From Bifidobacteriaceae bacterium (lineage in GTDB: Bacteria > Actinomycetota > Actinomycetes > Actinomycetales > WQXJ01): 64,000 bases of DNA. The stretch spans positions 28,910 to 92,909 of the forward strand of contig JAISXH010000059.1 in NCBI GenBank assembly GCA_031270825.1, read 5' to 3'. Position numbers and translations under genes: made by a program. This document shows, in pieces, positions 1 to 64,000 of this stretch (positions are counted from its first letter, which is position 1; the number at the start of each line of letters is the position of its first letter). The notes beneath the pieces are model-generated. The model ran no database searches, was not told the DNA's origin, and was given only the letters and a program-made list of their open reading frames with translations.

Positions 1-471
1 ATGCTGATCGCCAAGGGCCACCGGGTTGTGGTCCATGCCCGCAACGACAAGCGCGCCGAGCAGGTCCGCCGCGACCTGCCGGGCGCCGAAGCGGTTGTGA
101 TCGGCGACCTGCGCATCGACAACCTGCTGGCCGGCGACCCGGCGGTGAGCTATTCCGACAGCAAACTGCAAGTGACCGCCCTGGCGATGGCGCTGGCCCG
201 CAAATGGCCGGACGTGAAGGTCAACGCCGTCCACCCCGGCTGGGTGCCGACCCAGATGGGCGGCGTGGGAGCGCCCGACGACCTGCGCGAGGGTTACCTG
301 ACCCAGGTGTGGCTGGCTGAGGCGACCGAGCCGGACAGCGATGTGACCGGCGGATTCCTTTTCCACCGGCAACCCGAGACCAGTTTCAACCCGATCATCC
401 ACGACGCCGCCCGGCAAGACGCGTTGCTGGACGCCTACCAGGCGGTTTCCGGCGTCGAGTTGCCGTCCTGA
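1..471 (+). pseudogene. Short-chain dehydrogenase/reductase, left-edge partial and internally deleted
   Basis: N-terminal SDR-like text (LIAKGHRVVVHARNDKRAEQV..VVIGDL) joins directly to the YSDSK catalytic motif and ...VNAVHPGWVPTQMGG; the middle region with NAG and catalytic Ser motifs is absent. Confidence 0.65.
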
Positions 472-493
472 CGCCCAGACAGAGGAGAACACC

Positions 494-1153
494 ATGAGAG
501 CAGTCACCATGCACGGCCCGCGCGACGTGCGGGTCGAGGAACGCCACAAGCCAGTCATCCAGCAGCCCACAGACGCGATCATCAAGGTCGTCGCGGCGTG
601 TGTGTGCGGCTCGGACCTGTGGCCGTATCGCGGCATCGCCGATTACGGCCCCGAGGCCCGCATGGGGCACGAATACGTGGGCATAGTGGAGCAGGTCGGC
701 GACGCGGTGGCGGCCGTGGGGCCGGGCGACTTCGTGGTCGGCTCGTTCTTCGCCTCCGACAACACCTGCGAGATCTGCCGATCGGGCTACCAGTCGCGCT
801 GCGTCCAGAACCAGAACATGACCGGCGCCCAGGCCGAATACCTGCGGGTTCCGTTGGCGGATGGCACGTTGGTGGCCACACCCGCGATGCCCGATGCCGA
901 CCTGGTGCCTGCGCTGTTGACGGCCTCCGACGTGTTGGGCACCGGTTGGTTCGCCGCCGCGGCGGCGCAGGCCGGGCCGGGCAAGACAGTCGCCGTCGTG
1001 GGGGACGGCGCGGTCGGGCTGCTCGGCATCCTCGCCGCGAGGCAACTCGGCGCGGAGCGGGTCATCGCCATGAGCCGCAACCCGGCCCGGCAGGCCTTGG
1101 CCCGAGACCCAGAGGTGTTCCGCCGCGGCGGCGACGCCGCGAGCAGCGGCTGA
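494..1153 (+). pseudogene. Zinc-dependent alcohol dehydrogenase, C-terminally truncated
   Basis: MRAVTMHGPRDVRVEE, GHEYVGIVEQVGDAV, C-x2-C zinc-lobe motifs, VVGDGAVGLLGILAARQLGAERVIAMSR; stops at 219 aa instead of about 350. Confidence 0.7.
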
Positions 1154-1212
1154 CGAAGGATGAACCAGTCGATCTGGGCCACCGCGGAGTTTCCTTTTGA
1201 CTGCGGCCCCGG

Positions 1213-1668
1213 TCACTCCCGGACCACCGGATCGCGCGACAACGCTTCCAGGCTGCGGCCTTTGGTCTCGGGCAGGAGTTTGAGGACGAACAAGAACGCC
1301 AGCGCGGTCATGAGCGCGAAGAACCCGAAGTTCGGCGCGGCGCCGAACCTGGCGAGGGTGGAGGGGAACACCAGGGCGACGGCCAGGTTGAACAGCCAGT
1401 TCAGCGTCCAGGCCAGGCCGACGGATCCGGCGCGGATGCTGAGCGGGAACAGTTCGGGCAGCATCACGGTTTGGATCGGCCCCCAGGACATGGCGAAGGA
1501 CGCCACGTAGACGGCGATCCCCCCGACCGTGACCGCGGTGGCCGCCGGGCCCTGCCCGCTGGCCACGCCCAACGCCGAGCTGACGGCGAGGAACACCATC
1601 GCAGCGCACATGCCGGCGGAGCCGACCATCAGCAGGGGCCGCCGGCCCACTTTGTCCACCAGGGCCAT
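1213..1668 (-). pseudogene. MFS sugar-porter C-terminal fragment
   Basis: VDKVGRRPLLMVGS and PETKGRSLE sugar-porter motifs; N-terminal two thirds missing. Confidence 0.7.
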
Positions 1669-1725
1669 CGCGGGCAGGGTCTGATGCGTCCGTCGGCAGT
1701 CAAGGGAGGATCGGCGAATCCGGGT

Positions 1726-2976
1726 TCAGTCCCCAAGGAGCGCGAGCGGGACCACGGCGACCCCGTCTGACCGCCGATACGCCGTCGCGCCCGTCGTGAC
1801 GACCATGAGGTCGACAACGCGGTCCGGGAACTGATCGCGGAGCCAAAGAAGGTGCCGCACATCAGCTTCCGAGACGGCCGGGGCGAGTTTGACCTCTACG
1901 CCCACGATCCGCCCGTCCCCGCCCTCCACGACGAGGTCGACCTCGCGGCCCCCGCCCGCCAGCCGCAGGTGGCTCACCGTGGCCTGCGCCGCCTGAGCCA
2001 ACACCCGGACGCCCAACGTCGCCAACGACTCGAACAACGGCCCCGCCATATGCGCCCCCGCCGGCCCGAGCAGGGCCGCCTCGGACAGCCCGAGCAGCCG
2101 CGCTGCCAGCGCCGGGTCGGCGAGCTGGTGCTTCGGCGCCTGTCGCAGCCGGCCGATCGGGTTGTTCGCGGGCGTCCACCCCGGGACGGGATCGAGGAGC
2201 CACAGCGCGCTGAGGTGGTCGCGATAGGCGATCGTCGTGGTCTTCGCGGGCTGGGACCCGTCGCCCGCGGTCGTCGCGTCGAGCAGACGCGAGTACGCGG
2301 TCGAACACGACGATGCCGCGGCGTAGGCCGCCAACCACCGCCGCAGCGTCTCGGGTCGGCGCACGTCATGCCCGATGCCGGGCAGCTCTCGATCGATGAC
2401 GCGCAAGATGTACGCGTCGAGGAGCGCGCGACGCAGCCTGGGGGCGGCGCCCATGATGCCTGGCAAGCCGCTGCCGATGATCGCGCTGGCGTAGTCGACC
2501 AAGGAGAAACCGGTGTGTCCCTCGACGCGCCCGGCCTCCCCCGCGAGCACACGCGACAGCGAGACCGAAGGCAGGACGGCGCCGCGCTCGTGCAGGCCCA
2601 TCGGCCGCATGCGCAGCGACAGTATTCGCCCGGCGCCGCTGTGGGTGTCGCCACGAGCCGTCGGGGTCGCCGACCCGGTCAAGAGGTAACGCCCGGGGGG
2701 TGCGCCGGCGTCCACCTGGCGACGGACGGAGTCCCACACCTGCGGCAGCAACTGCCACTCGTCCAGGAGCACGGTGCCGGGCGGGGCGGACCCCAAGTCG
2801 AAGTCGGCGGCCGCCACCTCACGTTGAGCGGGATCGTCCAGGAACCACGCCGCGTCAGCCCGCCTCTGGGCCGTCGCGGTCTTGCCGACGCCTTTCGGGC
2901 CGTCCAACGCGATCGCGGAGGCGAGCGGAAGCAGCTCGTCAAGCTCGCGGTCGACCGTTCGAGAGAGATAGGCCAC
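1726..2976 (-). CDS. AAA+ ATPase with C-terminal DUF4143 (PD-(D/E)XK-like) domain, copy 1
   Basis: Walker A GPKGVGKT, Walker B TVLLDEWQ, LLTGSA sensor, C-terminal REVDLVVEGGDGRIVGVEVK; GTG start 6 nt after TACGCT. Confidence 0.85.
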   Translation of the reverse strand: MAYLSRTVDRELDELLPLASAIALDGPKGVGKTATAQRRADAAWFLDDPAQREVAAADFDLGSAPPGTVLLDEWQLLPQVWDSVRRQVDAGAPPGRYLLTGSATPTARGDTHSGAGRILSLRMRPMGLHERGAVLPSVSLSRVLAGEAGRVEGHTGFSLVDYASAIIGSGLPGIMGAAPRLRRALLDAYILRVIDRELPGIGHDVRRPETLRRWLAAYAAASSCSTAYSRLLDATTAGDGSQPAKTTTIAYRDHLSALWLLDPVPGWTPANNPIGRLRQAPKHQLADPALAARLLGLSEAALLGPAGAHMAGPLFESLATLGVRVLAQAAQATVSHLRLAGGGREVDLVVEGGDGRIVGVEVKLAPAVSEADVRHLLWLRDQFPDRVVDLMVVTTGATAYRRSDGVAVVPLALLGD

Positions 2977-3005
2977 GGGTTCAGCGTAGCAAAGGGGGCG
3001 CCGCC

Positions 3006-3189
3006 CACGCTACCGTTTGCGGCTTCGCCACGCTACCGTTTGCGGTTTCGCCACGCTACCGTTTGCGGTTTCGCTACGCTACCGTTTGCGGTTTCGCTAC
3101 GCTACCTTTTGCAGTTTCGCTACGCTACCTCTTGCAGTCGCGCCACACTACCGATCACGGCTCGAGCACGCTGCCGCCTGCGCGTCGAA
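3006..3189. repeat. 23-bp tandem array 1 (8 units), upstream of DUF4143 copy 1
   Basis: Units at 3006, 3029, 3052, 3075, 3098, 3121, 3144, 3167; consensus on the gene strand GCGAAACCGCAAACGGTAGCGTG. Confidence 0.95.
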
Positions 3190-3202
3190 CGGGCGAGTCG
3201 CT

Positions 3203-3363
3203 CCCCGGGTTCTCTCCCGGTCTAGAGCCTCTGCAACTCCCGGTCTAGAGCCTCTGCAACTCCCGGCCTGGAACCTCTGCAACTCCCGGCCTGGAACCTC
3301 TGCAACTTCCGGCTTGGAAGCTCTGCAACTCCCGGCCTGGAACCTCTGCAACTCCCGGTCTGG
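3203..3363. repeat. 23-bp tandem array 2 (6 clear units from 3226 plus one degenerate unit)
   Basis: Consensus AACCTCTGCAACTCCCGGCCTGG repeated with exact 23-bp spacing, ending 17 bp before ATG 3381. Confidence 0.95.
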
Positions 3364-3380
3364 CTGATAGGGTCGAGGCC

Positions 3381-4144
3381 ATGGACACGTTGCCGATCAC
3401 GGGCCAGTCCTACCGGCCTCGCCTGATCGACAAGGTGGTGCGCCAAGGCCTGGCGGCCGCGGGCGCCGTGCTGATCGAGGGCGCTCGCGCCTGCGGCAAG
3501 ACGATGACGGGACTGAACGCGGCGGCATCGTACGTGTTCGTCGATGACGAGGCGGCTCAGCTGATGCGCGGGATCGCGCCGCAGGTGCTGCTCGACGGAA
3601 ACCCTCCCCGCCTGGTGGACGAATGGCAACTCGCCCCGGATATGTCGACGCCCTGGAGCGCTTGTTCATCGTGGAGAAGCAGCCGGCCTGGACGCCACGG
3701 CTGCGTTCGCGGGCGCGCCTGCGCACGGCCGACAAGTGGCACCTGGCCGACCCTTGTCTCGCGGTCGTCGCCCTGGGCGCGAGCGCCGAAACGCTCAAGC
3801 GAGACCTCAACACGGCCGGGCTCCTATTCGAGAGCGCTGTCATCCACGATCTCCGCGTCCTCGGCGCGCCCCTCGGGATCGACGTGCGCCATTTCCGAGA
3901 CTCCAACGGCCGCGAGATCGACGCGGTTCTGACGTTGCCCGACGGGCGCTGGGCCGCCGTGGAAGTGAAACTGTCGGGCTTGCAGGTGGCCGCTGGAGCC
4001 GCGTCGCTCGCCGCCGCCGTCAACGACGTCGACCTGGCGGCGGCGGGCGAGCCGGCTTTCCGCCTCGTCGTCACCGGCACAGGCCAGACCTTCGCCTTGG
4101 ACGACGGCGCCGTCACCTGTCCCTTGCCCGCGTTGCGACCCTGA
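3381..4144 (+). pseudogene. AAA+ ATPase/DUF4143, copy 2, with internal deletion and frame change
   Basis: N-terminal GARACGKT and LVDEWQLAPD (frame of 3381) then YVDALERLFIVEKQPAW...LFESAVIHDLRV...REIDAVLTLPDGRWAAVEVKL (frame of 3623); central part missing at about 3641. Confidence 0.8.
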
Positions 4145-4505
4145 CGGGACCGAAGGCCGCGCCACGGATGCCAAGGCCGACTGCAAGACTGCGCCGGCAA
4201 GGGGTGCCTGAACGTGGGCGGGACGCTGTGCGCGAACGCGGATTCAGGGTGTGTAGGACAGCAAACGCGCTGGTTATTGGCTCGGAGTTGCGGCGGCCGA
4301 CGGTGTCCCGTGTTCCATCGGCGGCAACAAGGCCCGGGGGGACTGCGGCTAGACCCGAGCAGACCGCGTTCCCGTTCGGCGCGCGTCGCCGAGCGGAGCT
4401 AGGGGTGGCGGAGATGGGCGCCCGTGCATGGTGTCCCCAAGGTTGGGCTCGGGGTCTCGCGGCCAGACGGCCATGAGCAGCGGGAGGTCGGCGTTCGGGA
4501 GGCGT

Positions 4506-5774
4506 TCAGGGTCCCAAGAGGGCGAGTGGGATTACGGCGACTCCGTCGGGGCGGCGCAAGGCGCGGTCCGAGGTGTTGAGCAGCACCTTGTCCAGCACGC
4601 AGCCGGGCAGCGACTGATCTAGCCAGTTCAGGGTGGCCACGTCGGCTGGCCGCACTTGGCCGGACAGTTTCACATCGATCGCGACCACGCGGCCATCGGG
4701 CCGCTGCACTATGACGTCCACCTCCCGCCCGTCGCGGTCGCGGAAGTGCGAGACCCGGCAGCCGAGCTGCTCGGCGAGCACGCGCACGGTCTGCACCGCG
4801 AGCGATTCGAACAGGGCGCCCAAGAAGGTGCCGTCTTTGGGGCGGCCCGGCTGGCCGTCTTCGTTGATCAAGGACGCTTGGGTCGCGCCGACCAGCCGCG
4901 CGGCCAGCGCGGGATCGACCAAGTAATGCTTCGGGCCCTGGGCGAGACGCTTCAGATGGGAGCCTCTCGGCACCCAGGCGGGTACTGGGTCCAACACCCA
5001 GATCCGGCTCAGGAGCTCGCGGTAGACGGCTGCGGTTGGCCTGCTCGGTTTGTCGGAACGGCCGGGCGCGGCCGCGTCCAGTAGCGCAGAGTAGGAGGCG
5101 GTGGTGCTGGTCGCGGCGGCGTAGGCGGTGAGCCAGGCGCGCAATGCCCCCGGCTCCCGCACGGGCCGCCCCGCCGCTGGGACGTCGTGGTCCACTATGC
5201 GGTCCAGGTAGCTGTCGAGCAGCAAGCCGCGCGCGGGAGGGAGGGCCTGTCTGATGCCCGGAAACCCCGAATCCAAGATTTCCCGCACGTACTCCACTGT
5301 CTTCACCCGTGTGTCGCCACCCAACTGGGGGCGCGTGCCCGCCAAGAGGCCGGCCAACGAGACCGACGGCTGCTCCAGGCCCCGTTCGGGGAGCGACAGC
5401 GGACGCATCAACAGGCGGACGATCCGCCCCGCCCCGGAGTGCGTTCGCGCCCCAGGCGACGCGGCGGCGGACCCGGCCAACAGGAAGCGTCCCGGGGCGG
5501 CGCCGGGGTCCACCGCCCTACGGACCACGTCCCACACCGGCGGCACAATCTGCCACTCATCGATGAGGGTCGGCGCGCGGCCGGTCAGGACCAACTCCGG
5601 ATCCGCCTCCAGGTTGGCCCGCGTGACCGGCGAGTCCACGGAGAACACGTCGGCCGCGACCCGCTTCGCGCTCTCGGTCTTGCCTACCCCCTTCGCGCCT
5701 TCGATGGCGATGGCGGGCAACAGCCCGAGCCACTCGGCCAACTTGGCGTCCACCAGCCTGGGCAGGTAATCCAC
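4506..5774 (-). CDS. AAA+ ATPase with DUF4143 domain, copy 3
   Basis: GAKGVGKT, LIDEWQIVPPVWD, REVDVIVQRPDGRVVAIDVKLSG; paralogous to copy 1 over full length. ORF track starts at 5780, but GTG 5774 aligns with the copy 1 start. Confidence 0.85.
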   Translation of the reverse strand: MDYLPRLVDAKLAEWLGLLPAIAIEGAKGVGKTESAKRVAADVFSVDSPVTRANLEADPELVLTGRAPTLIDEWQIVPPVWDVVRRAVDPGAAPGRFLLAGSAAASPGARTHSGAGRIVRLLMRPLSLPERGLEQPSVSLAGLLAGTRPQLGGDTRVKTVEYVREILDSGFPGIRQALPPARGLLLDSYLDRIVDHDVPAAGRPVREPGALRAWLTAYAAATSTTASYSALLDAAAPGRSDKPSRPTAAVYRELLSRIWVLDPVPAWVPRGSHLKRLAQGPKHYLVDPALAARLVGATQASLINEDGQPGRPKDGTFLGALFESLAVQTVRVLAEQLGCRVSHFRDRDGREVDVIVQRPDGRVVAIDVKLSGQVRPADVATLNWLDQSLPGCVLDKVLLNTSDRALRRPDGVAVIPLALLGP

Positions 5775-5778
5775 AAGC

Positions 5779-5847
5779 ACAAGTTTACCATTTGCGGGCC
5801 GACAACTTTACAAAATGCGGCCCGGCCGCTTTACAAGATGCGAGCGG
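5779..5847. repeat. 23-bp tandem array 3 (3 degenerate units), upstream of DUF4143 copy 3
   Basis: acaagtttaccatttgcgggccg / acaactttacaaaatgcggcccg / gccgctttacaagatgcgagcgg at 5779, 5802, 5825. Confidence 0.8.
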
Positions 5848-6254
5848 CCGATGCCGCCGTCAGCGGCCACGGCCAACCGCTCAGGCGACTGTGGGCGGGG
5901 CAGTATCGGCCGCGATGCCGTGGCCGGGGGGCGGCCGGCCTGAAAGCGGGCTGCTGTGGTCGACCGGATTCGGGGGAGGAGCCCTGGCGGCATTCGGCGG
6001 AACTTGGCTTAGTCGAGACCGGGTGGGGCCGCGGAGTCCCCGCTAGCGCCCGGAGGGGTGGTGGACGGCGGCGGGCGCCCAGGTTTCGGGGATGGAGTCC
6101 CGACGAGCGCCCGGAGGGGTGAGCGGCGGAGTTCTGGCGGGTCGGGGTAGGGGCTGGCCCACCGGAGGTTGGGATAGTCTGGGCGGCGTGGCGCCGGAGG
6201 CATTCCTGGACGGGCTCCGGTCCAACCCTTCACCAGTCCGATTGGAGAGCGACC

Positions 6255-6956
6255 ATGCGATTCCAGATTGAAACCCAGATGCAGTTTCCGATGGCCCGTG
6301 TCCTGATGAACCAAGGCGAGATGGCGCGCATTCAACGCGGCGCCATGGTCTACAGATCCCAAGGCGTGGAGCTCAATGCCCGGCTCAACGCCTCCGGCGA
6401 GGGCATCGGCAAGTTTGTCAGGGCGGTGGCCCGCAGCGCCGTGTCCGGCGAGTCCACGTTCATCACCGAGGCGGTCTGCCAGGCGCCGTCTGGCGAGGTC
6501 GCGATCGCGCCGACCTACCCCGGAACGATTGCCCAACTCGATGTTGGCGCCAACCAGTACCGCCTCAATGACGGCGCCTTCTTGGCGATGGACGCCACCG
6601 TCGCTTACACCCTGGAGCGTCAGAGCTTCGGCAAAGCGATGTTCGGCGGCCAGGGCGGCTTCTTCGTTATGACCACGAACGGCCAAGGCGCCCTGTTGGT
6701 CAACGCCTTCGGTTCGATCACCGAGATCCCGTTGGTCAACGCCAACGGCTTCGTGGTCGACAACCGCCATGTGGTCGCCTGGGACCGCAACCTTGACTAC
6801 CACATCGAAGCGCAGAGCGGCTTCTTCGGCTCGATTGGCACAGGAGAGGGCCTGGTCAACGTCTTTAGGGGGAGCGGCAAGATCCTGATCCAAAGCCTCA
6901 ACCTGGAAACCTTCGCCGCCGCGCTGAACCCGTTGCTGCCGACCCGGTCCTCCTGA
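6255..6956 (+). CDS. AIM24 family protein
   Basis: MRFQIETQMQFPMARVLMNQGE...GAMVY...FGGQGGFFVMTTNGQGALLVNAFGSI...GFFGSIGTGEGLVNVFRGSGKILIQSLN. Confidence 0.85.
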   Translation: MRFQIETQMQFPMARVLMNQGEMARIQRGAMVYRSQGVELNARLNASGEGIGKFVRAVARSAVSGESTFITEAVCQAPSGEVAIAPTYPGTIAQLDVGANQYRLNDGAFLAMDATVAYTLERQSFGKAMFGGQGGFFVMTTNGQGALLVNAFGSITEIPLVNANGFVVDNRHVVAWDRNLDYHIEAQSGFFGSIGTGEGLVNVFRGSGKILIQSLNLETFAAALNPLLPTRSS

Positions 6957-7094
6957 GGCGCGCACGCGTGGCCTGAGAACAACGGTCCGTCGGCCGGGGC
7001 CGGCCGGCGTGCCGAGGGCGGCGCAGTCGGGCCAGGATCGGCGCATCGAAGACGAGCGCGCCGCAGCGCGGGCCGGTGGCCCAAGAACGGCCAA

Positions 7095-7745
7095 TTAGTA
7101 AGCGACGGTGAACCGCTCGCGGCGGTGGGCGGGATGCTCGATCTCATCGACCACGGCCAGCGCCAAGTCTCCGGCGGAAATGTTGGAGTTGCCGGATTCA
7201 TCGGACAGCACCAGATCGCCGCCGGTGCGGTAACGCCCCAGTGTGGCTCCGGGCGCGAAGGCACCGAAGCCCGGCGCCGGGGAGACGCCGAACCAGTCGA
7301 CGCCCACGGGTGAAGCCTGAAGATCGGCCAGGACCTGGGCCATCTCATCGGCTTCGGCCTTGAACGCGGCCGGGAAGCTGGGCAGGTCGGCCAGGCGCGG
7401 TCCGCCGGGCTCGGTCGACAACGAGCCCGCCCCCAAGATCACGCCCAGGCGCAAGCCCAGCTTGTCGGCCAGGCTGATCAACTCGTCATCAACCCGCCGG
7501 ACTTGTCCAAGCATGGGCCCGCGAGGCGACAGCGCCGAGATCACCACATCGCTGTCGGCCGACACAGACTCCAGGAAGACCGGGTCGGCGACCGAACCGT
7601 GAAGGTAGGCGACTGCGGGAACGCGCTGGGCGGCATCGGGCGCGGAGCGGGAAACCGACCGGACTTGGTGTCCGCGCCGGGCGGCCTCCGCGACAATCGC
7701 GGCGCCGGCGTAACCGGTCCCGCCCAAAACTGAGATTCTGGCCAT
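7095..7745 (-). CDS. NAD(P)-binding oxidoreductase (NmrA/epimerase-like)
   Basis: MARISVLGGTGYAGAAIVAEAARRGHQVRSVSR Rossmann motif. Confidence 0.75.
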   Translation of the reverse strand: MARISVLGGTGYAGAAIVAEAARRGHQVRSVSRSAPDAAQRVPAVAYLHGSVADPVFLESVSADSDVVISALSPRGPMLGQVRRVDDELISLADKLGLRLGVILGAGSLSTEPGGPRLADLPSFPAAFKAEADEMAQVLADLQASPVGVDWFGVSPAPGFGAFAPGATLGRYRTGGDLVLSDESGNSNISAGDLALAVVDEIEHPAHRRERFTVAY

Positions 7746-7763
7746 GGTGATTCTCCTCGGTTA

Positions 7764-7892
7764 GGAGCGTGGTGAACAACCACGCTCCGACTGTGTTGAG
7801 GTGGGCAGCGCGAAGCGTTGACCTAAGGAAACGCGGAAAGCAAGCACAGCTTCGCGCCGAGGAATCCGGTTTTATTCACCGGATTCCTCGGC
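7764..7892 (+). repeat. Dispersed palindromic intergenic element, copy A
   Basis: ggagcgtggt-gaaca-accacgctcc hairpin, conserved middle, terminal perfect 14-bp stem gccgaggaatccgg/ccggattcctcggc; homologous to 27404-27559 on the other strand. Confidence 0.8.
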
Positions 7893-7937
7893 GTCGATTT
7901 CCGGCCAATCTACACGCCTCCGTTAGCCTTGGGGGCT

Positions 7938-9362
7938 GTGCGCTACGTTTCCACGCGGGCGGCCGGCGGCGAAGGGCTGCCCTTCCGCGACATCTTGCTG
8001 TCCGGCCTGGCGCCTGACGGCGGCCTCTACATTCCCAGGCGCTACCCCGAGGTCTCTCCCGGCCGGCTAGACCAGTGGCGCGAGGTGCTGGCCGGCCAGG
8101 GCTACGCCGCGCTGGCCGCCCAGGTGCTGGACTTGTTCGCGCCGGACTACCCGGCCGGCGAAACCCTGCGGTTGGCCCGGTCCGCCTACACCACCGAGGC
8201 GTTCGGGGATCCTGAAATCGTGCCGGTCGACCATCTGGAGGGCACGCGGCTGTTCTTGGCCCACCTGTCGAACGGGCCCACGGCGGCTTTCAAGGACATG
8301 GCCATGCAGCTGATCGGACCGCTTTTCGAGTATGAATTGGAGCAGCGCGACGCCTGGATGACCGTGTTGGGGGCGACCTCTGGGGACACCGGCGGCGCGG
8401 CCGAACACGCTCTGTTGGGGCGCGAGCGCCTGCGCGTGGCCATGCTGACGCCCAGGGGACGGATGACGCCGTTCCAACAGGCCCAGATGTTCTCGATCGA
8501 CGATCCGGTGGTGGCGAATCTGGCCATCGACGGCGTTTTCGACGACTGCCAGGACCTGGTCAAAGCGGTCAACCTGGACCGGGAGTTCAAAGAGCGCTGG
8601 CGAATCGGCGCGGTCAACTCGATCAATTGGGCCCGCGTGGCGGCCCAAGTGGTCTACTACTTCGCCGCCTACTTCCGCAGCGGCCAGGACCGCGTCTCCT
8701 TCGCCGTCCCGACCGGCAATTTCGGCAACATCCTGGCCGGGCACGTGGCCCGACAGATGGGCCTCCCGGTGGACCGCCTGATCCTGGCGACCAATGAGAA
8801 CAACGTCTTGGACGAGTTCTTCACCACCGGCGTCTACCGTCCGCGCGCCTCCAGCCAGACCCTCGAAACCTCTAGCCCCTCGATGGACATCTCCAAAGCC
8901 TCCAACTTCGAACGCTTCGTCGCCGACTTATTGGGTCGCGACGGCGAGCGCGTGGCCCATTTGTTCGGGCAGGTCTTGCCAGAAGACGGCTTCTTCGACC
9001 TGTCCGGCACGCCCGAGTTCGCGGCCGCCAGCGAGCGTTTCGGCTTCGTTTCCGGCGGTTCGACCCACGCTGACCGTCTGGCCGCGATTCGACGGTTGTG
9101 GCGCGACCACCAAGTCTTGGTCGACCCCCACACCGCCGATGCCGTCCACCTCGCCTTGGCGTCGGGGGTTCCGGGGCCGATAATCGTCACCGAGACGGCT
9201 TTGCCGGTCAAATTCGCCCAGACCATCGCAGAGGCGATCGGGGCGCCGCCGCCGGTGCCGGCCCGTTTCGCCGGTCTGATGGACGCGCCCCGCCACGTCA
9301 CCGACTTACCCAATGACGCCGCCGTGCTCAAGGGTTGGCTTGCGGACTGGCTGGCCGGATAG
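7938..9362 (+). CDS. thrC: Threonine synthase
   Basis: MRYVSTRAAGGEGLPFRDILLSGLAPDGGLYIP, SNGPTAAFKDMAMQL, ATSGDTGGAAEHA, VPTGNFGN; GTG 7938 preferred over track start 7929. Confidence 0.9.
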   Translation: MRYVSTRAAGGEGLPFRDILLSGLAPDGGLYIPRRYPEVSPGRLDQWREVLAGQGYAALAAQVLDLFAPDYPAGETLRLARSAYTTEAFGDPEIVPVDHLEGTRLFLAHLSNGPTAAFKDMAMQLIGPLFEYELEQRDAWMTVLGATSGDTGGAAEHALLGRERLRVAMLTPRGRMTPFQQAQMFSIDDPVVANLAIDGVFDDCQDLVKAVNLDREFKERWRIGAVNSINWARVAAQVVYYFAAYFRSGQDRVSFAVPTGNFGNILAGHVARQMGLPVDRLILATNENNVLDEFFTTGVYRPRASSQTLETSSPSMDISKASNFERFVADLLGRDGERVAHLFGQVLPEDGFFDLSGTPEFAAASERFGFVSGGSTHADRLAAIRRLWRDHQVLVDPHTADAVHLALASGVPGPIIVTETALPVKFAQTIAEAIGAPPPVPARFAGLMDAPRHVTDLPNDAAVLKGWLADWLAG

Positions 9363-9491
9363 GCTAGCCGATGGGCTTTTCCGGCGGCGACGGAACCCTG
9401 CGCCACTCCCGGCGCAGAACGTTGACGCTTTTCGCCGCCGTAGGCGTGGGCAGACCAAGACGAGCAAGACCCGACTCGGGAAGGAAATGAC

Positions 9492-10784
9492 ATGGGATTG
9501 ATCCGGGCGGCTATGGGCGCCGTGGGCGGGACACTGGCCGATCAGTGGCAGGACGCCATCGGCGTGCCGGGCCAGTTGGTCAAACAGGACACGTTGCTGA
9601 TCAAAGGACAGCCGCTGAGGGCGGACGCGCGCAGTTCCAACGTCAAAGGCACCACCGACGTGATTTCCAACGGTTCCCGCATCGTGGTGCCGACCAGCAC
9701 GGCCTTGCTGTTGGTTGACGGCGGCCAGGTGGTTGACGTCTCCACCGAGGCGGGCTATTACACGGTCGACAACTCGGCCCAGCCCTCGGTGTTCGTGGGC
9801 CAATGGGGCGACTCGGTGCGCCAAGCCTGGGAGCGCTTCAAGTTCGGCGGCACCACGCCGCAGCAGCAGATCGCGCTGTTCATCACCCAGCGCGAGATCA
9901 GGGACATCAAGTTCGGCACCAAACAGCCGATCCAGTATTTCGACACCTTCTACAACTCCGAGTTGTTCCTGCGCACATTCGGCTCTTTCACCATCTTGAT
10001 CAACAACCCGGTGTTGTTCTTCGCCAACGTCTACGACAAGACTTCCCCGAGGGTGAATTTCTCCGACATCCACGACCAGTTCCTGTCCGAATTCATGGCC
10101 AAGCTGACCACCGCGATCTCGCAATTGAGCGGCCAGGGCGTGCGGGTCAGCGCGGTCCAGCAGCATCAAGACTTGCTGTCGCAGGCCATGGCCCAGTTGT
10201 TGGACACGGACTGGACCCAGGTCCGCGGGATCGAGATCGTCCGGGTCGCGGTCGAATCGATCAGCTACACCGACGAGTCGCGCGAACTGATCAACCTGCG
10301 CAACCGCGGCGCCATGCTGTCCGACCCAGCCATCCAGCGGGGCTACGTGGCCGGGACGGTGGCGGACGCCCTCAACGCCGCCGGATCGAATCCGGCCGGC
10401 GGCGGGGCCGGCGGAATGCTCGGCATCGGCTTCGCCGGCGGCGCGGCCGGCGGACTGTTCGGCGGTCCGCTGGTGCCACCCGCCCCGGCGGCGCCAGTGG
10501 CGCCAGTCGCGCCGGCGCCTCCAGGGGCGGCGCCGGTGGTTCAAGTGCCGCCGCCGCAGCAATACCCGCCCGCGCCCGCCGCGGCCGCCGTTCCCGCGGC
10601 TGGCCAGGCGCCAGCGCCAGCGCCCGCTCAGCCGGCGCCTGGTCCGGGGGCGCCCGAGGGCGGCCAGGCGCCGCCGCCAGCCCCGGCGGCATCGGGCGGC
10701 CCGGGGCCGCGGTTCTGCCCCGACTGCGGGACGCCAACCACCGGCACCAAGTTCTGCGGCAACTGCGGCTACCAGCTCTACTGA
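9492..10784 (+). CDS. SPFH-domain protein with P/A-rich linker and C-terminal zinc ribbon
   Basis: SPFH-like N-terminal body; C-terminal FCPDCGTPTTGTKFCGNCGYQLY. Confidence 0.8.
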   Translation: MGLIRAAMGAVGGTLADQWQDAIGVPGQLVKQDTLLIKGQPLRADARSSNVKGTTDVISNGSRIVVPTSTALLLVDGGQVVDVSTEAGYYTVDNSAQPSVFVGQWGDSVRQAWERFKFGGTTPQQQIALFITQREIRDIKFGTKQPIQYFDTFYNSELFLRTFGSFTILINNPVLFFANVYDKTSPRVNFSDIHDQFLSEFMAKLTTAISQLSGQGVRVSAVQQHQDLLSQAMAQLLDTDWTQVRGIEIVRVAVESISYTDESRELINLRNRGAMLSDPAIQRGYVAGTVADALNAAGSNPAGGGAGGMLGIGFAGGAAGGLFGGPLVPPAPAAPVAPVAPAPPGAAPVVQVPPPQQYPPAPAAAAVPAAGQAPAPAPAQPAPGPGAPEGGQAPPPAPAASGGPGPRFCPDCGTPTTGTKFCGNCGYQLY

Positions 10785-11104
10785 CGCCGGACGGGCACGC
10801 GCCCGGACTCAGCGGGCACCCGGGGGTCATGCTGGTGACGGTGCTGTGGCGGCGCGTTACAAGTTTGCCGCCGCGACCGGTCGCGTTTAGGCTTTGATCC
10901 GCGTTTGGTTCGGGCCGTGATTGTCCATGCCCGTCAGCGGGCTGATTTCAGGCGGTCCTCAGGGGCGCGTCCCGGCCGAACGCGGGGCTCATCGCCGATG
11001 GGCCGCCTAACCAAGACCCTCCCGGACGGGTCGCGGACCGCTTTGGGCCTCGCGCCCGGCGCCGCATTCTGCCCGCGAGCCCCGGCCTCACGAAGGAGAG
11101 CCCT

Positions 11105-13423
11105 GTGACCACCAAACCAACCGCGACCGTTCTCGGCTACCCGCGCCAGGGACCCCATCGGGAGCTGAAGACAGCCGTCGAAGCCTACTGGGCTGGTCGC
11201 GCCTCGGCCGAGGAACTCGACGCCGCCACCCAGGCGCTGCGCCTGGGCCGGCTGGCCGAATTGGCAGCCGCCGGTTTGGGGGAGGTCCCCAGCAACGACT
11301 TCTCGCTGTATGACCACGTCCTGGACACGCTCTGGCTGCTTGGCGCCATCCCAGAGCGGTTCCAGCGGTTCGGCGAGACGCACGCTGCCGCCCGCCCGGC
11401 CACCGATCTGGACTTGTACTTCGCGCTCGCCCGCGGCGCGGAAGGCCTGGAGCCGCTGGAGATGACCAAATGGTTCGACACCAACTATCACTACTTGGTC
11501 CCGGAGCTAGGCCCTGACACCGCGTTCACCCTCAATTCAGCCAAAGTCCTGGCCGAGTTCAACGAGGCGAAACAGGCCGGTCTGGTCACCCGGCCGGTGC
11601 TGCTAGGGCCGGTCAGCTTCCTCTTGCTGGCCAAGCCCGCAGACGCCGACGCCAGCGCGGGGAGCCCATTCCGGCCGCTTGACCTGCTGGATCGCATCCT
11701 GCCGCTATATGTGGAGCTGCTGGCGCGTTTGCGCGAGCACGGCGTCGAATGGGTCCAACTGGATGAGCCCTGTTTGGTTCTGGACCAGCCTCAGGAGGTG
11801 CTGGACCGCACCGCGCAGGCTTATCAAGTGTTGGGGGGCGCGGCGCACCGCCCCGCCATCCTGGTCGCCACCTACTTCGACCGCCTGGGCGAGGCCCTGC
11901 CGGTGTTGGCGGCCGCTCCGATCGAGGGGCTGGCCTTGGATTTCACCGGCCCGGCGGAGGCGAATCTGGAGCACCTCGAGCAGATCGGCCCCCTGCGGGG
12001 CAAGCGATTGGTGGCGGGCCTGATCGACGGGCGCAATATCTGGACGGCGGACCTGGACCAGGCGCTCACCCGGGCCGAGCGTCTGGCGCCGCTGGCCGAG
12101 CGGCTGGACGTGGCGGCATCGTGCTCCTTGTTGCATGTGCCCCTGGATGTCGAACTGGAGGAGGCGGCGCCGGCGGAACTCGACGGCTGGCTGGCCTTCG
12201 CCCGCCAGAAGCTGGCCGAGGCGGTGATCGTGGCGCGGGGGCTGGCCGGCGGACGCGGCGCCATTGGCGAAGAGCTTCTCCGCAACCGCGACGTGCTGGC
12301 CCGGCGGGCGGGTTCGGCGCTGACCCACGTCGCGGCGGTGCGCGCGCGGCTGGCCGCGCTCGGGGCCAAGCTGGAACGCCGGTCCACGCCCTACGCCGAG
12401 CGGGCGGCGGCGCAGCAGTCGTTGCTGGGGCTGCCGGAACTGCCGACCACCACCATCGGGTCTTTCCCGCAGACGGCTCGGCTCCGTTCGGCGCGGGCGG
12501 CGCGGCGGCGCGGGGCGCTGACCGAAGCCGAGTACCAGGACGTGATGCGGGCGGAGGTCGCTGCTGTGATCGAGGCGCAGGAGCGCTTGGGGCTCGATGT
12601 CCTGGTGCACGGCGAGCCGGAGCGCAACGACATGGTGCAGTATTTCGCCGAGCAGTTAGACGGGTACTGGGCCAGCCAGAACGGTTGGGTGCAGTCCTAT
12701 GGCAGCCGCTACGTGCGCCCGCCGATCCTGTTCGGGGACGTGTCGCGGCCGGCCGCCATGACCGTTCCGTGGACCACCTACGCGCAGAGCCTGACTGATC
12801 GTCCGGTCAAGGGCATGCTGACGGGACCGGTGACAATGCTGGCGTGGTCGTTCGTGCGGGACGATCAGCCGCTGGCGGCGACGGCCGCCCAGGTGGCCCT
12901 GGCGCTCAGGGACGAAGTCCTGGACCTGGAGCGGGCGGGAACGGCCATCATCCAGGTGGACGAGCCGGCTTTGCGGGAGTTGTTGCCGCTCAGACGGGCC
13001 GACCGTCCCGCCTATCTGGACTGGGCGGTGGGAGCATTCTGGCTGACCACCGCGGGCGTGGCCGATTCGACGCAGATTCACACCCATATGTGCTACGCCG
13101 AATTCGGGGACATCCTGGAGGCCATTGTGGCCATGGATCCGGACGTGATCTCGTTGGAGGCAGCCCGTTCGGGGGCCGGCGTGATCGCCGCCCTGGGCGC
13201 CTCGGGGCTGGTCGGGGCCGTTGGTCCGGGCGTCTGGGACATCCATTCACCGCGGGTTCCCTCCCTTGAGGAGCTGGTCGGCAAGGTGGCGGCGGTCCGG
13301 TCCGCGTTCCAGGACAGAGCGTGGGTCAACCCCGACTGCGGTCTGAAAACGCGCCGTCCTCAGGAAGTCGAGGCGGCCTTGGCCAACCTGGTCGCGGCGG
13401 CCCGTCAGGTCCGCGCCTCCTAG
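11105..13423 (+). CDS. metE: Cobalamin-independent methionine synthase
   Basis: GYPRQGPHRELKTAVEAYW; TTTIGSFPQT; HGEPERNDMVQYFAEQLDGY; DIHSPRVPSLEEL; VNPDCGLKTR. Confidence 0.95.
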   Translation: MTTKPTATVLGYPRQGPHRELKTAVEAYWAGRASAEELDAATQALRLGRLAELAAAGLGEVPSNDFSLYDHVLDTLWLLGAIPERFQRFGETHAAARPATDLDLYFALARGAEGLEPLEMTKWFDTNYHYLVPELGPDTAFTLNSAKVLAEFNEAKQAGLVTRPVLLGPVSFLLLAKPADADASAGSPFRPLDLLDRILPLYVELLARLREHGVEWVQLDEPCLVLDQPQEVLDRTAQAYQVLGGAAHRPAILVATYFDRLGEALPVLAAAPIEGLALDFTGPAEANLEHLEQIGPLRGKRLVAGLIDGRNIWTADLDQALTRAERLAPLAERLDVAASCSLLHVPLDVELEEAAPAELDGWLAFARQKLAEAVIVARGLAGGRGAIGEELLRNRDVLARRAGSALTHVAAVRARLAALGAKLERRSTPYAERAAAQQSLLGLPELPTTTIGSFPQTARLRSARAARRRGALTEAEYQDVMRAEVAAVIEAQERLGLDVLVHGEPERNDMVQYFAEQLDGYWASQNGWVQSYGSRYVRPPILFGDVSRPAAMTVPWTTYAQSLTDRPVKGMLTGPVTMLAWSFVRDDQPLAATAAQVALALRDEVLDLERAGTAIIQVDEPALRELLPLRRADRPAYLDWAVGAFWLTTAGVADSTQIHTHMCYAEFGDILEAIVAMDPDVISLEAARSGAGVIAALGASGLVGAVGPGVWDIHSPRVPSLEELVGKVAAVRSAFQDRAWVNPDCGLKTRRPQEVEAALANLVAAARQVRAS

Positions 13424-13556
13424 CGGCCGGGGCCCGCCGGGGCCCGCCCGGGCCCGGGCCCGCTTAGAAAGCTGGCCGGCCGACCAGACCCAGGAACTTG
13501 ACTTCCGCCCGGTGGCGAGGCCCAGAATCGGGACGGCTCGGGTAGCGTTGGTGGGC

Positions 13557-13700
13557 GTGACCGCCGATCAACTCGCCGCTGATGCGATCCTTCAACGTGT
13601 GGAGGCCGCCCAGGACGCGCCGCTGGCCGAACGAGTGGACGTTTACGAGGCGGCGTTGAACGATTTGGAAGCCATGCTGGCGAAAGCCATGCCGCGATGA
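13557..13700 (+). CDS. Small hypothetical protein upstream of tlyA
   Basis: GTG start 8 nt after TAGCGT; overlaps the tlyA start. Confidence 0.5.
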   Translation: MTADQLAADAILQRVEAAQDAPLAERVDVYEAALNDLEAMLAKAMPR

Positions 13701-14743
13701 ACCAGGCGAAACGCCGATTGGACGCGGAAATGGTGCGCCGGGGGTTGGCCCGGTCGCGTGACCATGCCGCCGAACTGATCGCCGCAGGGGCGGTCAAGGC
13801 GGCTGGAATCGCCGCCCGCAAGCCCGCCACCCAGGTCTCCCAGGACGCCTCGATTAAGGTCGATTCGGAGGACGCCGGCGATGACGCCTATGCTTCCCGC
13901 GGGGCCCACAAGCTGGCCGGGGCTCTCGAGGTCCTGGCCGCCCGCGGCCGCTGCCCGAATGTCGAAGGGCTGTTCTGCCTCGACGCCGGCGCTTCGACCG
14001 GGGGCTTCACCGACGTGCTGCTGCGTCGGGGGGCGGCGTTGGTCCACGCGGTCGACGTGGGCTACGGCCAATTGGTCTGGCGGCTGCGCCAGGACGCGCG
14101 CGTCCAGGTCCACGACCGGACCAACGTCCGTCATCTGACGGCGGGGATGTTGGATCCGGCGCCGCAATTGGTGGTGGCGGATTTGTCGTTCATTTCGCTT
14201 AGAACGGTGCTGCCCGCGCTCAAGGCCGTGGCCGCGCCGGGAGCGGATTTCTTGGTCATGGTCAAGCCGCAGTTCGAGGTCGGCAGGGCGAAGCTGCCAG
14301 CGGGCGGCGTGGTCAGCGACCCGGCCGACCGGGCCGGCGCCGTGGCGGCGGTCGCCGAGGCCGCCACCGCCCTCGGCCTGGCGGTCAAGGACGTGGTCCG
14401 CTCGCCTCTGCCCGGACCGTCCGGGAACGTCGAGTTTTTCCTCCTTTTGGGGGACGTGGCGGACGATGCCGTAGGGGATGCGGCAGGCGGCGCCCGGGCA
14501 GACGCGGTGGGGGACGCCGCGGCCGACGCGGCAGGGGCGCCCGTGGCAGACGTGGTGGACGATGCCGTGGGGCAGGTCCTAGCCGGCCAGCGGTTGGCGG
14601 ACGCCATAGCCGAAGAGGTGGAGGGATCGGCGGCGGGCACAAGCCCCGCGCACGGCGCTGCTGGGGCCGGTTTGCCGGACGCTGGACACAGACCTGCCGG
14701 AGCGCCGGCGAACCCGTCCCCGCGAATGGCCGGTGTCACATGA
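13697..14743 (+). CDS. tlyA: TlyA family rRNA (cytidine-2'-O)-methyltransferase with extended C-terminal tail
   Basis: S4-like N-terminus, DAYASRGAHKLAGALE, CLDAGASTGGFTDVLL, KPQFEVGR. Confidence 0.85.
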   Translation: MNQAKRRLDAEMVRRGLARSRDHAAELIAAGAVKAAGIAARKPATQVSQDASIKVDSEDAGDDAYASRGAHKLAGALEVLAARGRCPNVEGLFCLDAGASTGGFTDVLLRRGAALVHAVDVGYGQLVWRLRQDARVQVHDRTNVRHLTAGMLDPAPQLVVADLSFISLRTVLPALKAVAAPGADFLVMVKPQFEVGRAKLPAGGVVSDPADRAGAVAAVAEAATALGLAVKDVVRSPLPGPSGNVEFFLLLGDVADDAVGDAAGGARADAVGDAAADAAGAPVADVVDDAVGQVLAGQRLADAIAEEVEGSAAGTSPAHGAAGAGLPDAGHRPAGAPANPSPRMAGVT

Positions 14744-15588
14744 AGAGCGTGCTGATCATGGCCCACATGGCCGAACACGACGCTGAAGCGGCCCAGGCGC
14801 TGGCCCAGGTCCGCTTCCAGGAGGCTGGCTGGCAGGCCATCACGCCAGAAGAATTCGACGGCCAACATCTGGACCTGGTGTTGGTGCTGGGCGGCGACGG
14901 CACCCTGTTGCGGGCCGCCGAATTGGTTCACGACCAGGCCACGCCCTTGCTGGGAGTGAATCTTGGCCACCTCGGATTCCTGGCCGAATGCGAGGCCGCC
15001 GAACTGCCGATCGCCATCGAAAAAGTTGTCCGGGGCGAATACCAGGTCGAGGGGCGGTCGACAGTCGACGTGGCCGTGACCCACCCTGGCCGGGAGGTTT
15101 GGCGGGGCTGGGCGCTGAACGAGGTCACGGTCGAGAAGATCCTGCCCCAGCGGATGGTCGAGGTGATCCTGTCGGTGGACGGACAGGACTTGAGCGCTTT
15201 CGGTTGCGACGGCCTGGTGGTCTCGACCGCGACAGGCTCGACCGGGCACGCTTTCTCCGGCGGCGGCCCGGTGGTCTGGCCGGAACTGGAGGCGCTCTTG
15301 GTGGTGCCTCTGGCCGCGCACGCGCTGTTCAACCGCCCGCTGCTGGTGACGCCGCAGTCCAAGGTCACCGTCGAGGTCTCGCCTGTTTCTCGCTCCGGAG
15401 CGCTGGCCACTTGCGATGGGCGGCGCACCGCGCCCCTCGAGATGGGCGGCCGCATGGACGTGACCGCGGGCAGCGGGCGAGTCAACCTGGTTCGCTTCGG
15501 CGGCCAGCCCTTCTCCGAGCGCCTGGTTCGGAAGTTCTCGCTGCCGGTCCGCTCGTGGCGCGAGCGGGCCGCTGACCGGGCGGGCTAA
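14740..15588 (+). CDS. nadK: NAD kinase
   Basis: LVLGGDGTLLRAAEL, LGVNLGHLGFLAE, TATGSTGHAFSGGGP. Confidence 0.9.
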   Translation: MKSVLIMAHMAEHDAEAAQALAQVRFQEAGWQAITPEEFDGQHLDLVLVLGGDGTLLRAAELVHDQATPLLGVNLGHLGFLAECEAAELPIAIEKVVRGEYQVEGRSTVDVAVTHPGREVWRGWALNEVTVEKILPQRMVEVILSVDGQDLSAFGCDGLVVSTATGSTGHAFSGGGPVVWPELEALLVVPLAAHALFNRPLLVTPQSKVTVEVSPVSRSGALATCDGRRTAPLEMGGRMDVTAGSGRVNLVRFGGQPFSERLVRKFSLPVRSWRERAADRAG

Positions 15589-15591
15589 GCC

Positions 15592-17400
15592 ATGCTCCGG
15601 GAACTCAGGGTCAGCGGCCTGGGGGTGATCAAACAAGCCGAGGTCACGCTCCCGGCCGGGCTGACCGTCATCACCGGGGAGACCGGCGCGGGCAAGACCA
15701 TGCTTCTGGCGGCCCTGGGACTGCTGGCCGGCGGCCGGGCCGATTCGGCGGTGGTCGAGGGCGCCAGCGCGCAAGTCTCGGCCGTCTTCGAGTTGCCCCC
15801 CGGGCACCCGGTGGCCCAGGCCGCCATCCGGGTCGGGGCCGCCCTCGAGGACTCGGAGTTGATCGCGGCCCGCCGCTTGACCGCCGCCGGACGGTCCCGA
15901 GCCCATCTCGGCGGGGTGCCGGTGCCCTCATCGGTGCTGGCTGACACGGTCGGCTGGCTGGTCTGCGTGCATGGCCAGGGCGACCAGCAGCGACTGCGTT
16001 CGCCCTCGCAGCAGCGCGATCTGCTGGACGCTTTCGGCGGCATTGATTTGACGGCCTACCAAGCTTTGCACGATGCCGCCGGGGCCGCCCACCTGAGATT
16101 GCGGCGTTGGGAGGACCAAGACCGCCGGTCCGCTTTCGAAGCCGATTCGCTGGCCAGGGCCATCCGCGAAATCGACGCCGTGGCGCCCCGGGCGGGCGAG
16201 GAAGAAGATCTGCCCAGGCTGTTGGAGCGCCTGAGCCAGGCCGAAGACCTTCGCCAGGCCGCCGAACGATCGCTGGCGGCGTTGAACGGCGACGATTCCG
16301 GTGGCCCGGGCGGCGCCACCGCTCTGCTCGAGGACGCCCGCCGGGCGCTGAACGCGGGCGCCGGGCGCGACCCCGCCCTTGGCGCCCTGGCCGAGCGCGC
16401 CGGAGAACTGGCCTACCTGGTCTCCGACCTGGCCGGCGAGGTGGCCGAATACCGCCTGGGCCTGGAAGCCGATCCGGCGGCGGTGGAGGCCTTGCAGGAA
16501 CGGCGGGCGGCGTTGAACGCCTTGCTGCGCAGGTACGGCGCGACCGCCGCCGAGGTGATCGCTTTTGCTGATCAGGCTCGCGAGCGCTTGGGCGAACTCG
16601 ACCTCAGCCCGGAGCGCCGGGCCGCTCTGGCGGCCGAGGCCGAGCGATTGACGGACGAGCGCGACCAGTCCGCCAGCGCCATCGGCGCCCGGCGCCGGTC
16701 GTCTGCCGCTGAACTGGAGCGAGCCGTCCAAGCCGAATTGGCTGAGCTGGGCATGGCCGGCGCCCGCTTCGAGATCCAGGTCGAGCCCCTGGCGGAACCT
16801 GGTCGCCAGGGGGCGGACGCGGTCGAGTTCCGTTTCAGCGCCCATGGTGGCGGCCCGACCAGGCCGCTGGCGAAAGGGGCTTCGGGGGGCGAGTTGTCGC
16901 GCCTAATGCTGGCCTTGGAGGTGGCGGCTCTGGATGGGGCGCCAGCGGCGCCCGCGGGCCCGGTGGCCTGCGCTGAGACCGGCGCCTCCGGCGCGCCAGG
17001 GCAGGCCGCGCCGCCTCGCGCCGGCGGCGGAACGCCGGACGGACCGCTGGCTGAAATCTCAGCTGACGCCGCCGCGTCGCTGACCTTGGTTTTCGATGAG
17101 ATCGACCAGGGCGTGGGCGGTCAGGCCGCCTTGGCCTTGGCCGAGCGATTGGCTCGCTTGGCGCGCGGTCGCCAAGTCATCCTGGTGACCCATTTGCCGC
17201 AGTTGGCGGCCGCCGCCGACCACCATCTGGTGGTGACCAAACAAGACGGCGTCACCACCGTCGACGCGGTGTCCGGCGAGGGTCGGCAACGCGAATTGGC
17301 GCGCATGTTGGCTGGGTTGGAGGAATCAGACGCCGCCCTGGAACACGCCGGCGAACTGCTGTCGCGCGACTGGGTGAGACAATCTAGTCGTCTCGCCTAA
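15592..17400 (+). CDS. recN: DNA repair protein RecN
   Basis: TGETGAGKTMLLAALGLLAGGRAD, ASGGELSRLMLALE, FDEIDQGVGGQAA, ILVTHLPQLAAAADHH. Confidence 0.9.
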   Translation: MLRELRVSGLGVIKQAEVTLPAGLTVITGETGAGKTMLLAALGLLAGGRADSAVVEGASAQVSAVFELPPGHPVAQAAIRVGAALEDSELIAARRLTAAGRSRAHLGGVPVPSSVLADTVGWLVCVHGQGDQQRLRSPSQQRDLLDAFGGIDLTAYQALHDAAGAAHLRLRRWEDQDRRSAFEADSLARAIREIDAVAPRAGEEEDLPRLLERLSQAEDLRQAAERSLAALNGDDSGGPGGATALLEDARRALNAGAGRDPALGALAERAGELAYLVSDLAGEVAEYRLGLEADPAAVEALQERRAALNALLRRYGATAAEVIAFADQARERLGELDLSPERRAALAAEAERLTDERDQSASAIGARRRSSAAELERAVQAELAELGMAGARFEIQVEPLAEPGRQGADAVEFRFSAHGGGPTRPLAKGASGGELSRLMLALEVAALDGAPAAPAGPVACAETGASGAPGQAAPPRAGGGTPDGPLAEISADAAASLTLVFDEIDQGVGGQAALALAERLARLARGRQVILVTHLPQLAAAADHHLVVTKQDGVTTVDAVSGEGRQRELARMLAGLEESDAALEHAGELLSRDWVRQSSRLA

Positions 17401-17534
17401 ACACACTAGGGGGTTCACCATCTTGGCCAGCCAGCGCAGTTCCGCGGGGTTCGCGGCCCTCGGGAAAGGTCTTTTCCGGGGCGCCCGTGAAGACCCTGGA
17501 CGAATAGCGCCGGCTCTGGGGCGGCCTTGTCGGG

Positions 17535-18743
17535 GTGAAGCCGAAGAGAGGAGCCCTGGTGGCGCGGGTTAGACGGCGGCTCAAGACGCACCTGGTCGGA
17601 ACGGCCGCCGGCCCGGCCCGGGTGGACCGCCGCACCAAGACTCTGACCACGCGCCTGAAGAGCGGGGACGTGGCCGTGATCGACCACCCGGCGCTGGATC
17701 GGGTGGCCGGCGAGGCCCTGGCCGAAGCGGGACCGGTGGCGGTGCTGAATGCCGCCCAGTCGGCATCGTCCAGGTTCCCGAATATGGGACCCGAAATCCT
17801 GGTGCGGGCCGGAATACCGCTGATCGACAACCTGGGCCCGGCGGTGATGGGGTTGAAAGAGGGCGCCGAAGTGCGGGTCGACCTGCGCAGCGGCCAGGTG
17901 CGGCAGTTCGGGAGGCTGGTGGCCGCCGGCCAGCGCCTGACGGCGGCCGGGGTGGCGGAGGCGCAGGAATGCGCCAGGCAGGGCCTGACCGAACAGATCA
18001 CCGCCTTCGCCTCGAACACGTTGGAGTACCTGGAGGCCGAATCGGGCGGGTTCTTGGAACGGCGCCCGGCCCCCGAAATCAGGACTGACATGAAGGGGCG
18101 CACGGCGCTGATTGTGGTCCGGGGCTACCATTATCGCGAGGATTTGGCCGTGCTGCGGCCGTTCGTCAGGGAAAAGAAGCCAGTCATCATCGGCGTCGAC
18201 GGCGGCGCCGACGCGGTGCTGGAGGCCGGGCTGAAACCCGAGTTGATCATCGGCGACATGGATTCGGTCAGCGACAAGGCCTTGCGATCAGGCGCCGAAC
18301 TGGTGGTCCACGCCTACCGGGACGGACGCGCGCCGGGCGCCAAGCGCCTGGAGGACTTGGGCCTGGAACACACGGTCTTGCCGATGGCGGGGACATCTGA
18401 AGACATCGCCATGCTGGTGGCGGACGAAAAGGGGGCGGAATTGATTGTGGCCGTCGGCACGCACATGACCTTGATGGAGTTCCTGGACAAGGGTCGCGAG
18501 GGCATGGCCTCAACGTTCCTGACCCGCCTGCGAGTGGGAGGCAAGCTGGTAGACACCAAAGGGGTCTCCCGGCTCTACCGCCCCGGCGTCTCGAACGCCC
18601 AATTGGCGGCGCTGATCGCCGGTGGCATGGCGGCGCTGCTGGTGGCGCTTTCGACCACCCAATCCGGCCAGGCCTTGTTGCAACTGCTGGCGGCGTTCTT
18701 CGATGACGCCTGGGCCTGGATCAAGGGGGTGATGCCGGGATGA
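17535..18743 (+). CDS. steA: Putative cytokinetic ring protein SteA
   Basis: Thiamin-pyrophosphokinase-like body GVDGGADAVLEAGLKPELIIGDMDSVSDKAL with C-terminal TM; position upstream of a SteB/MctB-type gene. Confidence 0.8.
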   Translation: MKPKRGALVARVRRRLKTHLVGTAAGPARVDRRTKTLTTRLKSGDVAVIDHPALDRVAGEALAEAGPVAVLNAAQSASSRFPNMGPEILVRAGIPLIDNLGPAVMGLKEGAEVRVDLRSGQVRQFGRLVAAGQRLTAAGVAEAQECARQGLTEQITAFASNTLEYLEAESGGFLERRPAPEIRTDMKGRTALIVVRGYHYREDLAVLRPFVREKKPVIIGVDGGADAVLEAGLKPELIIGDMDSVSDKALRSGAELVVHAYRDGRAPGAKRLEDLGLEHTVLPMAGTSEDIAMLVADEKGAELIVAVGTHMTLMEFLDKGREGMASTFLTRLRVGGKLVDTKGVSRLYRPGVSNAQLAALIAGGMAALLVALSTTQSGQALLQLLAAFFDDAWAWIKGVMPG

Positions 18744-20065
18744 TCAATTTCCGCTACCACGTGGTATCCCTGGTGGCTGTGTTCACGGCCCTGGCGGTGG
18801 GGATCTTATTGGGCGCCGGGCCGCTGAAGGAGCCGATTGAGACCTCCTTGGCGGATCAGGTCTCCTCGCTGAGGGAAGACAAGCTGACCTTGCGCGATCA
18901 ACTGGAGGCCGCCGCCAATCGCGGCGACTACGCCGACCAGGCCTTTAGGGAGCTGTTGCCAGAGGCGGCGGCCGGGTTGTTGGCTGGCCGCGGGGTGGCG
19001 GTGGTGGCGATCGGCGAACAATCCGAGACGCGCCTGGATGACATCAAAGACGGTTTGGGCGCCGCCGGAGCCGAACTGGCGGCCGACATCCAACTGGATG
19101 ACGCCTGGGAGTCAGGCACCGATGAGAGCCGCGCCGAGGTCGCCGCGGCGGTGGCCGATTTGCTGGGCGAATCAGCTGGGGAATCCCTGGGCGACCGGGC
19201 GATGATCGCAGTCGCCCTGGCCACGGCCTTGCGGGATTCCGGTGGCGAGGACCCCGCCGCCGGCGGGACCGATCCTTCGCGCCAACCCGGCGATGATCCG
19301 AGCGATCCCGGCGCCTCCGGAGAGCCCGGCGCGAGTGGCGGCTCCCAGGGCTCGGAGGAGTCGTCGGGCGGTACTGGCGCGACTGGGGCTGAGACTGCGG
19401 CCGAGCTTTGGGTGGCCTTGGCCGAGGCGGGAATCGCCTCCGGCACGCTGGTCGGCCCGGTCGGCGCGGTGGTGGTTGTGGCCGGCCCGTACATCGAGGA
19501 CCCGGCCAAGATCGATCCCGACGCGGACACGACCGGTCGGCGCGAGGCGTTTGTCGGCGTGGTGGCGGCCCTGGCCGACGCGGGCCTGAAGACTGTGGTG
19601 GCCGGCCCCGATCAGACGCGAACCGATCTGGTGGCGCGCCTGCGCGCGGACGAGTCCCTAGAAACGGCGGTGTCGACCGTCGCCGCCCCAATTCCCGCCG
19701 CCGAGGCGGTGACGGTGATCAGGGCGCTGGCGGCCGGCTTCCACGCGATCTTCGGCGCCTACGGCATGTCCGGCGGTTCCGCAGACATGCCGCCCCACCG
19801 TCCGGCCCCCGTCACCGAGCCTGACGACCCCGACGATGGCGCCGCACAAGGCGGCGGCGAGGCCGAAGACGGCCGCCAGGCCGCTGGTCAAGACGTCGAC
19901 GATGGCCGTGAAGACAACGCCGCCGGGGGCGGTCTGGTCCAGGGCGATCAACCGGCCGGAACGGTCGCCTTGACGGCGTGGTGGCGGACAAATGCGATTG
20001 GCGGTGGCCAGGCGGCGGCCCAGGCGCCGGCGGGGCCGGCGCAAAGCGCGGGGACAGGCCTGTGA
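18740..20065 (+). CDS. SteB/MctB-type copper transporter family protein
   Basis: MINFRYHVVSLVAVFTALAVGILLGAGPL start. Confidence 0.8.
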   Translation: MINFRYHVVSLVAVFTALAVGILLGAGPLKEPIETSLADQVSSLREDKLTLRDQLEAAANRGDYADQAFRELLPEAAAGLLAGRGVAVVAIGEQSETRLDDIKDGLGAAGAELAADIQLDDAWESGTDESRAEVAAAVADLLGESAGESLGDRAMIAVALATALRDSGGEDPAAGGTDPSRQPGDDPSDPGASGEPGASGGSQGSEESSGGTGATGAETAAELWVALAEAGIASGTLVGPVGAVVVVAGPYIEDPAKIDPDADTTGRREAFVGVVAALADAGLKTVVAGPDQTRTDLVARLRADESLETAVSTVAAPIPAAEAVTVIRALAAGFHAIFGAYGMSGGSADMPPHRPAPVTEPDDPDDGAAQGGGEAEDGRQAAGQDVDDGREDNAAGGGLVQGDQPAGTVALTAWWRTNAIGGGQAAAQAPAGPAQSAGTGL

Positions 20066-21102
20066 GCGGGCCGATTCGGCGTTGGCGGACGGCGCTGGCG
20101 GCGGCCGCGGCGACGGCTGCGGCGACGGCTGCGGCCGAACCAGAAGCGGTGGACCACGGCCAACCCGAGGCCGAGGCGGTCCCGGAGCCTTGGCTACGCC
20201 AGAACTACCGCGGACGGCCGGTCGACTTGCGTGGTGGCCCGGCTCTGGCCGGAGGAGTGCTGCTGGCGGCGCTGCAGTCCGCCCCCGATTCGGCGGCGAC
20301 GGTCGGTCCGACCACCGCAGTCGCTTTGGCCGGCGCGGCCGGACTGCTGGACGACTTGCGCGGCGACGGCTCGGTCAGGGGCCTGAAGGGCCACCTGGGG
20401 CGCCTGAGGCGAGGTCAGGTCACCACCGGCGTGATCAAGCTGGTGGCGGTGGCGGTGGGAGCGGCCGTCTTCGCCGTCACCGCCGAATCGGCGCGATCGC
20501 AGCGGCGCCGCCAGGAGAGCTTGGCCGTGGCCGGACGCGCCAGCGGAGCCGGCGCGCGTCGGCGCCAAACACGGCGCCGCCAGCGGGTCGAGCCCGCGTC
20601 CGCTGGCGCAAGCTGGGGGCCGGGGGCGGTGGCCCGGATCGGCGTTGACACCGTCCTGGTCGCGGGCGTCGCCAACCTTGTCAACCTGTTGGACCTGCGT
20701 CCCGGTCGCGCCCTGAAGGCGGCCGGAGCGCCGGCCGCCTTGCTGGCGGTGGCGCCGGGCGCGGGCGGAGAGTTGGCGGCCGGCCTGGTCGGAGCGGTCG
20801 CGGCGGCCGCGCCATCGGATCTGTCCGAACGGACCATGTTGGGCGATTGCGGCGCCAACGCGCTGGGCGCTGGTTTGGGCGTGGCGCTGGCGCAGAGCCT
20901 GCGCTGGCCGGCCCGATTGGTGCTGGCCGGCGCCGCGGCCACCTTGGTTGCCGCCTCGGAGAGGGTCTCCTTCTCGAAGGTGATCGCGGCCAACCCGAGG
21001 CTGCGGCGGCTAGACGAATGGGGCCGGCGCAATAACGCCGATGATTCCGGCGGCGATGGCCTCGGCGGGGATGGCCTCGGCGCCACGGGCGGCGGGGCGT
21101 GA
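20062..21102 (+). CDS. MraY/WecA-like glycosyltransferase family 4 membrane protein
   Basis: AGLLDDLRGDG, VANLVNLLDLRPGRALK, MLGDCGANALGAGLG; GTG overlaps the upstream stop. Confidence 0.7.
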   Translation: MSGPIRRWRTALAAAAATAAATAAAEPEAVDHGQPEAEAVPEPWLRQNYRGRPVDLRGGPALAGGVLLAALQSAPDSAATVGPTTAVALAGAAGLLDDLRGDGSVRGLKGHLGRLRRGQVTTGVIKLVAVAVGAAVFAVTAESARSQRRRQESLAVAGRASGAGARRRQTRRRQRVEPASAGASWGPGAVARIGVDTVLVAGVANLVNLLDLRPGRALKAAGAPAALLAVAPGAGGELAAGLVGAVAAAAPSDLSERTMLGDCGANALGAGLGVALAQSLRWPARLVLAGAAATLVAASERVSFSKVIAANPRLRRLDEWGRRNNADDSGGDGLGGDGLGATGGGA

Positions 21103-22715
21103 CAGGACGGCCGCTCGGCGCGCTGCTGGGCGGGGCGGCGCTGATCTCGGCGCTGACTGTCGCGGCCAGGGCTGCTGGCTTCGCCCGCTGGGCGGTGTTC
21201 GCGCCGGCAGTCGGCTCGACCGCGATCGGTTCCGCTTACACGGCCGCTAACGCGCTGCCCAATGTCCTGTTCGAGGTCGCCGCCGGTGGGGCCTTGGCCG
21301 GCCTGGTGGTGCCGCTGGCGGCCGGCCCCTTGGCGCGCAAAGCCGCTGGCGAGGTCAACGCCATCGCCTCCGCCCTGATGACTTGGACGCTGACCGTGCT
21401 GGTGCCATTGGCCGCGGTCTTGGCGCTGGCGGCGGGACCGATCGCGAGGGCGATCCTGGGCGGCGCGGTTGAGAGCGCACATCCCGGCTCGCAAGCGGCG
21501 GCGGCTCAGCTCTTGGTCATGTTCGCCCCTCAAGTGCCGCTGTATGGAATCGGTGTGGTGGCGGCGGGACTGCTGCAGGCCGGCAAGCGTTTCTTCTGGC
21601 CGGCCTTGGCCCCGCTGGCCTCCTCGGTGGCGGTGATCGCGGTCTACGCGGTCTTCGCCGGTCTGGCCGGCGGGCGCCAAGACAGCCCGTTGACGCTCAG
21701 CGGCGGCGCGCTCGCCTGGCTGGGCTGGGGCACCACCGCCGGAGTGGCCGTGCTGACCCTGCCGCTGCTGGCGCCGTTGCGGCGCCAGGGGGTGCGCTGG
21801 CGCTGGAGCTACCGGTGGCCCGAGGGCCTGGGCCGCCGGGCCCTGGCTTTGGCCGGCTCCGGTCTGGGCGCGCTGGCGGCACAGCAATTGTGCGTCGTGG
21901 CGGTGGTGCTGTTGGCCAATCGCCGTGGCGGGACCGGCACTCTGCCGCTGTACCACTACGCCCAGGCGGTGTACATGCTGCCCTATGCCGTCTTGGCGCT
22001 GCCTTTGGCGACGGCCGCCTTCCCCTATCTGGCCCAGGCCGCGAGCGGCGACGACCCGACACGCTTGCGCTGCCTGTCGAGCCGCACCAGCCGCCTGGTC
22101 TTGGCTGCCGGGCTGGCCGGCGCGGCCGCGTTGATGGCCGCCGCGCCGGCGGTGCAGCGGGTGTTCGCGGCGATCGACCGTTCCGGTGGGGCGGCGGGGC
22201 TGGCGGGCGCCGTGGTTTGGTTCGCCCCCGGATTGGCCGGGTTCGCGTTGCTGACTCATTTGCAGCGCTTGCTGTATAGCGCCGGCCAAGCGCGAGCTGG
22301 AGGGATCGCGGTGGCCGTGGGCTGGTTGTCGGCGGTGGCGGCCTGCGTGACCTGGGTGACGATCGTGACATCGGATCACCCCGACTCGGTCGCCACCTTG
22401 CGCGCTCTGGGCGGCGGATCGAGCCTGGGAATGGTGGTCGGCGCGCTGGTCGCTGTGGCTGCGGTTGGCCGCTCCCTGGGCGCTGGCATGCTGGCCGGAT
22501 TGGGCCGGACGGCCCTGCTGGGCGGCGCCGGCGCGGCTATCGGCGCCCTATTCGGAAACCGTTTGGCCGGGGCCGTGGCGGACTCGGCGACCTGGTCCGC
22601 GCTGGCGGTGGGGATTGCGGCGGCCCTGATCGCCGCAGCCGTGGTGGCGGTGCTAGCGCTGTCCGATTCAGGTCTGCGGGACGATTTGAAGTGGCTGAAA
22701 GGACTGGAACGGTGA
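21099..22715 (+). CDS. murJ: MurJ/MviN-type lipid II flippase
   Basis: Polytopic protein with LPNVLFEVAAGGALAGLVVPL and FAPQVPLYGIGVVAAGLLQAGKRFFWPALAPL. Confidence 0.8.
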   Translation: MTGRPLGALLGGAALISALTVAARAAGFARWAVFAPAVGSTAIGSAYTAANALPNVLFEVAAGGALAGLVVPLAAGPLARKAAGEVNAIASALMTWTLTVLVPLAAVLALAAGPIARAILGGAVESAHPGSQAAAAQLLVMFAPQVPLYGIGVVAAGLLQAGKRFFWPALAPLASSVAVIAVYAVFAGLAGGRQDSPLTLSGGALAWLGWGTTAGVAVLTLPLLAPLRRQGVRWRWSYRWPEGLGRRALALAGSGLGALAAQQLCVVAVVLLANRRGGTGTLPLYHYAQAVYMLPYAVLALPLATAAFPYLAQAASGDDPTRLRCLSSRTSRLVLAAGLAGAAALMAAAPAVQRVFAAIDRSGGAAGLAGAVVWFAPGLAGFALLTHLQRLLYSAGQARAGGIAVAVGWLSAVAACVTWVTIVTSDHPDSVATLRALGGGSSLGMVVGALVAVAAVGRSLGAGMLAGLGRTALLGGAGAAIGALFGNRLAGAVADSATWSALAVGIAAALIAAAVVAVLALSDSGLRDDLKWLKGLER

Positions 22716-24073
22716 CGCCCCCGGCCCGCTGGCGGCTCTTGGAGGTTATGGGGTCCTCCGCTGGCGGCATCAAAGCCCATGTCTCACAGCTCTCAGCGGC
22801 GCTGAACAGTGCTGGTCATCGAGTTGTGGTGGCGGCGCCGCGCCAGGGGCTGCCAGGCTTGGGCGAGGCGCCGAAAAGGCAGCTGGGTTGGGGTTGGTTG
22901 CTGGCCGTGCCAGCCTTGGCCCGGGCGATGGCCGGGGCGGACGCCGTGCACGCCCATGGACTGCGCGCCGCCGCCGTGTCGGCGACGCTGGTCAGGCTGA
23001 GGCGACTGAGACGGCCGAGACGGCCGAGGCGGCTCGGCCGGCCGCCGTTCAGAGCGCCCATCGTAGTTGTTACCTTGCACAATGCCCCGCCTGCGGCGGG
23101 CTGGCGGGCGGTGGGGGCGAATTGGCTCGGCCGGCTGGCCGCCAAGGCCGACCACGTGCTGGTGGTCAGCCCGGACCTCGAGGGCTGGATCGAACGCCTG
23201 GGCGCCACAGCGGTCGAGCGCGCGATAGTGCCAGTGCGCTCCTTGGCGCCGCCGGATAGCGGCCGGGCCGCCACCAGGCGCGAACTCGGCGTCTCCGAAT
23301 TCCCCGGTTCCCGTGCCCCGGCTGTGCCAAGTGAAGACGCCGGGCCGGGCGACCGGGCCGCGACCAGCCCGAACGCCGAGCCGGCCGACCAAGTTGCGAC
23401 CAACCCAGCCGCCGATCTGGGCGATCCGTTCGCGACCGGTCAGGCCGCTAGGCCGCAAGACCCGGCCGGGACCAGCCCAAACGCCGGCCCGGGCCGGCCG
23501 TTGTTGGTCACAGTGGCGCGCTTGGCCCACCAAAAGGGCCTGGACATTCTGATCGAAGCGGCGGCGCGGCTGGGCCGGCGCGATCCCGCCCCGCTATGGC
23601 TGGTGGCCGGCGCGGGCCCGGACCGGGCGAAACTGGAAGCCCTGATCGCCGAGACCGGCGCGCCGGTCAAGCTGTTGGGCCCCCGCGACGACGTGGCGGC
23701 CTTGTACCAAGCCGCCGATCTAGTGGTCGGCACCTCCCGATGGGAAGGCCAGCCGATCGCGCTGCGCGAGGCCATGACGCTCGGGGCCGCGGTGGTGGCC
23801 ACAGACGTGGGCGGCACCAAGGCGGCGCTGGCAGGTGGGGCGCTGCTGACCCAAGCGGATGCTGGGGCGCTGGCAGACGGCGTCGGGCAACTGCTGGACA
23901 ACCCGGAAGAGCTGCGTGAGCTGCGCCGACGCGGGGCTGCGGCGGCCAGGCGATTCCCCGGCCAGGCCGAAATGCTGGCCCAGGCGCTGAGGTTGTACGG
24001 CCAACGGCCGCCGGCCGGCGCCAGGAATTCTCCAAGATCGCCACGCCCGGAGCGGAACCGCCGTCGGTTCTAA
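22691..24073 (+). CDS. Glycosyltransferase (GT4/GT1-like)
   Basis: [62 protein letters not shown]; start may be GTG 22712. Confidence 0.8.
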
Positions 24074-24110
24074 CGCTGGCGCCGGGACGGGGCAGGTAGC
24101 ATGGAAGTCC

Positions 24111-25796
24111 GTGATGCAGCGTGCGAGCCTCCATGGTGAGGCCCTACCAGTGGTCCAACACATCTTCGTCACCGGGGGCGTCGCCTCTTCCCTCGGCAAA
24201 GGCCTGACCGCCTCCTCGTTGGGACAATTGCTCAGGTCAAGGGGTCTGAGGGTGACCATGCAGAAGCTCGACCCATACTTGAACGTCGATCCGGGCACCA
24301 TGAACCCGTTTCAACACGGGGAAGTCTTCGTCACCGACGACGGCGCCGAAACTGACCTCGACATCGGCCATTACGAGCGTTTTCTGGATGTGCCGCTAAG
24401 CGCCGCCGCCAATGTCACCACCGGCCAGGTCTACTCCAAGGTGATCGCGCGCGAGCGTCGAGGCGAATACCTGGGCGACACCGTCCAGGTCATACCCCAC
24501 ATCACCGATGAGATCAAAGCCCGCATGAGGGCGCAGGAATCAGACCAGGTCGACGTCATCATCACAGAGATCGGCGGGACTGTCGGCGACATCGAGTCGC
24601 TGCCCTTCATCGAAGCCGCGCGCCAGATCCGCCAGGAGGTCGGCCGCAAGAACTGCTTCTTCTGCCATGTCTCGCTGGTGCCGTTCATCGGACCGTCGAA
24701 GGAACTCAAGACCAAGCCGACCCAGCATTCGGTGGCGGCCTTGAGGAACAGCGGCATCCAGCCGGACGCGATCGTCTGCCGGGCGGACCGCGACCTGCCC
24801 GAATCGATCCGCAACAAGATCGCGCTGATGTGCGACGTGGACCGCCAGGCGGTTGTGACCTGCGCGGACGCCGCCTCGATCTACGACATTCCGAAAGTGC
24901 TGCACGCGGGCGGACTCGACGCCTATGTCATCCAGCGTCTCGGATTGCCGTTCCGGGACGTCGACTGGACCGGTTGGGGCCAACTGCTGGAGCGCGTGCA
25001 CCACCCCGCCCACCAGGTCACCGTTGCCCTGGTCGGCAAGTACATCGACCTGCCGGACGCCTATCTGTCCGTCTGCGAGGCGCTGCGCGCCGGCGGTTTC
25101 CATCACAACACCCGCGTCGACATCCGCTGGGTCGCCTCCGACACCTGCGAGACCGCCTCCGGCGCCCGCCAGCAATTGGCCGATGCCGACGCCGTCGTTG
25201 TGCCCGGCGGTTTCGGCATCCGCGGGATCGAGGGGAAGTTGGGGGCGTTGCGGTTCGCCCGCGAGAACTTCATCCCGACCTTGGGGTTGTGCCTGGGCCT
25301 GCAGTGCATGGTGATCGAATTCGCTCGCCATGTGCTCGGTTTGGCGGAGGCGTCCTCGACCGAGTTCGACCCGGCGACTCCCGATCCGGTGGTCGCGACT
25401 ATGGACGAGCAGCGCCAGATCGTCGACGGGCAGGGGGATTTGGGCGGCACCATGCGTTTAGGCGCCTACGATGCCGTGTTGTCGCCCGAATCCCAAGTGG
25501 CCAGAGCGTATGGCTCGTCGCGGGTCTCGGAGCGGCATCGGCACCGTTACGAGGTCAACAACTCCTACCGCGACCGGCTGGAGGGGGCTGGACTGAAGGT
25601 GTCCGGCTGGTCGCCGGACCGCTCGCTGGTCGAGTTCGTGGAACTGGATCGCGATCAGCATCCCTACTACGTGGGCACGCAGGCGCATCCGGAGTTCAAG
25701 TCGCGTCCGACCAGGGCGCATCCTCTATTCGCGGGTCTGGTCGGGGCGGCTCTGGCGCGCCAGTCGGAGACCCGGCTGCTGGAGGTCGAACCGTGA
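24111..25796 (+). CDS. pyrG: CTP synthase
   Basis: [72 protein letters not shown]. Confidence 0.95.
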
Positions 25797-26560
25797 GCTC
25801 CCCGCGCGACGCTGGCGGTCGCGGTGAGGGACGCTGCGGTGAGCGCGGCCGCGGCGAGCGCGGCTGCGGGGATGGTTCGCCAGGCGACCGCACGGCGCCG
25901 ACCACCGGGCAGGCCGGGTCCAGCTGGTCTGCTGGCGCCGCGCCGTCCCCGACCGGCCAGCCCCAAGTGCGGGACCAGGCGGTGGCCTATCCGGTGACCA
26001 GTTCGGAAACGGTTTTCCAGGGCCGGGTTTGGGACATCGTGGCCGAGGAGGCCACTCTGCCGGACGGCGTGTCGATCCGCCGCGAGTTCATGGCCCACCC
26101 CGGGGCGGTGGCGATCATCGCGGTCGACTGCCAAGACCGAGTGCTGCTGCAGCGCCAATACCGCCATCCGGTCCGGGCGCTGCTGTGGGAGCCGCCGGCG
26201 GGTCTGTTGGATGTGGCAGGGGAGCCTGCCCTGGCGACAGCGAAACGGGAGCTTCACGAGGAAGCCGATCTGACGGCATCGGACTGGCGGCCCCTGCTCA
26301 GCTTCAACACCACTCCGGGCGGGACCAGCGAGGTCATCCACTTGTTCCTGGCCCGGGGGCTGGCCCCGGTGCCGCCGGGCGAACGTTTCCAGCGTGAGGA
26401 CGAAGAGGCCGGGCTGGTCCCGGCCTGGTTGCCCTTGGACGAGGCGGTCGGGCTGGTCATGGACGGCGCGATCGGCTCGCCGTCCGCGGTGGTGGGCCTG
26501 CTGGCGGCCGCCCAAGCCCGCCGCCAGGAGGGCGGCTGGGACGCCCTGCCCGCCGCTTGA
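25793..26560 (+). CDS. NUDIX hydrolase (ADP-ribose pyrophosphatase-like)
   Basis: [22 protein letters not shown] box region [28 protein letters not shown]. Confidence 0.85.
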
Positions 26561-26652
26561 ACCGTGCGCCTGAGCCGCGCGCCTGAGCTGCGCGGTTGAG
26601 CCGTGCGACGGCGCCCGGCGACGGCTGCTACATTGGCCAGTTGGAGGAGCCC

Positions 26653-27000
26653 ATGATCGATCAATACATCGCCGAGCAAGACCCGGCCGTCCAACCTTTC
26701 CTGCGCGCTGTCTGCGCGACCATCCGGGCGGCGGCCCCGGACGCGACCGAGAAGATCGCCTGGGGCATGCCCACCTTCTGGCAGGGCCAGAATCTGGTTC
26801 ATTTCGCGGCCCAGCAGCACCACCTGGGCCTGTACCCGGGCGGGGAGGCCGTCGGGGTGTTCGCCGAACGCCTAACCGGCTACCAGACGTCGAAGGGCGC
26901 CATCAGGTTCCCTTACGACCAGCCCGCCGATCTCGAATTGATCGCCGACATCACCCGCTGGCGGGTCCAATCGGCCAAGGCCAAGGAAGGCCGCGGCTAG
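26653..27000 (+). CDS. DUF1801 family protein
   Basis: IDQYIAEQDPAVQPFLRAVCATIRAAAPDATEKIAWGMPTFWQ. Confidence 0.8.
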   Translation: MIDQYIAEQDPAVQPFLRAVCATIRAAAPDATEKIAWGMPTFWQGQNLVHFAAQQHHLGLYPGGEAVGVFAERLTGYQTSKGAIRFPYDQPADLELIADITRWRVQSAKAKEGRG

Positions 27001-27018
27001 GGCCGCCAGCGTGGGTTT

Positions 27019-27369
27019 TCAGGCCCGGAGCACCTTGTCCAGGGCCTTGCCGCGGGCCAGTTCGTCGACCAGCTTGTCCAGCCAGCGGACCTTTTGCATC
27101 AGCGGGTCGGCGATCTCTTCGACCCGATGCCCGCAGATCAGGCCCTTGATCTTGACGGCGTTGGGGTTGATCTGGGGCGCCTGGGCGTAGAAAGTCTCCA
27201 TGTCGACCGCCTGGTCGAGCTGGTCCCGCAGCCCTTGTTCGTTGTAGCCGGTCAGCCAGAAGATCACGGCATCGACCTCGGCCTTGGTGCGGCCCTTGCG
27301 TTCGACCTTCTTGACCAACAGCGGGTAAACACTGGCGAACGGCATCCGGTACACGCGCTGGTTTGTCAC
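27019..27369 (-). CDS. DUF2200 family protein
   Basis: VTNQRVYRMPFASVYPLLVKKVERKGRTKAEVDAVIFWLTGY. Confidence 0.8.
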   Translation of the reverse strand: MTNQRVYRMPFASVYPLLVKKVERKGRTKAEVDAVIFWLTGYNEQGLRDQLDQAVDMETFYAQAPQINPNAVKIKGLICGHRVEEIADPLMQKVRWLDKLVDELARGKALDKVLRA

Positions 27370-27403
27370 TAGATCACATCCTCGGCTAGGCGGACCTCCC
27401 GAG

Positions 27404-27559
27404 CCTAGCAAACCGGTGAACACACCGGTTTCCTAGGCCGAAACAGTGCTTGCCTTCCGCGTTTCCGCAGGTCAGCGTTCCGCTGCCCGGCGTCAACACG
27501 GTCGGAGCGTGGTTGTTCACCACGCTCCTGGCAAACCGGTGAACACACCGGTTTCCTAG
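27404..27559 (-). repeat. Dispersed palindromic intergenic element, copy B
   Basis: ggagcgtggtgaacaaccacgctcc plus ggaaacgcggaaggcaagcac core shared with copy A; aaaccggtg-aaca-caccggttt hairpins at both ends. Confidence 0.8.
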
Positions 27560-27582
27560 CGCAGGCCCCTAGACTGCTAGGC

Positions 27583-29766
27583 GTGTCAGCCAAGATTCCC
27601 GAGTACTCCGCCCATCACCTGCAAGTGTTGGAGGGTCTGGAGGCGGTGCGCAAGCGGCCCGGCATGTACATCGGGTCGACCGATGAACGCGGATTGATGC
27701 ATTGCGCCTGGGAGATCATCGACAACGCGGTCGATGAGGCGCTGGGCGGCTTCTGCGATGTGATCGACGTGACGCTGTGCCAGGACGGGTCGGTCGAGGT
27801 CCGGGACAACGGTCGCGGCATCCCCGTCGACATCGAACCGAAGACGGGCCTCAGCGGCGTCGAGGTGGTGTTCACCAAACTGCACGCGGGGGCCAAGTTC
27901 GGCGGGGCCGGTTCAGGCTACGGCGCGGCCGGCGGCCTGCACGGCGTGGGCGCGTCGGTGGTCAACGCCCTGTCCGCCAGGTTGGACGCCGAAGTGGCCC
28001 GCGGCGGGAAACGGCACGTCATGCGCTTCCACCGGGGAGAGCCAGGTTTGTACGATGACGTTCGCGGCCTTGGTCCGAGCGCGCCGTTCACGCCGTTCAC
28101 CGAGGCCTCGCTGTTGGAGGTGGCCGGACGGACCGGCAGAGGGGTCACCGGCACGCGGGTGCGCTTCTGGCCCGATCCGCAGATTTTCGCCGATCCGGGG
28201 GCGTTCTCGCTCGAAGCCTTGCTGGACCGGGCCCGCCAGACCTCGTTTCTGGTCCCAGGTCTGAAGATCACAGTTCGGGACGAACGTGGCGCCGATGCGG
28301 TCGAAGAGGTCTTCCAGCATGCCGGCGGACTGACCGATTACGTCCAGTATCTGGCGCCGGACCAGCCGATCCAGTCGGTCTGGCGGATCAAAGGCGAGGA
28401 CGCTTTCGTGGAGACCGTGCAGGCGTTGGACGAGGAGGGCCATCTCAGTCCGACCGAAGTCGAGCGCACCTGCGAAGTCGAGCTGGCGCTACGCTGGGGG
28501 ACCGGCTATGACCCGGTGGTCAAGTCGTTCGTGAACATCATCGCCACGCCCAAGGGCGGAACCCATCTGCAAGGTTTCGAGCAAGGCCTGTTGAAGGCTG
28601 TGCGAGCCCAGGTCGAGGCCAATTCGCGCCGCCTCAAGACCGGCGGCAAAGCCGGCGGAAAGAACGGCTCCGCTGAACGAGTCGAAAAGGACGACGTCCT
28701 GGCCGGCTTGACGGCTGTGCTCGCGGTCCGTCTGGCCGAGCCCCAATTCGAGGGGCAGACCAAGGAGGTCTTGGGCACCGGCCCGGTGCGCGGCATCGTC
28801 GCCAAGATCGTGGCGGAAGGGCTGTCGAAACGCCTGACCTCGACCAAGCGGGACCACAAGGCGGAATCCTTTCTGGTGTTGGAGAAGATCGTCGCGGAGA
28901 TGCGCGCGCGGGTGGCCGCGCGGACGCACAAGGAGATCTCGCGGCGCAAGAACGCGCTTGAGACCTCGTCGCTGCCGGCCAAACTGGCGGACTGCCGCAG
29001 TTCGGACGTGGAGCGCTCGGAGTTGTTCATTGTCGAGGGCGACTCCGCCCTGGGCACTGCCAAACTGGCTCGCCAATCTGACTTTCAGGCTTTGCTGCCG
29101 ATCCGAGGCAAGATTCTGAACACGCAGAAGGCCTCGATCACGGACATGCTCAAGAACGCCGAATGCGCGGCCATCATCCAGGTGATCGGCGCGGGTTCGG
29201 GGCGAACATTCGACCTGGAGCAGTCCCGCTACGGCAAAGTCATCTTGATGACCGACGCGGACGTGGACGGCGCCCACATCCGCACGCTGCTGCTGACGTT
29301 GTTCTTCCGCTACATGCGCCCGCTGGTGGAGGCCGGGCGGGTGTACGCGGCGGTGCCGCCGCTCCACCGGGTGCTGGTCTCAGGCGGTCGCGGCGCCGGC
29401 GGCGGGCCGGGCCGCGGGGCCGCAGGGTCGTCAAGCGGTGATGCTGGCGGCGGCCGGGGCGGTCCCGAGGCGATCTACACCTACTCGGAGCGGGAGCTGA
29501 AGACACTGCTGGCGCGACTCGACCGGCAGGGCCGCAAGTACGCGCAGCCGGTCCAGCGCTACAAGGGTCTGGGAGAGATGGACGCCGACCAGCTAGCGGG
29601 CACCACCATGGATCCGCACGGCCGGACACTGCGCCGGGTCACCATGGCCGACGCCGCCGCGGCGGAGAGGATGTTCGAGTTGCTGATGGGCACCGAGGTG
29701 GGGCCCAGGCGAGACTTCCTGATCGAGGGCGCGGCGGCGCTGGACCGTGATTTGATCGACGCCTGA
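27583..29766 (+). CDS. parE: DNA topoisomerase IV / gyrase subunit B
   Basis: [97 protein letters not shown]. Confidence 0.9.
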
Positions 29767-29877
29767 CCGGGGCGGCGTCTGATCTCCAGAGCCTTCAGCG
29801 ACACAGGACTTCGTGCTCAGAGCGTAAACCCGAAGGCCCAATTGGCCAGCCGGTTTGACCATCGCTAGGGTTGGGAC

Positions 29878-30909
29878 GTGGAAATCCCACCCCACCATCC
29901 CTCAGGCATCCCGATCTCCGAGCGGGTGCGCGCGCCGATCGAGGTGTCGACGCCTTCCCCGCGCCACCAACTGCTCTGGCGCCCGTTGCGGCCATCGGAC
30001 GAGGCCCAATTGGTGCCGTTGATGAACTCACAGGAAGACGCTCTCGAGGCGGCGGTCGACCAACGCCTGCCCACCTTGGTGGCGCTGCAGCGCACTCCGG
30101 TGGGCGGAGATTTCGCGACTCTGGGGGGATTCGACCGGGCCGGTGTTCTCCGATCAGCCGGTTTCCTGCACTTGTGGCCGGACACGAACGTGGTGGTGGC
30201 CCACGGGGTGGTCGATCCGGCCTGGTCGGGGCGCGGGATCGGCGGCTCGCTGATGGCCTGGCAAGAAGGGCGTGGTCGCCAGATTTTGGCTGGTCTGCCG
30301 GGCGATGGCCCGGCCCGCATGGTGGCTTACGTGTCCGAATCGGCGGCGAATCGGCGCCGGCTGCTGATGGCGGCCGGGTTCTCGCCCTTGCGATCGGTTT
30401 ACCGGATGCGGCGTGACCTCGAAGCCCCCATTCCCTGCTCTGAACTGCCGGCCGGACTGCGTTCGCGGCCGCTTGAGAAGATGGACCCGGAACTGGTCCG
30501 CCAAGCCCACAACAACGCCACCAAGGAAGCCTGGGCGCCAGGCCCGATCTACTCCCAGCTCTGGGAGCGTCGCTGGCAGGAGTACCGGCCGGAACTCAGT
30601 TGCGTCGCCTTCGACCCGGCCGAGGAACGTGTTGCCGGTTACGTGCTCGCCCTGATCGAACGGCCGGCCTCGAAGATGGCCCCGCGTTCCCAAGCCACCA
30701 TCCACCGCTTCGCGGTCGCGCCCGGATATCGCCAGCGGGGAATCGGCCGGGCCCTGTTGGGCCGGGCGCTGCTGCAATTCGCCGATGAGGGGCGGCGCTT
30801 CGCCGCCGCCACAGTGGACCCCGCCATGTCGCGCTCCGGCCTGGCCATGCTGGAGGACTTCGGGTTCACCCCTGCCGGTCGCACGATTGTCTACGGTCTG
30901 GACCTGTAG
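29878..30909 (+). CDS. GNAT family N-acetyltransferase
   Basis: C-terminal HRFAVAPGYRQRGIGRALLGRALLQFADEG acetyl-CoA motif; GTG start 6 nt after TAGGGT. Confidence 0.8.
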   Translation: MEIPPHHPSGIPISERVRAPIEVSTPSPRHQLLWRPLRPSDEAQLVPLMNSQEDALEAAVDQRLPTLVALQRTPVGGDFATLGGFDRAGVLRSAGFLHLWPDTNVVVAHGVVDPAWSGRGIGGSLMAWQEGRGRQILAGLPGDGPARMVAYVSESAANRRRLLMAAGFSPLRSVYRMRRDLEAPIPCSELPAGLRSRPLEKMDPELVRQAHNNATKEAWAPGPIYSQLWERRWQEYRPELSCVAFDPAEERVAGYVLALIERPASKMAPRSQATIHRFAVAPGYRQRGIGRALLGRALLQFADEGRRFAAATVDPAMSRSGLAMLEDFGFTPAGRTIVYGLDL

Positions 30910-31058
30910 ACAAGCCGCATCGGGCCGGGCTTCGCCCGGCGCCGCCTGAGACTAAGGAGCAGATGTGGGCGCTGAGCGCCGGACCAGGTTCGCATTGCGG
31001 GTGCGCGCACAGTGGCTGGCCGACGGCTTGGCGGCCTAACCCCCACCCGCTAACCCAC

Positions 31059-33785
31059 CTAGCCGAGGGCGGCTAGGGGGGCTCGCAGGGGGGTGCCGGA
31101 GGCGTCGCGGCGGGGGTCAGCGGCGGGCAGGGGGAGGGGTTTGCCGGTGGATGAGACGGCGCGAGCCGGGCCCGGGCCGGCCCAGGCGTGGATCAGCAGA
31201 TCCTGGCCCTTGAGGAATCGCTGGCAGCGGACGCCGCCGGTGGCGCGGCCCTTGGGCGGGTAGGCGGCCACCGGAGTGACCTTGGCGGCGCCCGCCTCCA
31301 ACCCGGGCAGCCCGCGACTCGACCCGGCCACGGACACCACTTCCGCGCCGGCCAGCGGGTCGATCACCCCGAAGAACACCGCCGTGGCCCCGCTCAACAG
31401 TTTGATTCCGGCCATTCCGCCAGCGGCCCGGCCCTGCGGCCGCACGGCGCCCCCCTCGAAGCGCAGCAACTGGGCGTCTGAGGCGATGAAGGTCAGCCAG
31501 GCCGAATCCGGGGCCGGGCCGCAGCCGATCACCCGGTCGCCCTCCCTCAGCCCGATCACCTGCCATTCGTCTTTGGCGCCCGGCACATCGTCAGGACTCA
31601 GCCGTTTCACGATGCCGCCGGCCGTCCCAAGAGCCAGAGGCGGCGACCCGGCCTCCAGCGGCGCCAGCCCGACGACATCTTCGCCCCGCCCCAAGTCGAA
31701 CAATTCGTCCACGCGGGCGCCGCCCGCCAAAGACGGCGCTCCAGCCACAGGCGGGAGCACCGGCAAGTCTAGGCAGGAGATCTTCAAAGCCCGCCCGGCG
31801 CTGGTGACCACGGCGATGTGTCCGCGCGAGGTGGCGGCGACGACCGACCGGACGGCATCGTGCGCGGAGCGTTCGCCGCCGCGGGCCACCGGATCGTCGC
31901 CGGTGGTGCGGGCCAGCAGGCCGGTGGCGGACAGGACCGCCCAGCAGGGCACGTCGGGCACTTCCAGGGGCGCGGCGGCGCCCGAGCGGGCGGCCACGGA
32001 TCGAGCGCCGCGCGCCTCGCCGCCAGCGCCCCAAGCTGACCCGGTTCCGGCACCAGACCCAGCACCGGACCCAGCACCGGATCCGGACCCAACCCCGGAA
32101 CCCGACCCCGAATCCGAGCCAGGGCCAGGCCCGTGACCGCCGGCGTGACCCGATCCGGCGCCGGGCGCCGTCCCTTCCCACTCCAGCAGAACCGTTCGCC
32201 GAGCCGAGCCGAACTCGGCCGCGACTTCGACCAACTCGTCGCTGACCACTGCGCGCAGGGCCTGGTCGGAGGCCAGTATGGCCTCCAAGGCGGCGATCTC
32301 TTGGGCCAACTCGAGGGCCTCGTGCTCCAGTTCGAGGCGGGAGAACTTGGTCAGCCGCCGCAAACGGAGTTCGAGGATGTATTCGGCCTGGGGCTCGGAG
32401 AGGTCGAAAACGGCGACTAAGCGCTGTTTGGCCGCGCCGGCGTCATCCGAAGTCCGGATGACCTCGATGACCTCGTCAATGTTCAGGACTGCGATCATGA
32501 GTCCCTCGACCAGGTGGAGCCGTTCCCTGCGCCGGGCCAGGCGATGGCTGGCCCGGCGGCGGACCACGTTCAGGCGGTGGTCGATAAAGACCTGGAGCAG
32601 GTCTCTCAGCCCCAAGGTGCGCGGCTGGCCGTCGACCAGCGCCAAATTGTTGATCGCGAACGACTCCTCCATGGGGGTCAGGCGGTATAGCTCCGCCAGC
32701 ACCGCCTCCGGGTTGAAGCCGGACTTGACCTCGATCAACAGGCGTAGACCGCGCTTGCGGTCGGTCAAGTCGGTGACCGCGGAGACGCCTTGCAGGCGTC
32801 GCGACTGGACCTGATCCTTGATCTTGTCGATGACCTTCTCCGGTCCCACCAGGTAGGGCAGTTCAGTCACCACTATGCCCATGCGCCGCGCGGTCACCTT
32901 GTCCACCCGGGCGACGGCCCGGGTGCGGAACGTGCCGCGTCCGGTCCGGTAGGCCTCGCGGATCCCGTCCAGGCCGACTATCCGGCCGCCGCCGGGCAGG
33001 TCCGGCCCCGGCACCAGCCGCATCAGCTCTTCTGGCGTGGCCTGCGGATTGGCGAGCAAGTGGCGGGCGGCGGCGCAGATTTCGACCAGATTGTGCGGCG
33101 GCATGTTGGTCGCCATTCCGACGGCTATCCCACTGGCGCCGTTGACCAGCAGATTTGGGATGGCCGCCGGCAGCACCGCCGGTTGGGTGGCGGATGAATC
33201 GTAGTTGGGGACGAAGTCGACCATGTCCTCGTCCAGGCCGGCGGTCATGGCGACGGCGGCGGGCGCCATTCGGGCCTCGGTGTAGCGGGGCGCGGCGGGG
33301 CCGTCGTCCAGTGATCCGAAGTTGCCGTGGCCGTCCACCAGGGGCAGACGCAGCGAGAAGGGTTGGGCCAGCCTGACCAGGGCGTCATAAATGGCTGAGT
33401 CGCCATGGGGATGGAGCCGTCCCATGACGTCGCCGACCACGCGGGCGGATTTGACGTGCGGGCGCTCCGGTGTGAGGCGCATCTGCGACATTTGGTAGAG
33501 AATCCGCCGCTGGACGGGTTTCAGCCCGTCGCGTGCGTCTGGCAGCGCGCGCGCGTAGATCACCGAATAGGCGTACTCGAGGAAGGATTGCGACATCTCC
33601 GCCGTCACGTCGATATCGGTGATCCGTTCCTCGGCCGGCCCTGTCAAAGCCGCTGCCGCCCGCCCCGCCATAGACGTCCTTTCCGAGCCGTTCCCTGCCG
33701 TTCGACGCCAGGGAGTCTGTAGCCGGTCAGATCCGCCAGGCCACCGAGCCTGTCGCTTCCGCCGGGTCTTCCGGCCCTTCACCAT
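31059..33785 (-). CDS. parC: DNA topoisomerase IV / gyrase subunit A with Gly/Ser-rich insertion
   Basis: [53 protein letters not shown]. Confidence 0.9.
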
Positions 33786-33850
33786 AGCCGCTTCGGCCGC
33801 CCTCCACAGGGCAAATCCTTGCCGCGCCGCCTATCTGCGAGGATTGAATC

Positions 33851-34420
33851 ATGCTTCAACACCCGGCTTTGGTGGCCGAACTGGAACGGGTCGGCTATTT
33901 CCCCCGAATCGTGGCGGACGCTCTCGAGATCGCTTTGGCGGGTGAGAAGCCGCAGGCGTTCTACGTTCACCCTGACGTCGCCTTCGGCGTCGGGACCATT
34001 GGCCAACATTTGACGGTGGTGCTGCTGACTCCTAGCAGGTTGATCTCAGCCCATGCCGATGACCACGCCGCAGATGAGTTGACGCCGGCGGCCGTGGCGG
34101 CCTCGACCGAGGCGGTGCCTCTGCGAAAGATCGAAACGGTCACGCTCACCCACATCACCGGCGAGCCTTCAGAGCACTTGCCCGGGGACACGCCCGAAGT
34201 GGTGCGCTTGGCGGTGAAATGGGGATCGAGCCAACTGTTGGAGCTTGAGCCGGCCGGTTGCGGCGACCCCGAATGCTTGGCCGACCACGGCTATTCCGGC
34301 TCTGTGACTGGTGAGGACATGGGTTTGCAGGTGGCCGCGGACGTCAACGGCCAGGATCTGGCCGCCAAGTTGATCGAGTTCGCGCGCCAGCTCTACGCCG
34401 CCACCGCCCGGGTCGCCTGA
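33851..34420 (+). CDS. DUF5998 family protein
   Basis: Conserved actinobacterial protein text LQHPALVAELERVGYFPRIVADALEIALAGE. Confidence 0.7.
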   Translation: MLQHPALVAELERVGYFPRIVADALEIALAGEKPQAFYVHPDVAFGVGTIGQHLTVVLLTPSRLISAHADDHAADELTPAAVAASTEAVPLRKIETVTLTHITGEPSEHLPGDTPEVVRLAVKWGSSQLLELEPAGCGDPECLADHGYSGSVTGEDMGLQVAADVNGQDLAAKLIEFARQLYAATARVA

Positions 34421-34436
34421 AGGGATTGGAGCGCTG

Positions 34437-35825
34437 TTGGCTAGCGCGGACAACGCCGCAGACGGGTGGCCGAACCGGGCGGCCGGCCCAGCGTCCAGTC
34501 AGGTGGAGATTCCCGATTGGGTCACGATGCCGTGCTACCGCGGTCCCAGCCTGGCCTCGGTTCTGCCCGCCACAGTTGAGCGTCTGGGCATTCAGCTCCC
34601 GCAGGTCGGCGGCGAGGAACGCGATGTGATCGGTTCGCAGGCCGCGGCAAGCGCCGCCCGCGTCGGCCCGACCCGGATCGACGCCGGGGGCGAGGACTCC
34701 GAAGCGGTCGACTCGGCGGCCGCGAACCGGACTTCAGCGATCGCCGAAACGCGGGCGGCCGAGCCCCCGCGCGGCATCGTGCTGGTGTTGGCAGACGGTC
34801 TGGGCGAAGCGAACCTGGCGGCCCGTGCCGGGCACGCCCCGTTCTTGGCCGCCGGACCCCGCCAGGAACTGGTCACCGGTTTCCCCTCGACCACGGTCGC
34901 GTCGTTGGCCAGCCTGGGCACGGGGCTGGAACCCGGCCGAACGGGTCTGGCCGGATATTGTCTGCGTGATCCGGCGACGGGACGGCGGGCCAATCTGATC
35001 AAATGGGACACGCCGACCGCGCCGGAGGTTTGGCAGCCGCATGCCACCGTCTTCGAGCGTTTGGACGCGATCGGGCGGCCGGCGAGCTTTGTCGGCGAGA
35101 GGCGCTTCGCCGATTCGGCCATGACGCGGTCGTCGCTGCGGGGCGCTCGCTTCTATCCGGCCAGGAACAGTCCGGCGGCGATCGTCGAGACGGCACTAGC
35201 GGCCGCGCGCAGGGGTGACGGCCTGATCTACGTCTACTGGGGGCAGTTGGACAAGACGGGCCACGCCTCTGGATGGGAGTCGACCGCTTGGGGGACGGCG
35301 CTGGAGGAGTTGGATCAGGCCGTCCGCCAAATCCAGGCCAGGCTTCCGCGCGGGTGGGAACTGTGGCTGACGGCCGATCACGGCATGGTGGACGTGGCCG
35401 GTGCGCCGGTTTGGGATGTGGCCGCCGACCCGGAACTGGCTAGCGGCGTCAGGCTGGTGGCCGGCGAGCCCAGGGCGGTCCACCTCTACACCGGCGCCGT
35501 CAACGGCGCTAACGCCGGGACCAGCGCCAACGCCGCCAACGCCGCCAACGCCGCCGATGCCGCCCGGGTGGCCGAACGCTGGCGACGCCGCCTAGGGGAC
35601 CAAGCCTGGGTCTTGACCAAGGCGGAGGCGGTGGCCGCGGGGTTGTTCGGGCGAGTCGATCCCAGGGTGGAGCCATACCTGGGCGACGTGATCGTCGCGT
35701 TGGCCGGGCGTGCGACCGTGCGGGACAGCCGGCTCCCCGGCGCGGCGGGCAAAATGGTGGGCCAGCATGGGTCGTTGACAGCCGTCGAGATGCGGGTTCC
35801 CCTGATTCGGTGGGCGGCCGGGTGA
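34437..35825 (+). CDS. Alkaline phosphatase-superfamily phosphodiesterase
   Basis: LVLADGLGEANL, GFPSTTVASLASLGTGLEPGRTGLAGY, LTADHGMVDV; TTG start. Confidence 0.8.
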   Translation: MASADNAADGWPNRAAGPASSQVEIPDWVTMPCYRGPSLASVLPATVERLGIQLPQVGGEERDVIGSQAAASAARVGPTRIDAGGEDSEAVDSAAANRTSAIAETRAAEPPRGIVLVLADGLGEANLAARAGHAPFLAAGPRQELVTGFPSTTVASLASLGTGLEPGRTGLAGYCLRDPATGRRANLIKWDTPTAPEVWQPHATVFERLDAIGRPASFVGERRFADSAMTRSSLRGARFYPARNSPAAIVETALAAARRGDGLIYVYWGQLDKTGHASGWESTAWGTALEELDQAVRQIQARLPRGWELWLTADHGMVDVAGAPVWDVAADPELASGVRLVAGEPRAVHLYTGAVNGANAGTSANAANAANAADAARVAERWRRRLGDQAWVLTKAEAVAAGLFGRVDPRVEPYLGDVIVALAGRATVRDSRLPGAAGKMVGQHGSLTAVEMRVPLIRWAAG

Positions 35826-35898
35826 CGCCGCAATAGCGGCGCTGAAATCATAGCCGAACCCCTGCTCCTGGGACCGGTTGATCGGGCACAATTGGGAG

Positions 35899-38800
35899 GT
35901 GACCCCTGCTGCCCCGACTTCCCTGGAACCCCTCACCGCCGCCGCCGCGGCCCGACTGGCCAGTGCGGCCGAGGTGCCTGTCGGCCCGGACGCAATTGAC
36001 CAATCCCTGATCGAAGAGACGATCGAGCTGACCCGGTCCTGGCTCCGCCAGGCCGGAAGCAGTCCGGGCGACAGCTCGGCCGCGCTGCTGGCCGAGCTGC
36101 TGAAGGACCCGGCCGGTCTGGGCTTCGCGACCCGTTTCATCGATGGGGTGATCCGCCCCGAGGATTCGGCCGTGGCCGGCGCCGTCCTGGCGCAGATCGC
36201 TCCCCAGACGCCGGCGTTCGTGCCGGCGCCCCTGCGGGCGGCGGTCAAGTTGGGCGCCGCGGTGGCGCCGGCGCTCCCGACCTTGGTGGTGCCCATCGCC
36301 CGGCGGGTGCTCCGCGAGATGGTGGACCACCTGGTGATCGACGCCACCAGCCGGCGCCTCGGCCCGGTGCTGGCCAAGTTCAAAGGCGACGGGGCGATCA
36401 AGGCCAACATCAACTTGTTGGGTGAGGCGGTGTTGGGGGACAAGGAGGCCGCCGCCCGCTTGGACGGGACGATCCGCCTGCTCAGCCGCCCGGATGTGGA
36501 CTACGTTTCGATCAAGGTGTCCTCGGCGGTGGCCCCGCACGCGACCTGGGCTTTCGGAGAAACGGTGGCGGATGTGGCCGCGAAGCTGCGGCCGCTTTTC
36601 GAAGTCGCCCTGGCCGAGGGCAAGTTCGTAAACCTCGACATGGAGGAATACCACGACCTCGACATGACGGTGGCGGTGTTCAAGACGATCCTGGACCAGC
36701 CCGAGTTCTTGTCCCTGGAGGCGGGAATCGTCTTGCAGGCCTATCTGCCGGACGCGCTCGGCGCCATGGTCGATCTCCAAGACTGGGCCCGCGCCCGGAG
36801 GGCGCGGGGCGGGGCGAGCATCAAGGTGCGCCTGGTCAAGGGCGCGAATCTGCCGATGGAGCGGGTCCAGGCCTCGCTGCGCGGCTGGCCGCTGGCGACC
36901 TGCCGGTCGAAGCTGGAAACGGACGCCAATTACCTGCGCGTCTTGGAGTACGCGCTCGATCCGGCCCGGTCGCAGGCCGTGCGTCTGGGGGTGGCTGGCC
37001 ACAACCTCTTCGACATCGCCTACGCCTGGCTGCTGGCCGGCCGCCGCCAGGTCCGCCCGGCTCTGGAATTCGAGATGCTGCTGGGCATGGCCCAGGGCCA
37101 GGTGGACGCGGTCAAACGCGAAGTCGGCCGGGTCCGTCTGTACACCCCGGTGGTCGAACCGTCGCAGTTCGATGTGGCGATCGCCTACCTGGTCAGGCGC
37201 TTGGAGGAGGGCGCCGACGAGGCCAACTTCATGTCCGCTGTGTTCGATTTGGCGGACAACCCGGCCATGTTCGACCGCGAGTGCCAGCGTTTCCTTCGTT
37301 CCATCGCGGTGCTCGATGCCGTTCAGCCCGTCCCGTACCGCGGCGCCGACCGTTTCGCCGCCGCGCCCAAGCCCGGTCCTGGACGGTTCGCCGAGACCCC
37401 GGATTCCGACCCGTCGGTGGCCGCGAACCAGGAGGTGGCCGCATCCATCCTGGCGCGAGCGCGTTCGACCGAGTTGGGATTGTCGACGGCCGCGGCGGCC
37501 AAGGTGGCCACGGCTGGCGAGATCAACCGTCTGATCGACGGGGCGGCGGCGGCCGGAGCCGAGTGGGCGCATCTGGGCGCCGCGGAGCGGTCGCGGATCC
37601 TGCACAGAGCGGGGGAGGCTTTGGAGGCTCGGCGTTCGCAGTTGTTGGAGATCATGGCGGCTGAGGCGGGCAAGACCTTGGATCAGGGCGACCCCGAGGT
37701 CTCCGAAGCGGTCGACTTCGCCCACTACTACGCTGAGGCGGCCCTGGAACTCGACCGCGTCGCCGGCGCCAGGCCGGTTCCGCGCCGGGTCACCGTGGTG
37801 GCGCCGCCGTGGAATTTCCCCACCTCGATTCCGGCCGGCGGCGTGCTGGCGGCTCTGGCCACCGGCAGCGCCGTGGTCTTCAAACCTGCTCGTCTGACCT
37901 TCAGGACCGGGGCGGTGGTGGCCGAGGCCCTGTGGGACGCGGGCGTGCCCAGAGAGGTCTTGCGCTTGGCCAATGTTGGCGCCAGGGACCTGGGCAAGCA
38001 TTTGATCAGCCATCCGATGGTCGACCAGGTGATCCTGACCGGGGCCTATGAGACCGCTGAACTGTTCCACTCGATCCGCCCCGGCCTGAGATTGCTGGCG
38101 GAGACGTCCGGCAAGAACGCGATCATTGTGACGCCATCGGCGGACATGAACTTGGCCGCCAAGGACGTGGTGGCCTCGGCCTTCGCCCATGCCGGGCAGA
38201 AGTGTTCGGCCGCCTCGCTGGTGATCCTGGTCGGCTCGGCGGCGCGGTCGCGCCGCTTCCGGGACCAACTGATCGACGCCACCCGTTCGCTCAGAGTCGG
38301 CTGGCCATGGGACCCCGCCACCACCATGGGACCGCTGATCGAGCCGCCGGGCGCGAAGCTCGCCAGAGCGCTGACCCGGCTCGAGCCGGGCCAGCATTGG
38401 GTGCTCAAGCCCCGCCAACTGGACGATTCGGGTCGGTTGTGGTCGCCGGGCATCAGGGCTGGAGTCCAGCCCGGCAGCGAGTTCCATCTGACCGAATACT
38501 TCGGCCCGGTGTTGGGAGTGATGCGGGCCGCCACCTTGGAGCAGGCCGTGGAGATGGTGGGCCAGGTCGATTACGGCCTGACCAGCGGCCTGCATTCGCT
38601 TGACCGCGAGGAGATCGAATACTGGCTGGAGCACGTCGAAGCGGGCAATGTCTATGTCAACCGGACCATCACCGGGGCGATCGTCCAGCGCCAGCCGTTC
38701 GGCGGCTGGAAACGCTCGGCTGTCGGCGCCGGCGCCAAAGCTGGCGGCCCGAACTATCTGATCGGTTTGGTCGACTGGCGCCCGGCGCCGCCGGAACAGG

Positions 38801-39606
38801 TGGCAGCTCCCGGCCAAGCGGAGTCGCCGGTCGCGAGCGGAGCGGCGGACGGGGCCGAGACCCTGGCGCCGGCGGGACCGCCTGTCCCAGCCGAGCCAGC
38901 GGCCAACTCTGTTGGCGATCGGCCGGCGACTCGCGGCGGCGCCGCGCAGGAGGCGCTCACGCCATCGTTGGCGGGCCCGGACGCGGTGCGTTTGGCGGGC
39001 GCAGTCGAAACGCTGGTCCAGGCGGCCGAACAGGGTTTGGACCAGGCTGAATCGGCTAGCGTGGCGCGCGCTGCCGCCTCCGCCGCGCGGGCCTGGGCCA
39101 CGCGCTTCGCCCCGCGTGACGTCAGCCAGTTGCTCGCCGAGCACAATGTCTTGCGCTACCGGCCCCTCTTGCGGCCGGTCGAGGTCCGGCTGGACACCGG
39201 CGGCAGCGTCGCCGATCTTGTGAAAGTCCTGGTCGCTGCTCTGACCGCCGATGCCGACGTGGTGGTCTCAGCGGCCCTGGGGTTGCCGGGGTGGCTGGCC
39301 GAGGCGCTGGCTGGTCGGGGCCTGCCCGTCTTGGTCGAGGACGATCAGGCCTTCGCCGACCGCATCGCGGCGGGGCCGGGAACGCGAGTCCGCCTGATCG
39401 GGGGTGGGGCTGGGTCCTCGCCAGACGGCATCGTCCATAATGGCGCAGTCGGCGCAGGGCGTCCCGACGTGGCGGTGTACGCCAACCCGGCGACCGAGGC
39501 GGGGCGCTTGGAAATCCTGCCATTTGTGGCCGAACAGGCCGTGGCCGTCTCGGCGCACCGCTTCGGCATGCCGGACCCGATGGTCGCGAACCTGACTGGC
39601 CTGTGA
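35899..39606 (+). CDS. putA: Bifunctional proline dehydrogenase / glutamate-semialdehyde dehydrogenase
   Basis: PRODH motifs (VNLDMEEYHDLDMTVAVF, RLVKGANLPMER) followed by ALDH motifs (VVAPPWNFPTSIPAGGVLAALATGSAVVFKPA, GQKCSAASL). Confidence 0.9.
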   Translation: MTPAAPTSLEPLTAAAAARLASAAEVPVGPDAIDQSLIEETIELTRSWLRQAGSSPGDSSAALLAELLKDPAGLGFATRFIDGVIRPEDSAVAGAVLAQIAPQTPAFVPAPLRAAVKLGAAVAPALPTLVVPIARRVLREMVDHLVIDATSRRLGPVLAKFKGDGAIKANINLLGEAVLGDKEAAARLDGTIRLLSRPDVDYVSIKVSSAVAPHATWAFGETVADVAAKLRPLFEVALAEGKFVNLDMEEYHDLDMTVAVFKTILDQPEFLSLEAGIVLQAYLPDALGAMVDLQDWARARRARGGASIKVRLVKGANLPMERVQASLRGWPLATCRSKLETDANYLRVLEYALDPARSQAVRLGVAGHNLFDIAYAWLLAGRRQVRPALEFEMLLGMAQGQVDAVKREVGRVRLYTPVVEPSQFDVAIAYLVRRLEEGADEANFMSAVFDLADNPAMFDRECQRFLRSIAVLDAVQPVPYRGADRFAAAPKPGPGRFAETPDSDPSVAANQEVAASILARARSTELGLSTAAAAKVATAGEINRLIDGAAAAGAEWAHLGAAERSRILHRAGEALEARRSQLLEIMAAEAGKTLDQGDPEVSEAVDFAHYYAEAALELDRVAGARPVPRRVTVVAPPWNFPTSIPAGGVLAALATGSAVVFKPARLTFRTGAVVAEALWDAGVPREVLRLANVGARDLGKHLISHPMVDQVILTGAYETAELFHSIRPGLRLLAETSGKNAIIVTPSADMNLAAKDVVASAFAHAGQKCSAASLVILVGSAARSRRFRDQLIDATRSLRVGWPWDPATTMGPLIEPPGAKLARALTRLEPGQHWVLKPRQLDDSGRLWSPGIRAGVQPGSEFHLTEYFGPVLGVMRAATLEQAVEMVGQVDYGLTSGLHSLDREEIEYWLEHVEAGNVYVNRTITGAIVQRQPFGGWKRSAVGAGAKAGGPNYLIGLVDWRPAPPEQVAAPGQAESPVASGAADGAETLAPAGPPVPAEPAANSVGDRPATRGGAAQEALTPSLAGPDAVRLAGAVETLVQAAEQGLDQAESASVARAAASAARAWATRFAPRDVSQLLAEHNVLRYRPLLRPVEVRLDTGGSVADLVKVLVAALTADADVVVSAALGLPGWLAEALAGRGLPVLVEDDQAFADRIAAGPGTRVRLIGGGAGSSPDGIVHNGAVGAGRPDVAVYANPATEAGRLEILPFVAEQAVAVSAHRFGMPDPMVANLTGL

Positions 39607-39730
39607 CCGCGGCCAGCCGGGCGGCGCGGGAACGGCCGATTGGCCGGCGGACCTGGCCCTGACCCCGGGCGCCGGCCGGCTTAGGGCGGAGTCGGTCTGG
39701 TTTGCCAGTCGCGGGCGGTGCGCTGTCAGG

Positions 39731-40741
39731 TCAGAGGCGGGCGCGCATATGCTCTAGAACGCCGTGGAGGTTCTCGAAACGGTGGTCGGCGCCGTCGGCC
39801 TTGATCACGCCGGCGTAGACGCCGAAGCGCTGCTGGTAGACGATCTCGGCCAGGCCTAGCTGGTGGTCCACGCCTTTGGCCCCTTCAGGCGTGAAGACCA
39901 GGTCGACGCGGCCGTCGGCGGATTTGACGGACCAGGGCGCGAGTTCGCCCCGGTCCAACGGCTCGAAGCTGATGTCGCGCAGCGGCTCGGCGGCCTGGGG
40001 AGTCCAAATGCAGGATTCTTCCTCCTCCTCGGGATACTGCGGGCGGGTGGCGAGGTTCGCGCCCAGATAACCGCCGGTCGCCAGCGGCATGGCGAAGGTT
40101 CCCCAGGTCCATTCGGTGCGGTAGGGCAAGCGGGACTTGTGTTCGTCGAGGATGGCGAAATCGCGGGCGGGATCGAATTCGTAGCGCCGGCCCCCCACTT
40201 CGATGGCGCCGCCGGCGGGGTAGATGATCTTGTTGGTGTAAAGGGAGGCGTCGCGGCCGCCCGGCAAGCGGGCGGAGACAACCAGCGGCGGCGAGGCGCC
40301 GGCCGGATCCAAAGTCAGATTCGCGTTGATGCCGGGGGTCTCGCCGTCGGCGTGGATTCGCACCATGACGCGGACCCGTCCGGGCTCGAAGTTGTAGGCG
40401 ATCCGATAGCCGGCGCTGTGGAAGGCCAAGGCCGATTCAGCCAGCCTGGCGGGTATCCGGAGCGAGCCGCCCAAGGCGTTGGCGGCATGTTGGACCAAAT
40501 CGCCGCTGGCCCGGTCATACACATAGATTTCCGAGCTGGCCAGGTATTTCGCGTCCTGCAGGATCATTGAGCCGAACAATTCGGGATGGGTCAAAGTGAA
40601 TCCCGCCCACTCCTTGGTGCGGAATCCGGCCCAGGCGCGCCGCCCGCGCGGATAGGCGTCCAGAGGATTGGCTCTCGGCGTGGCCGCGAAGCGTCCGAAA
40701 TGGCGTTGGCCGGCCTCCACCAGTGAATCAGCGTCGATCAT
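39731..40741 (-). CDS. DUF2804 family protein
   Basis: FRTKEWAGFTLTHPELFGSMILQDAKYLASSEIYVYDR; TRPQYPEEEEESCIW. Confidence 0.65.
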   Translation of the reverse strand: MIDADSLVEAGQRHFGRFAATPRANPLDAYPRGRRAWAGFRTKEWAGFTLTHPELFGSMILQDAKYLASSEIYVYDRASGDLVQHAANALGGSLRIPARLAESALAFHSAGYRIAYNFEPGRVRVMVRIHADGETPGINANLTLDPAGASPPLVVSARLPGGRDASLYTNKIIYPAGGAIEVGGRRYEFDPARDFAILDEHKSRLPYRTEWTWGTFAMPLATGGYLGANLATRPQYPEEEEESCIWTPQAAEPLRDISFEPLDRGELAPWSVKSADGRVDLVFTPEGAKGVDHQLGLAEIVYQQRFGVYAGVIKADGADHRFENLHGVLEHMRARL

Positions 40742-40921
40742 GCCCAATGCTAACGCACCGCGTCCGCTCAGGTTGCGACTGGCGCCAACCTGATTAGTGG
40801 GGACTTGGCCGGTCCGCCGGCCGTTGGTTTGGGCTTGGCGGGCCATTCGGTCAGGCCTCGAACACGGACCAGCGCTAACCGACCCGGTGGTTGGCGGCCC
40901 GTGGAAAGCGCGCGATCGATT

Positions 40922-42307
40922 TCAACCAGTCTTGTCCCCGACGGGATCGCGACGGACGTCGACCACTATGCCGGTCAGGTCGGATGTGATGGTGTCGAGG
41001 GAGGCCTCGGCGACTTGCTCAGCCGAGAGCAACGAGCCGGCCGGCTCCTCGCCGAAGGCGTTCGCGCGCATGGGCGTGTCGGTGCGCTCGGGGTTGACCA
41101 CATTGACCTTGATGCCGTCTGCCGACCATTCTTCCGACAGAGCCTGGGTCAGATTCACCACCGCCGCCTTGGCGGACGAATAGAGGGCGTAATTCTCCCG
41201 TCCGCGGGTGTAGGAAGAAGATGTGAACAGCAGCAAGTGGCCATGGGATTCGGCCAGATGCGGATATGACGCCCGTGCCACGTTGACCGCCGCCGTGTAA
41301 TTAATCGCGATCGACTGATCGATCTCCTCCGGCGAGGCGGTGGCCAGCGGACCGACCCTCAACACGCCAGCCGTCAGGACCACGGCGTCGATCCGGCCGT
41401 GTTCGGCCCGGACCTCGGCCAAGGCCGCTTCCAACGCCTCGAGGTCTTGGACATGCAGGCCGGTGGTGGAGCGCCCGTGGGCCACCACGGTGGCGCCAGC
41501 CGCCCGGGCGATCCGGGCGATCTCCGCCCCGATCCCATAAGAGCCGCCCAACACCACCAGCACCTGTCCGGTCAGCGCCTGCGTCAATTGCTGCGGCGAC
41601 TTGTGCGGCGCCGCCTGCGTCGCCAGTTGGAACAGCTTGTCCGCAATGGTCAGATCGACCGGATGGGTCACCTTGATGTTGTTCTCCGAACCGAGCACAC
41701 ACTTGACGTCGACTTCCGGCAGGTATCGCACCACCACCCCGCAATCGTCGGTGGCGTGGAAATAGGGATCCTCGATCGCTTTCGCATAGGCGGCTCGCAG
41801 CGTCGAAAGCTTGAAAGCTTGCGGCGTCTGACCCCTTCTCAGCCGGGAGCGGTCGGGAATCCGGGTGATGACCTCGTCGTCATCGACCATCACCACCGTG
41901 TCGGAGGACGGAATGGCCACATCGACCGCCTCATGTCGGTCCAAAGCCCCGACGCACTGCGAGATGATGCGCTCGTCGACAAGTGGGCGGACGGCATCGT
42001 GCAACAACACCTTGGCCTCCTCGGCGTCAATCGCCTCGAGGACCCGGCGGGTGGTCTCGTTGCGGGTGACGCCCCCCTCCAGAATCAGGCTGAGCTTGGT
42101 GAAACGGCTGCCCAGCAGGGTGGCGACCCGCTCGGTCCAGCCGGGCGTGATCATCACCATCACTTCGTCGATGAGGGGATGGGAGTCGAAGGCGGCGACG
42201 GTGTGCTCGAGGATCGTCTTCCCGGCCACCTTGACCATCTGTTTGGGAACTGACAGCCCCAGCCGCGCCCCCACTCCGCCGGCCAGCACCACACCATAGG
42301 TTTTCAC
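40922..42307 (-). CDS. Bifunctional cytidylyltransferase (IspD/TarI-type) / SDR reductase, CDP-ribitol-synthase-like
   Basis: KTYGVVLAGGVGARLGLSVPKQM nucleotidyltransferase, then VLVVLGGSYGIGAEIARIAR SDR with SSSYTRGRENYALYSSAK. Confidence 0.8.
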   Translation of the reverse strand: MKTYGVVLAGGVGARLGLSVPKQMVKVAGKTILEHTVAAFDSHPLIDEVMVMITPGWTERVATLLGSRFTKLSLILEGGVTRNETTRRVLEAIDAEEAKVLLHDAVRPLVDERIISQCVGALDRHEAVDVAIPSSDTVVMVDDDEVITRIPDRSRLRRGQTPQAFKLSTLRAAYAKAIEDPYFHATDDCGVVVRYLPEVDVKCVLGSENNIKVTHPVDLTIADKLFQLATQAAPHKSPQQLTQALTGQVLVVLGGSYGIGAEIARIARAAGATVVAHGRSTTGLHVQDLEALEAALAEVRAEHGRIDAVVLTAGVLRVGPLATASPEEIDQSIAINYTAAVNVARASYPHLAESHGHLLLFTSSSYTRGRENYALYSSAKAAVVNLTQALSEEWSADGIKVNVVNPERTDTPMRANAFGEEPAGSLLSAEQVAEASLDTITSDLTGIVVDVRRDPVGDKTG

Positions 42308-42366
42308 GCGCTCAAGTCTGCCACCCGGCCGGCTCGCCGCCAGCCCCGGCGTGGCCACAAGCGGCG

Positions 42367-42756
42367 TGGGGCGATGACGGCGGGTGGGGGCTGCTGGCGC
42401 TGGCCCCCCTGATGTGCTTGTCCGGCGGGGCTCTGGCGATGATCGTGATCGGTGTGATCAAGAGCGACAAGGCGGCCAACGCCGCGGTCATGCTCATCAC
42501 CGTGCCGCAGATGTTCCTGTCCGGGGTCATCATCCCGATCGGCCACTCGACCGGCGTTCTCTACGTGCTCAGCCGCATCCTGCCGATGACCTACTGCGTC
42601 GACCTGGGCCGGTCCGTCGCCTACGCCGGCTCGCCCGAGTACGACGCCGTGGTCCTGTTCAACCCTGCCGTCAGCTTGCTCGCCATCGGCGGCCTGACGG
42701 CGCTGTGTCTGGTGGTCGGCACGGTCTTGTGCGCCCGCTCGGAAAAGAACCGCTGA
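42367..42756 (+). pseudogene. ABC-2 type transporter permease, C-terminal fragment
   Basis: Hydrophobic LITVPQMFLSGVIIPI...VLSRILPMTYCVDLGRSV; N-terminal half absent. Confidence 0.6.
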
Positions 42757-42972
42757 CCAGGCCGTCCGAAAATGGGGCGCCGCTGGGGCCGGAAATCATC
42801 CGAGTCGGGTCGAACCCGCAGGCCAGGACCGGAACACCTGACGACACGCGCCAACAGGCCGATGGAGCTAGATCGTCCCGGCCGCAGGCGCGACACAGAT
42901 CTCAGCGGCCTCGCCACGTTCGCGCTACACTTGTTTCGACAGATTCGATTATTGCGCTTAGGAGGATGGCCG

Positions 42973-43413
42973 ATGAGGGACATCGCGACGCTGGTTCCCG
43001 GTCCGGCGGACACCGAACTGGCGGTGTCCGCCCTGCGGGAGCTCGACGCCGTGCTCGGCGCAGAGGGCCCAGTCCGGCTGCGGCTTGGTGGTCAGGCCGG
43101 CGAGGTGGAGGTCCCCCGGTCCGCGCTGGCCGCGCTGGCGCGGGTGCTCGCCAGCTTCGCGCATGGCGAGGGCGTGACCGTCCTCCCCTCGCAGGCGGAG
43201 TTGACGACCCAGCAGGCGGCGGATGCGCTGCGTGTGTCGCGCCCGTTCCTGATCGGCCTGCTGGACGCTGGGCAGATCGAGTATCGTCTGGTCGGCACCC
43301 ACCGCCGGGTGAAGGCTGCGTCTCTGATCCGCTACATGCGCGATGACGACGCGCGCCGCCAGGCAGCAGCCGACGAGCTGGCGGCCGAGACCCGCGAACT
43401 CGGATTCGCCTGA
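42973..43413 (+). CDS. Excisionase/MerR-like HTH protein, probable antitoxin
   Basis: LTTQQAADALRVSRPFLIGLLDAGQIEYRLVGTHRRVKAASL; overlaps the downstream PIN gene. Confidence 0.75.
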   Translation: MRDIATLVPGPADTELAVSALRELDAVLGAEGPVRLRLGGQAGEVEVPRSALAALARVLASFAHGEGVTVLPSQAELTTQQAADALRVSRPFLIGLLDAGQIEYRLVGTHRRVKAASLIRYMRDDDARRQAAADELAAETRELGFA

Positions 43414-44012
43414 TGCCGGTCGTCGTCTACGACGCCAACGTGCTCTACCCCTCGACGCTGCGCGACGTGCTGATCCGCGTCGGGATCGCCCAGTTGGTGC
43501 GGGCAAAGTGGACGGAACGGATCCTCGAAGAGGTGTTCGGTAGCCTGCGCGCCAACCGCCCCGACCTCGACACCGCACGCCTGGATCGCACCCGCCGTCT
43601 GATGAACGGCGCGATCCGCGATGTGACTGTGGCCGGCTACGAGCACTTGATTGACCAACTCGACCTTCCCGACCCCGGCGACCGGCACGTTCTGGCCGCC
43701 GCGCTCCACGCAGGAGCCCAGGTAATCGTCACCCGCAACCTCCGCGATTTCCCCGCCGACCGGCTAACCGCCTGGGGTGTGGAGGCGCAGCATCCAGACG
43801 ACTTCCTCACCGAACTGCACCAGGACCACCCGGACACCCTCAGTGGGATCGTCGCCGCGATCGCCCGTGCGTGGGGCGACGACGCGAAGCCCGATGACGT
43901 CCTAGACCGCCTCGCCGTCGACGCGCCCTGCGCTGCCGCCCTCGCGCGCCGGACAGTCGAGGGGCGCAGGTCGAGCCCGCTTCGCCCTCCCCCGGCGGCC
44001 AGGCGGCGCTGA
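43413..44012 (+). CDS. PIN-domain toxin
   Basis: VVVYDANVLYPSTLRDVLI...DRHVLAAALHAGAQVIVTRNLRDFPA. Confidence 0.8.
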   Translation: MPVVVYDANVLYPSTLRDVLIRVGIAQLVRAKWTERILEEVFGSLRANRPDLDTARLDRTRRLMNGAIRDVTVAGYEHLIDQLDLPDPGDRHVLAAALHAGAQVIVTRNLRDFPADRLTAWGVEAQHPDDFLTELHQDHPDTLSGIVAAIARAWGDDAKPDDVLDRLAVDAPCAAALARRTVEGRRSSPLRPPPAARRR

Positions 44013-44467
44013 TCGGCTCGGACGGGCGGCGTCAATCCGTTCCGATAGCGGCCCGGAGTACCAGTGCAAGAGCAGACCGAAAAGGCGGCCCCGCGCCGGC
44101 AGGGCCGGCACTGCTCCGGATCTGGGGACCTCTGCCCTCGAACGCCGTGAACCCGTCTTGGACGGTCATCGTCACGTCTTGGCGCGAGGACCGCGGCATG
44201 GCTGCTTCTTTGTGCGTCGCGGCAGGGGTGACCGCGACATCTGGTACAGCCCACTGGCATCGGTCGCAACTCCCCAGCCGTGGCGGCGCCCTGCGGGTTC
44301 TGGTCCGTGACCAACCGGCCGTCGGCTTCCGGCTGGCTGCCGGGGACGACCCGCACCGCGGCGTGTTCGCCTGCGCAGAGCACGGCATCGTACTCTGCTG
44401 GGTTCGACCTCCGCGAACGATGCGAGCGACGCTAGCCGCGCCGCCGCGGCCCGCGCCGCGCAACGGC

Positions 44468-44884
44468 TCAGGCGAACGGGTCGGTCAGGCTGAGGCCGGC
44501 GATCGGCTGGAAGTCGCGCACGTTGCGCGTCGCCAGTCGGTGGCCGCCGGCCAGGCAGATCCCGGCGATCTGAGCGTCCGCCAGCGACAGCGTCCGGCCG
44601 ATCGACTCGCATCTGGCCAACAGTTCGGCGGTCGCGCGGGCGGCCGACAGGTCGTAGCTCGCTATCCGCTGGCCGACCTGGTCGACGATAGCGCGCCACC
44701 GCGACGTCAGCCCGTCGCGGCGCCGGCCCTCCGGCAGTCGGCCGAGGCCGCGCTCGATCTCCTCGACGGTGACGACGCATACCGTCAGTTCGGCGGGGCC
44801 CAGCCCCTGCGCCCAGGCCAGCACGTTCGGCGCCGGCGCCTCCCGCATCATCTCCGACACGACGTTGGTGTCAGCGATGATCAT
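44468..44884 (-). CDS. VapC-family PIN toxin
   Basis: MIIADTNVVSEMMREAPAPNVLAW...LSLADAQIAGICLAGGHRLATRNVRDFQPI. Confidence 0.85.
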   Translation of the reverse strand: MIIADTNVVSEMMREAPAPNVLAWAQGLGPAELTVCVVTVEEIERGLGRLPEGRRRDGLTSRWRAIVDQVGQRIASYDLSAARATAELLARCESIGRTLSLADAQIAGICLAGGHRLATRNVRDFQPIAGLSLTDPFA

Positions 44885-45126
44885 GGCAGTTCCACGGCCC
44901 GCGGCGCGTCTGTCCGCTCCGGCGCCGGGATCTCCGCGCCGCCGACTTCCGTTGCCGCGGCGTGGAGCGCCAGGAGGAGGTTCTGTTCGGGACCACGGGT
45001 GGCGGAATCCAGAATGGACCGCACTTCCGCCTCGACTGAGCGGCCGTGTTGCGCCGCCAGCAGGCGCAGGCGGCCGTGGGTCTGCGGGTCTAGTTTGCGA
45101 ACGGTTATGGCGCTCACGGGCGTCAC
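44881..45126 (-). CDS. FitA/VapB-like antitoxin
   Basis: ITVRKLDPQTHGRLRLLAAQHGRSVEAEVRSIL; overlaps vapC start by 4 nt. Confidence 0.85.
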   Translation of the reverse strand: MTPVSAITVRKLDPQTHGRLRLLAAQHGRSVEAEVRSILDSATRGPEQNLLLALHAAATEVGGAEIPAPERTDAPRAVELP

Positions 45127-45305
45127 CTCCTGATGGCAATGCTATCAGAGGGCGCGGCGCCCTGGCGCGCTGGCGCGGGTCGGGTTCGTTGGTGGGCGTG
45201 TGGGACTTGGGTTGTCTGGGGCGCGCCGCAGCCTGCGGCGGGGACGGGTTCTAGTCCCTCTGAGTATGATGGACATACAATGGACTCAGCCAAGAGGGGA
45301 GTGTC

Positions 45306-45647
45306 ATGGCCGGAGCCGCCGAGATGGAGCGGATCAATTTCCGCGCTGACCGGAAAGTCAGGCAGGACGCAGAGCGAGTGTTCCACGCGCTCGGCTTGAA
45401 CCTGTCCGACGGGTTGAACGTGTTCTTGCGCCGGGTGGCCGCGGAACAGGCCATCCCGTTCCGGTTGGCGCTGACGCGCGAAGAGATCCTCGGGCCGGAG
45501 TTGGCCGCCCGCGAGGCGGCGATCCGCCGGGGCGTCATGGCGCAGACCGAGCGTGCCCCGGACGAGGGCAGGCCGGTGGCCCGTTTCGATGACGCGCTCG
45601 GCAAGCCCTACCTCGAGTATCCGGACGGGACGCGCGAGTTCCGCTGA
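45306..45647 (+). CDS. RelB/DinJ-family antitoxin without adjacent toxin
   Basis: INFRADRKVRQDAERVFHALGLNLSDGLNVFLRRVAAEQAIPF. Confidence 0.75.
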   Translation: MAGAAEMERINFRADRKVRQDAERVFHALGLNLSDGLNVFLRRVAAEQAIPFRLALTREEILGPELAAREAAIRRGVMAQTERAPDEGRPVARFDDALGKPYLEYPDGTREFR

Positions 45648-45667
45648 CCGGTGGGACGAGGCCGAGA

Positions 45668-45838
45668 TCAGAGAATTGATCGGCCCCGGGCGACCCGCTC
45701 AACCCGGCCGCGGCGGACCAACATCGACAAGGCCGGCTGCGACACCCCCGCTTCCATCGCCTGGCGCCAAGTCACGTAACCGTGCTGGTCGAGCGCGATC
45801 TCACGCAGCACATCGACGGAGTCCACGGCCTCAATCAT
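45668..45838 (-). pseudogene. AbiEi-type antitoxin N-terminal fragment
   Basis: VLREIALDQHGYVTWRQAMEAGVSQPALSMLVRRGRVERVARG then premature end. Confidence 0.6.
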
Positions 45839-45996
45839 GCAAATACCAGAACACGAAGTGATGGTATTCGGTCGAACTCTGTTTCGGGTTGCAGCAGCAG
45901 GTTCAGCCAGCTTCGTGGGCCACATCCAGGCGGTGAAGAACTCGGCCGCGATGGCCGACAGGAAGACCTCTTGGCCAGCGAAAACGTCGGGCTGTC

Positions 45997-46040
45997 GGTC
46001 GGGACGGCGGGATTTGAACCCGCGACCCCTTGACCCCCAG
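45997..46040 (-). other. Truncated 3' half of tRNA-Pro(GGG): candidate attachment site (att) of an integrative element
   Basis: Reverse complement CTGGGGGTCAAGGGGTCGCGGGTTCAAATCCCGCCGTCCCGACC = anticodon loop with GGG, T-arm GTTCAAAT and acceptor 3' strand; no matching 5' half upstream. Confidence 0.8.
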
Positions 46041-46217
46041 GCGCCTTGAGTAGGCCCCGTAGACCCCTTATCTGCGGTATTGCCGTTTCATAGGCGCTCT
46101 TGGGACGTCTCCTGTTGCACGGTTTGCTCGCTGTTGGTCACTTAATTGGTCCACTTCAGATCAGTCGCAGTTGGAAATGTCCCCGCTGCGTTCGCCTTCG
46201 ACTCCTAGGATGGGGAA

Positions 46218-48545
46218 GTGCTTCGCCGACTTGATGTAACGAGTTCTTGGCGGTCGCTGGATGTGGGGTTCTGGCCGCAAGATGTGCCGATGGGCCGACG
46301 CACGGTTGTGTATGGCCATAACGGTAGCGGCAAGTCCACGCTGGCGGATCTGCTGCTGTCCATCAGCCAACGCAGGTGTGCTGCCGAGGTGGTTTGGGAG
46401 GGCGCCGAGAAACGGATCACCCGAATCGGACGGGACAGTGAGGACGCCCCGCCGCCGATCGCGGTGTTCACGCGGACTTGGGTCGAGGCCAACCTTGCTC
46501 AGTTCCTTGACGGAGACAACGCGGCGGCGATCGTGACTCTTGGCGAGTCGGCGATCGAGTCGAAGAGGCGGGCGGAGCAACTGGCTGGGGAGTTGGTTCG
46601 ATTACGCGAAGTGGCTAGGGCCGCTGCAACGAAGCAGGACGATGAGGCTCGCCGCGCCGACCAGGCAGTTGAGCGGGTTCAGGCCGCGATAGTCGACCGC
46701 CTCCGACGGTTCGACTACGAGCGGTTCACCAAGAACCGGTACAACATGCCGAGGGTCAGGGACCTGCTTCGCGGCTGCGAAGGTGGTTTTCCGGATGATG
46801 CTGCTTGTGAGGCGGCTGTCGGCGTGCTGGAGGGTGGCGTGCCGGAGTCAGTCGGAAGCCTTACGCGGATGCCGGAGGAGATAGGGGAACGGCTCGGCGG
46901 ATTGTCCGCGATTCTCGGCGTGACTCCGTCGCGGCAGGCCATCGCGGAGCTGGAAAGCGATTCTGGCGCCCAAAGCTGGGTGGAAGACGGGCTGGCGCTG
47001 CACGGGGATCGCGAACGCTGCTTGTTCTGCGATGGCGCTGTCACGTCCGAGCGGCGGCAGCGGCTCGCCGCCCACTTCGATGAGAGTTGGCTGCGGATAC
47101 GGCACGACGCGACCGCGCTGCTCGCAGAGGTACAACGATACCGGCGCGCCCTCGCAGACTGGCATTCGACTCTCCCGGGAGCCTCATCCCTCGCGGTGGA
47201 CCTCCAGGGGAGATTCGCCGAGATCCTGGCCAGGGTCACGGGCGACGTCGAGGCTCGTGTCGCCGGTCTGTCAGCGGTGGAGCTTGCCCTCGAGGAGAAG
47301 ACCCGAGATCCGAATGCGACTCCTGCGGCGCCGGATTGGTCGGCCTCGGTCGGAGTCGTGGGATGGGATGAGCTTGAGGGAATCCTCAATGAGCACAACC
47401 GGAGAGCGGCGGACCACGACGCTCTCGCTGATGAGGCGAAGAAAGCGATCCTCAGCCATGTGGTGGGGTCGAACTGTGAGGAATTCAGGGGCCTGGAGAA
47501 GAAGGCCGAGGACGCCCGGGAGAAGGCGAAGGAAGTAGCCGACGCCGTCCGAGCCGCTGAATCTGAGCTTGATCGGCTCCGACAGGAGCAGTTCACTACG
47601 AAGGCGATGGCGGACAAGCTGACCAGCGACCTGGTGCGTGTCTACGGGAAGGACCACCTCAGCGTGGCCGTCACTGAGGACGGGAAGTCCTATGCCTGTC
47701 GCCGTCCCGATGGGCCCGCGACTCACCTGAGCCAGGGCGAGCGAACGACCCTGTCGCTTTTGTACTTCCTGCGGAACCTTCAGGACCAGCAAGGGCCGCA
47801 GGCAAAGCCGTCTGAGCGGATCGTAGTCGTTGACGACCCGTCCAGCTCGCTCGACAGGGAATCGTTGTTCGCTACCCACCAGTGGCTGCTTGACGCCCTT
47901 GAGCCCTTCGGCCAATTCGTGATCCTGACACACGACTTCGACCTGCTACGCCTGTTCATCAACTCCCACCGGACCGCGTGGGGCAAGTCACGGAAAGCCG
48001 TTGCCCAAGGCGACAGTGCCGAGGAGTTGTTCCCCAAGGCCGCGTTCCTGGAGATGTTCGCGGCGCCGTCCTCCGGCGCGCGCACATCGAGGATCGGTGC
48101 GCTGCCCGGATTGCTGCTCAAAAACACGTCCGAGTACACATACCTGTTCTCGATGGTCATGGCCGGTGTGGCCGACTCCGGGGACCACGAGCGTCTGTTC
48201 CTTCTGCCGAACGCGGCCCGCCGTGTTCTGGAGGTTTTCGCGAGCTACAAAGCCCCCCACCTGCCGGACTTCAGATCGCAACTCGAGTCCTTTGCGCAGA
48301 CCGGCGCGGGCGAGCCGTTCCGTGACGTCTACGACTTCTGCAACAGGTACTCCCACGGTGAAGGGCGCGAGAGCGCCGATGCGCTCGACGCTCGAACCGT
48401 CCATGGGCAGATCCGGAGATGTATGGAGTTCCTCCGCACGGTTGATGACGAGCACTTCAAGAGGATGTGCCGGGCGGCGAGCATCGATGACGCCCATCCC
48501 CTTGTGGGCATCCATTCGCCGCCGACGGCGACTATGGGTTCCTGA
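46218..48545 (+). CDS. AAA_13/RloC-PrrC-like ATPase, probable defence cargo
   Basis: YGHNGSGKSTLADLLL Walker A, LFCDG CxxC-type motif in coiled coil, LSQGERTTLSLLYFLRNL signature, VVDDPSSSLD Walker B, LTHDFDLLR. Confidence 0.8.
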   Translation: MLRRLDVTSSWRSLDVGFWPQDVPMGRRTVVYGHNGSGKSTLADLLLSISQRRCAAEVVWEGAEKRITRIGRDSEDAPPPIAVFTRTWVEANLAQFLDGDNAAAIVTLGESAIESKRRAEQLAGELVRLREVARAAATKQDDEARRADQAVERVQAAIVDRLRRFDYERFTKNRYNMPRVRDLLRGCEGGFPDDAACEAAVGVLEGGVPESVGSLTRMPEEIGERLGGLSAILGVTPSRQAIAELESDSGAQSWVEDGLALHGDRERCLFCDGAVTSERRQRLAAHFDESWLRIRHDATALLAEVQRYRRALADWHSTLPGASSLAVDLQGRFAEILARVTGDVEARVAGLSAVELALEEKTRDPNATPAAPDWSASVGVVGWDELEGILNEHNRRAADHDALADEAKKAILSHVVGSNCEEFRGLEKKAEDAREKAKEVADAVRAAESELDRLRQEQFTTKAMADKLTSDLVRVYGKDHLSVAVTEDGKSYACRRPDGPATHLSQGERTTLSLLYFLRNLQDQQGPQAKPSERIVVVDDPSSSLDRESLFATHQWLLDALEPFGQFVILTHDFDLLRLFINSHRTAWGKSRKAVAQGDSAEELFPKAAFLEMFAAPSSGARTSRIGALPGLLLKNTSEYTYLFSMVMAGVADSGDHERLFLLPNAARRVLEVFASYKAPHLPDFRSQLESFAQTGAGEPFRDVYDFCNRYSHGEGRESADALDARTVHGQIRRCMEFLRTVDDEHFKRMCRAASIDDAHPLVGIHSPPTATMGS

Positions 48546-48744
48546 AGCATTCACAGCGTCCCTACCGCCCAACGCCGGGGTGTCGATCAGGGTGTTGGGG
48601 CCACCTCCTGCCGGTGGCGATCAGCGAGGCCACAGCGATGCGGGCGGTCGCGGCCCGGTGAGTTGAGCGGGCCCCCGGTGCCTTGGGCAGGTTTCCGCAC
48701 CTTGGGGGCGTGCTTGATGCTTGCCTCCTTGGCCGGTGGTCGCG

Positions 48745-49797
48745 GTGACGTTTGGCGTGTTGCCGTTCCCGGTGCTGGACACGGGGCGGGTGAGGTTGTT
48801 CGTGGGCGACGCGGTCGCGTTGCTGCCGTTGTTGGGCGCCTCCTGGGCTGACGCGGTGGTGACCGACCCGCCTTACGGGCTCGAGTTCGCGGGGCATGGT
48901 TGGGACGCGCGCGCCGGGTTCGCGGCATCCCTGCCGGGCGTGGACTTGTCGGGGCTGTCGGATGGGGAGGTGTTCGAGGCGTGGTGCGCCGCGTGGGCGG
49001 CGGGCGCGTTGTCGTGTCTGCGGCCGGGCTGTCATTTGGTGGCGTTCGGTGGGACGAGGACGTGGCATCGGCTGGTGGCGGGTGTGGAGGGGGCGGGGTT
49101 CGAGGTCCGCGACCAGATCGCCTGGTTGTACTCGTCGGGGGTCCCGAAGTCGTTGGATCTGTCGAACGCGGCCGACCGGGCACTGGGGGTGGAACGGGCG
49201 GACCGGGAAGTGGTGGTCTCGGAGCGGGACACGGTCCTGGGCGCCACCAGGAGGGTGGTCTCGAAGGGCGAGCCGGTCACGGATCAGGCGCGGGCGTTGG
49301 AGGGTTGGGGGACGGGGTTGAAGCCCGCGTTCGAGCCGATCTTGGTGGCCCGCAAGCCATGCGACGGCGGGGTGGTCGCCAACGTCCTCGCGCATGGGAC
49401 TGGCGGGTTGAACATCGCCCGGTCCAGGACGGCGGGAGGCCGCTGGCCCGCTAACGTCGCGTTGGACGCGGCCCAGGCGGCCCGGTTGGACGCGCTCGCG
49501 GGGGCGGGCGTGGCGGGGCGGTTCCCGGTGTTCCACTACTCGTCGAAGGCTTCCCAGCGGGAACGGCCGCGCGTGTCCGGCGTGTCGCACGCGACGGTGA
49601 AACCGGTCGGGTTGATGCGTTGGCTGGTCGGGTTGGTGACGCCCCGAGGCGGGGTGGTGTTGGAGCCGTTCGCCGGTTCCGGGGCGACGGTCGAGGCGGC
49701 GGTGGCGGAGGGGATGAGCGTGGTCGCCGTCGAGAAGGACCCGGCCTACGCGCCGTTGGTCCAGGCCCGGTTGGATCGGATCGCGGACACGATTTGA
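48745..49797 (+). CDS. DNA methyltransferase (N4/N6, DPPY motif)
   Basis: VTDPPYGLEFAGHGWD; ATVKPVGLMRWLVGLVTPRGGVVLEPFAGSGATVEAAV. Confidence 0.85.
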   Translation: MTFGVLPFPVLDTGRVRLFVGDAVALLPLLGASWADAVVTDPPYGLEFAGHGWDARAGFAASLPGVDLSGLSDGEVFEAWCAAWAAGALSCLRPGCHLVAFGGTRTWHRLVAGVEGAGFEVRDQIAWLYSSGVPKSLDLSNAADRALGVERADREVVVSERDTVLGATRRVVSKGEPVTDQARALEGWGTGLKPAFEPILVARKPCDGGVVANVLAHGTGGLNIARSRTAGGRWPANVALDAAQAARLDALAGAGVAGRFPVFHYSSKASQRERPRVSGVSHATVKPVGLMRWLVGLVTPRGGVVLEPFAGSGATVEAAVAEGMSVVAVEKDPAYAPLVQARLDRIADTI

Positions 49798-49957
49798 GGG
49801 TTCCCGGGAGCTGGAGGGAACATGCCACACCACCAGGGCGCCGGCGCCGGCGCCCCTTGTGGGGGCGGGGCGCACCTGGGGGGCGGGCGCCGACGAGCGG
49901 CGCCGCGACCACCGCCCCGCCCGGCCCTGGGGGCCCGGGCTAGGCGGGGAGAAGGGG

Positions 49958-51511
49958 ATGGGCATGGCTGACGATGACGGCGTCGGGGATGGGGTTGTGA
50001 CTGTGGGGGCGGTGTTCGCCGGCCCGGACGCGGACCCGGAGTGTTTCGCGTCTAGGAACCGGGGAGTGGTCGAGGCGGCGGTGGCCGACACGATCCGGGG
50101 CCTGGCCGGGAGCGGCGGGCGCCCGGCGGGCGCGCCGGTGGGCGACGGCCCGGCCGCGTGGTCGGACGCCGCCGAGGCGTGGGGCTCAGGGGTGTGGTCC
50201 GAGATCGCGGACCTGCGGGTGGCGGGGTTGGGCGCGGACGGCGGCGTGGTGTGGGTCGCCGCCGTGGTCGACGGGTCCAGGGATGTCCGCCTGTTGGCGG
50301 CCGCCGGCCAGGAGGAATTGTTGGGGATGGTCGCGGAGGCGTTGGACGAGGGGTTGGCGTCGAGGCGGGCCGGCGTTGACGCGGAGGCGTTCACGGCGGT
50401 GCACGGGCCGCCGCCGGGCCGCCTGGGCGCGTTGATTGCTTGGGTCGACGCCCACCAGCGGGCGCTCGGCCGCCCGGCGGTCACGTTCGGCGCCGTCCCG
50501 GTCGCCGCCGCGCCGCCCCCCGCCGGGGACGCCCCGGTGGCGGGGACCGGGCCGGCTGGTGGGACGGTGGTGGTGGAGATGCCGGCGGTGTGGGCCGACC
50601 TGTCGGGCTCCCCGGTGGCGGTCATGGTCTCGGAGGCGTTCCGGGAGGCCCCGGCCAGGGCCGGGTTCCCCGCCGGGCCGGACGGGGACGGGCTCTGGGA
50701 GGAGGAGATGGAGGCGTGGCGCGGCGAGTGTTTGGAGTTGGCGTCCGCGGTGGCGAACCTGCCCGATATCTTGGACCGCCTCGACCTGCTGGAGCACCAA
50801 AACAGCGTCCTGGCGCGCCGTCTCGCCGCCGACCCGCTCCCAGAACGGCCCCGAACCGCGGGCGGCTGGCGGGGTTTGGGGGCTTGGGTCGGCGAGTTCG
50901 TGTCGGCGGCCGCCCGCCGGGAGGAGGCTGTGGCGAGGTGGCGGGACGCGGTCCGCCAAACCCCGCAGACGGCCCTCGGGATGCGTGATCTGGTCGAGGA
51001 CCAGGCCCGCGCCTTGGCGGCCGCGCTCGCCGACCTGTCCGCCCCGGGCGGCGCCGGCGGCCGGTCGTTGGCGGAGCGGGGCCTCGACCGGGCGGGCCGG
51101 GACGAGGTGGCGCGCCTGTTCGCGTCCGGCCGGGCGGCGGTGGAGGTCGGCGGCTTCGCCGGTGCGGAGTTCGACTGCCGGGGAGGGGGTGGCCGGGCGT
51201 GGGAGCGGCTCGAACCGGGCTGGTATGAGGCGGCCGCTCTGGACGGCGCCGCCCCGGCCGCGGTGGTGGTGGGCCGCGACCCCCGCGGCGGCGGCGGTCT
51301 CGTGTCGGGGGCTTACAAGCTCGACACGGCCACGGTCGCGCTGCTCGCCCCCGTCCGGCGGCTCGCCGCCGACGCCGCCCGGAACACCGCCACAACCGAG
51401 GGGCCGCAGGCCCGGCCGCGGGCCGCCCGACCGGCGACGCTTGCCCCGCTGGACGTGTTCGGGCGGGCGCCGGACGCGTGTGGCCGCCAGGCCGGGGGGT
51501 TGGGGTTGTGA
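49958..51511 (+). CDS. Hypothetical mobile-element protein (paralogue A, C-terminal LAPLDVFG)
   Basis: Long ORF, ATG after ggggagaagggg; shares motifs with the next ORF. Confidence 0.6.
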   Translation: MGMADDDGVGDGVVTVGAVFAGPDADPECFASRNRGVVEAAVADTIRGLAGSGGRPAGAPVGDGPAAWSDAAEAWGSGVWSEIADLRVAGLGADGGVVWVAAVVDGSRDVRLLAAAGQEELLGMVAEALDEGLASRRAGVDAEAFTAVHGPPPGRLGALIAWVDAHQRALGRPAVTFGAVPVAAAPPPAGDAPVAGTGPAGGTVVVEMPAVWADLSGSPVAVMVSEAFREAPARAGFPAGPDGDGLWEEEMEAWRGECLELASAVANLPDILDRLDLLEHQNSVLARRLAADPLPERPRTAGGWRGLGAWVGEFVSAAARREEAVARWRDAVRQTPQTALGMRDLVEDQARALAAALADLSAPGGAGGRSLAERGLDRAGRDEVARLFASGRAAVEVGGFAGAEFDCRGGGGRAWERLEPGWYEAAALDGAAPAAVVVGRDPRGGGGLVSGAYKLDTATVALLAPVRRLAADAARNTATTEGPQARPRAARPATLAPLDVFGRAPDACGRQAGGLGL

Positions 51512-52278
51512 ACGGGGACCAGCTCCCCCAGGCTGGCCCGGATCGGCGGACAGGCCGCGGAGGGGACGGCGGCACGACGGCGTCCGGCGGCGCCGGGGAC
51601 GGTGGCGCGGATGTGGGCGCGCCGACCGGGGGCTCGGTGGTGTCGGTGGCGGTCGGGGCGGTGTTGAGGGAGGGATGGGATGGGCGGCTGCCCTCCGTGG
51701 TGTTGGCGGACCGGGACCGGGACCGGTTGGCGCGCCGCCTGGCCGACACGCTCGCCGAGGCCGCGGCCGGCTCGGGGGACCCCGAGTGGGAGGAGTTCTT
51801 GGCGGCCCGGCCTTTGCCCGGCCCGGGCGCCAGGCCCGCCGAGGTCGGGGCGTGGCTGGGGTTGGCGCGTTGGACCGGCGGGGCCGAGCTGGTCCGCGAC
51901 GAGGCGCTGGTCCCCGGGCTCGGTCCGGGCCCGGCGGTGTTGCGGGTCGCGGTCGTCCGCGACGGCGGCGGGGAGACCGCGCTGGTCCTCGCCGACACCG
52001 ACGAGCGGAGGCTGCGGCGGCGGGTCGCCGAGATCGCGTGGGGGACCTGGGCCGAGCGGACCGGCACAGGCGGCGCGCCCCCCCGCCCCGGCGCCGCGCC
52101 GACAGGGTTGACCGGGTTTGTCGCCGCAGCCGACCTGCCCGCCGCCCCGCTGCTCGCGTCCGCCGGGCACCAACCGGCGCCAATCGGCGCCCGGGCGGGC
52201 GGGGGCCGGTTGGCGCCGTTGGACGCGTTCGGGAACCGGCCCCACCAGCCCCCAAGTCCCCCCGCGCCCAGCCTCTGA
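51508..52278 (+). CDS. Hypothetical mobile-element protein (paralogue B, C-terminal LAPLDAFG)
   Basis: GTG start overlapping the upstream stop; C-terminus GRLAPLDAFGNRP. Confidence 0.6.
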   Translation: MNGDQLPQAGPDRRTGRGGDGGTTASGGAGDGGADVGAPTGGSVVSVAVGAVLREGWDGRLPSVVLADRDRDRLARRLADTLAEAAAGSGDPEWEEFLAARPLPGPGARPAEVGAWLGLARWTGGAELVRDEALVPGLGPGPAVLRVAVVRDGGGETALVLADTDERRLRRRVAEIAWGTWAERTGTGGAPPRPGAAPTGLTGFVAAADLPAAPLLASAGHQPAPIGARAGGGRLAPLDAFGNRPHQPPSPPAPSL

Positions 52279-52866
52279 GCGCCGGCCTGTCCCAACCCAG
52301 GTGCGGCGGGACAGGCCGGCGATGGGTTGGACGCCGCCACAAAGGGGGGAAGGCGCGCCCAAGCCAGGCGCGCCCCGGCTGGGCGTGTTCGTGCGCAAGG
52401 TGTTTCCCAGTTCGAGCACGTGGGCGCCGCCATTGTCAGTCAGCGTTGCCCGGTTCCCGCTTTCAGCGGACCCGGTTTCCTTTTCCAGCGCCGCCTCCCA
52501 GGGACGAGCCCCCGCCGAACCGGCGACCGGTCGGGCGCCGCCCGCGGCCCGCGGCGGACGTCGGAGGCGGCGTCGCCCGGCAGATGCCCGGGCTCCACGT
52601 CTCCGCGCTCCGTCTTCCCCGAGTTGCCGCCAGCCTTGACGGCTCCGTCCCGCCGGCCGCGGGTGGGAGGCCGGCGGCTGGCGGCGCCCGGCGCCCGGCG
52701 TGGCCGGGATGCCGCTGGCGGGAGGGCCGCGGGCGGCGCCGCCACCGCGGTCCGCGGCGTTCTCGGCGCCGTCGCGTGGCGCGGCGGGTTGGCAGTCGCG
52801 GCACCCGCCCCGGGGCGGGTCTGGTCCCGCCGGTGGGCGCGGGTGTGGGCCGCGCACCTGGGGGGC

Positions 52867-54072
52867 GTGAGCGAATCAGACAGCCCAAGGGCGGGCGGAG
52901 GCGGGTTCTTGATACCTGCCCAGCCGGTCGGCGGCATCCAGACCGGCGGGGGGTTCCGCGCCGACGTGGGGGACGTGGCCGCGTTGGAGGACTCGATCCG
53001 CCGCCTCGGGCTGCTCAGCCCCGTGGTCGTCACCCCCGGCCTGGCGTTGGTGTCCGGGGCCAGGCGGCTCGCCGCGGTTGCGCGGCTCGGCTGGGAGGCG
53101 GTGCCGGCGTGGGTCGCGGAGGGCGTCTCGGACCGGTTGAGCCAAGTGTTGGCGGCCCGCGACATTGACGGGCTGCGCAAAGCCCTCACCCCGATAGAGC
53201 AGGCCGAGCTGTACGCCGAACTGGAGGAACTGCTCGCCGCCGAGGCCCGCCGCCGCAAACAAGCCACCCAATACAAACCCGGCCACCCCGCCGCCCACGC
53301 CGCGGCCGGCGCGCCCGGGACGCCCCCCGACCCGCGGACGCCGGCGCCGGGTCCTGGTCCCGGTGATTCACCGGGACCAGCCGAACCGGCCAGCGGCAGG
53401 CGCGTCCCCGCTGACGGCGGCCCCGCCCGCCCTGGGCCGGGCGTCATGGCCCCGCCTGCGGGGAGGGTCGGCGGGCCGGGTCCGGGCGAGGCCCGGGTCG
53501 AGGCGGCCAAACGGGTGACGGGCCGGGACTCGCATCAACGGTTGGAGCGGATCAACGAGTTGCGGGCGATCGCCGCCGACCCTCTGGAAGACGCGCTGGT
53601 GCGGGAGGCAGCCGCCGACGCCCTGGTCGAGTTGAACCAGGACGGGAGGGTCGACCCCCGCTGGCAGAGGGTCAAACTCGCCCAAGCGTTGGCCGGGCTG
53701 CGCCGCGCCGCCCAAGACCCCAGCGTCCCCGACCAGGCGCGCGCCGCCGCTGGGGCCGCGATCCAGGACGTGTCTGGGCAGCCGGGGGTGCCGGAGGCGT
53801 TGCGGGAGGTCAGACGGGCCGCCGCCGAGGTCGCCCGCCTTCGCGGGGCCGCCCCCGGGCCGGGGCGGCCCGCCTCGGACCCGGAAGCGGCGGGCCGCCG
53901 CCAGGTCCGCCAACTGGTGGAGGCGTTGCGCCGCGAGCACGGCTGGTGGGACCGGTCCGACCCCGCCTTGTTCGGGCGGCTCGCCGACCAAGACCAATGG
54001 GCGGTCCTGACCACCCACGTGGCCGGGGCGGCCCAGTTCCTCGACCGGGCCGCCGCCGCCCGCCAACCATGA
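52867..54072 (+). CDS. ParB-like nuclease-domain protein
   Basis: ADVGDVAALEDSIRRLGLLSPVVVTPGLALVSGARRLAAVARLGWEAVPAWV ParB N-terminal domain. Confidence 0.75.
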   Translation: MSESDSPRAGGGGFLIPAQPVGGIQTGGGFRADVGDVAALEDSIRRLGLLSPVVVTPGLALVSGARRLAAVARLGWEAVPAWVAEGVSDRLSQVLAARDIDGLRKALTPIEQAELYAELEELLAAEARRRKQATQYKPGHPAAHAAAGAPGTPPDPRTPAPGPGPGDSPGPAEPASGRRVPADGGPARPGPGVMAPPAGRVGGPGPGEARVEAAKRVTGRDSHQRLERINELRAIAADPLEDALVREAAADALVELNQDGRVDPRWQRVKLAQALAGLRRAAQDPSVPDQARAAAGAAIQDVSGQPGVPEALREVRRAAAEVARLRGAAPGPGRPASDPEAAGRRQVRQLVEALRREHGWWDRSDPALFGRLADQDQWAVLTTHVAGAAQFLDRAAAARQP

Positions 54073-54199
54073 CCGAGTCCACCCGTGGCGCGGCGGCCCG
54101 CGCCACGTCCCGCGACGACAGGCCCCGCCCCCCGCGGGGCGCAGACCAGGAACCATCGGGGCGCCGTTGGAGGCGCTTGAACCAGAAAGGAACCACAAG

Positions 54200-57100
54200 A
54201 TGACACCACGACACTCCACCTCCCAACCGGAGGCCGCCGCCTCCCGGCGCGGCCAGCCACTCGGATGGCGCCGGTCGAGGCTGGTCCGCTGCCTCCTGGC
54301 CGCGGTGCTCGCGCTGGCGACCGGGGCGGCGGGCACGCTGCCCGCGTCGGCCGCGGACTATGTCACCGGGGAGTGGGGTTACTGGCAGGGGATGCGCACG
54401 TTCTGGGGCAACATGACCGTGCAGGGGACATATGGGTTGTGCGTCGACCCGGGCGCGGAGCCCCCGGACACGCTCAACCCCGCCCACGCCACCCAAGTGT
54501 GCGGGACCGTCACCAACGGGGTGGCGGACAAGACCGCCCAGACCGGGTGGCTGTTGGGCCGCCACCTCCACGACACCGACACCCAAACTCTTGTGTCGCT
54601 TTCGCAGTTCGCCAGGGCCGGGTACCACACCGGGATCCCCGTCACCTACCCCGCCCGGTACAACGAGTTGGCGGCGGAGGCCGCCCACGCCGGCCCGAAA
54701 GACGCCTACGTGGAGGTGGACCTCGCGGCGGGGAAGGTCTGGTTCGGGTTGGTACGCGCCGGGGAGGCCGCCCAGATCACGTCGGGGGCGCTGCCCCGCG
54801 GCTCCGCTCACCACACTCCCGGTTTCACGGCTGTGATCACGTTGACGACCGCGAACGCGAGCTTCGCGGGCGGCGCGAAAACCGTCACCGTGACGACGGG
54901 GGCGGCGGCCGGGGCCGTCGCGTTCACGACGTCGCATGACTTGATAGCGGACGAGAAGGTCGCCGCGACCGTCACCGTGAAAGGGGCGCCGGGGATCTGT
55001 CTCACGCTGTATGAGGAGGGCTCCTACCAGCGGGTAATCACACCCGTCCCCCCGAAAGACCTGGCCGGGGCGCACACCGCGACCCAGGCGAAAACCGTCT
55101 GGCAGCCGAAGCTCACAACCGAGGTCACCACGCCGATAGTCGAACCCGACGGGACGGTCACAGACAAGGTGAGGGCGGAGGCCGTGGGCGGCTCGCAGTG
55201 GCCGGTCAAACAATGGGCGGACCCGGGCCAGACCAAACCGGGAACCTATCACCCGTTCACCGCCGCGGGCCAACTGGTGTGGTCCCCGACCCCGGCCACC
55301 GCGTCGAAGACCCTGCCCGCCGGGTCGAAGGTCCTCCCCGGGAAGGCCACGGCTGTGTTGGCCGGGCCGGGTGTGTGGACGGCCGCGACAGTCTCGCTGC
55401 CCGCGGACGCGGGGTCGGGGTTCTACTCGCTGAGGTGGTGTTTGGACAAGGCGGACCAAGGCGGGAACGCGAAGTTCCTGCCGGACGGGGGACCGTTCTG
55501 CGACGACTACCACGCCGCCACCGAGCGGTTCACGGTCCCGATGCGGATCGCCGTCTCCACGCGAGCCCCCGCCAGCGTGGTCCAGAAGGGGGACCCGGCG
55601 GACGACACCGTCACCCTGTCCCTGCCCGGTGCCGCCGACCAGTGGCTCCCCGGCCTGGACGGGAAACCCCTGACTGTGACGGCCCACGGCACCCTCTACG
55701 GGTCCAGCGTCCCGTTCGCGGAGCAGGCGGGGGCGCCCGAAGACGCGGAAGTGTTGGGCGAGGCCGACGTCGACGTCGCCTTGCCGACCAGCGGCCGCGA
55801 GCCGGTCACCGTCAAAGCCCCGGCCGGGTTCGACCTGAAGGGCTCCACCCATTGGACGTGGGTGTGGGAGGTCCGCCGCGCCGACCAGGCCCAGCGGGTC
55901 GCGGAAATGGTCGCCGCGGACGCCAAAGACACGTTCGGCAAACCCGCCGAGTCCGGGCACGCCCCCATGACCCTGGCTGTCACCACCAAGCTCCCCGACC
56001 AGCACCAGCCGAAAGGCGAACCCCCAGACGACACCATCACCGTGTCGCTCCCAAACCCAGACGACCAGTGGATCGCCCGCGCCGACGGGAAACCCGCCGT
56101 CCTCAAAGCCAAAGGCGTGTTCTACGCGGGGTCGGCGTCATCGTTCACGATCAGCGCGGACCCGCCCCCAGACGCGAGAAAGCTGGGGGAGGCGACCGTG
56201 GACATCACCCTGCCGACGTCGGGGAGGGAACCGGTCACGGTGGCGGCCCCGGCGGGGTTCACGGTCCCGACGTCGCAGTATGGGACCTGGGTGTGGGAGA
56301 TCCGTCGCGCCGACCAGGCCCCGCAGGTGGCGGCGCTGTTCGACAACGACCCGAGGGACCGGTTCGGGCAGCGCCTGGAGACCCACGCCACCCAGATGGA
56401 ACTCAAGATCCGCTCCCAGGTCTACGAGGCGGCGGTCCCGGAGCCGAAGGGGGACGGGCTGGTGGAGGTGTGCGACCGGGTGTGGGTCGAGCACACCGAC
56501 CCAGCCGACCTGTGGCTCAACCAGTGGGGCACGAACCGGCCGGCGCGGGTCCGGGTCGACGGGGAGTTGCGGCACGCTGCCGTGCCGGGCCCGGCGACCG
56601 AGGTGGTGGACGATGGCGTGCCCGCGGTCGCGGACTGGGCGTTGACGTTCGAGGCCGCCGGGGAGGCCAACGCCCAGACCGTCTGCCACCAGGTCGCCCA
56701 CGGCGCCTACGGGGCGTATGGGTTCACCTGGCGGATCGAGTTGGGCCGGCAACCCGAAGCCACCAAGGACTTATTGTCGAAGGGGGCGGTGAGCGCGTTG
56801 TGGCTGCTGGAGGAGACGACCATGGTCCGCCGCGTCCCGGTCGTCCACACCGCCGCCACCAGTTGGACCGCGACCAACAACGGCGCCGGGGAAGTGTTCT
56901 TGACGGACGAGATCTGGCAGACGGGATGGCCCGACGGCCCCGAAGACAGCGGCATCCACGGCGCGGTCGGGCACGGGGACTGGGCGGGATATGGGCCGTG
57001 GGAGGCGGACGGGAAGGTGATCCGGGTCGAGTTGTGGCGGATCGAGGGCGACATCACCCCCGAATCATGCTCGGCTGAGAACCCCGCCGCCAGGCTGGTC

Positions 57101-58324
57101 GCGGTGAACGAAGCCGTCTCCGCCGCGAACACGTGGGACGGCGCGAACCGGGTGTCGGGGTCGAGGTTCAAAGCTGACGGCGGGGACGCCACATACACGT
57201 TCGTCGTCACCTGGCCGGGGGACGCGAGGACCGAGCCGTACCGGTCGGTCTGCGGGGAGGCGTCGGAGACCATCACCGTCAACCGGCAGGCCCCCGAGTT
57301 CGCCACCCGCCTCCTGGTCGCGCCCACCCAGGGCGGCCCGACGGATTCCCAACCATTCACCGCTAACGGCGGCCCCGCCCAAGCCGGGCCGGGCGCGGAA
57401 CTGGTGGACGTCCTCCAGGCCGTGTTCCCAGACCAGGGCTCCCGCCGCGCGGACATGAGGGGGTGGGAGGCGACGTGGGAGTTCCACCACCAACCCCTCC
57501 CCGACGGCGGCCAGCCGCCGGCGGTCGTCGAGGACGACGCGGGCGAGGCGGTGTTCGAGGGGGCGGTGTGCTCCCCGGACAACTTGTTCGCCGCTGTCGG
57601 CCCGATCCCGGTCGAGGCCGCCGGGGAGCACCACTCCCCGCCGGTGACCGCGCCCGACGCCCCGGGGATGGTCTACGCGGTCGAGACGGTCCGCGACCAG
57701 GTCGGGGAGGTGGTCCGCAGAGGGGCCTGCGGGGTCGTCGCGGAGTCCGCCATCATCACCACGCCGCCCGCGCCGGGGATCACAACCACCGCGCCAGAAC
57801 GCGCCACCGTCGGCGAGGTCGTCACCGACCTGGCGGAACTGACCGGGCCGTTCCCCGAGGGCACGGTCGTCGAGTTCTGGTATCAGGCGACATCGTTCAC
57901 CGACCCCGGCGCCGCGCCCGAGGATCTCGCCTGCGAGCCGCCCGACCCCGACGACATGGAAGGCGCCGTCCGGATCGGGGCGGTCACCCTCGACCACCCG
58001 ATCCCCGTCGGCGAAACGGAGGAGTTGTCGTCCCCGGAGTTCACGGTCACGGAGCCGGGCTGCACTTGGATCAAGGAGATCGCCTACCGACCAGGGGACG
58101 GCCCCGACCGGGAGATCATGACAGAGGGCCGGTTCGACGCGCTCAACGAGCGCACCATCTGGGAGGCGCCGCCGCCGCCGTCGAGCCCGCCGTCCACGCC
58201 GCCGGGACTGCCCCGCACGGGCGCGGACGTGTGGGTGTGGGGTGGGGCGGCCCTGGGGGCCGTGGCCGCGGGGATCGCCGCGGTCGTGGTAGGGCGGCGG
58301 CGGCGCTCCGACCTGTGGGGATGA
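54200..58324 (+). CDS. Large secreted LPXTG-anchored surface protein
   Basis: Signal peptide LVRCLLAAVLALATGAAGTLPASA; C-terminal LPRTG + hydrophobic span + RRRR; repeated about 115-aa domains. Confidence 0.85.
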   Translation: MTPRHSTSQPEAAASRRGQPLGWRRSRLVRCLLAAVLALATGAAGTLPASAADYVTGEWGYWQGMRTFWGNMTVQGTYGLCVDPGAEPPDTLNPAHATQVCGTVTNGVADKTAQTGWLLGRHLHDTDTQTLVSLSQFARAGYHTGIPVTYPARYNELAAEAAHAGPKDAYVEVDLAAGKVWFGLVRAGEAAQITSGALPRGSAHHTPGFTAVITLTTANASFAGGAKTVTVTTGAAAGAVAFTTSHDLIADEKVAATVTVKGAPGICLTLYEEGSYQRVITPVPPKDLAGAHTATQAKTVWQPKLTTEVTTPIVEPDGTVTDKVRAEAVGGSQWPVKQWADPGQTKPGTYHPFTAAGQLVWSPTPATASKTLPAGSKVLPGKATAVLAGPGVWTAATVSLPADAGSGFYSLRWCLDKADQGGNAKFLPDGGPFCDDYHAATERFTVPMRIAVSTRAPASVVQKGDPADDTVTLSLPGAADQWLPGLDGKPLTVTAHGTLYGSSVPFAEQAGAPEDAEVLGEADVDVALPTSGREPVTVKAPAGFDLKGSTHWTWVWEVRRADQAQRVAEMVAADAKDTFGKPAESGHAPMTLAVTTKLPDQHQPKGEPPDDTITVSLPNPDDQWIARADGKPAVLKAKGVFYAGSASSFTISADPPPDARKLGEATVDITLPTSGREPVTVAAPAGFTVPTSQYGTWVWEIRRADQAPQVAALFDNDPRDRFGQRLETHATQMELKIRSQVYEAAVPEPKGDGLVEVCDRVWVEHTDPADLWLNQWGTNRPARVRVDGELRHAAVPGPATEVVDDGVPAVADWALTFEAAGEANAQTVCHQVAHGAYGAYGFTWRIELGRQPEATKDLLSKGAVSALWLLEETTMVRRVPVVHTAATSWTATNNGAGEVFLTDEIWQTGWPDGPEDSGIHGAVGHGDWAGYGPWEADGKVIRVELWRIEGDITPESCSAENPAARLVAVNEAVSAANTWDGANRVSGSRFKADGGDATYTFVVTWPGDARTEPYRSVCGEASETITVNRQAPEFATRLLVAPTQGGPTDSQPFTANGGPAQAGPGAELVDVLQAVFPDQGSRRADMRGWEATWEFHHQPLPDGGQPPAVVEDDAGEAVFEGAVCSPDNLFAAVGPIPVEAAGEHHSPPVTAPDAPGMVYAVETVRDQVGEVVRRGACGVVAESAIITTPPAPGITTTAPERATVGEVVTDLAELTGPFPEGTVVEFWYQATSFTDPGAAPEDLACEPPDPDDMEGAVRIGAVTLDHPIPVGETEELSSPEFTVTEPGCTWIKEIAYRPGDGPDREIMTEGRFDALNERTIWEAPPPPSSPPSTPPGLPRTGADVWVWGGAALGAVAAGIAAVVVGRRRRSDLWG

Positions 58325-58481
58325 CTGGGCGGGCCGGGGCGGCTGGGCGATCCCAGTCGCCCCGGTCGTCCCCACGGGAGGCGGCGCCGCCCGGAGGATC
58401 CGGTGGCCGAGGTGGCCGCCCGTGTCAGACGCGCCGCCGGGCATCCAGGTCGGCTCGCGCCGCGGATGCCCGGCGGGTGAC

Positions 58482-59114
58482 TCAGGCGGGCGGCGCGGGC
58501 GCGTCCCATTTCGCTGGCCGGCGGTACTCCCAGGGGCCGTCGCGGACGACGTCGGGGAGTTGGGCTTGGCGGATCTTGGCTTGGCCGATGGCGAACGACG
58601 CGGGCGCCGCGGCCTGGATCCGTTTCGACACCCGTCCTGGCGGGAACGCGCCTGTCAGGCGGACTCTGGGCCGGTTGGCTTGGACGATCTGGATCGCTGG
58701 GAGGTAGTCGGCGTCCCCGGAGACGATCAGCGCCTCGTCCATGCGGCCCGTCAGCGCGTCGGCGACCAGTTGGGCGGCGATGTGCACGTCGGTCTCCTTC
58801 TCCTCGTAGACGATGCGTTTGTTGCCGCGGTGCTCGCACAGGTGGGAGCGGCGCTGGTAGCGCCCGAAGTGGACCGCGAGCGGGCCGCCGGCCGCGTGGA
58901 GCGCTTTGAGGTAGGTCTGCTGGCGGGACTGCGCGTCGGGGCCCTCGACGGTGATCGCCGTGTAATAGTTGACGGCGACCAGGGCGCTCGCGGGCCGCAG
59001 CGAGCGGACCAGGCCGACCACGTCGAGCCACAACCAGCGGTGTCCCATCGCCTGGCGCAGCCCGTGGTACAAATTCAACCCGTCGACATAAGCGATCACC
59101 CGTTGGTCCGGCAT
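58482..59114 (-). CDS. NYN (LabA/PIN-like) domain protein
   Basis: VIAYVDGLNLYHGLRQA; YEEKETDVHIAAQLVADALTGRMDEALIVSGDADYLPAI. Confidence 0.85.
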   Translation of the reverse strand: MPDQRVIAYVDGLNLYHGLRQAMGHRWLWLDVVGLVRSLRPASALVAVNYYTAITVEGPDAQSRQQTYLKALHAAGGPLAVHFGRYQRRSHLCEHRGNKRIVYEEKETDVHIAAQLVADALTGRMDEALIVSGDADYLPAIQIVQANRPRVRLTGAFPPGRVSKRIQAAAPASFAIGQAKIRQAQLPDVVRDGPWEYRRPAKWDAPAPPA

Positions 59115-59209
59115 GTGGGGCCTCCCATCCCGTTCGGGGCCGGTCCCGCTTTGGCCGGCCGGTCGCGCGCCGCCCCGCGTTGGGCGCGTCGGGGTGGTAG
59201 TCTAGCGGC

Positions 59210-59272
59210 ATCAACACCACGTTCGAGAGAGCGTGGCCCGACGGCCCCCGGCAGCGGGGGCCGTTTTTTCTT
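59210..59272 (+). ncRNA. Candidate two-hairpin small RNA ending in an intrinsic terminator
   Basis: TAGTCT at 59198-59203; CCACGTTC-GAGA-GAGCGTGG hairpin with GNRA tetraloop at 59217-59236; terminator with T tract; no plus-strand CDS directly upstream. Confidence 0.45.
59241..59272 (+). terminator. Rho-independent terminator
   Basis: ACGGCCCCC-ggcagc-GGGGGCCGT followed by TTTTTCTT. Confidence 0.85.
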
Positions 59273-59661
59273 GCCCGCCACACCGCCCCCGGGAACGGTC
59301 CTCCAGGCGCGGTCCGCGGTCCTGGGGCGGCGATCCCCGGAGGCTGACCGTGGCGCACAGCAGCGAATCGGTTCGGGATGCCGCTGAGCGGGAGGCGGAG
59401 GGAACCATGGCGTGCTGTTCGGCTGGGACTCGTCCGGCGCTCTGGGACGCCGGTGGGCTGTCTTGGGCGTGGTGGCGCGCCGGGCCCGTGCCCCGACCAG
59501 CGTGGGCTCGCGCGACAGCGCGGGCCGCGGTTCCCGCGCGGTGGGAGGCAGGCCAGGGAGGGGGACCGAGACCAAGCAGGTCCGCCGGCTCTCACTGTGT
59601 GGGCCCAGGGGGATACGGCCGCGACCGCCTCGCGCGCGTCGCCGCGGGCGTCAGGCGGGGG

Positions 59662-59943
59662 TCACATGCCCAATGCCGCCCGGTAGTCCTTGAACGACCG
59701 GTAGGACTGGGCGTGGATGTCCCCGGAGGCGATCTGGTCGGCTTCCCCCAGCGCCGCCCCGGTCACCCGGTTCGGAGTCTCACGGGAGGCGGGGTCGAAT
59801 GGGAGCCTCTGGGCGCGGACCGATTCGGCCAGGAACAGGCGCACGGCGGTGGCGGTGTCCATCCCCAGGCCAGCGAACAGCTCGTCGGCGGCTTGCTTGA
59901 CGTCCTCGTCCACCCGCACTTGGAGCAGCGTGGCGCTCATCAT
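59662..59943 (-). CDS. RelB/DinJ-family antitoxin-like protein
   Basis: LLQVRVDEDVKQAADELFAGLGMDTATAVRLFLAESVRAQRLPF. Confidence 0.75.
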   Translation of the reverse strand: MMSATLLQVRVDEDVKQAADELFAGLGMDTATAVRLFLAESVRAQRLPFDPASRETPNRVTGAALGEADQIASGDIHAQSYRSFKDYRAALGM

Positions 59944-60234
59944 CCCTCGCGTGTTCGCCAGTGTTCGCAGCGCGACACCATAGCCGCGCCTGCCGCCCGC
60001 ATCAACCGCGCCCCGCGCCGGCCCGGCGGGCGAAGCGCTGGGCGCGTCATCGCGGGGCCGGGGTGAGCGCCTGCCGTGCCCCGGATCGGCCCTCGGTCCG
60101 GGCTGTGGTGCCGCGGGGCGCGCCGGCTCCACGGCCTGACACGGCGGATGGGGCTCTGCGCCGGCTCGTCTGTGTCGCGGCGGGTGGCCGCTGCCCCGGG
60201 GCGCCAGCGGTCGTGTCCGAGCGGCCGCCTCTGG

Positions 60235-63200
60235 TCAGAGGGCGGGTGATCCGGGTCCGGGAGTGGCCGGGGCCTGAGCGGCGGCCGGCGTCGGGGGCGC
60301 CGGGCGCGGGGCCTGGTTGGCCAGGGCGCGTATCCGCTGGGCGTCCCTCCGTTGGACGATGCCGTCCGGCCGCCCCCAGGGTTCAGGCCCGTCGACTTGG
60401 TAGCGGTCCCGGTAGGCGGCTGTGGCCAGCGCCGCCGCCGTCCAGCGTTCCGCCGCCGCCGGATCAGCCGGCCTAGGGCCGAGCGCCGCCAGCCACGGCT
60501 CGCCCGCCGCCTGGGCGCGGGCCAACACTTCGGCGGCGCGGGCCTGGAGCGCCGTACGGCGTTCCGCCAACGCCTGCGCCATCGCGGGGCTCGCCGGGAC
60601 AGGCGCCTCGGGGAACATCCCCAACAAGTAGACGGCCCGGCGGCGGGGCTGGTTCGGGCGGACCTCTGCTTGGTCGAGCACGGTGGCGAGGCGGGCGTGG
60701 AGGACAGCGGCCGGGTCGGCGGCATCGTCCAACGGCCTCGCCGCGGCCAGCCGCGGGAACTCGGCCTCCGGGTCCCAACCCGCTGCCAACGCTCGGTGCA
60801 GCTCGGCGGCCAGCGCGCCGAACGCCTCCGACGCGACCACACGGTCGGCTTGGGCCGGGTCGTGGAGGGATGAGCGGACCAGGGCGGCCCACCGGTCGTG
60901 GAGGGAGGCCTGGGCGAGGGTCTCCCACTCGGCGCCCAACTGGGTGGTGTTCCCCCAAGCCTCCGCCTCCGCCCGGATGGTTTGGTGGGCGGACAGCTCC
61001 GCGCCCGAGTTCCGCAACACCCCGGCCAGCACCGACCGGGGCGTGGGCTCGTCCGGGTCGGCGGGGTGCGGGACGGTGTGGTCCTGGTCGGGGCGGTCTG
61101 TTGCGACGTACGCCCGGTTGGAGTCGCGTCCCCTGGTCATGGCGACATACAGGTTCTCTCTGGTGGTGGCGGGGGTGACGACCACGTGGGCGGTGTCGAC
61201 GGTGACGCCTTGCGCCCGGTGCGACGTGACCGCGTATCCGAGGTCGAGATGTTCGGCTGTGTAGGCGGCTGGGAGGGTGACGGTCCCGCCGGTCGACATC
61301 CCGGCGCGGCGCGCCGTGACGCCGCCGCCTGGGTGGACTTTGAGAACGGTCCACCGGTCCCCGTTGCGGACCCACCCGGTGTTCCCCGCTTGGAGGCGCC
61401 GATGGTTGCGGCGGGTGATCACCAGATCGCCCCGGGAGGCGTGGCACCCGTCCGCGAGGGCGGCCTCCCGCCCGGGGTTGACCTGGCCGGCGATGATCCG
61501 CTCCGAGCGGGCCCGTTGGTTCAACGCCCGGACCGTCTCCAACGAGTCGGCTACCAGCAGGGACGCCCGGCCAGCCTCGAGGTCTGTCCGCCAGGCTTGG
61601 TAGGCGGCCTCGACCATGCCGTCTTGGTCCCCGCCGGCGATCCGCCCGTGGGCATGGTAGGCGTCTATGGCGGCCGGGTTGGCGTGTCTGAGCGCGAGCG
61701 AGGCGGGCCGCTCCCAGTCCGCGTGGAACCGGCGCACGTCCGCCAACTCCGGCGGGTCGGAGCGTTCTGTGACGAGCAGGTTGAACGCTCCGCCGGCGTC
61801 GACGGCTTGGAGTTGCGCCCAGTCGCCGACCAGCAGCAGCTTCGCGCCCGCGCCGGCGGCTTGCCTCGCTATCTGTTCCAAGGTGAATGTGCCGGCGAGG
61901 GACGCCTCGTCGACGATGGCGAGCTGCCCCGCCCGGAAGGTCGTTCCTTTGAGGCGGTGGTCGGTGAGCCATTTCGCGGTGTTCTCGGTCGGGATGCCGA
62001 GGTCTTCGGCCAACACTGCGGCGGCGGTCGCGGACGGCGCCAACCCGACCACGGAGCCCGCCCCGTGGGTTTCCTCCCACGCGCGGCGCAGGGCGGCGAG
62101 CGCTGTGGTCTTCCCTGCCCCCGCCGGGCCGACGAGCACGTCCACTACACGTCCGGAGGTGGCGGCCGCGGCGATGGCTTGGGCTTGGTCGTCGCCGAGG
62201 GTCCGCCCGGCCGGGTCCGGGCGGGACACGGCCCGCTCGACGGCGGCGAACCGGGCGGCCGGGCCACCCAGGTCCCTCGACCAGGCGAGGAGCGCGGCCT
62301 CGGCGTCCAACAGGTCTTGGGAGGAGTAGAGGTCCATGTGGCGGGGACGGAACCGCCTCGACCCGTCCACGCGGGCGAACCCGTCCGGGACGGACAGCTC
62401 GGGGGGTGTCAGCCTGACGGAGGCGGCCTCGGCGGCGTCCACCACCAGCCTCGACACCGCCTCCCGGTCTTGGAGTGTGGCGAACCGCCAACCCATCAAC
62501 TGGCGGGACGCCTCCGCGTGCAGGTTCCACCGCCGCCACGTCGAGCGCCGCTCGCCGACCACCGCGACCACCGAGGCTCCGACCTCGGCGACGAGGTCGA
62601 GGGGCACGTCGTCGGCCCGCAACAACACCGGGGCGGCCTCCGGGTCGGTGACCCGGCGCGCCCAGGCCAACGGGTCCGTCCCGAGGACCGGCCGGGCGCG
62701 TCCCGCCCACTCGGCCGTCAGGTCCGCCAAGGACCGGATGACCTTGTCTTGGCGGGTCGCCAACGTCGCCTGTTGGCGGTAGCGGATCACCGTCCGCCGG
62801 GACGGCGACCGCCCGTGGCGTTCGGTGTGCTCGCTGATCAGGCGGGCGGTCTCGGCGTCGATGTCCCCAGACCTGGACGAGAACTCTCGCACCAGGTCTT
62901 CCCCGACCCCGGCGATCTCCCAGGCGGGGCTCCGGTCCCGGCCCCGTTCCCGCGTCTCCCAGCGGACCCCGACAGCGGCCGCCAACCGGTCCGCCAACAC
63001 CGCGTTGTACAACTCGGAGACCGCCACCGTCGCCGCGAACATGGGCCGCCCGTCGATCGCCCGCCACCGGCCGTCAACCGCTGTGGGGACCTTGTTGCTG
63101 ACCACGACGTGGGTGTGCAGCTGGGGGTCCCCGGCCCTGGAGTCGTAGTGGTCGAACGCGGTCGCCAACACTCCTCCCACGTCGACCTGCAACGACGGGC

Positions 63201-63789
63201 CGCCCCTGGTGGACGCGCCGACCCTGGTCGCCACAACCTCCCGCTCCATGAACCCCAACACCTCCGCGACGGCCTGGTGGTGCGCGGCGGCGATCAGCTC
63301 CTGCAACCCCGCGTCCGCGAGCCCCCACAACACCGACACCGACTTCGGGACGCTGAACGTGAAGTCGTAGGCGGCGACAGTGCGGCGCGTGCCCTTGGCG
63401 GCTTCCTCCCGACCGATCCGGTCTGCGAGGATCGCGCGGTCGGCATCGTGCAATCCGGGGGGCGACGCGGCGACGCGAGCGGCGGCGCGCTCCGCCGCCG
63501 TGCGGTGCGCCAGGTAGGGGCGGCCGAGGACGTCCCCGGTGATGGGATTGCGGCCGTCGCCTATGAGCAATTGCAGCTGCGCCTCGGTGACCGTGTCCCC
63601 GGCGCGCAACACCTCCGGTTGCAACGCCTGCAATCCGGTGCCCATCCACCGGCCCGGAGGTGTGCCTGACTCCGCGTAATAGCGAGTCAGCGGGGTCGAC
63701 AACGACCTGTCGCCGTCGCCTGCCGCCACCGACTTCAACAGGTACTTGTAGCCGTCCCCGGCCGACATCAACCGCATCGACACCGTCAT
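60235..63789 (-). CDS. MobF-family (TrwC/TraA-like) conjugative relaxase-helicase
   Basis: TVAAYDFTFSVPKSVSVLWGL, GDPQLHTHVVVSNKV HxH motif, LVGPAGAGKTTALAALR helicase Walker A, VTSHRAQGVTVDTAHVVV. Confidence 0.9.
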   Translation of the reverse strand: MTVSMRLMSAGDGYKYLLKSVAAGDGDRSLSTPLTRYYAESGTPPGRWMGTGLQALQPEVLRAGDTVTEAQLQLLIGDGRNPITGDVLGRPYLAHRTAAERAAARVAASPPGLHDADRAILADRIGREEAAKGTRRTVAAYDFTFSVPKSVSVLWGLADAGLQELIAAAHHQAVAEVLGFMEREVVATRVGASTRGGPSLQVDVGGVLATAFDHYDSRAGDPQLHTHVVVSNKVPTAVDGRWRAIDGRPMFAATVAVSELYNAVLADRLAAAVGVRWETRERGRDRSPAWEIAGVGEDLVREFSSRSGDIDAETARLISEHTERHGRSPSRRTVIRYRQQATLATRQDKVIRSLADLTAEWAGRARPVLGTDPLAWARRVTDPEAAPVLLRADDVPLDLVAEVGASVVAVVGERRSTWRRWNLHAEASRQLMGWRFATLQDREAVSRLVVDAAEAASVRLTPPELSVPDGFARVDGSRRFRPRHMDLYSSQDLLDAEAALLAWSRDLGGPAARFAAVERAVSRPDPAGRTLGDDQAQAIAAAATSGRVVDVLVGPAGAGKTTALAALRRAWEETHGAGSVVGLAPSATAAAVLAEDLGIPTENTAKWLTDHRLKGTTFRAGQLAIVDEASLAGTFTLEQIARQAAGAGAKLLLVGDWAQLQAVDAGGAFNLLVTERSDPPELADVRRFHADWERPASLALRHANPAAIDAYHAHGRIAGGDQDGMVEAAYQAWRTDLEAGRASLLVADSLETVRALNQRARSERIIAGQVNPGREAALADGCHASRGDLVITRRNHRRLQAGNTGWVRNGDRWTVLKVHPGGGVTARRAGMSTGGTVTLPAAYTAEHLDLGYAVTSHRAQGVTVDTAHVVVTPATTRENLYVAMTRGRDSNRAYVATDRPDQDHTVPHPADPDEPTPRSVLAGVLRNSGAELSAHQTIRAEAEAWGNTTQLGAEWETLAQASLHDRWAALVRSSLHDPAQADRVVASEAFGALAAELHRALAAGWDPEAEFPRLAAARPLDDAADPAAVLHARLATVLDQAEVRPNQPRRRAVYLLGMFPEAPVPASPAMAQALAERRTALQARAAEVLARAQAAGEPWLAALGPRPADPAAAERWTAAALATAAYRDRYQVDGPEPWGRPDGIVQRRDAQRIRALANQAPRPAPPTPAAAQAPATPGPGSPAL

Positions 63790-64000
63790 CGTGGCGCCTC
63801 CCTCCGCCTGGAAGGTGCGATAGGATGGCCGATGCCGCCGCCGATGCGACAGGCGTGTCAACGCAACGGGCCTCGTCAGCAAGAAGTGTGGTGCACGCTG
63901 AAGGGCGGACCCGGTCCTAGAGCGTGTCAGCGGCGAGAGCGAGAGTTCAAGCGGCCGGGCGGAGACGCAGTTAGCCGGTCGGATCGCGCCGGTCGGCCCC

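Follow-up and report, generated by a model that had tools for sequence, protein, structure and literature searches.

The tRNA-Pro(GGG) 3' half found in the window, that is, in the whole 64,000-nt stretch of DNA analyzed here, is very probably the attR of a MobF-type integrative conjugative (or mobilizable) element, whose attB is the tRNA-Pro(GGG) gene and whose attP holds a complete replacement tRNA. The window corresponds to positions 28910–92909 of contig C62 in a 2.94-Mb genome assembled in 70 contigs (95% complete), and the contig and the window stop together at window base 64000. The features are summarized in Table 1.

Table 1. Features of the window linked to the att site and the element (window positions)
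Feature	Positions	Strand	Basis
Second tRNA 3'-tail remnant CAGCCCGAC-GTTTTCGCTGGCCA, directly outside attR	45972..45996	-	Matches 3' end and terminator of the complete C3 tRNA
attR: host tRNA-Pro(GGG) 3' half, first anticodon-loop base to 3' end	45997..46040	-	Sequence; perfect acceptor and anticodon stem pairing with the C3 5' half
att core CTGGGGG, common to attL (C3) and attR	46034..46040	-	Comparison of att ends; in many relatives it continues as far as CTGGGGGTCAAGGGGT
Distal attP arm; repeats resembling arm sites, GTGGACCA / GTGACCA, lie at about 46134–46155	46041..46157	-	Similarity to relatives' junctions
Cargo: AAA_13 / SMC-like ATPase, candidate defence family PDC-S06	46218..48545	+	Pfam PF13166 2.8e-88; PADLOC PDC-S06 1.7e-110
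MobF (TrwC-type) relaxase-helicase	60235..63882	-	NF041492 2.8e-71; Pfam TrwC 1.1e-88

Read on the minus strand, the fragment is CTGGGGGTCAAGGGGTCGCGGGTTCAAATCCCGCCGTCCCGACC and comprises the anticodon loop, the variable loop, the T arm and the 3' acceptor strand of tRNA-Pro(GGG). The original prediction of a tRNA-Pro(GGG) 3' half cut in the anticodon loop is confirmed both by this sequence and by a matching 5' half on contig C3, and the peptide RDLNPRP, pointed out in the open reading frames, is indeed the T arm read on the plus strand. ARAGORN identifies no tRNA in the 64-kb window, and the Rfam tRNA match to the fragment is below the threshold (19.6 bits vs. 29). With up to three mismatches allowed, the assembly as a whole has a single copy of the fragment's 33-base 3' part. 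As an exact 3' complement of the C3 5' half, the fragment is, judging by sequence, not a chance similarity.

The orphan 5' half starts at C3:23499 (CGGGACG...CTTGACTGGGGG; in full, CGGGACGTGGCGCAGTTTGGTAGCGCACTTGACTGGGGG) and is separated by a 43-nt spacer lacking a T arm (23538–23580) from a complete tRNA-Pro(GGG) at C3:23581–23655, which lies 40 bp short of the contig end; no other GGG proline tRNA was identified in the assembly. Joined together, the C3 5' half and the window 3' half yield a tRNA-Pro(GGG) fold with all stems paired, and these 76 bases are 99% identical to the intact tRNA-Pro(GGG) of a genome from the same family (G013, the best of 59 genomes searched). On the contrary, the C3 5' half combined with the 3' half of the complete gene, or the converse, yields acceptor mismatches; the 3' half of the complete tRNA differs from the fragment at four positions, including the acceptor stem (CAGCCCG vs. 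CGTCCCG). As the halves join perfectly and the cross-combinations mismatch, one host gene was cut in the anticodon loop, with its 3' half now in the window and its 5' half on C3. Since the complete gene is a different allele with the orphaned host 5' half ahead of it, the fragment is the original host 3' half, and the complete gene, an element-borne replacement. An intact tRNA-Pro had been expected beyond 64 kb, and there is a complete tRNA-Pro(GGG) at the end of C3, but, being a different allele, it is not the parent of the fragment, and no intact tRNA identical to the fragment was found in the assembly. For the same reason, the suggested duplication of the 3' half does not hold in its usual form, in which the other end would have a rebuilt target tRNA: the complete gene of another allele stands behind the orphaned host 5' half. 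Both C62 and C3 end at the sites concerned, the assembly contains no join between them, and the last 101 bp of the window do not overlap other contigs; we infer that the element runs from C62 to C3, in agreement with the earlier claim that the fragment marks one end of an integrated element extending toward higher coordinates, which is supported with this end as attR.

The same arrangement, a host 5' half followed by a 41–54 nt spacer and a second tRNA start, is observed in 102 stretches of GTDB actinobacterial genomes; in this and the other counts genomes are taken as independent, many of them being Microbacterium or Leucobacter. In six of the 102 stretches the complete gene is not recognized by the search pattern, in some cases because the fetched stretch ends there. 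Genera with the split-and-replace layout include Microbacterium, Leucobacter, Agromyces, Brachybacterium, Miniimonas, Micropruina, Janibacter, Cellulosimicrobium, and Nocardia. Closer to the studied genome, half, spacer and complete gene are found in 4 of 10 genomes of its own genus and three other genera of the order, some of these relatives being fragmented MAGs; the relatives from the genus itself with this layout are G001, G002, and G006. The MAGs of this genus are, as we assume, of termite-gut origin. The attL spacers are homologous between genera and, in nearly all loci, contain no T arm. Moreover, in eight stretches two stacked 5' halves precede the complete gene, as is expected if a second element splits the tRNA brought by the first one. 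Both in the studied genome and in its relatives, attB lies within the tRNA gene, the core is short (CTGGGGG, up to about CTGGGGGTCAAGGGGT), and there is no tRNA reconstruction; with such a short core, integration would not rebuild the tRNA, and the element therefore would supply a complete one.

By eye, many attL spacers (e.g., those of L139 and L171, as well as C3:23538–23580) keep a short hairpin and a segment able to pair with the 5' strand of the host acceptor. To the eye, such spacers look like remains of an attP core with an entire 3' half, which would have decayed once the complete tRNA had been gained.

Of 41 genomes, 27 have a free 3' half cut at the same boundary as in the window, and in 22 genomes attL and the free 3' half are found on the same contig and strand, 6–109 kb apart. 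In 19 of 20 scored genomes (0 of 20000 permutations), the acceptor strands of the free 3' half and of the 5' half are complementary; the figure becomes 19 of 22 if two genomes left out of the count, G306 (a point change, CAGTCCG) and G320 (both fragments of the other allele), are taken as failures. The match of the free 3' half to the 5' half holds in all 11 genomes where the 5' half and the complete gene differ. Among the scored genomes only G336 fails, and its junction seems to be an internal one between nested elements; both G320 and G336 have the look of nested or tandem elements. In three other Brachybacterium genomes an uninterrupted tRNA continues into the sequence found behind the free 3' half, this flank being partly a terminator palindrome that recurs in those genomes. 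The empty-site comparison was done in Brachybacterium because the genes that flank the fragment on its left show no conservation next to the tRNA in the relatives examined from the genus of the studied genome.

These data bear on one alternative, a canonical tDNA island. In that case the host tRNA would be restored at attL by a 3' half carried by the element; the window fragment would represent the displaced 3' end, and the 5' half on C3 would be a decayed duplicate with no relation to it. The rebuilt-tRNA signature is given as a rule by Islander (PMC4383910), and in several genomes of the same genus or family (G004, G007, G009, G012–G015) we do observe a single intact tRNA-Pro(GGG) followed by varied DNA. 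However, a rebuilt tRNA should pair with the allele of the displaced fragment, and the complete tRNA of the studied genome does not; the layout of 5' half, spacer and complete gene recurs in the 102 stretches with a narrow range of spacer lengths; and the free 3' half matches the 5' half and not the complete gene, which contradicts this explanation for the family as a whole. We consider it improbable.

A relaxase had been expected to follow the fragment, and it is real: the MobF protein is 60% identical over 1162 aa to the relaxase of an att-delimited Brachybacterium element, and matches the relaxases of 11 other elements examined. A ParB-like gene, claimed as well, was not recovered, no ParB family match being observed among the ORFs scanned. 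Overall, 17 of 22 att-delimited intervals contain a MobF relaxase. Besides MobF, the 36.5-kb element of Brachybacterium equifaecis (C17:26125–62679) encodes an M23 peptidase and a coupling protein of the TraG/VirD4 type. No T4SS or coupling protein is recognized in the 18 kb of the studied element that are assembled, and most window genes at 48.6–60 kb have no Pfam or PHROGs match. For the gene of the PDC-S06 ATPase, a 71% identical stretch is found in Microbacterium dauci at the same position beside attR. The 117 bp inside the fragment resemble, at 70–73% DNA similarity, the corresponding junctions of two sister genomes, G005 and G003, with GGACCA/TGACCA repeats at -100 and about -112 (-111/-113) from the core, as in many other elements. 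As the relaxase, the junction arm repeats and the placement of PDC-S06 are common to the elements of relatives, we take the studied element to be a member of this ICE family.

Of the 80 loci listed, 54 have a tyrosine integrase of one and the same family (Pfam Phage_integrase) behind the complete tRNA, in antisense orientation. Among matches listed, identity to this integrase does not exceed about 32% in 50,697 phage records or about 35% in a plasmid collection, and the att region has only tRNA-like matches in the latter. Searching the studied assembly with Pfam PF00589 and the family protein yields only distant integrases (the best at 28% identity), several of them in groups of three; the assembly lacks the integrase end of the element. 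Within the genus, only an integrase fragment (G001) and a broken copy (G009) are present near the tRNA, and hence the studied element may be immobile.

Two further explanations are very unlikely, and about equally so. Two tRNA-Pro(GGG) genes could once have stood in tandem, one of them having decayed and its 3' half having been moved by a rearrangement with no element involved; an inverted decayed 3'-half relic on C3 (13207–13251) and the tail remnant beside the window fragment would then mark a scarred hot spot. This does not agree with homologous spacers in different genera, nearly all lacking the T arm, nor with the conserved arm-like repeats that flank the free 3' halves on the inside and the relaxases and integrases in the intervals. 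The element could also be a non-conjugative prophage with tRNA-dependent lysogeny, since its integration logic is the same as in mycobacteriophages Fionnbharth and Gaia (PMC10865867), but the MobF relaxase, the T4SS coupling protein of the Brachybacterium element, the lack of virion genes seen in the elements examined and the low identity of the integrase to phage proteins argue against this.

Candidate promoters were sought with the actinobacterial -10 motif TANNNT, a crude proxy, with the expectation taken from shuffled sequences. The motif is present upstream of the host 5' halves in 91 of 101 loci (shuffled mean 28) and depleted in the spacers preceding the complete tRNA (8 of 101 vs. a shuffled mean of 34), and also in the 110 nt of the distal element ends, which would lie upstream of the tRNA in the circle (3 of 30 vs. 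15.7). As both the spacer and the distal end are depleted of -10 motifs, while the region upstream of the host 5' half has them, the replacement tRNA is probably promoterless and transcribed from the host promoter.

Hence the following model of integration by a replacing element. A tyrosine integrase would recombine the short anticodon-loop core (CTGGGGG...) with attP, so that the host gene would be cut into a 5' half keeping the promoter (on C3) and a promoterless 3' half (in the window). The attP would leave the 3' half unrestored, holding instead a complete tRNA-Pro(GGG) with its own terminator 41–54 nt behind the core. Once integrated, this tRNA would come immediately after the host promoter and the orphaned 5' half and become the tRNA-Pro(GGG) of the cell, and a later element could split the replacement again, producing stacks of 5' halves. 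Sequence comparison establishes the split, the matching halves, the replacement gene and its layout across the family, as well as the integrase family, the arm repeats and the linkage to MobF. The replacement tRNA, the sole GGG proline tRNA identified, would presumably be needed for viability; part of its codons might, however, be read by tRNA-Pro(TGG), which the genome also has. Somewhat less firmly, we favor a broader reading, that is, an Actinomycetota ICE family with a promoterless tRNA-Pro(GGG) cassette in attP, silent in the circle and on only once integrated behind the promoter of the destroyed tRNA gene, so that chromosomal tRNA-Pro alleles would be repeatedly overwritten by horizontal transfer.

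The replacement principle itself is known from phages. In tRNA-dependent lysogeny, described by Guerrero-Bustamante and Hatfull (2024; PMC10865867) for Fionnbharth, LeBron, Mollymur, and Gaia with Lys-TTT, Ile2-CAT or Leu-CAA, the integrating phage disrupts a host tRNA gene and makes up for the loss with its own tRNA of that isotype. The tRNA of Fionnbharth lies away from attP, overlapping a protein gene elsewhere in the phage, and has its own strong measured promoter (PMC10865867). Here, in contrast, the vehicles are MobF conjugative elements, the isotype is Pro-GGG, and the tRNA is built into attP 41–54 nt from the core, behind the host promoter; thus the conjugative vehicle, the isotype and the expression logic differ. 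By its gene content the vehicle is not a temperate phage, and the system works like tRNA-dependent lysogeny but is not lysogeny. With canonical tDNA islands (Islander, PMC4383910) it shares the anticodon-loop crossover, the displaced 3' fragment and the integrase beside a complete tRNA; unlike in those islands, a whole foreign gene is added, and the host gene is not restored from the host 5' and island 3' parts. In Sinorhizobium meliloti, an inactivated host tRNA is likewise replaced by an element-borne isoacceptor (PMC11476347), but the carriers are alphaproteobacterial phage-related sequences, and the passages concerned describe no promoter-linked attP layout. ICEs and AICEs of Actinobacteria, surveyed in PMC3218068, are similarly conjugative and integrate by tyrosine recombinases, often at tRNA genes; by keyword, that survey has no mention of tRNA-Pro, complete tRNA or anticodon. 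Our searches of the open-licence literature turned up no paper on a conjugative counterpart whose attP includes the tRNA.

Our observations would extend tRNA-dependent integration from phages to conjugative elements, with a new isotype and a compact layout, the latter explaining how a promoterless replacement tRNA could be expressed. In many Actinobacteria (Microbacterium, Leucobacter, Brachybacterium, the presumed termite-gut MAGs, and others) a conserved, probably important tRNA gene would not be the ancestral host copy. The layout also provides an easy DNA signature for precise ICE boundaries, and tools expecting a rebuilt tRNA may miss such elements. Finally, it is relevant to an issue that the 2024 paper leaves undecided, namely whether the core was already short when the tRNA was acquired or became so only afterwards (PMC10865867).

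Several additional features are observed. The segment directly outside attR, CAGCCCGACGTTTTCGCTGGCCA, corresponds to the tail of the other tRNA allele together with its terminator, which suggests a relic of an older element or of a rearrangement to the left of the fragment. On C3 (locus L077), about 10 kb from the tRNA locus, the minus strand of 13207–13251 contains another tRNA-Pro 3' half, decayed and inverted, with a terminator-like stretch after it; it is a relic of another integration. Beside attR, the window region 42924–45647 includes a PIN_3-domain gene (43413–44012) and a RelB-like antitoxin gene (45306–45647), and its part 42924–43949 has a translated match in the attR region of Microbacterium ginsengisoli (L278), so the left flank may also be mobile cargo. 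In G005, positions 1–314 of contig C127 (L083) form a junction of the distal arm, core, spacer and complete tRNA; it was considered as a circle junction, but with uvrB about 5 kb further on, an inner junction of a tandem array is equally likely. At least three tyrosine recombinase genes in a row are found at contig ends of G000, on C15 (37883–40302), C55 (803–3218), and C29 (109–5084), presumably resembling "recombinase in trio" elements.
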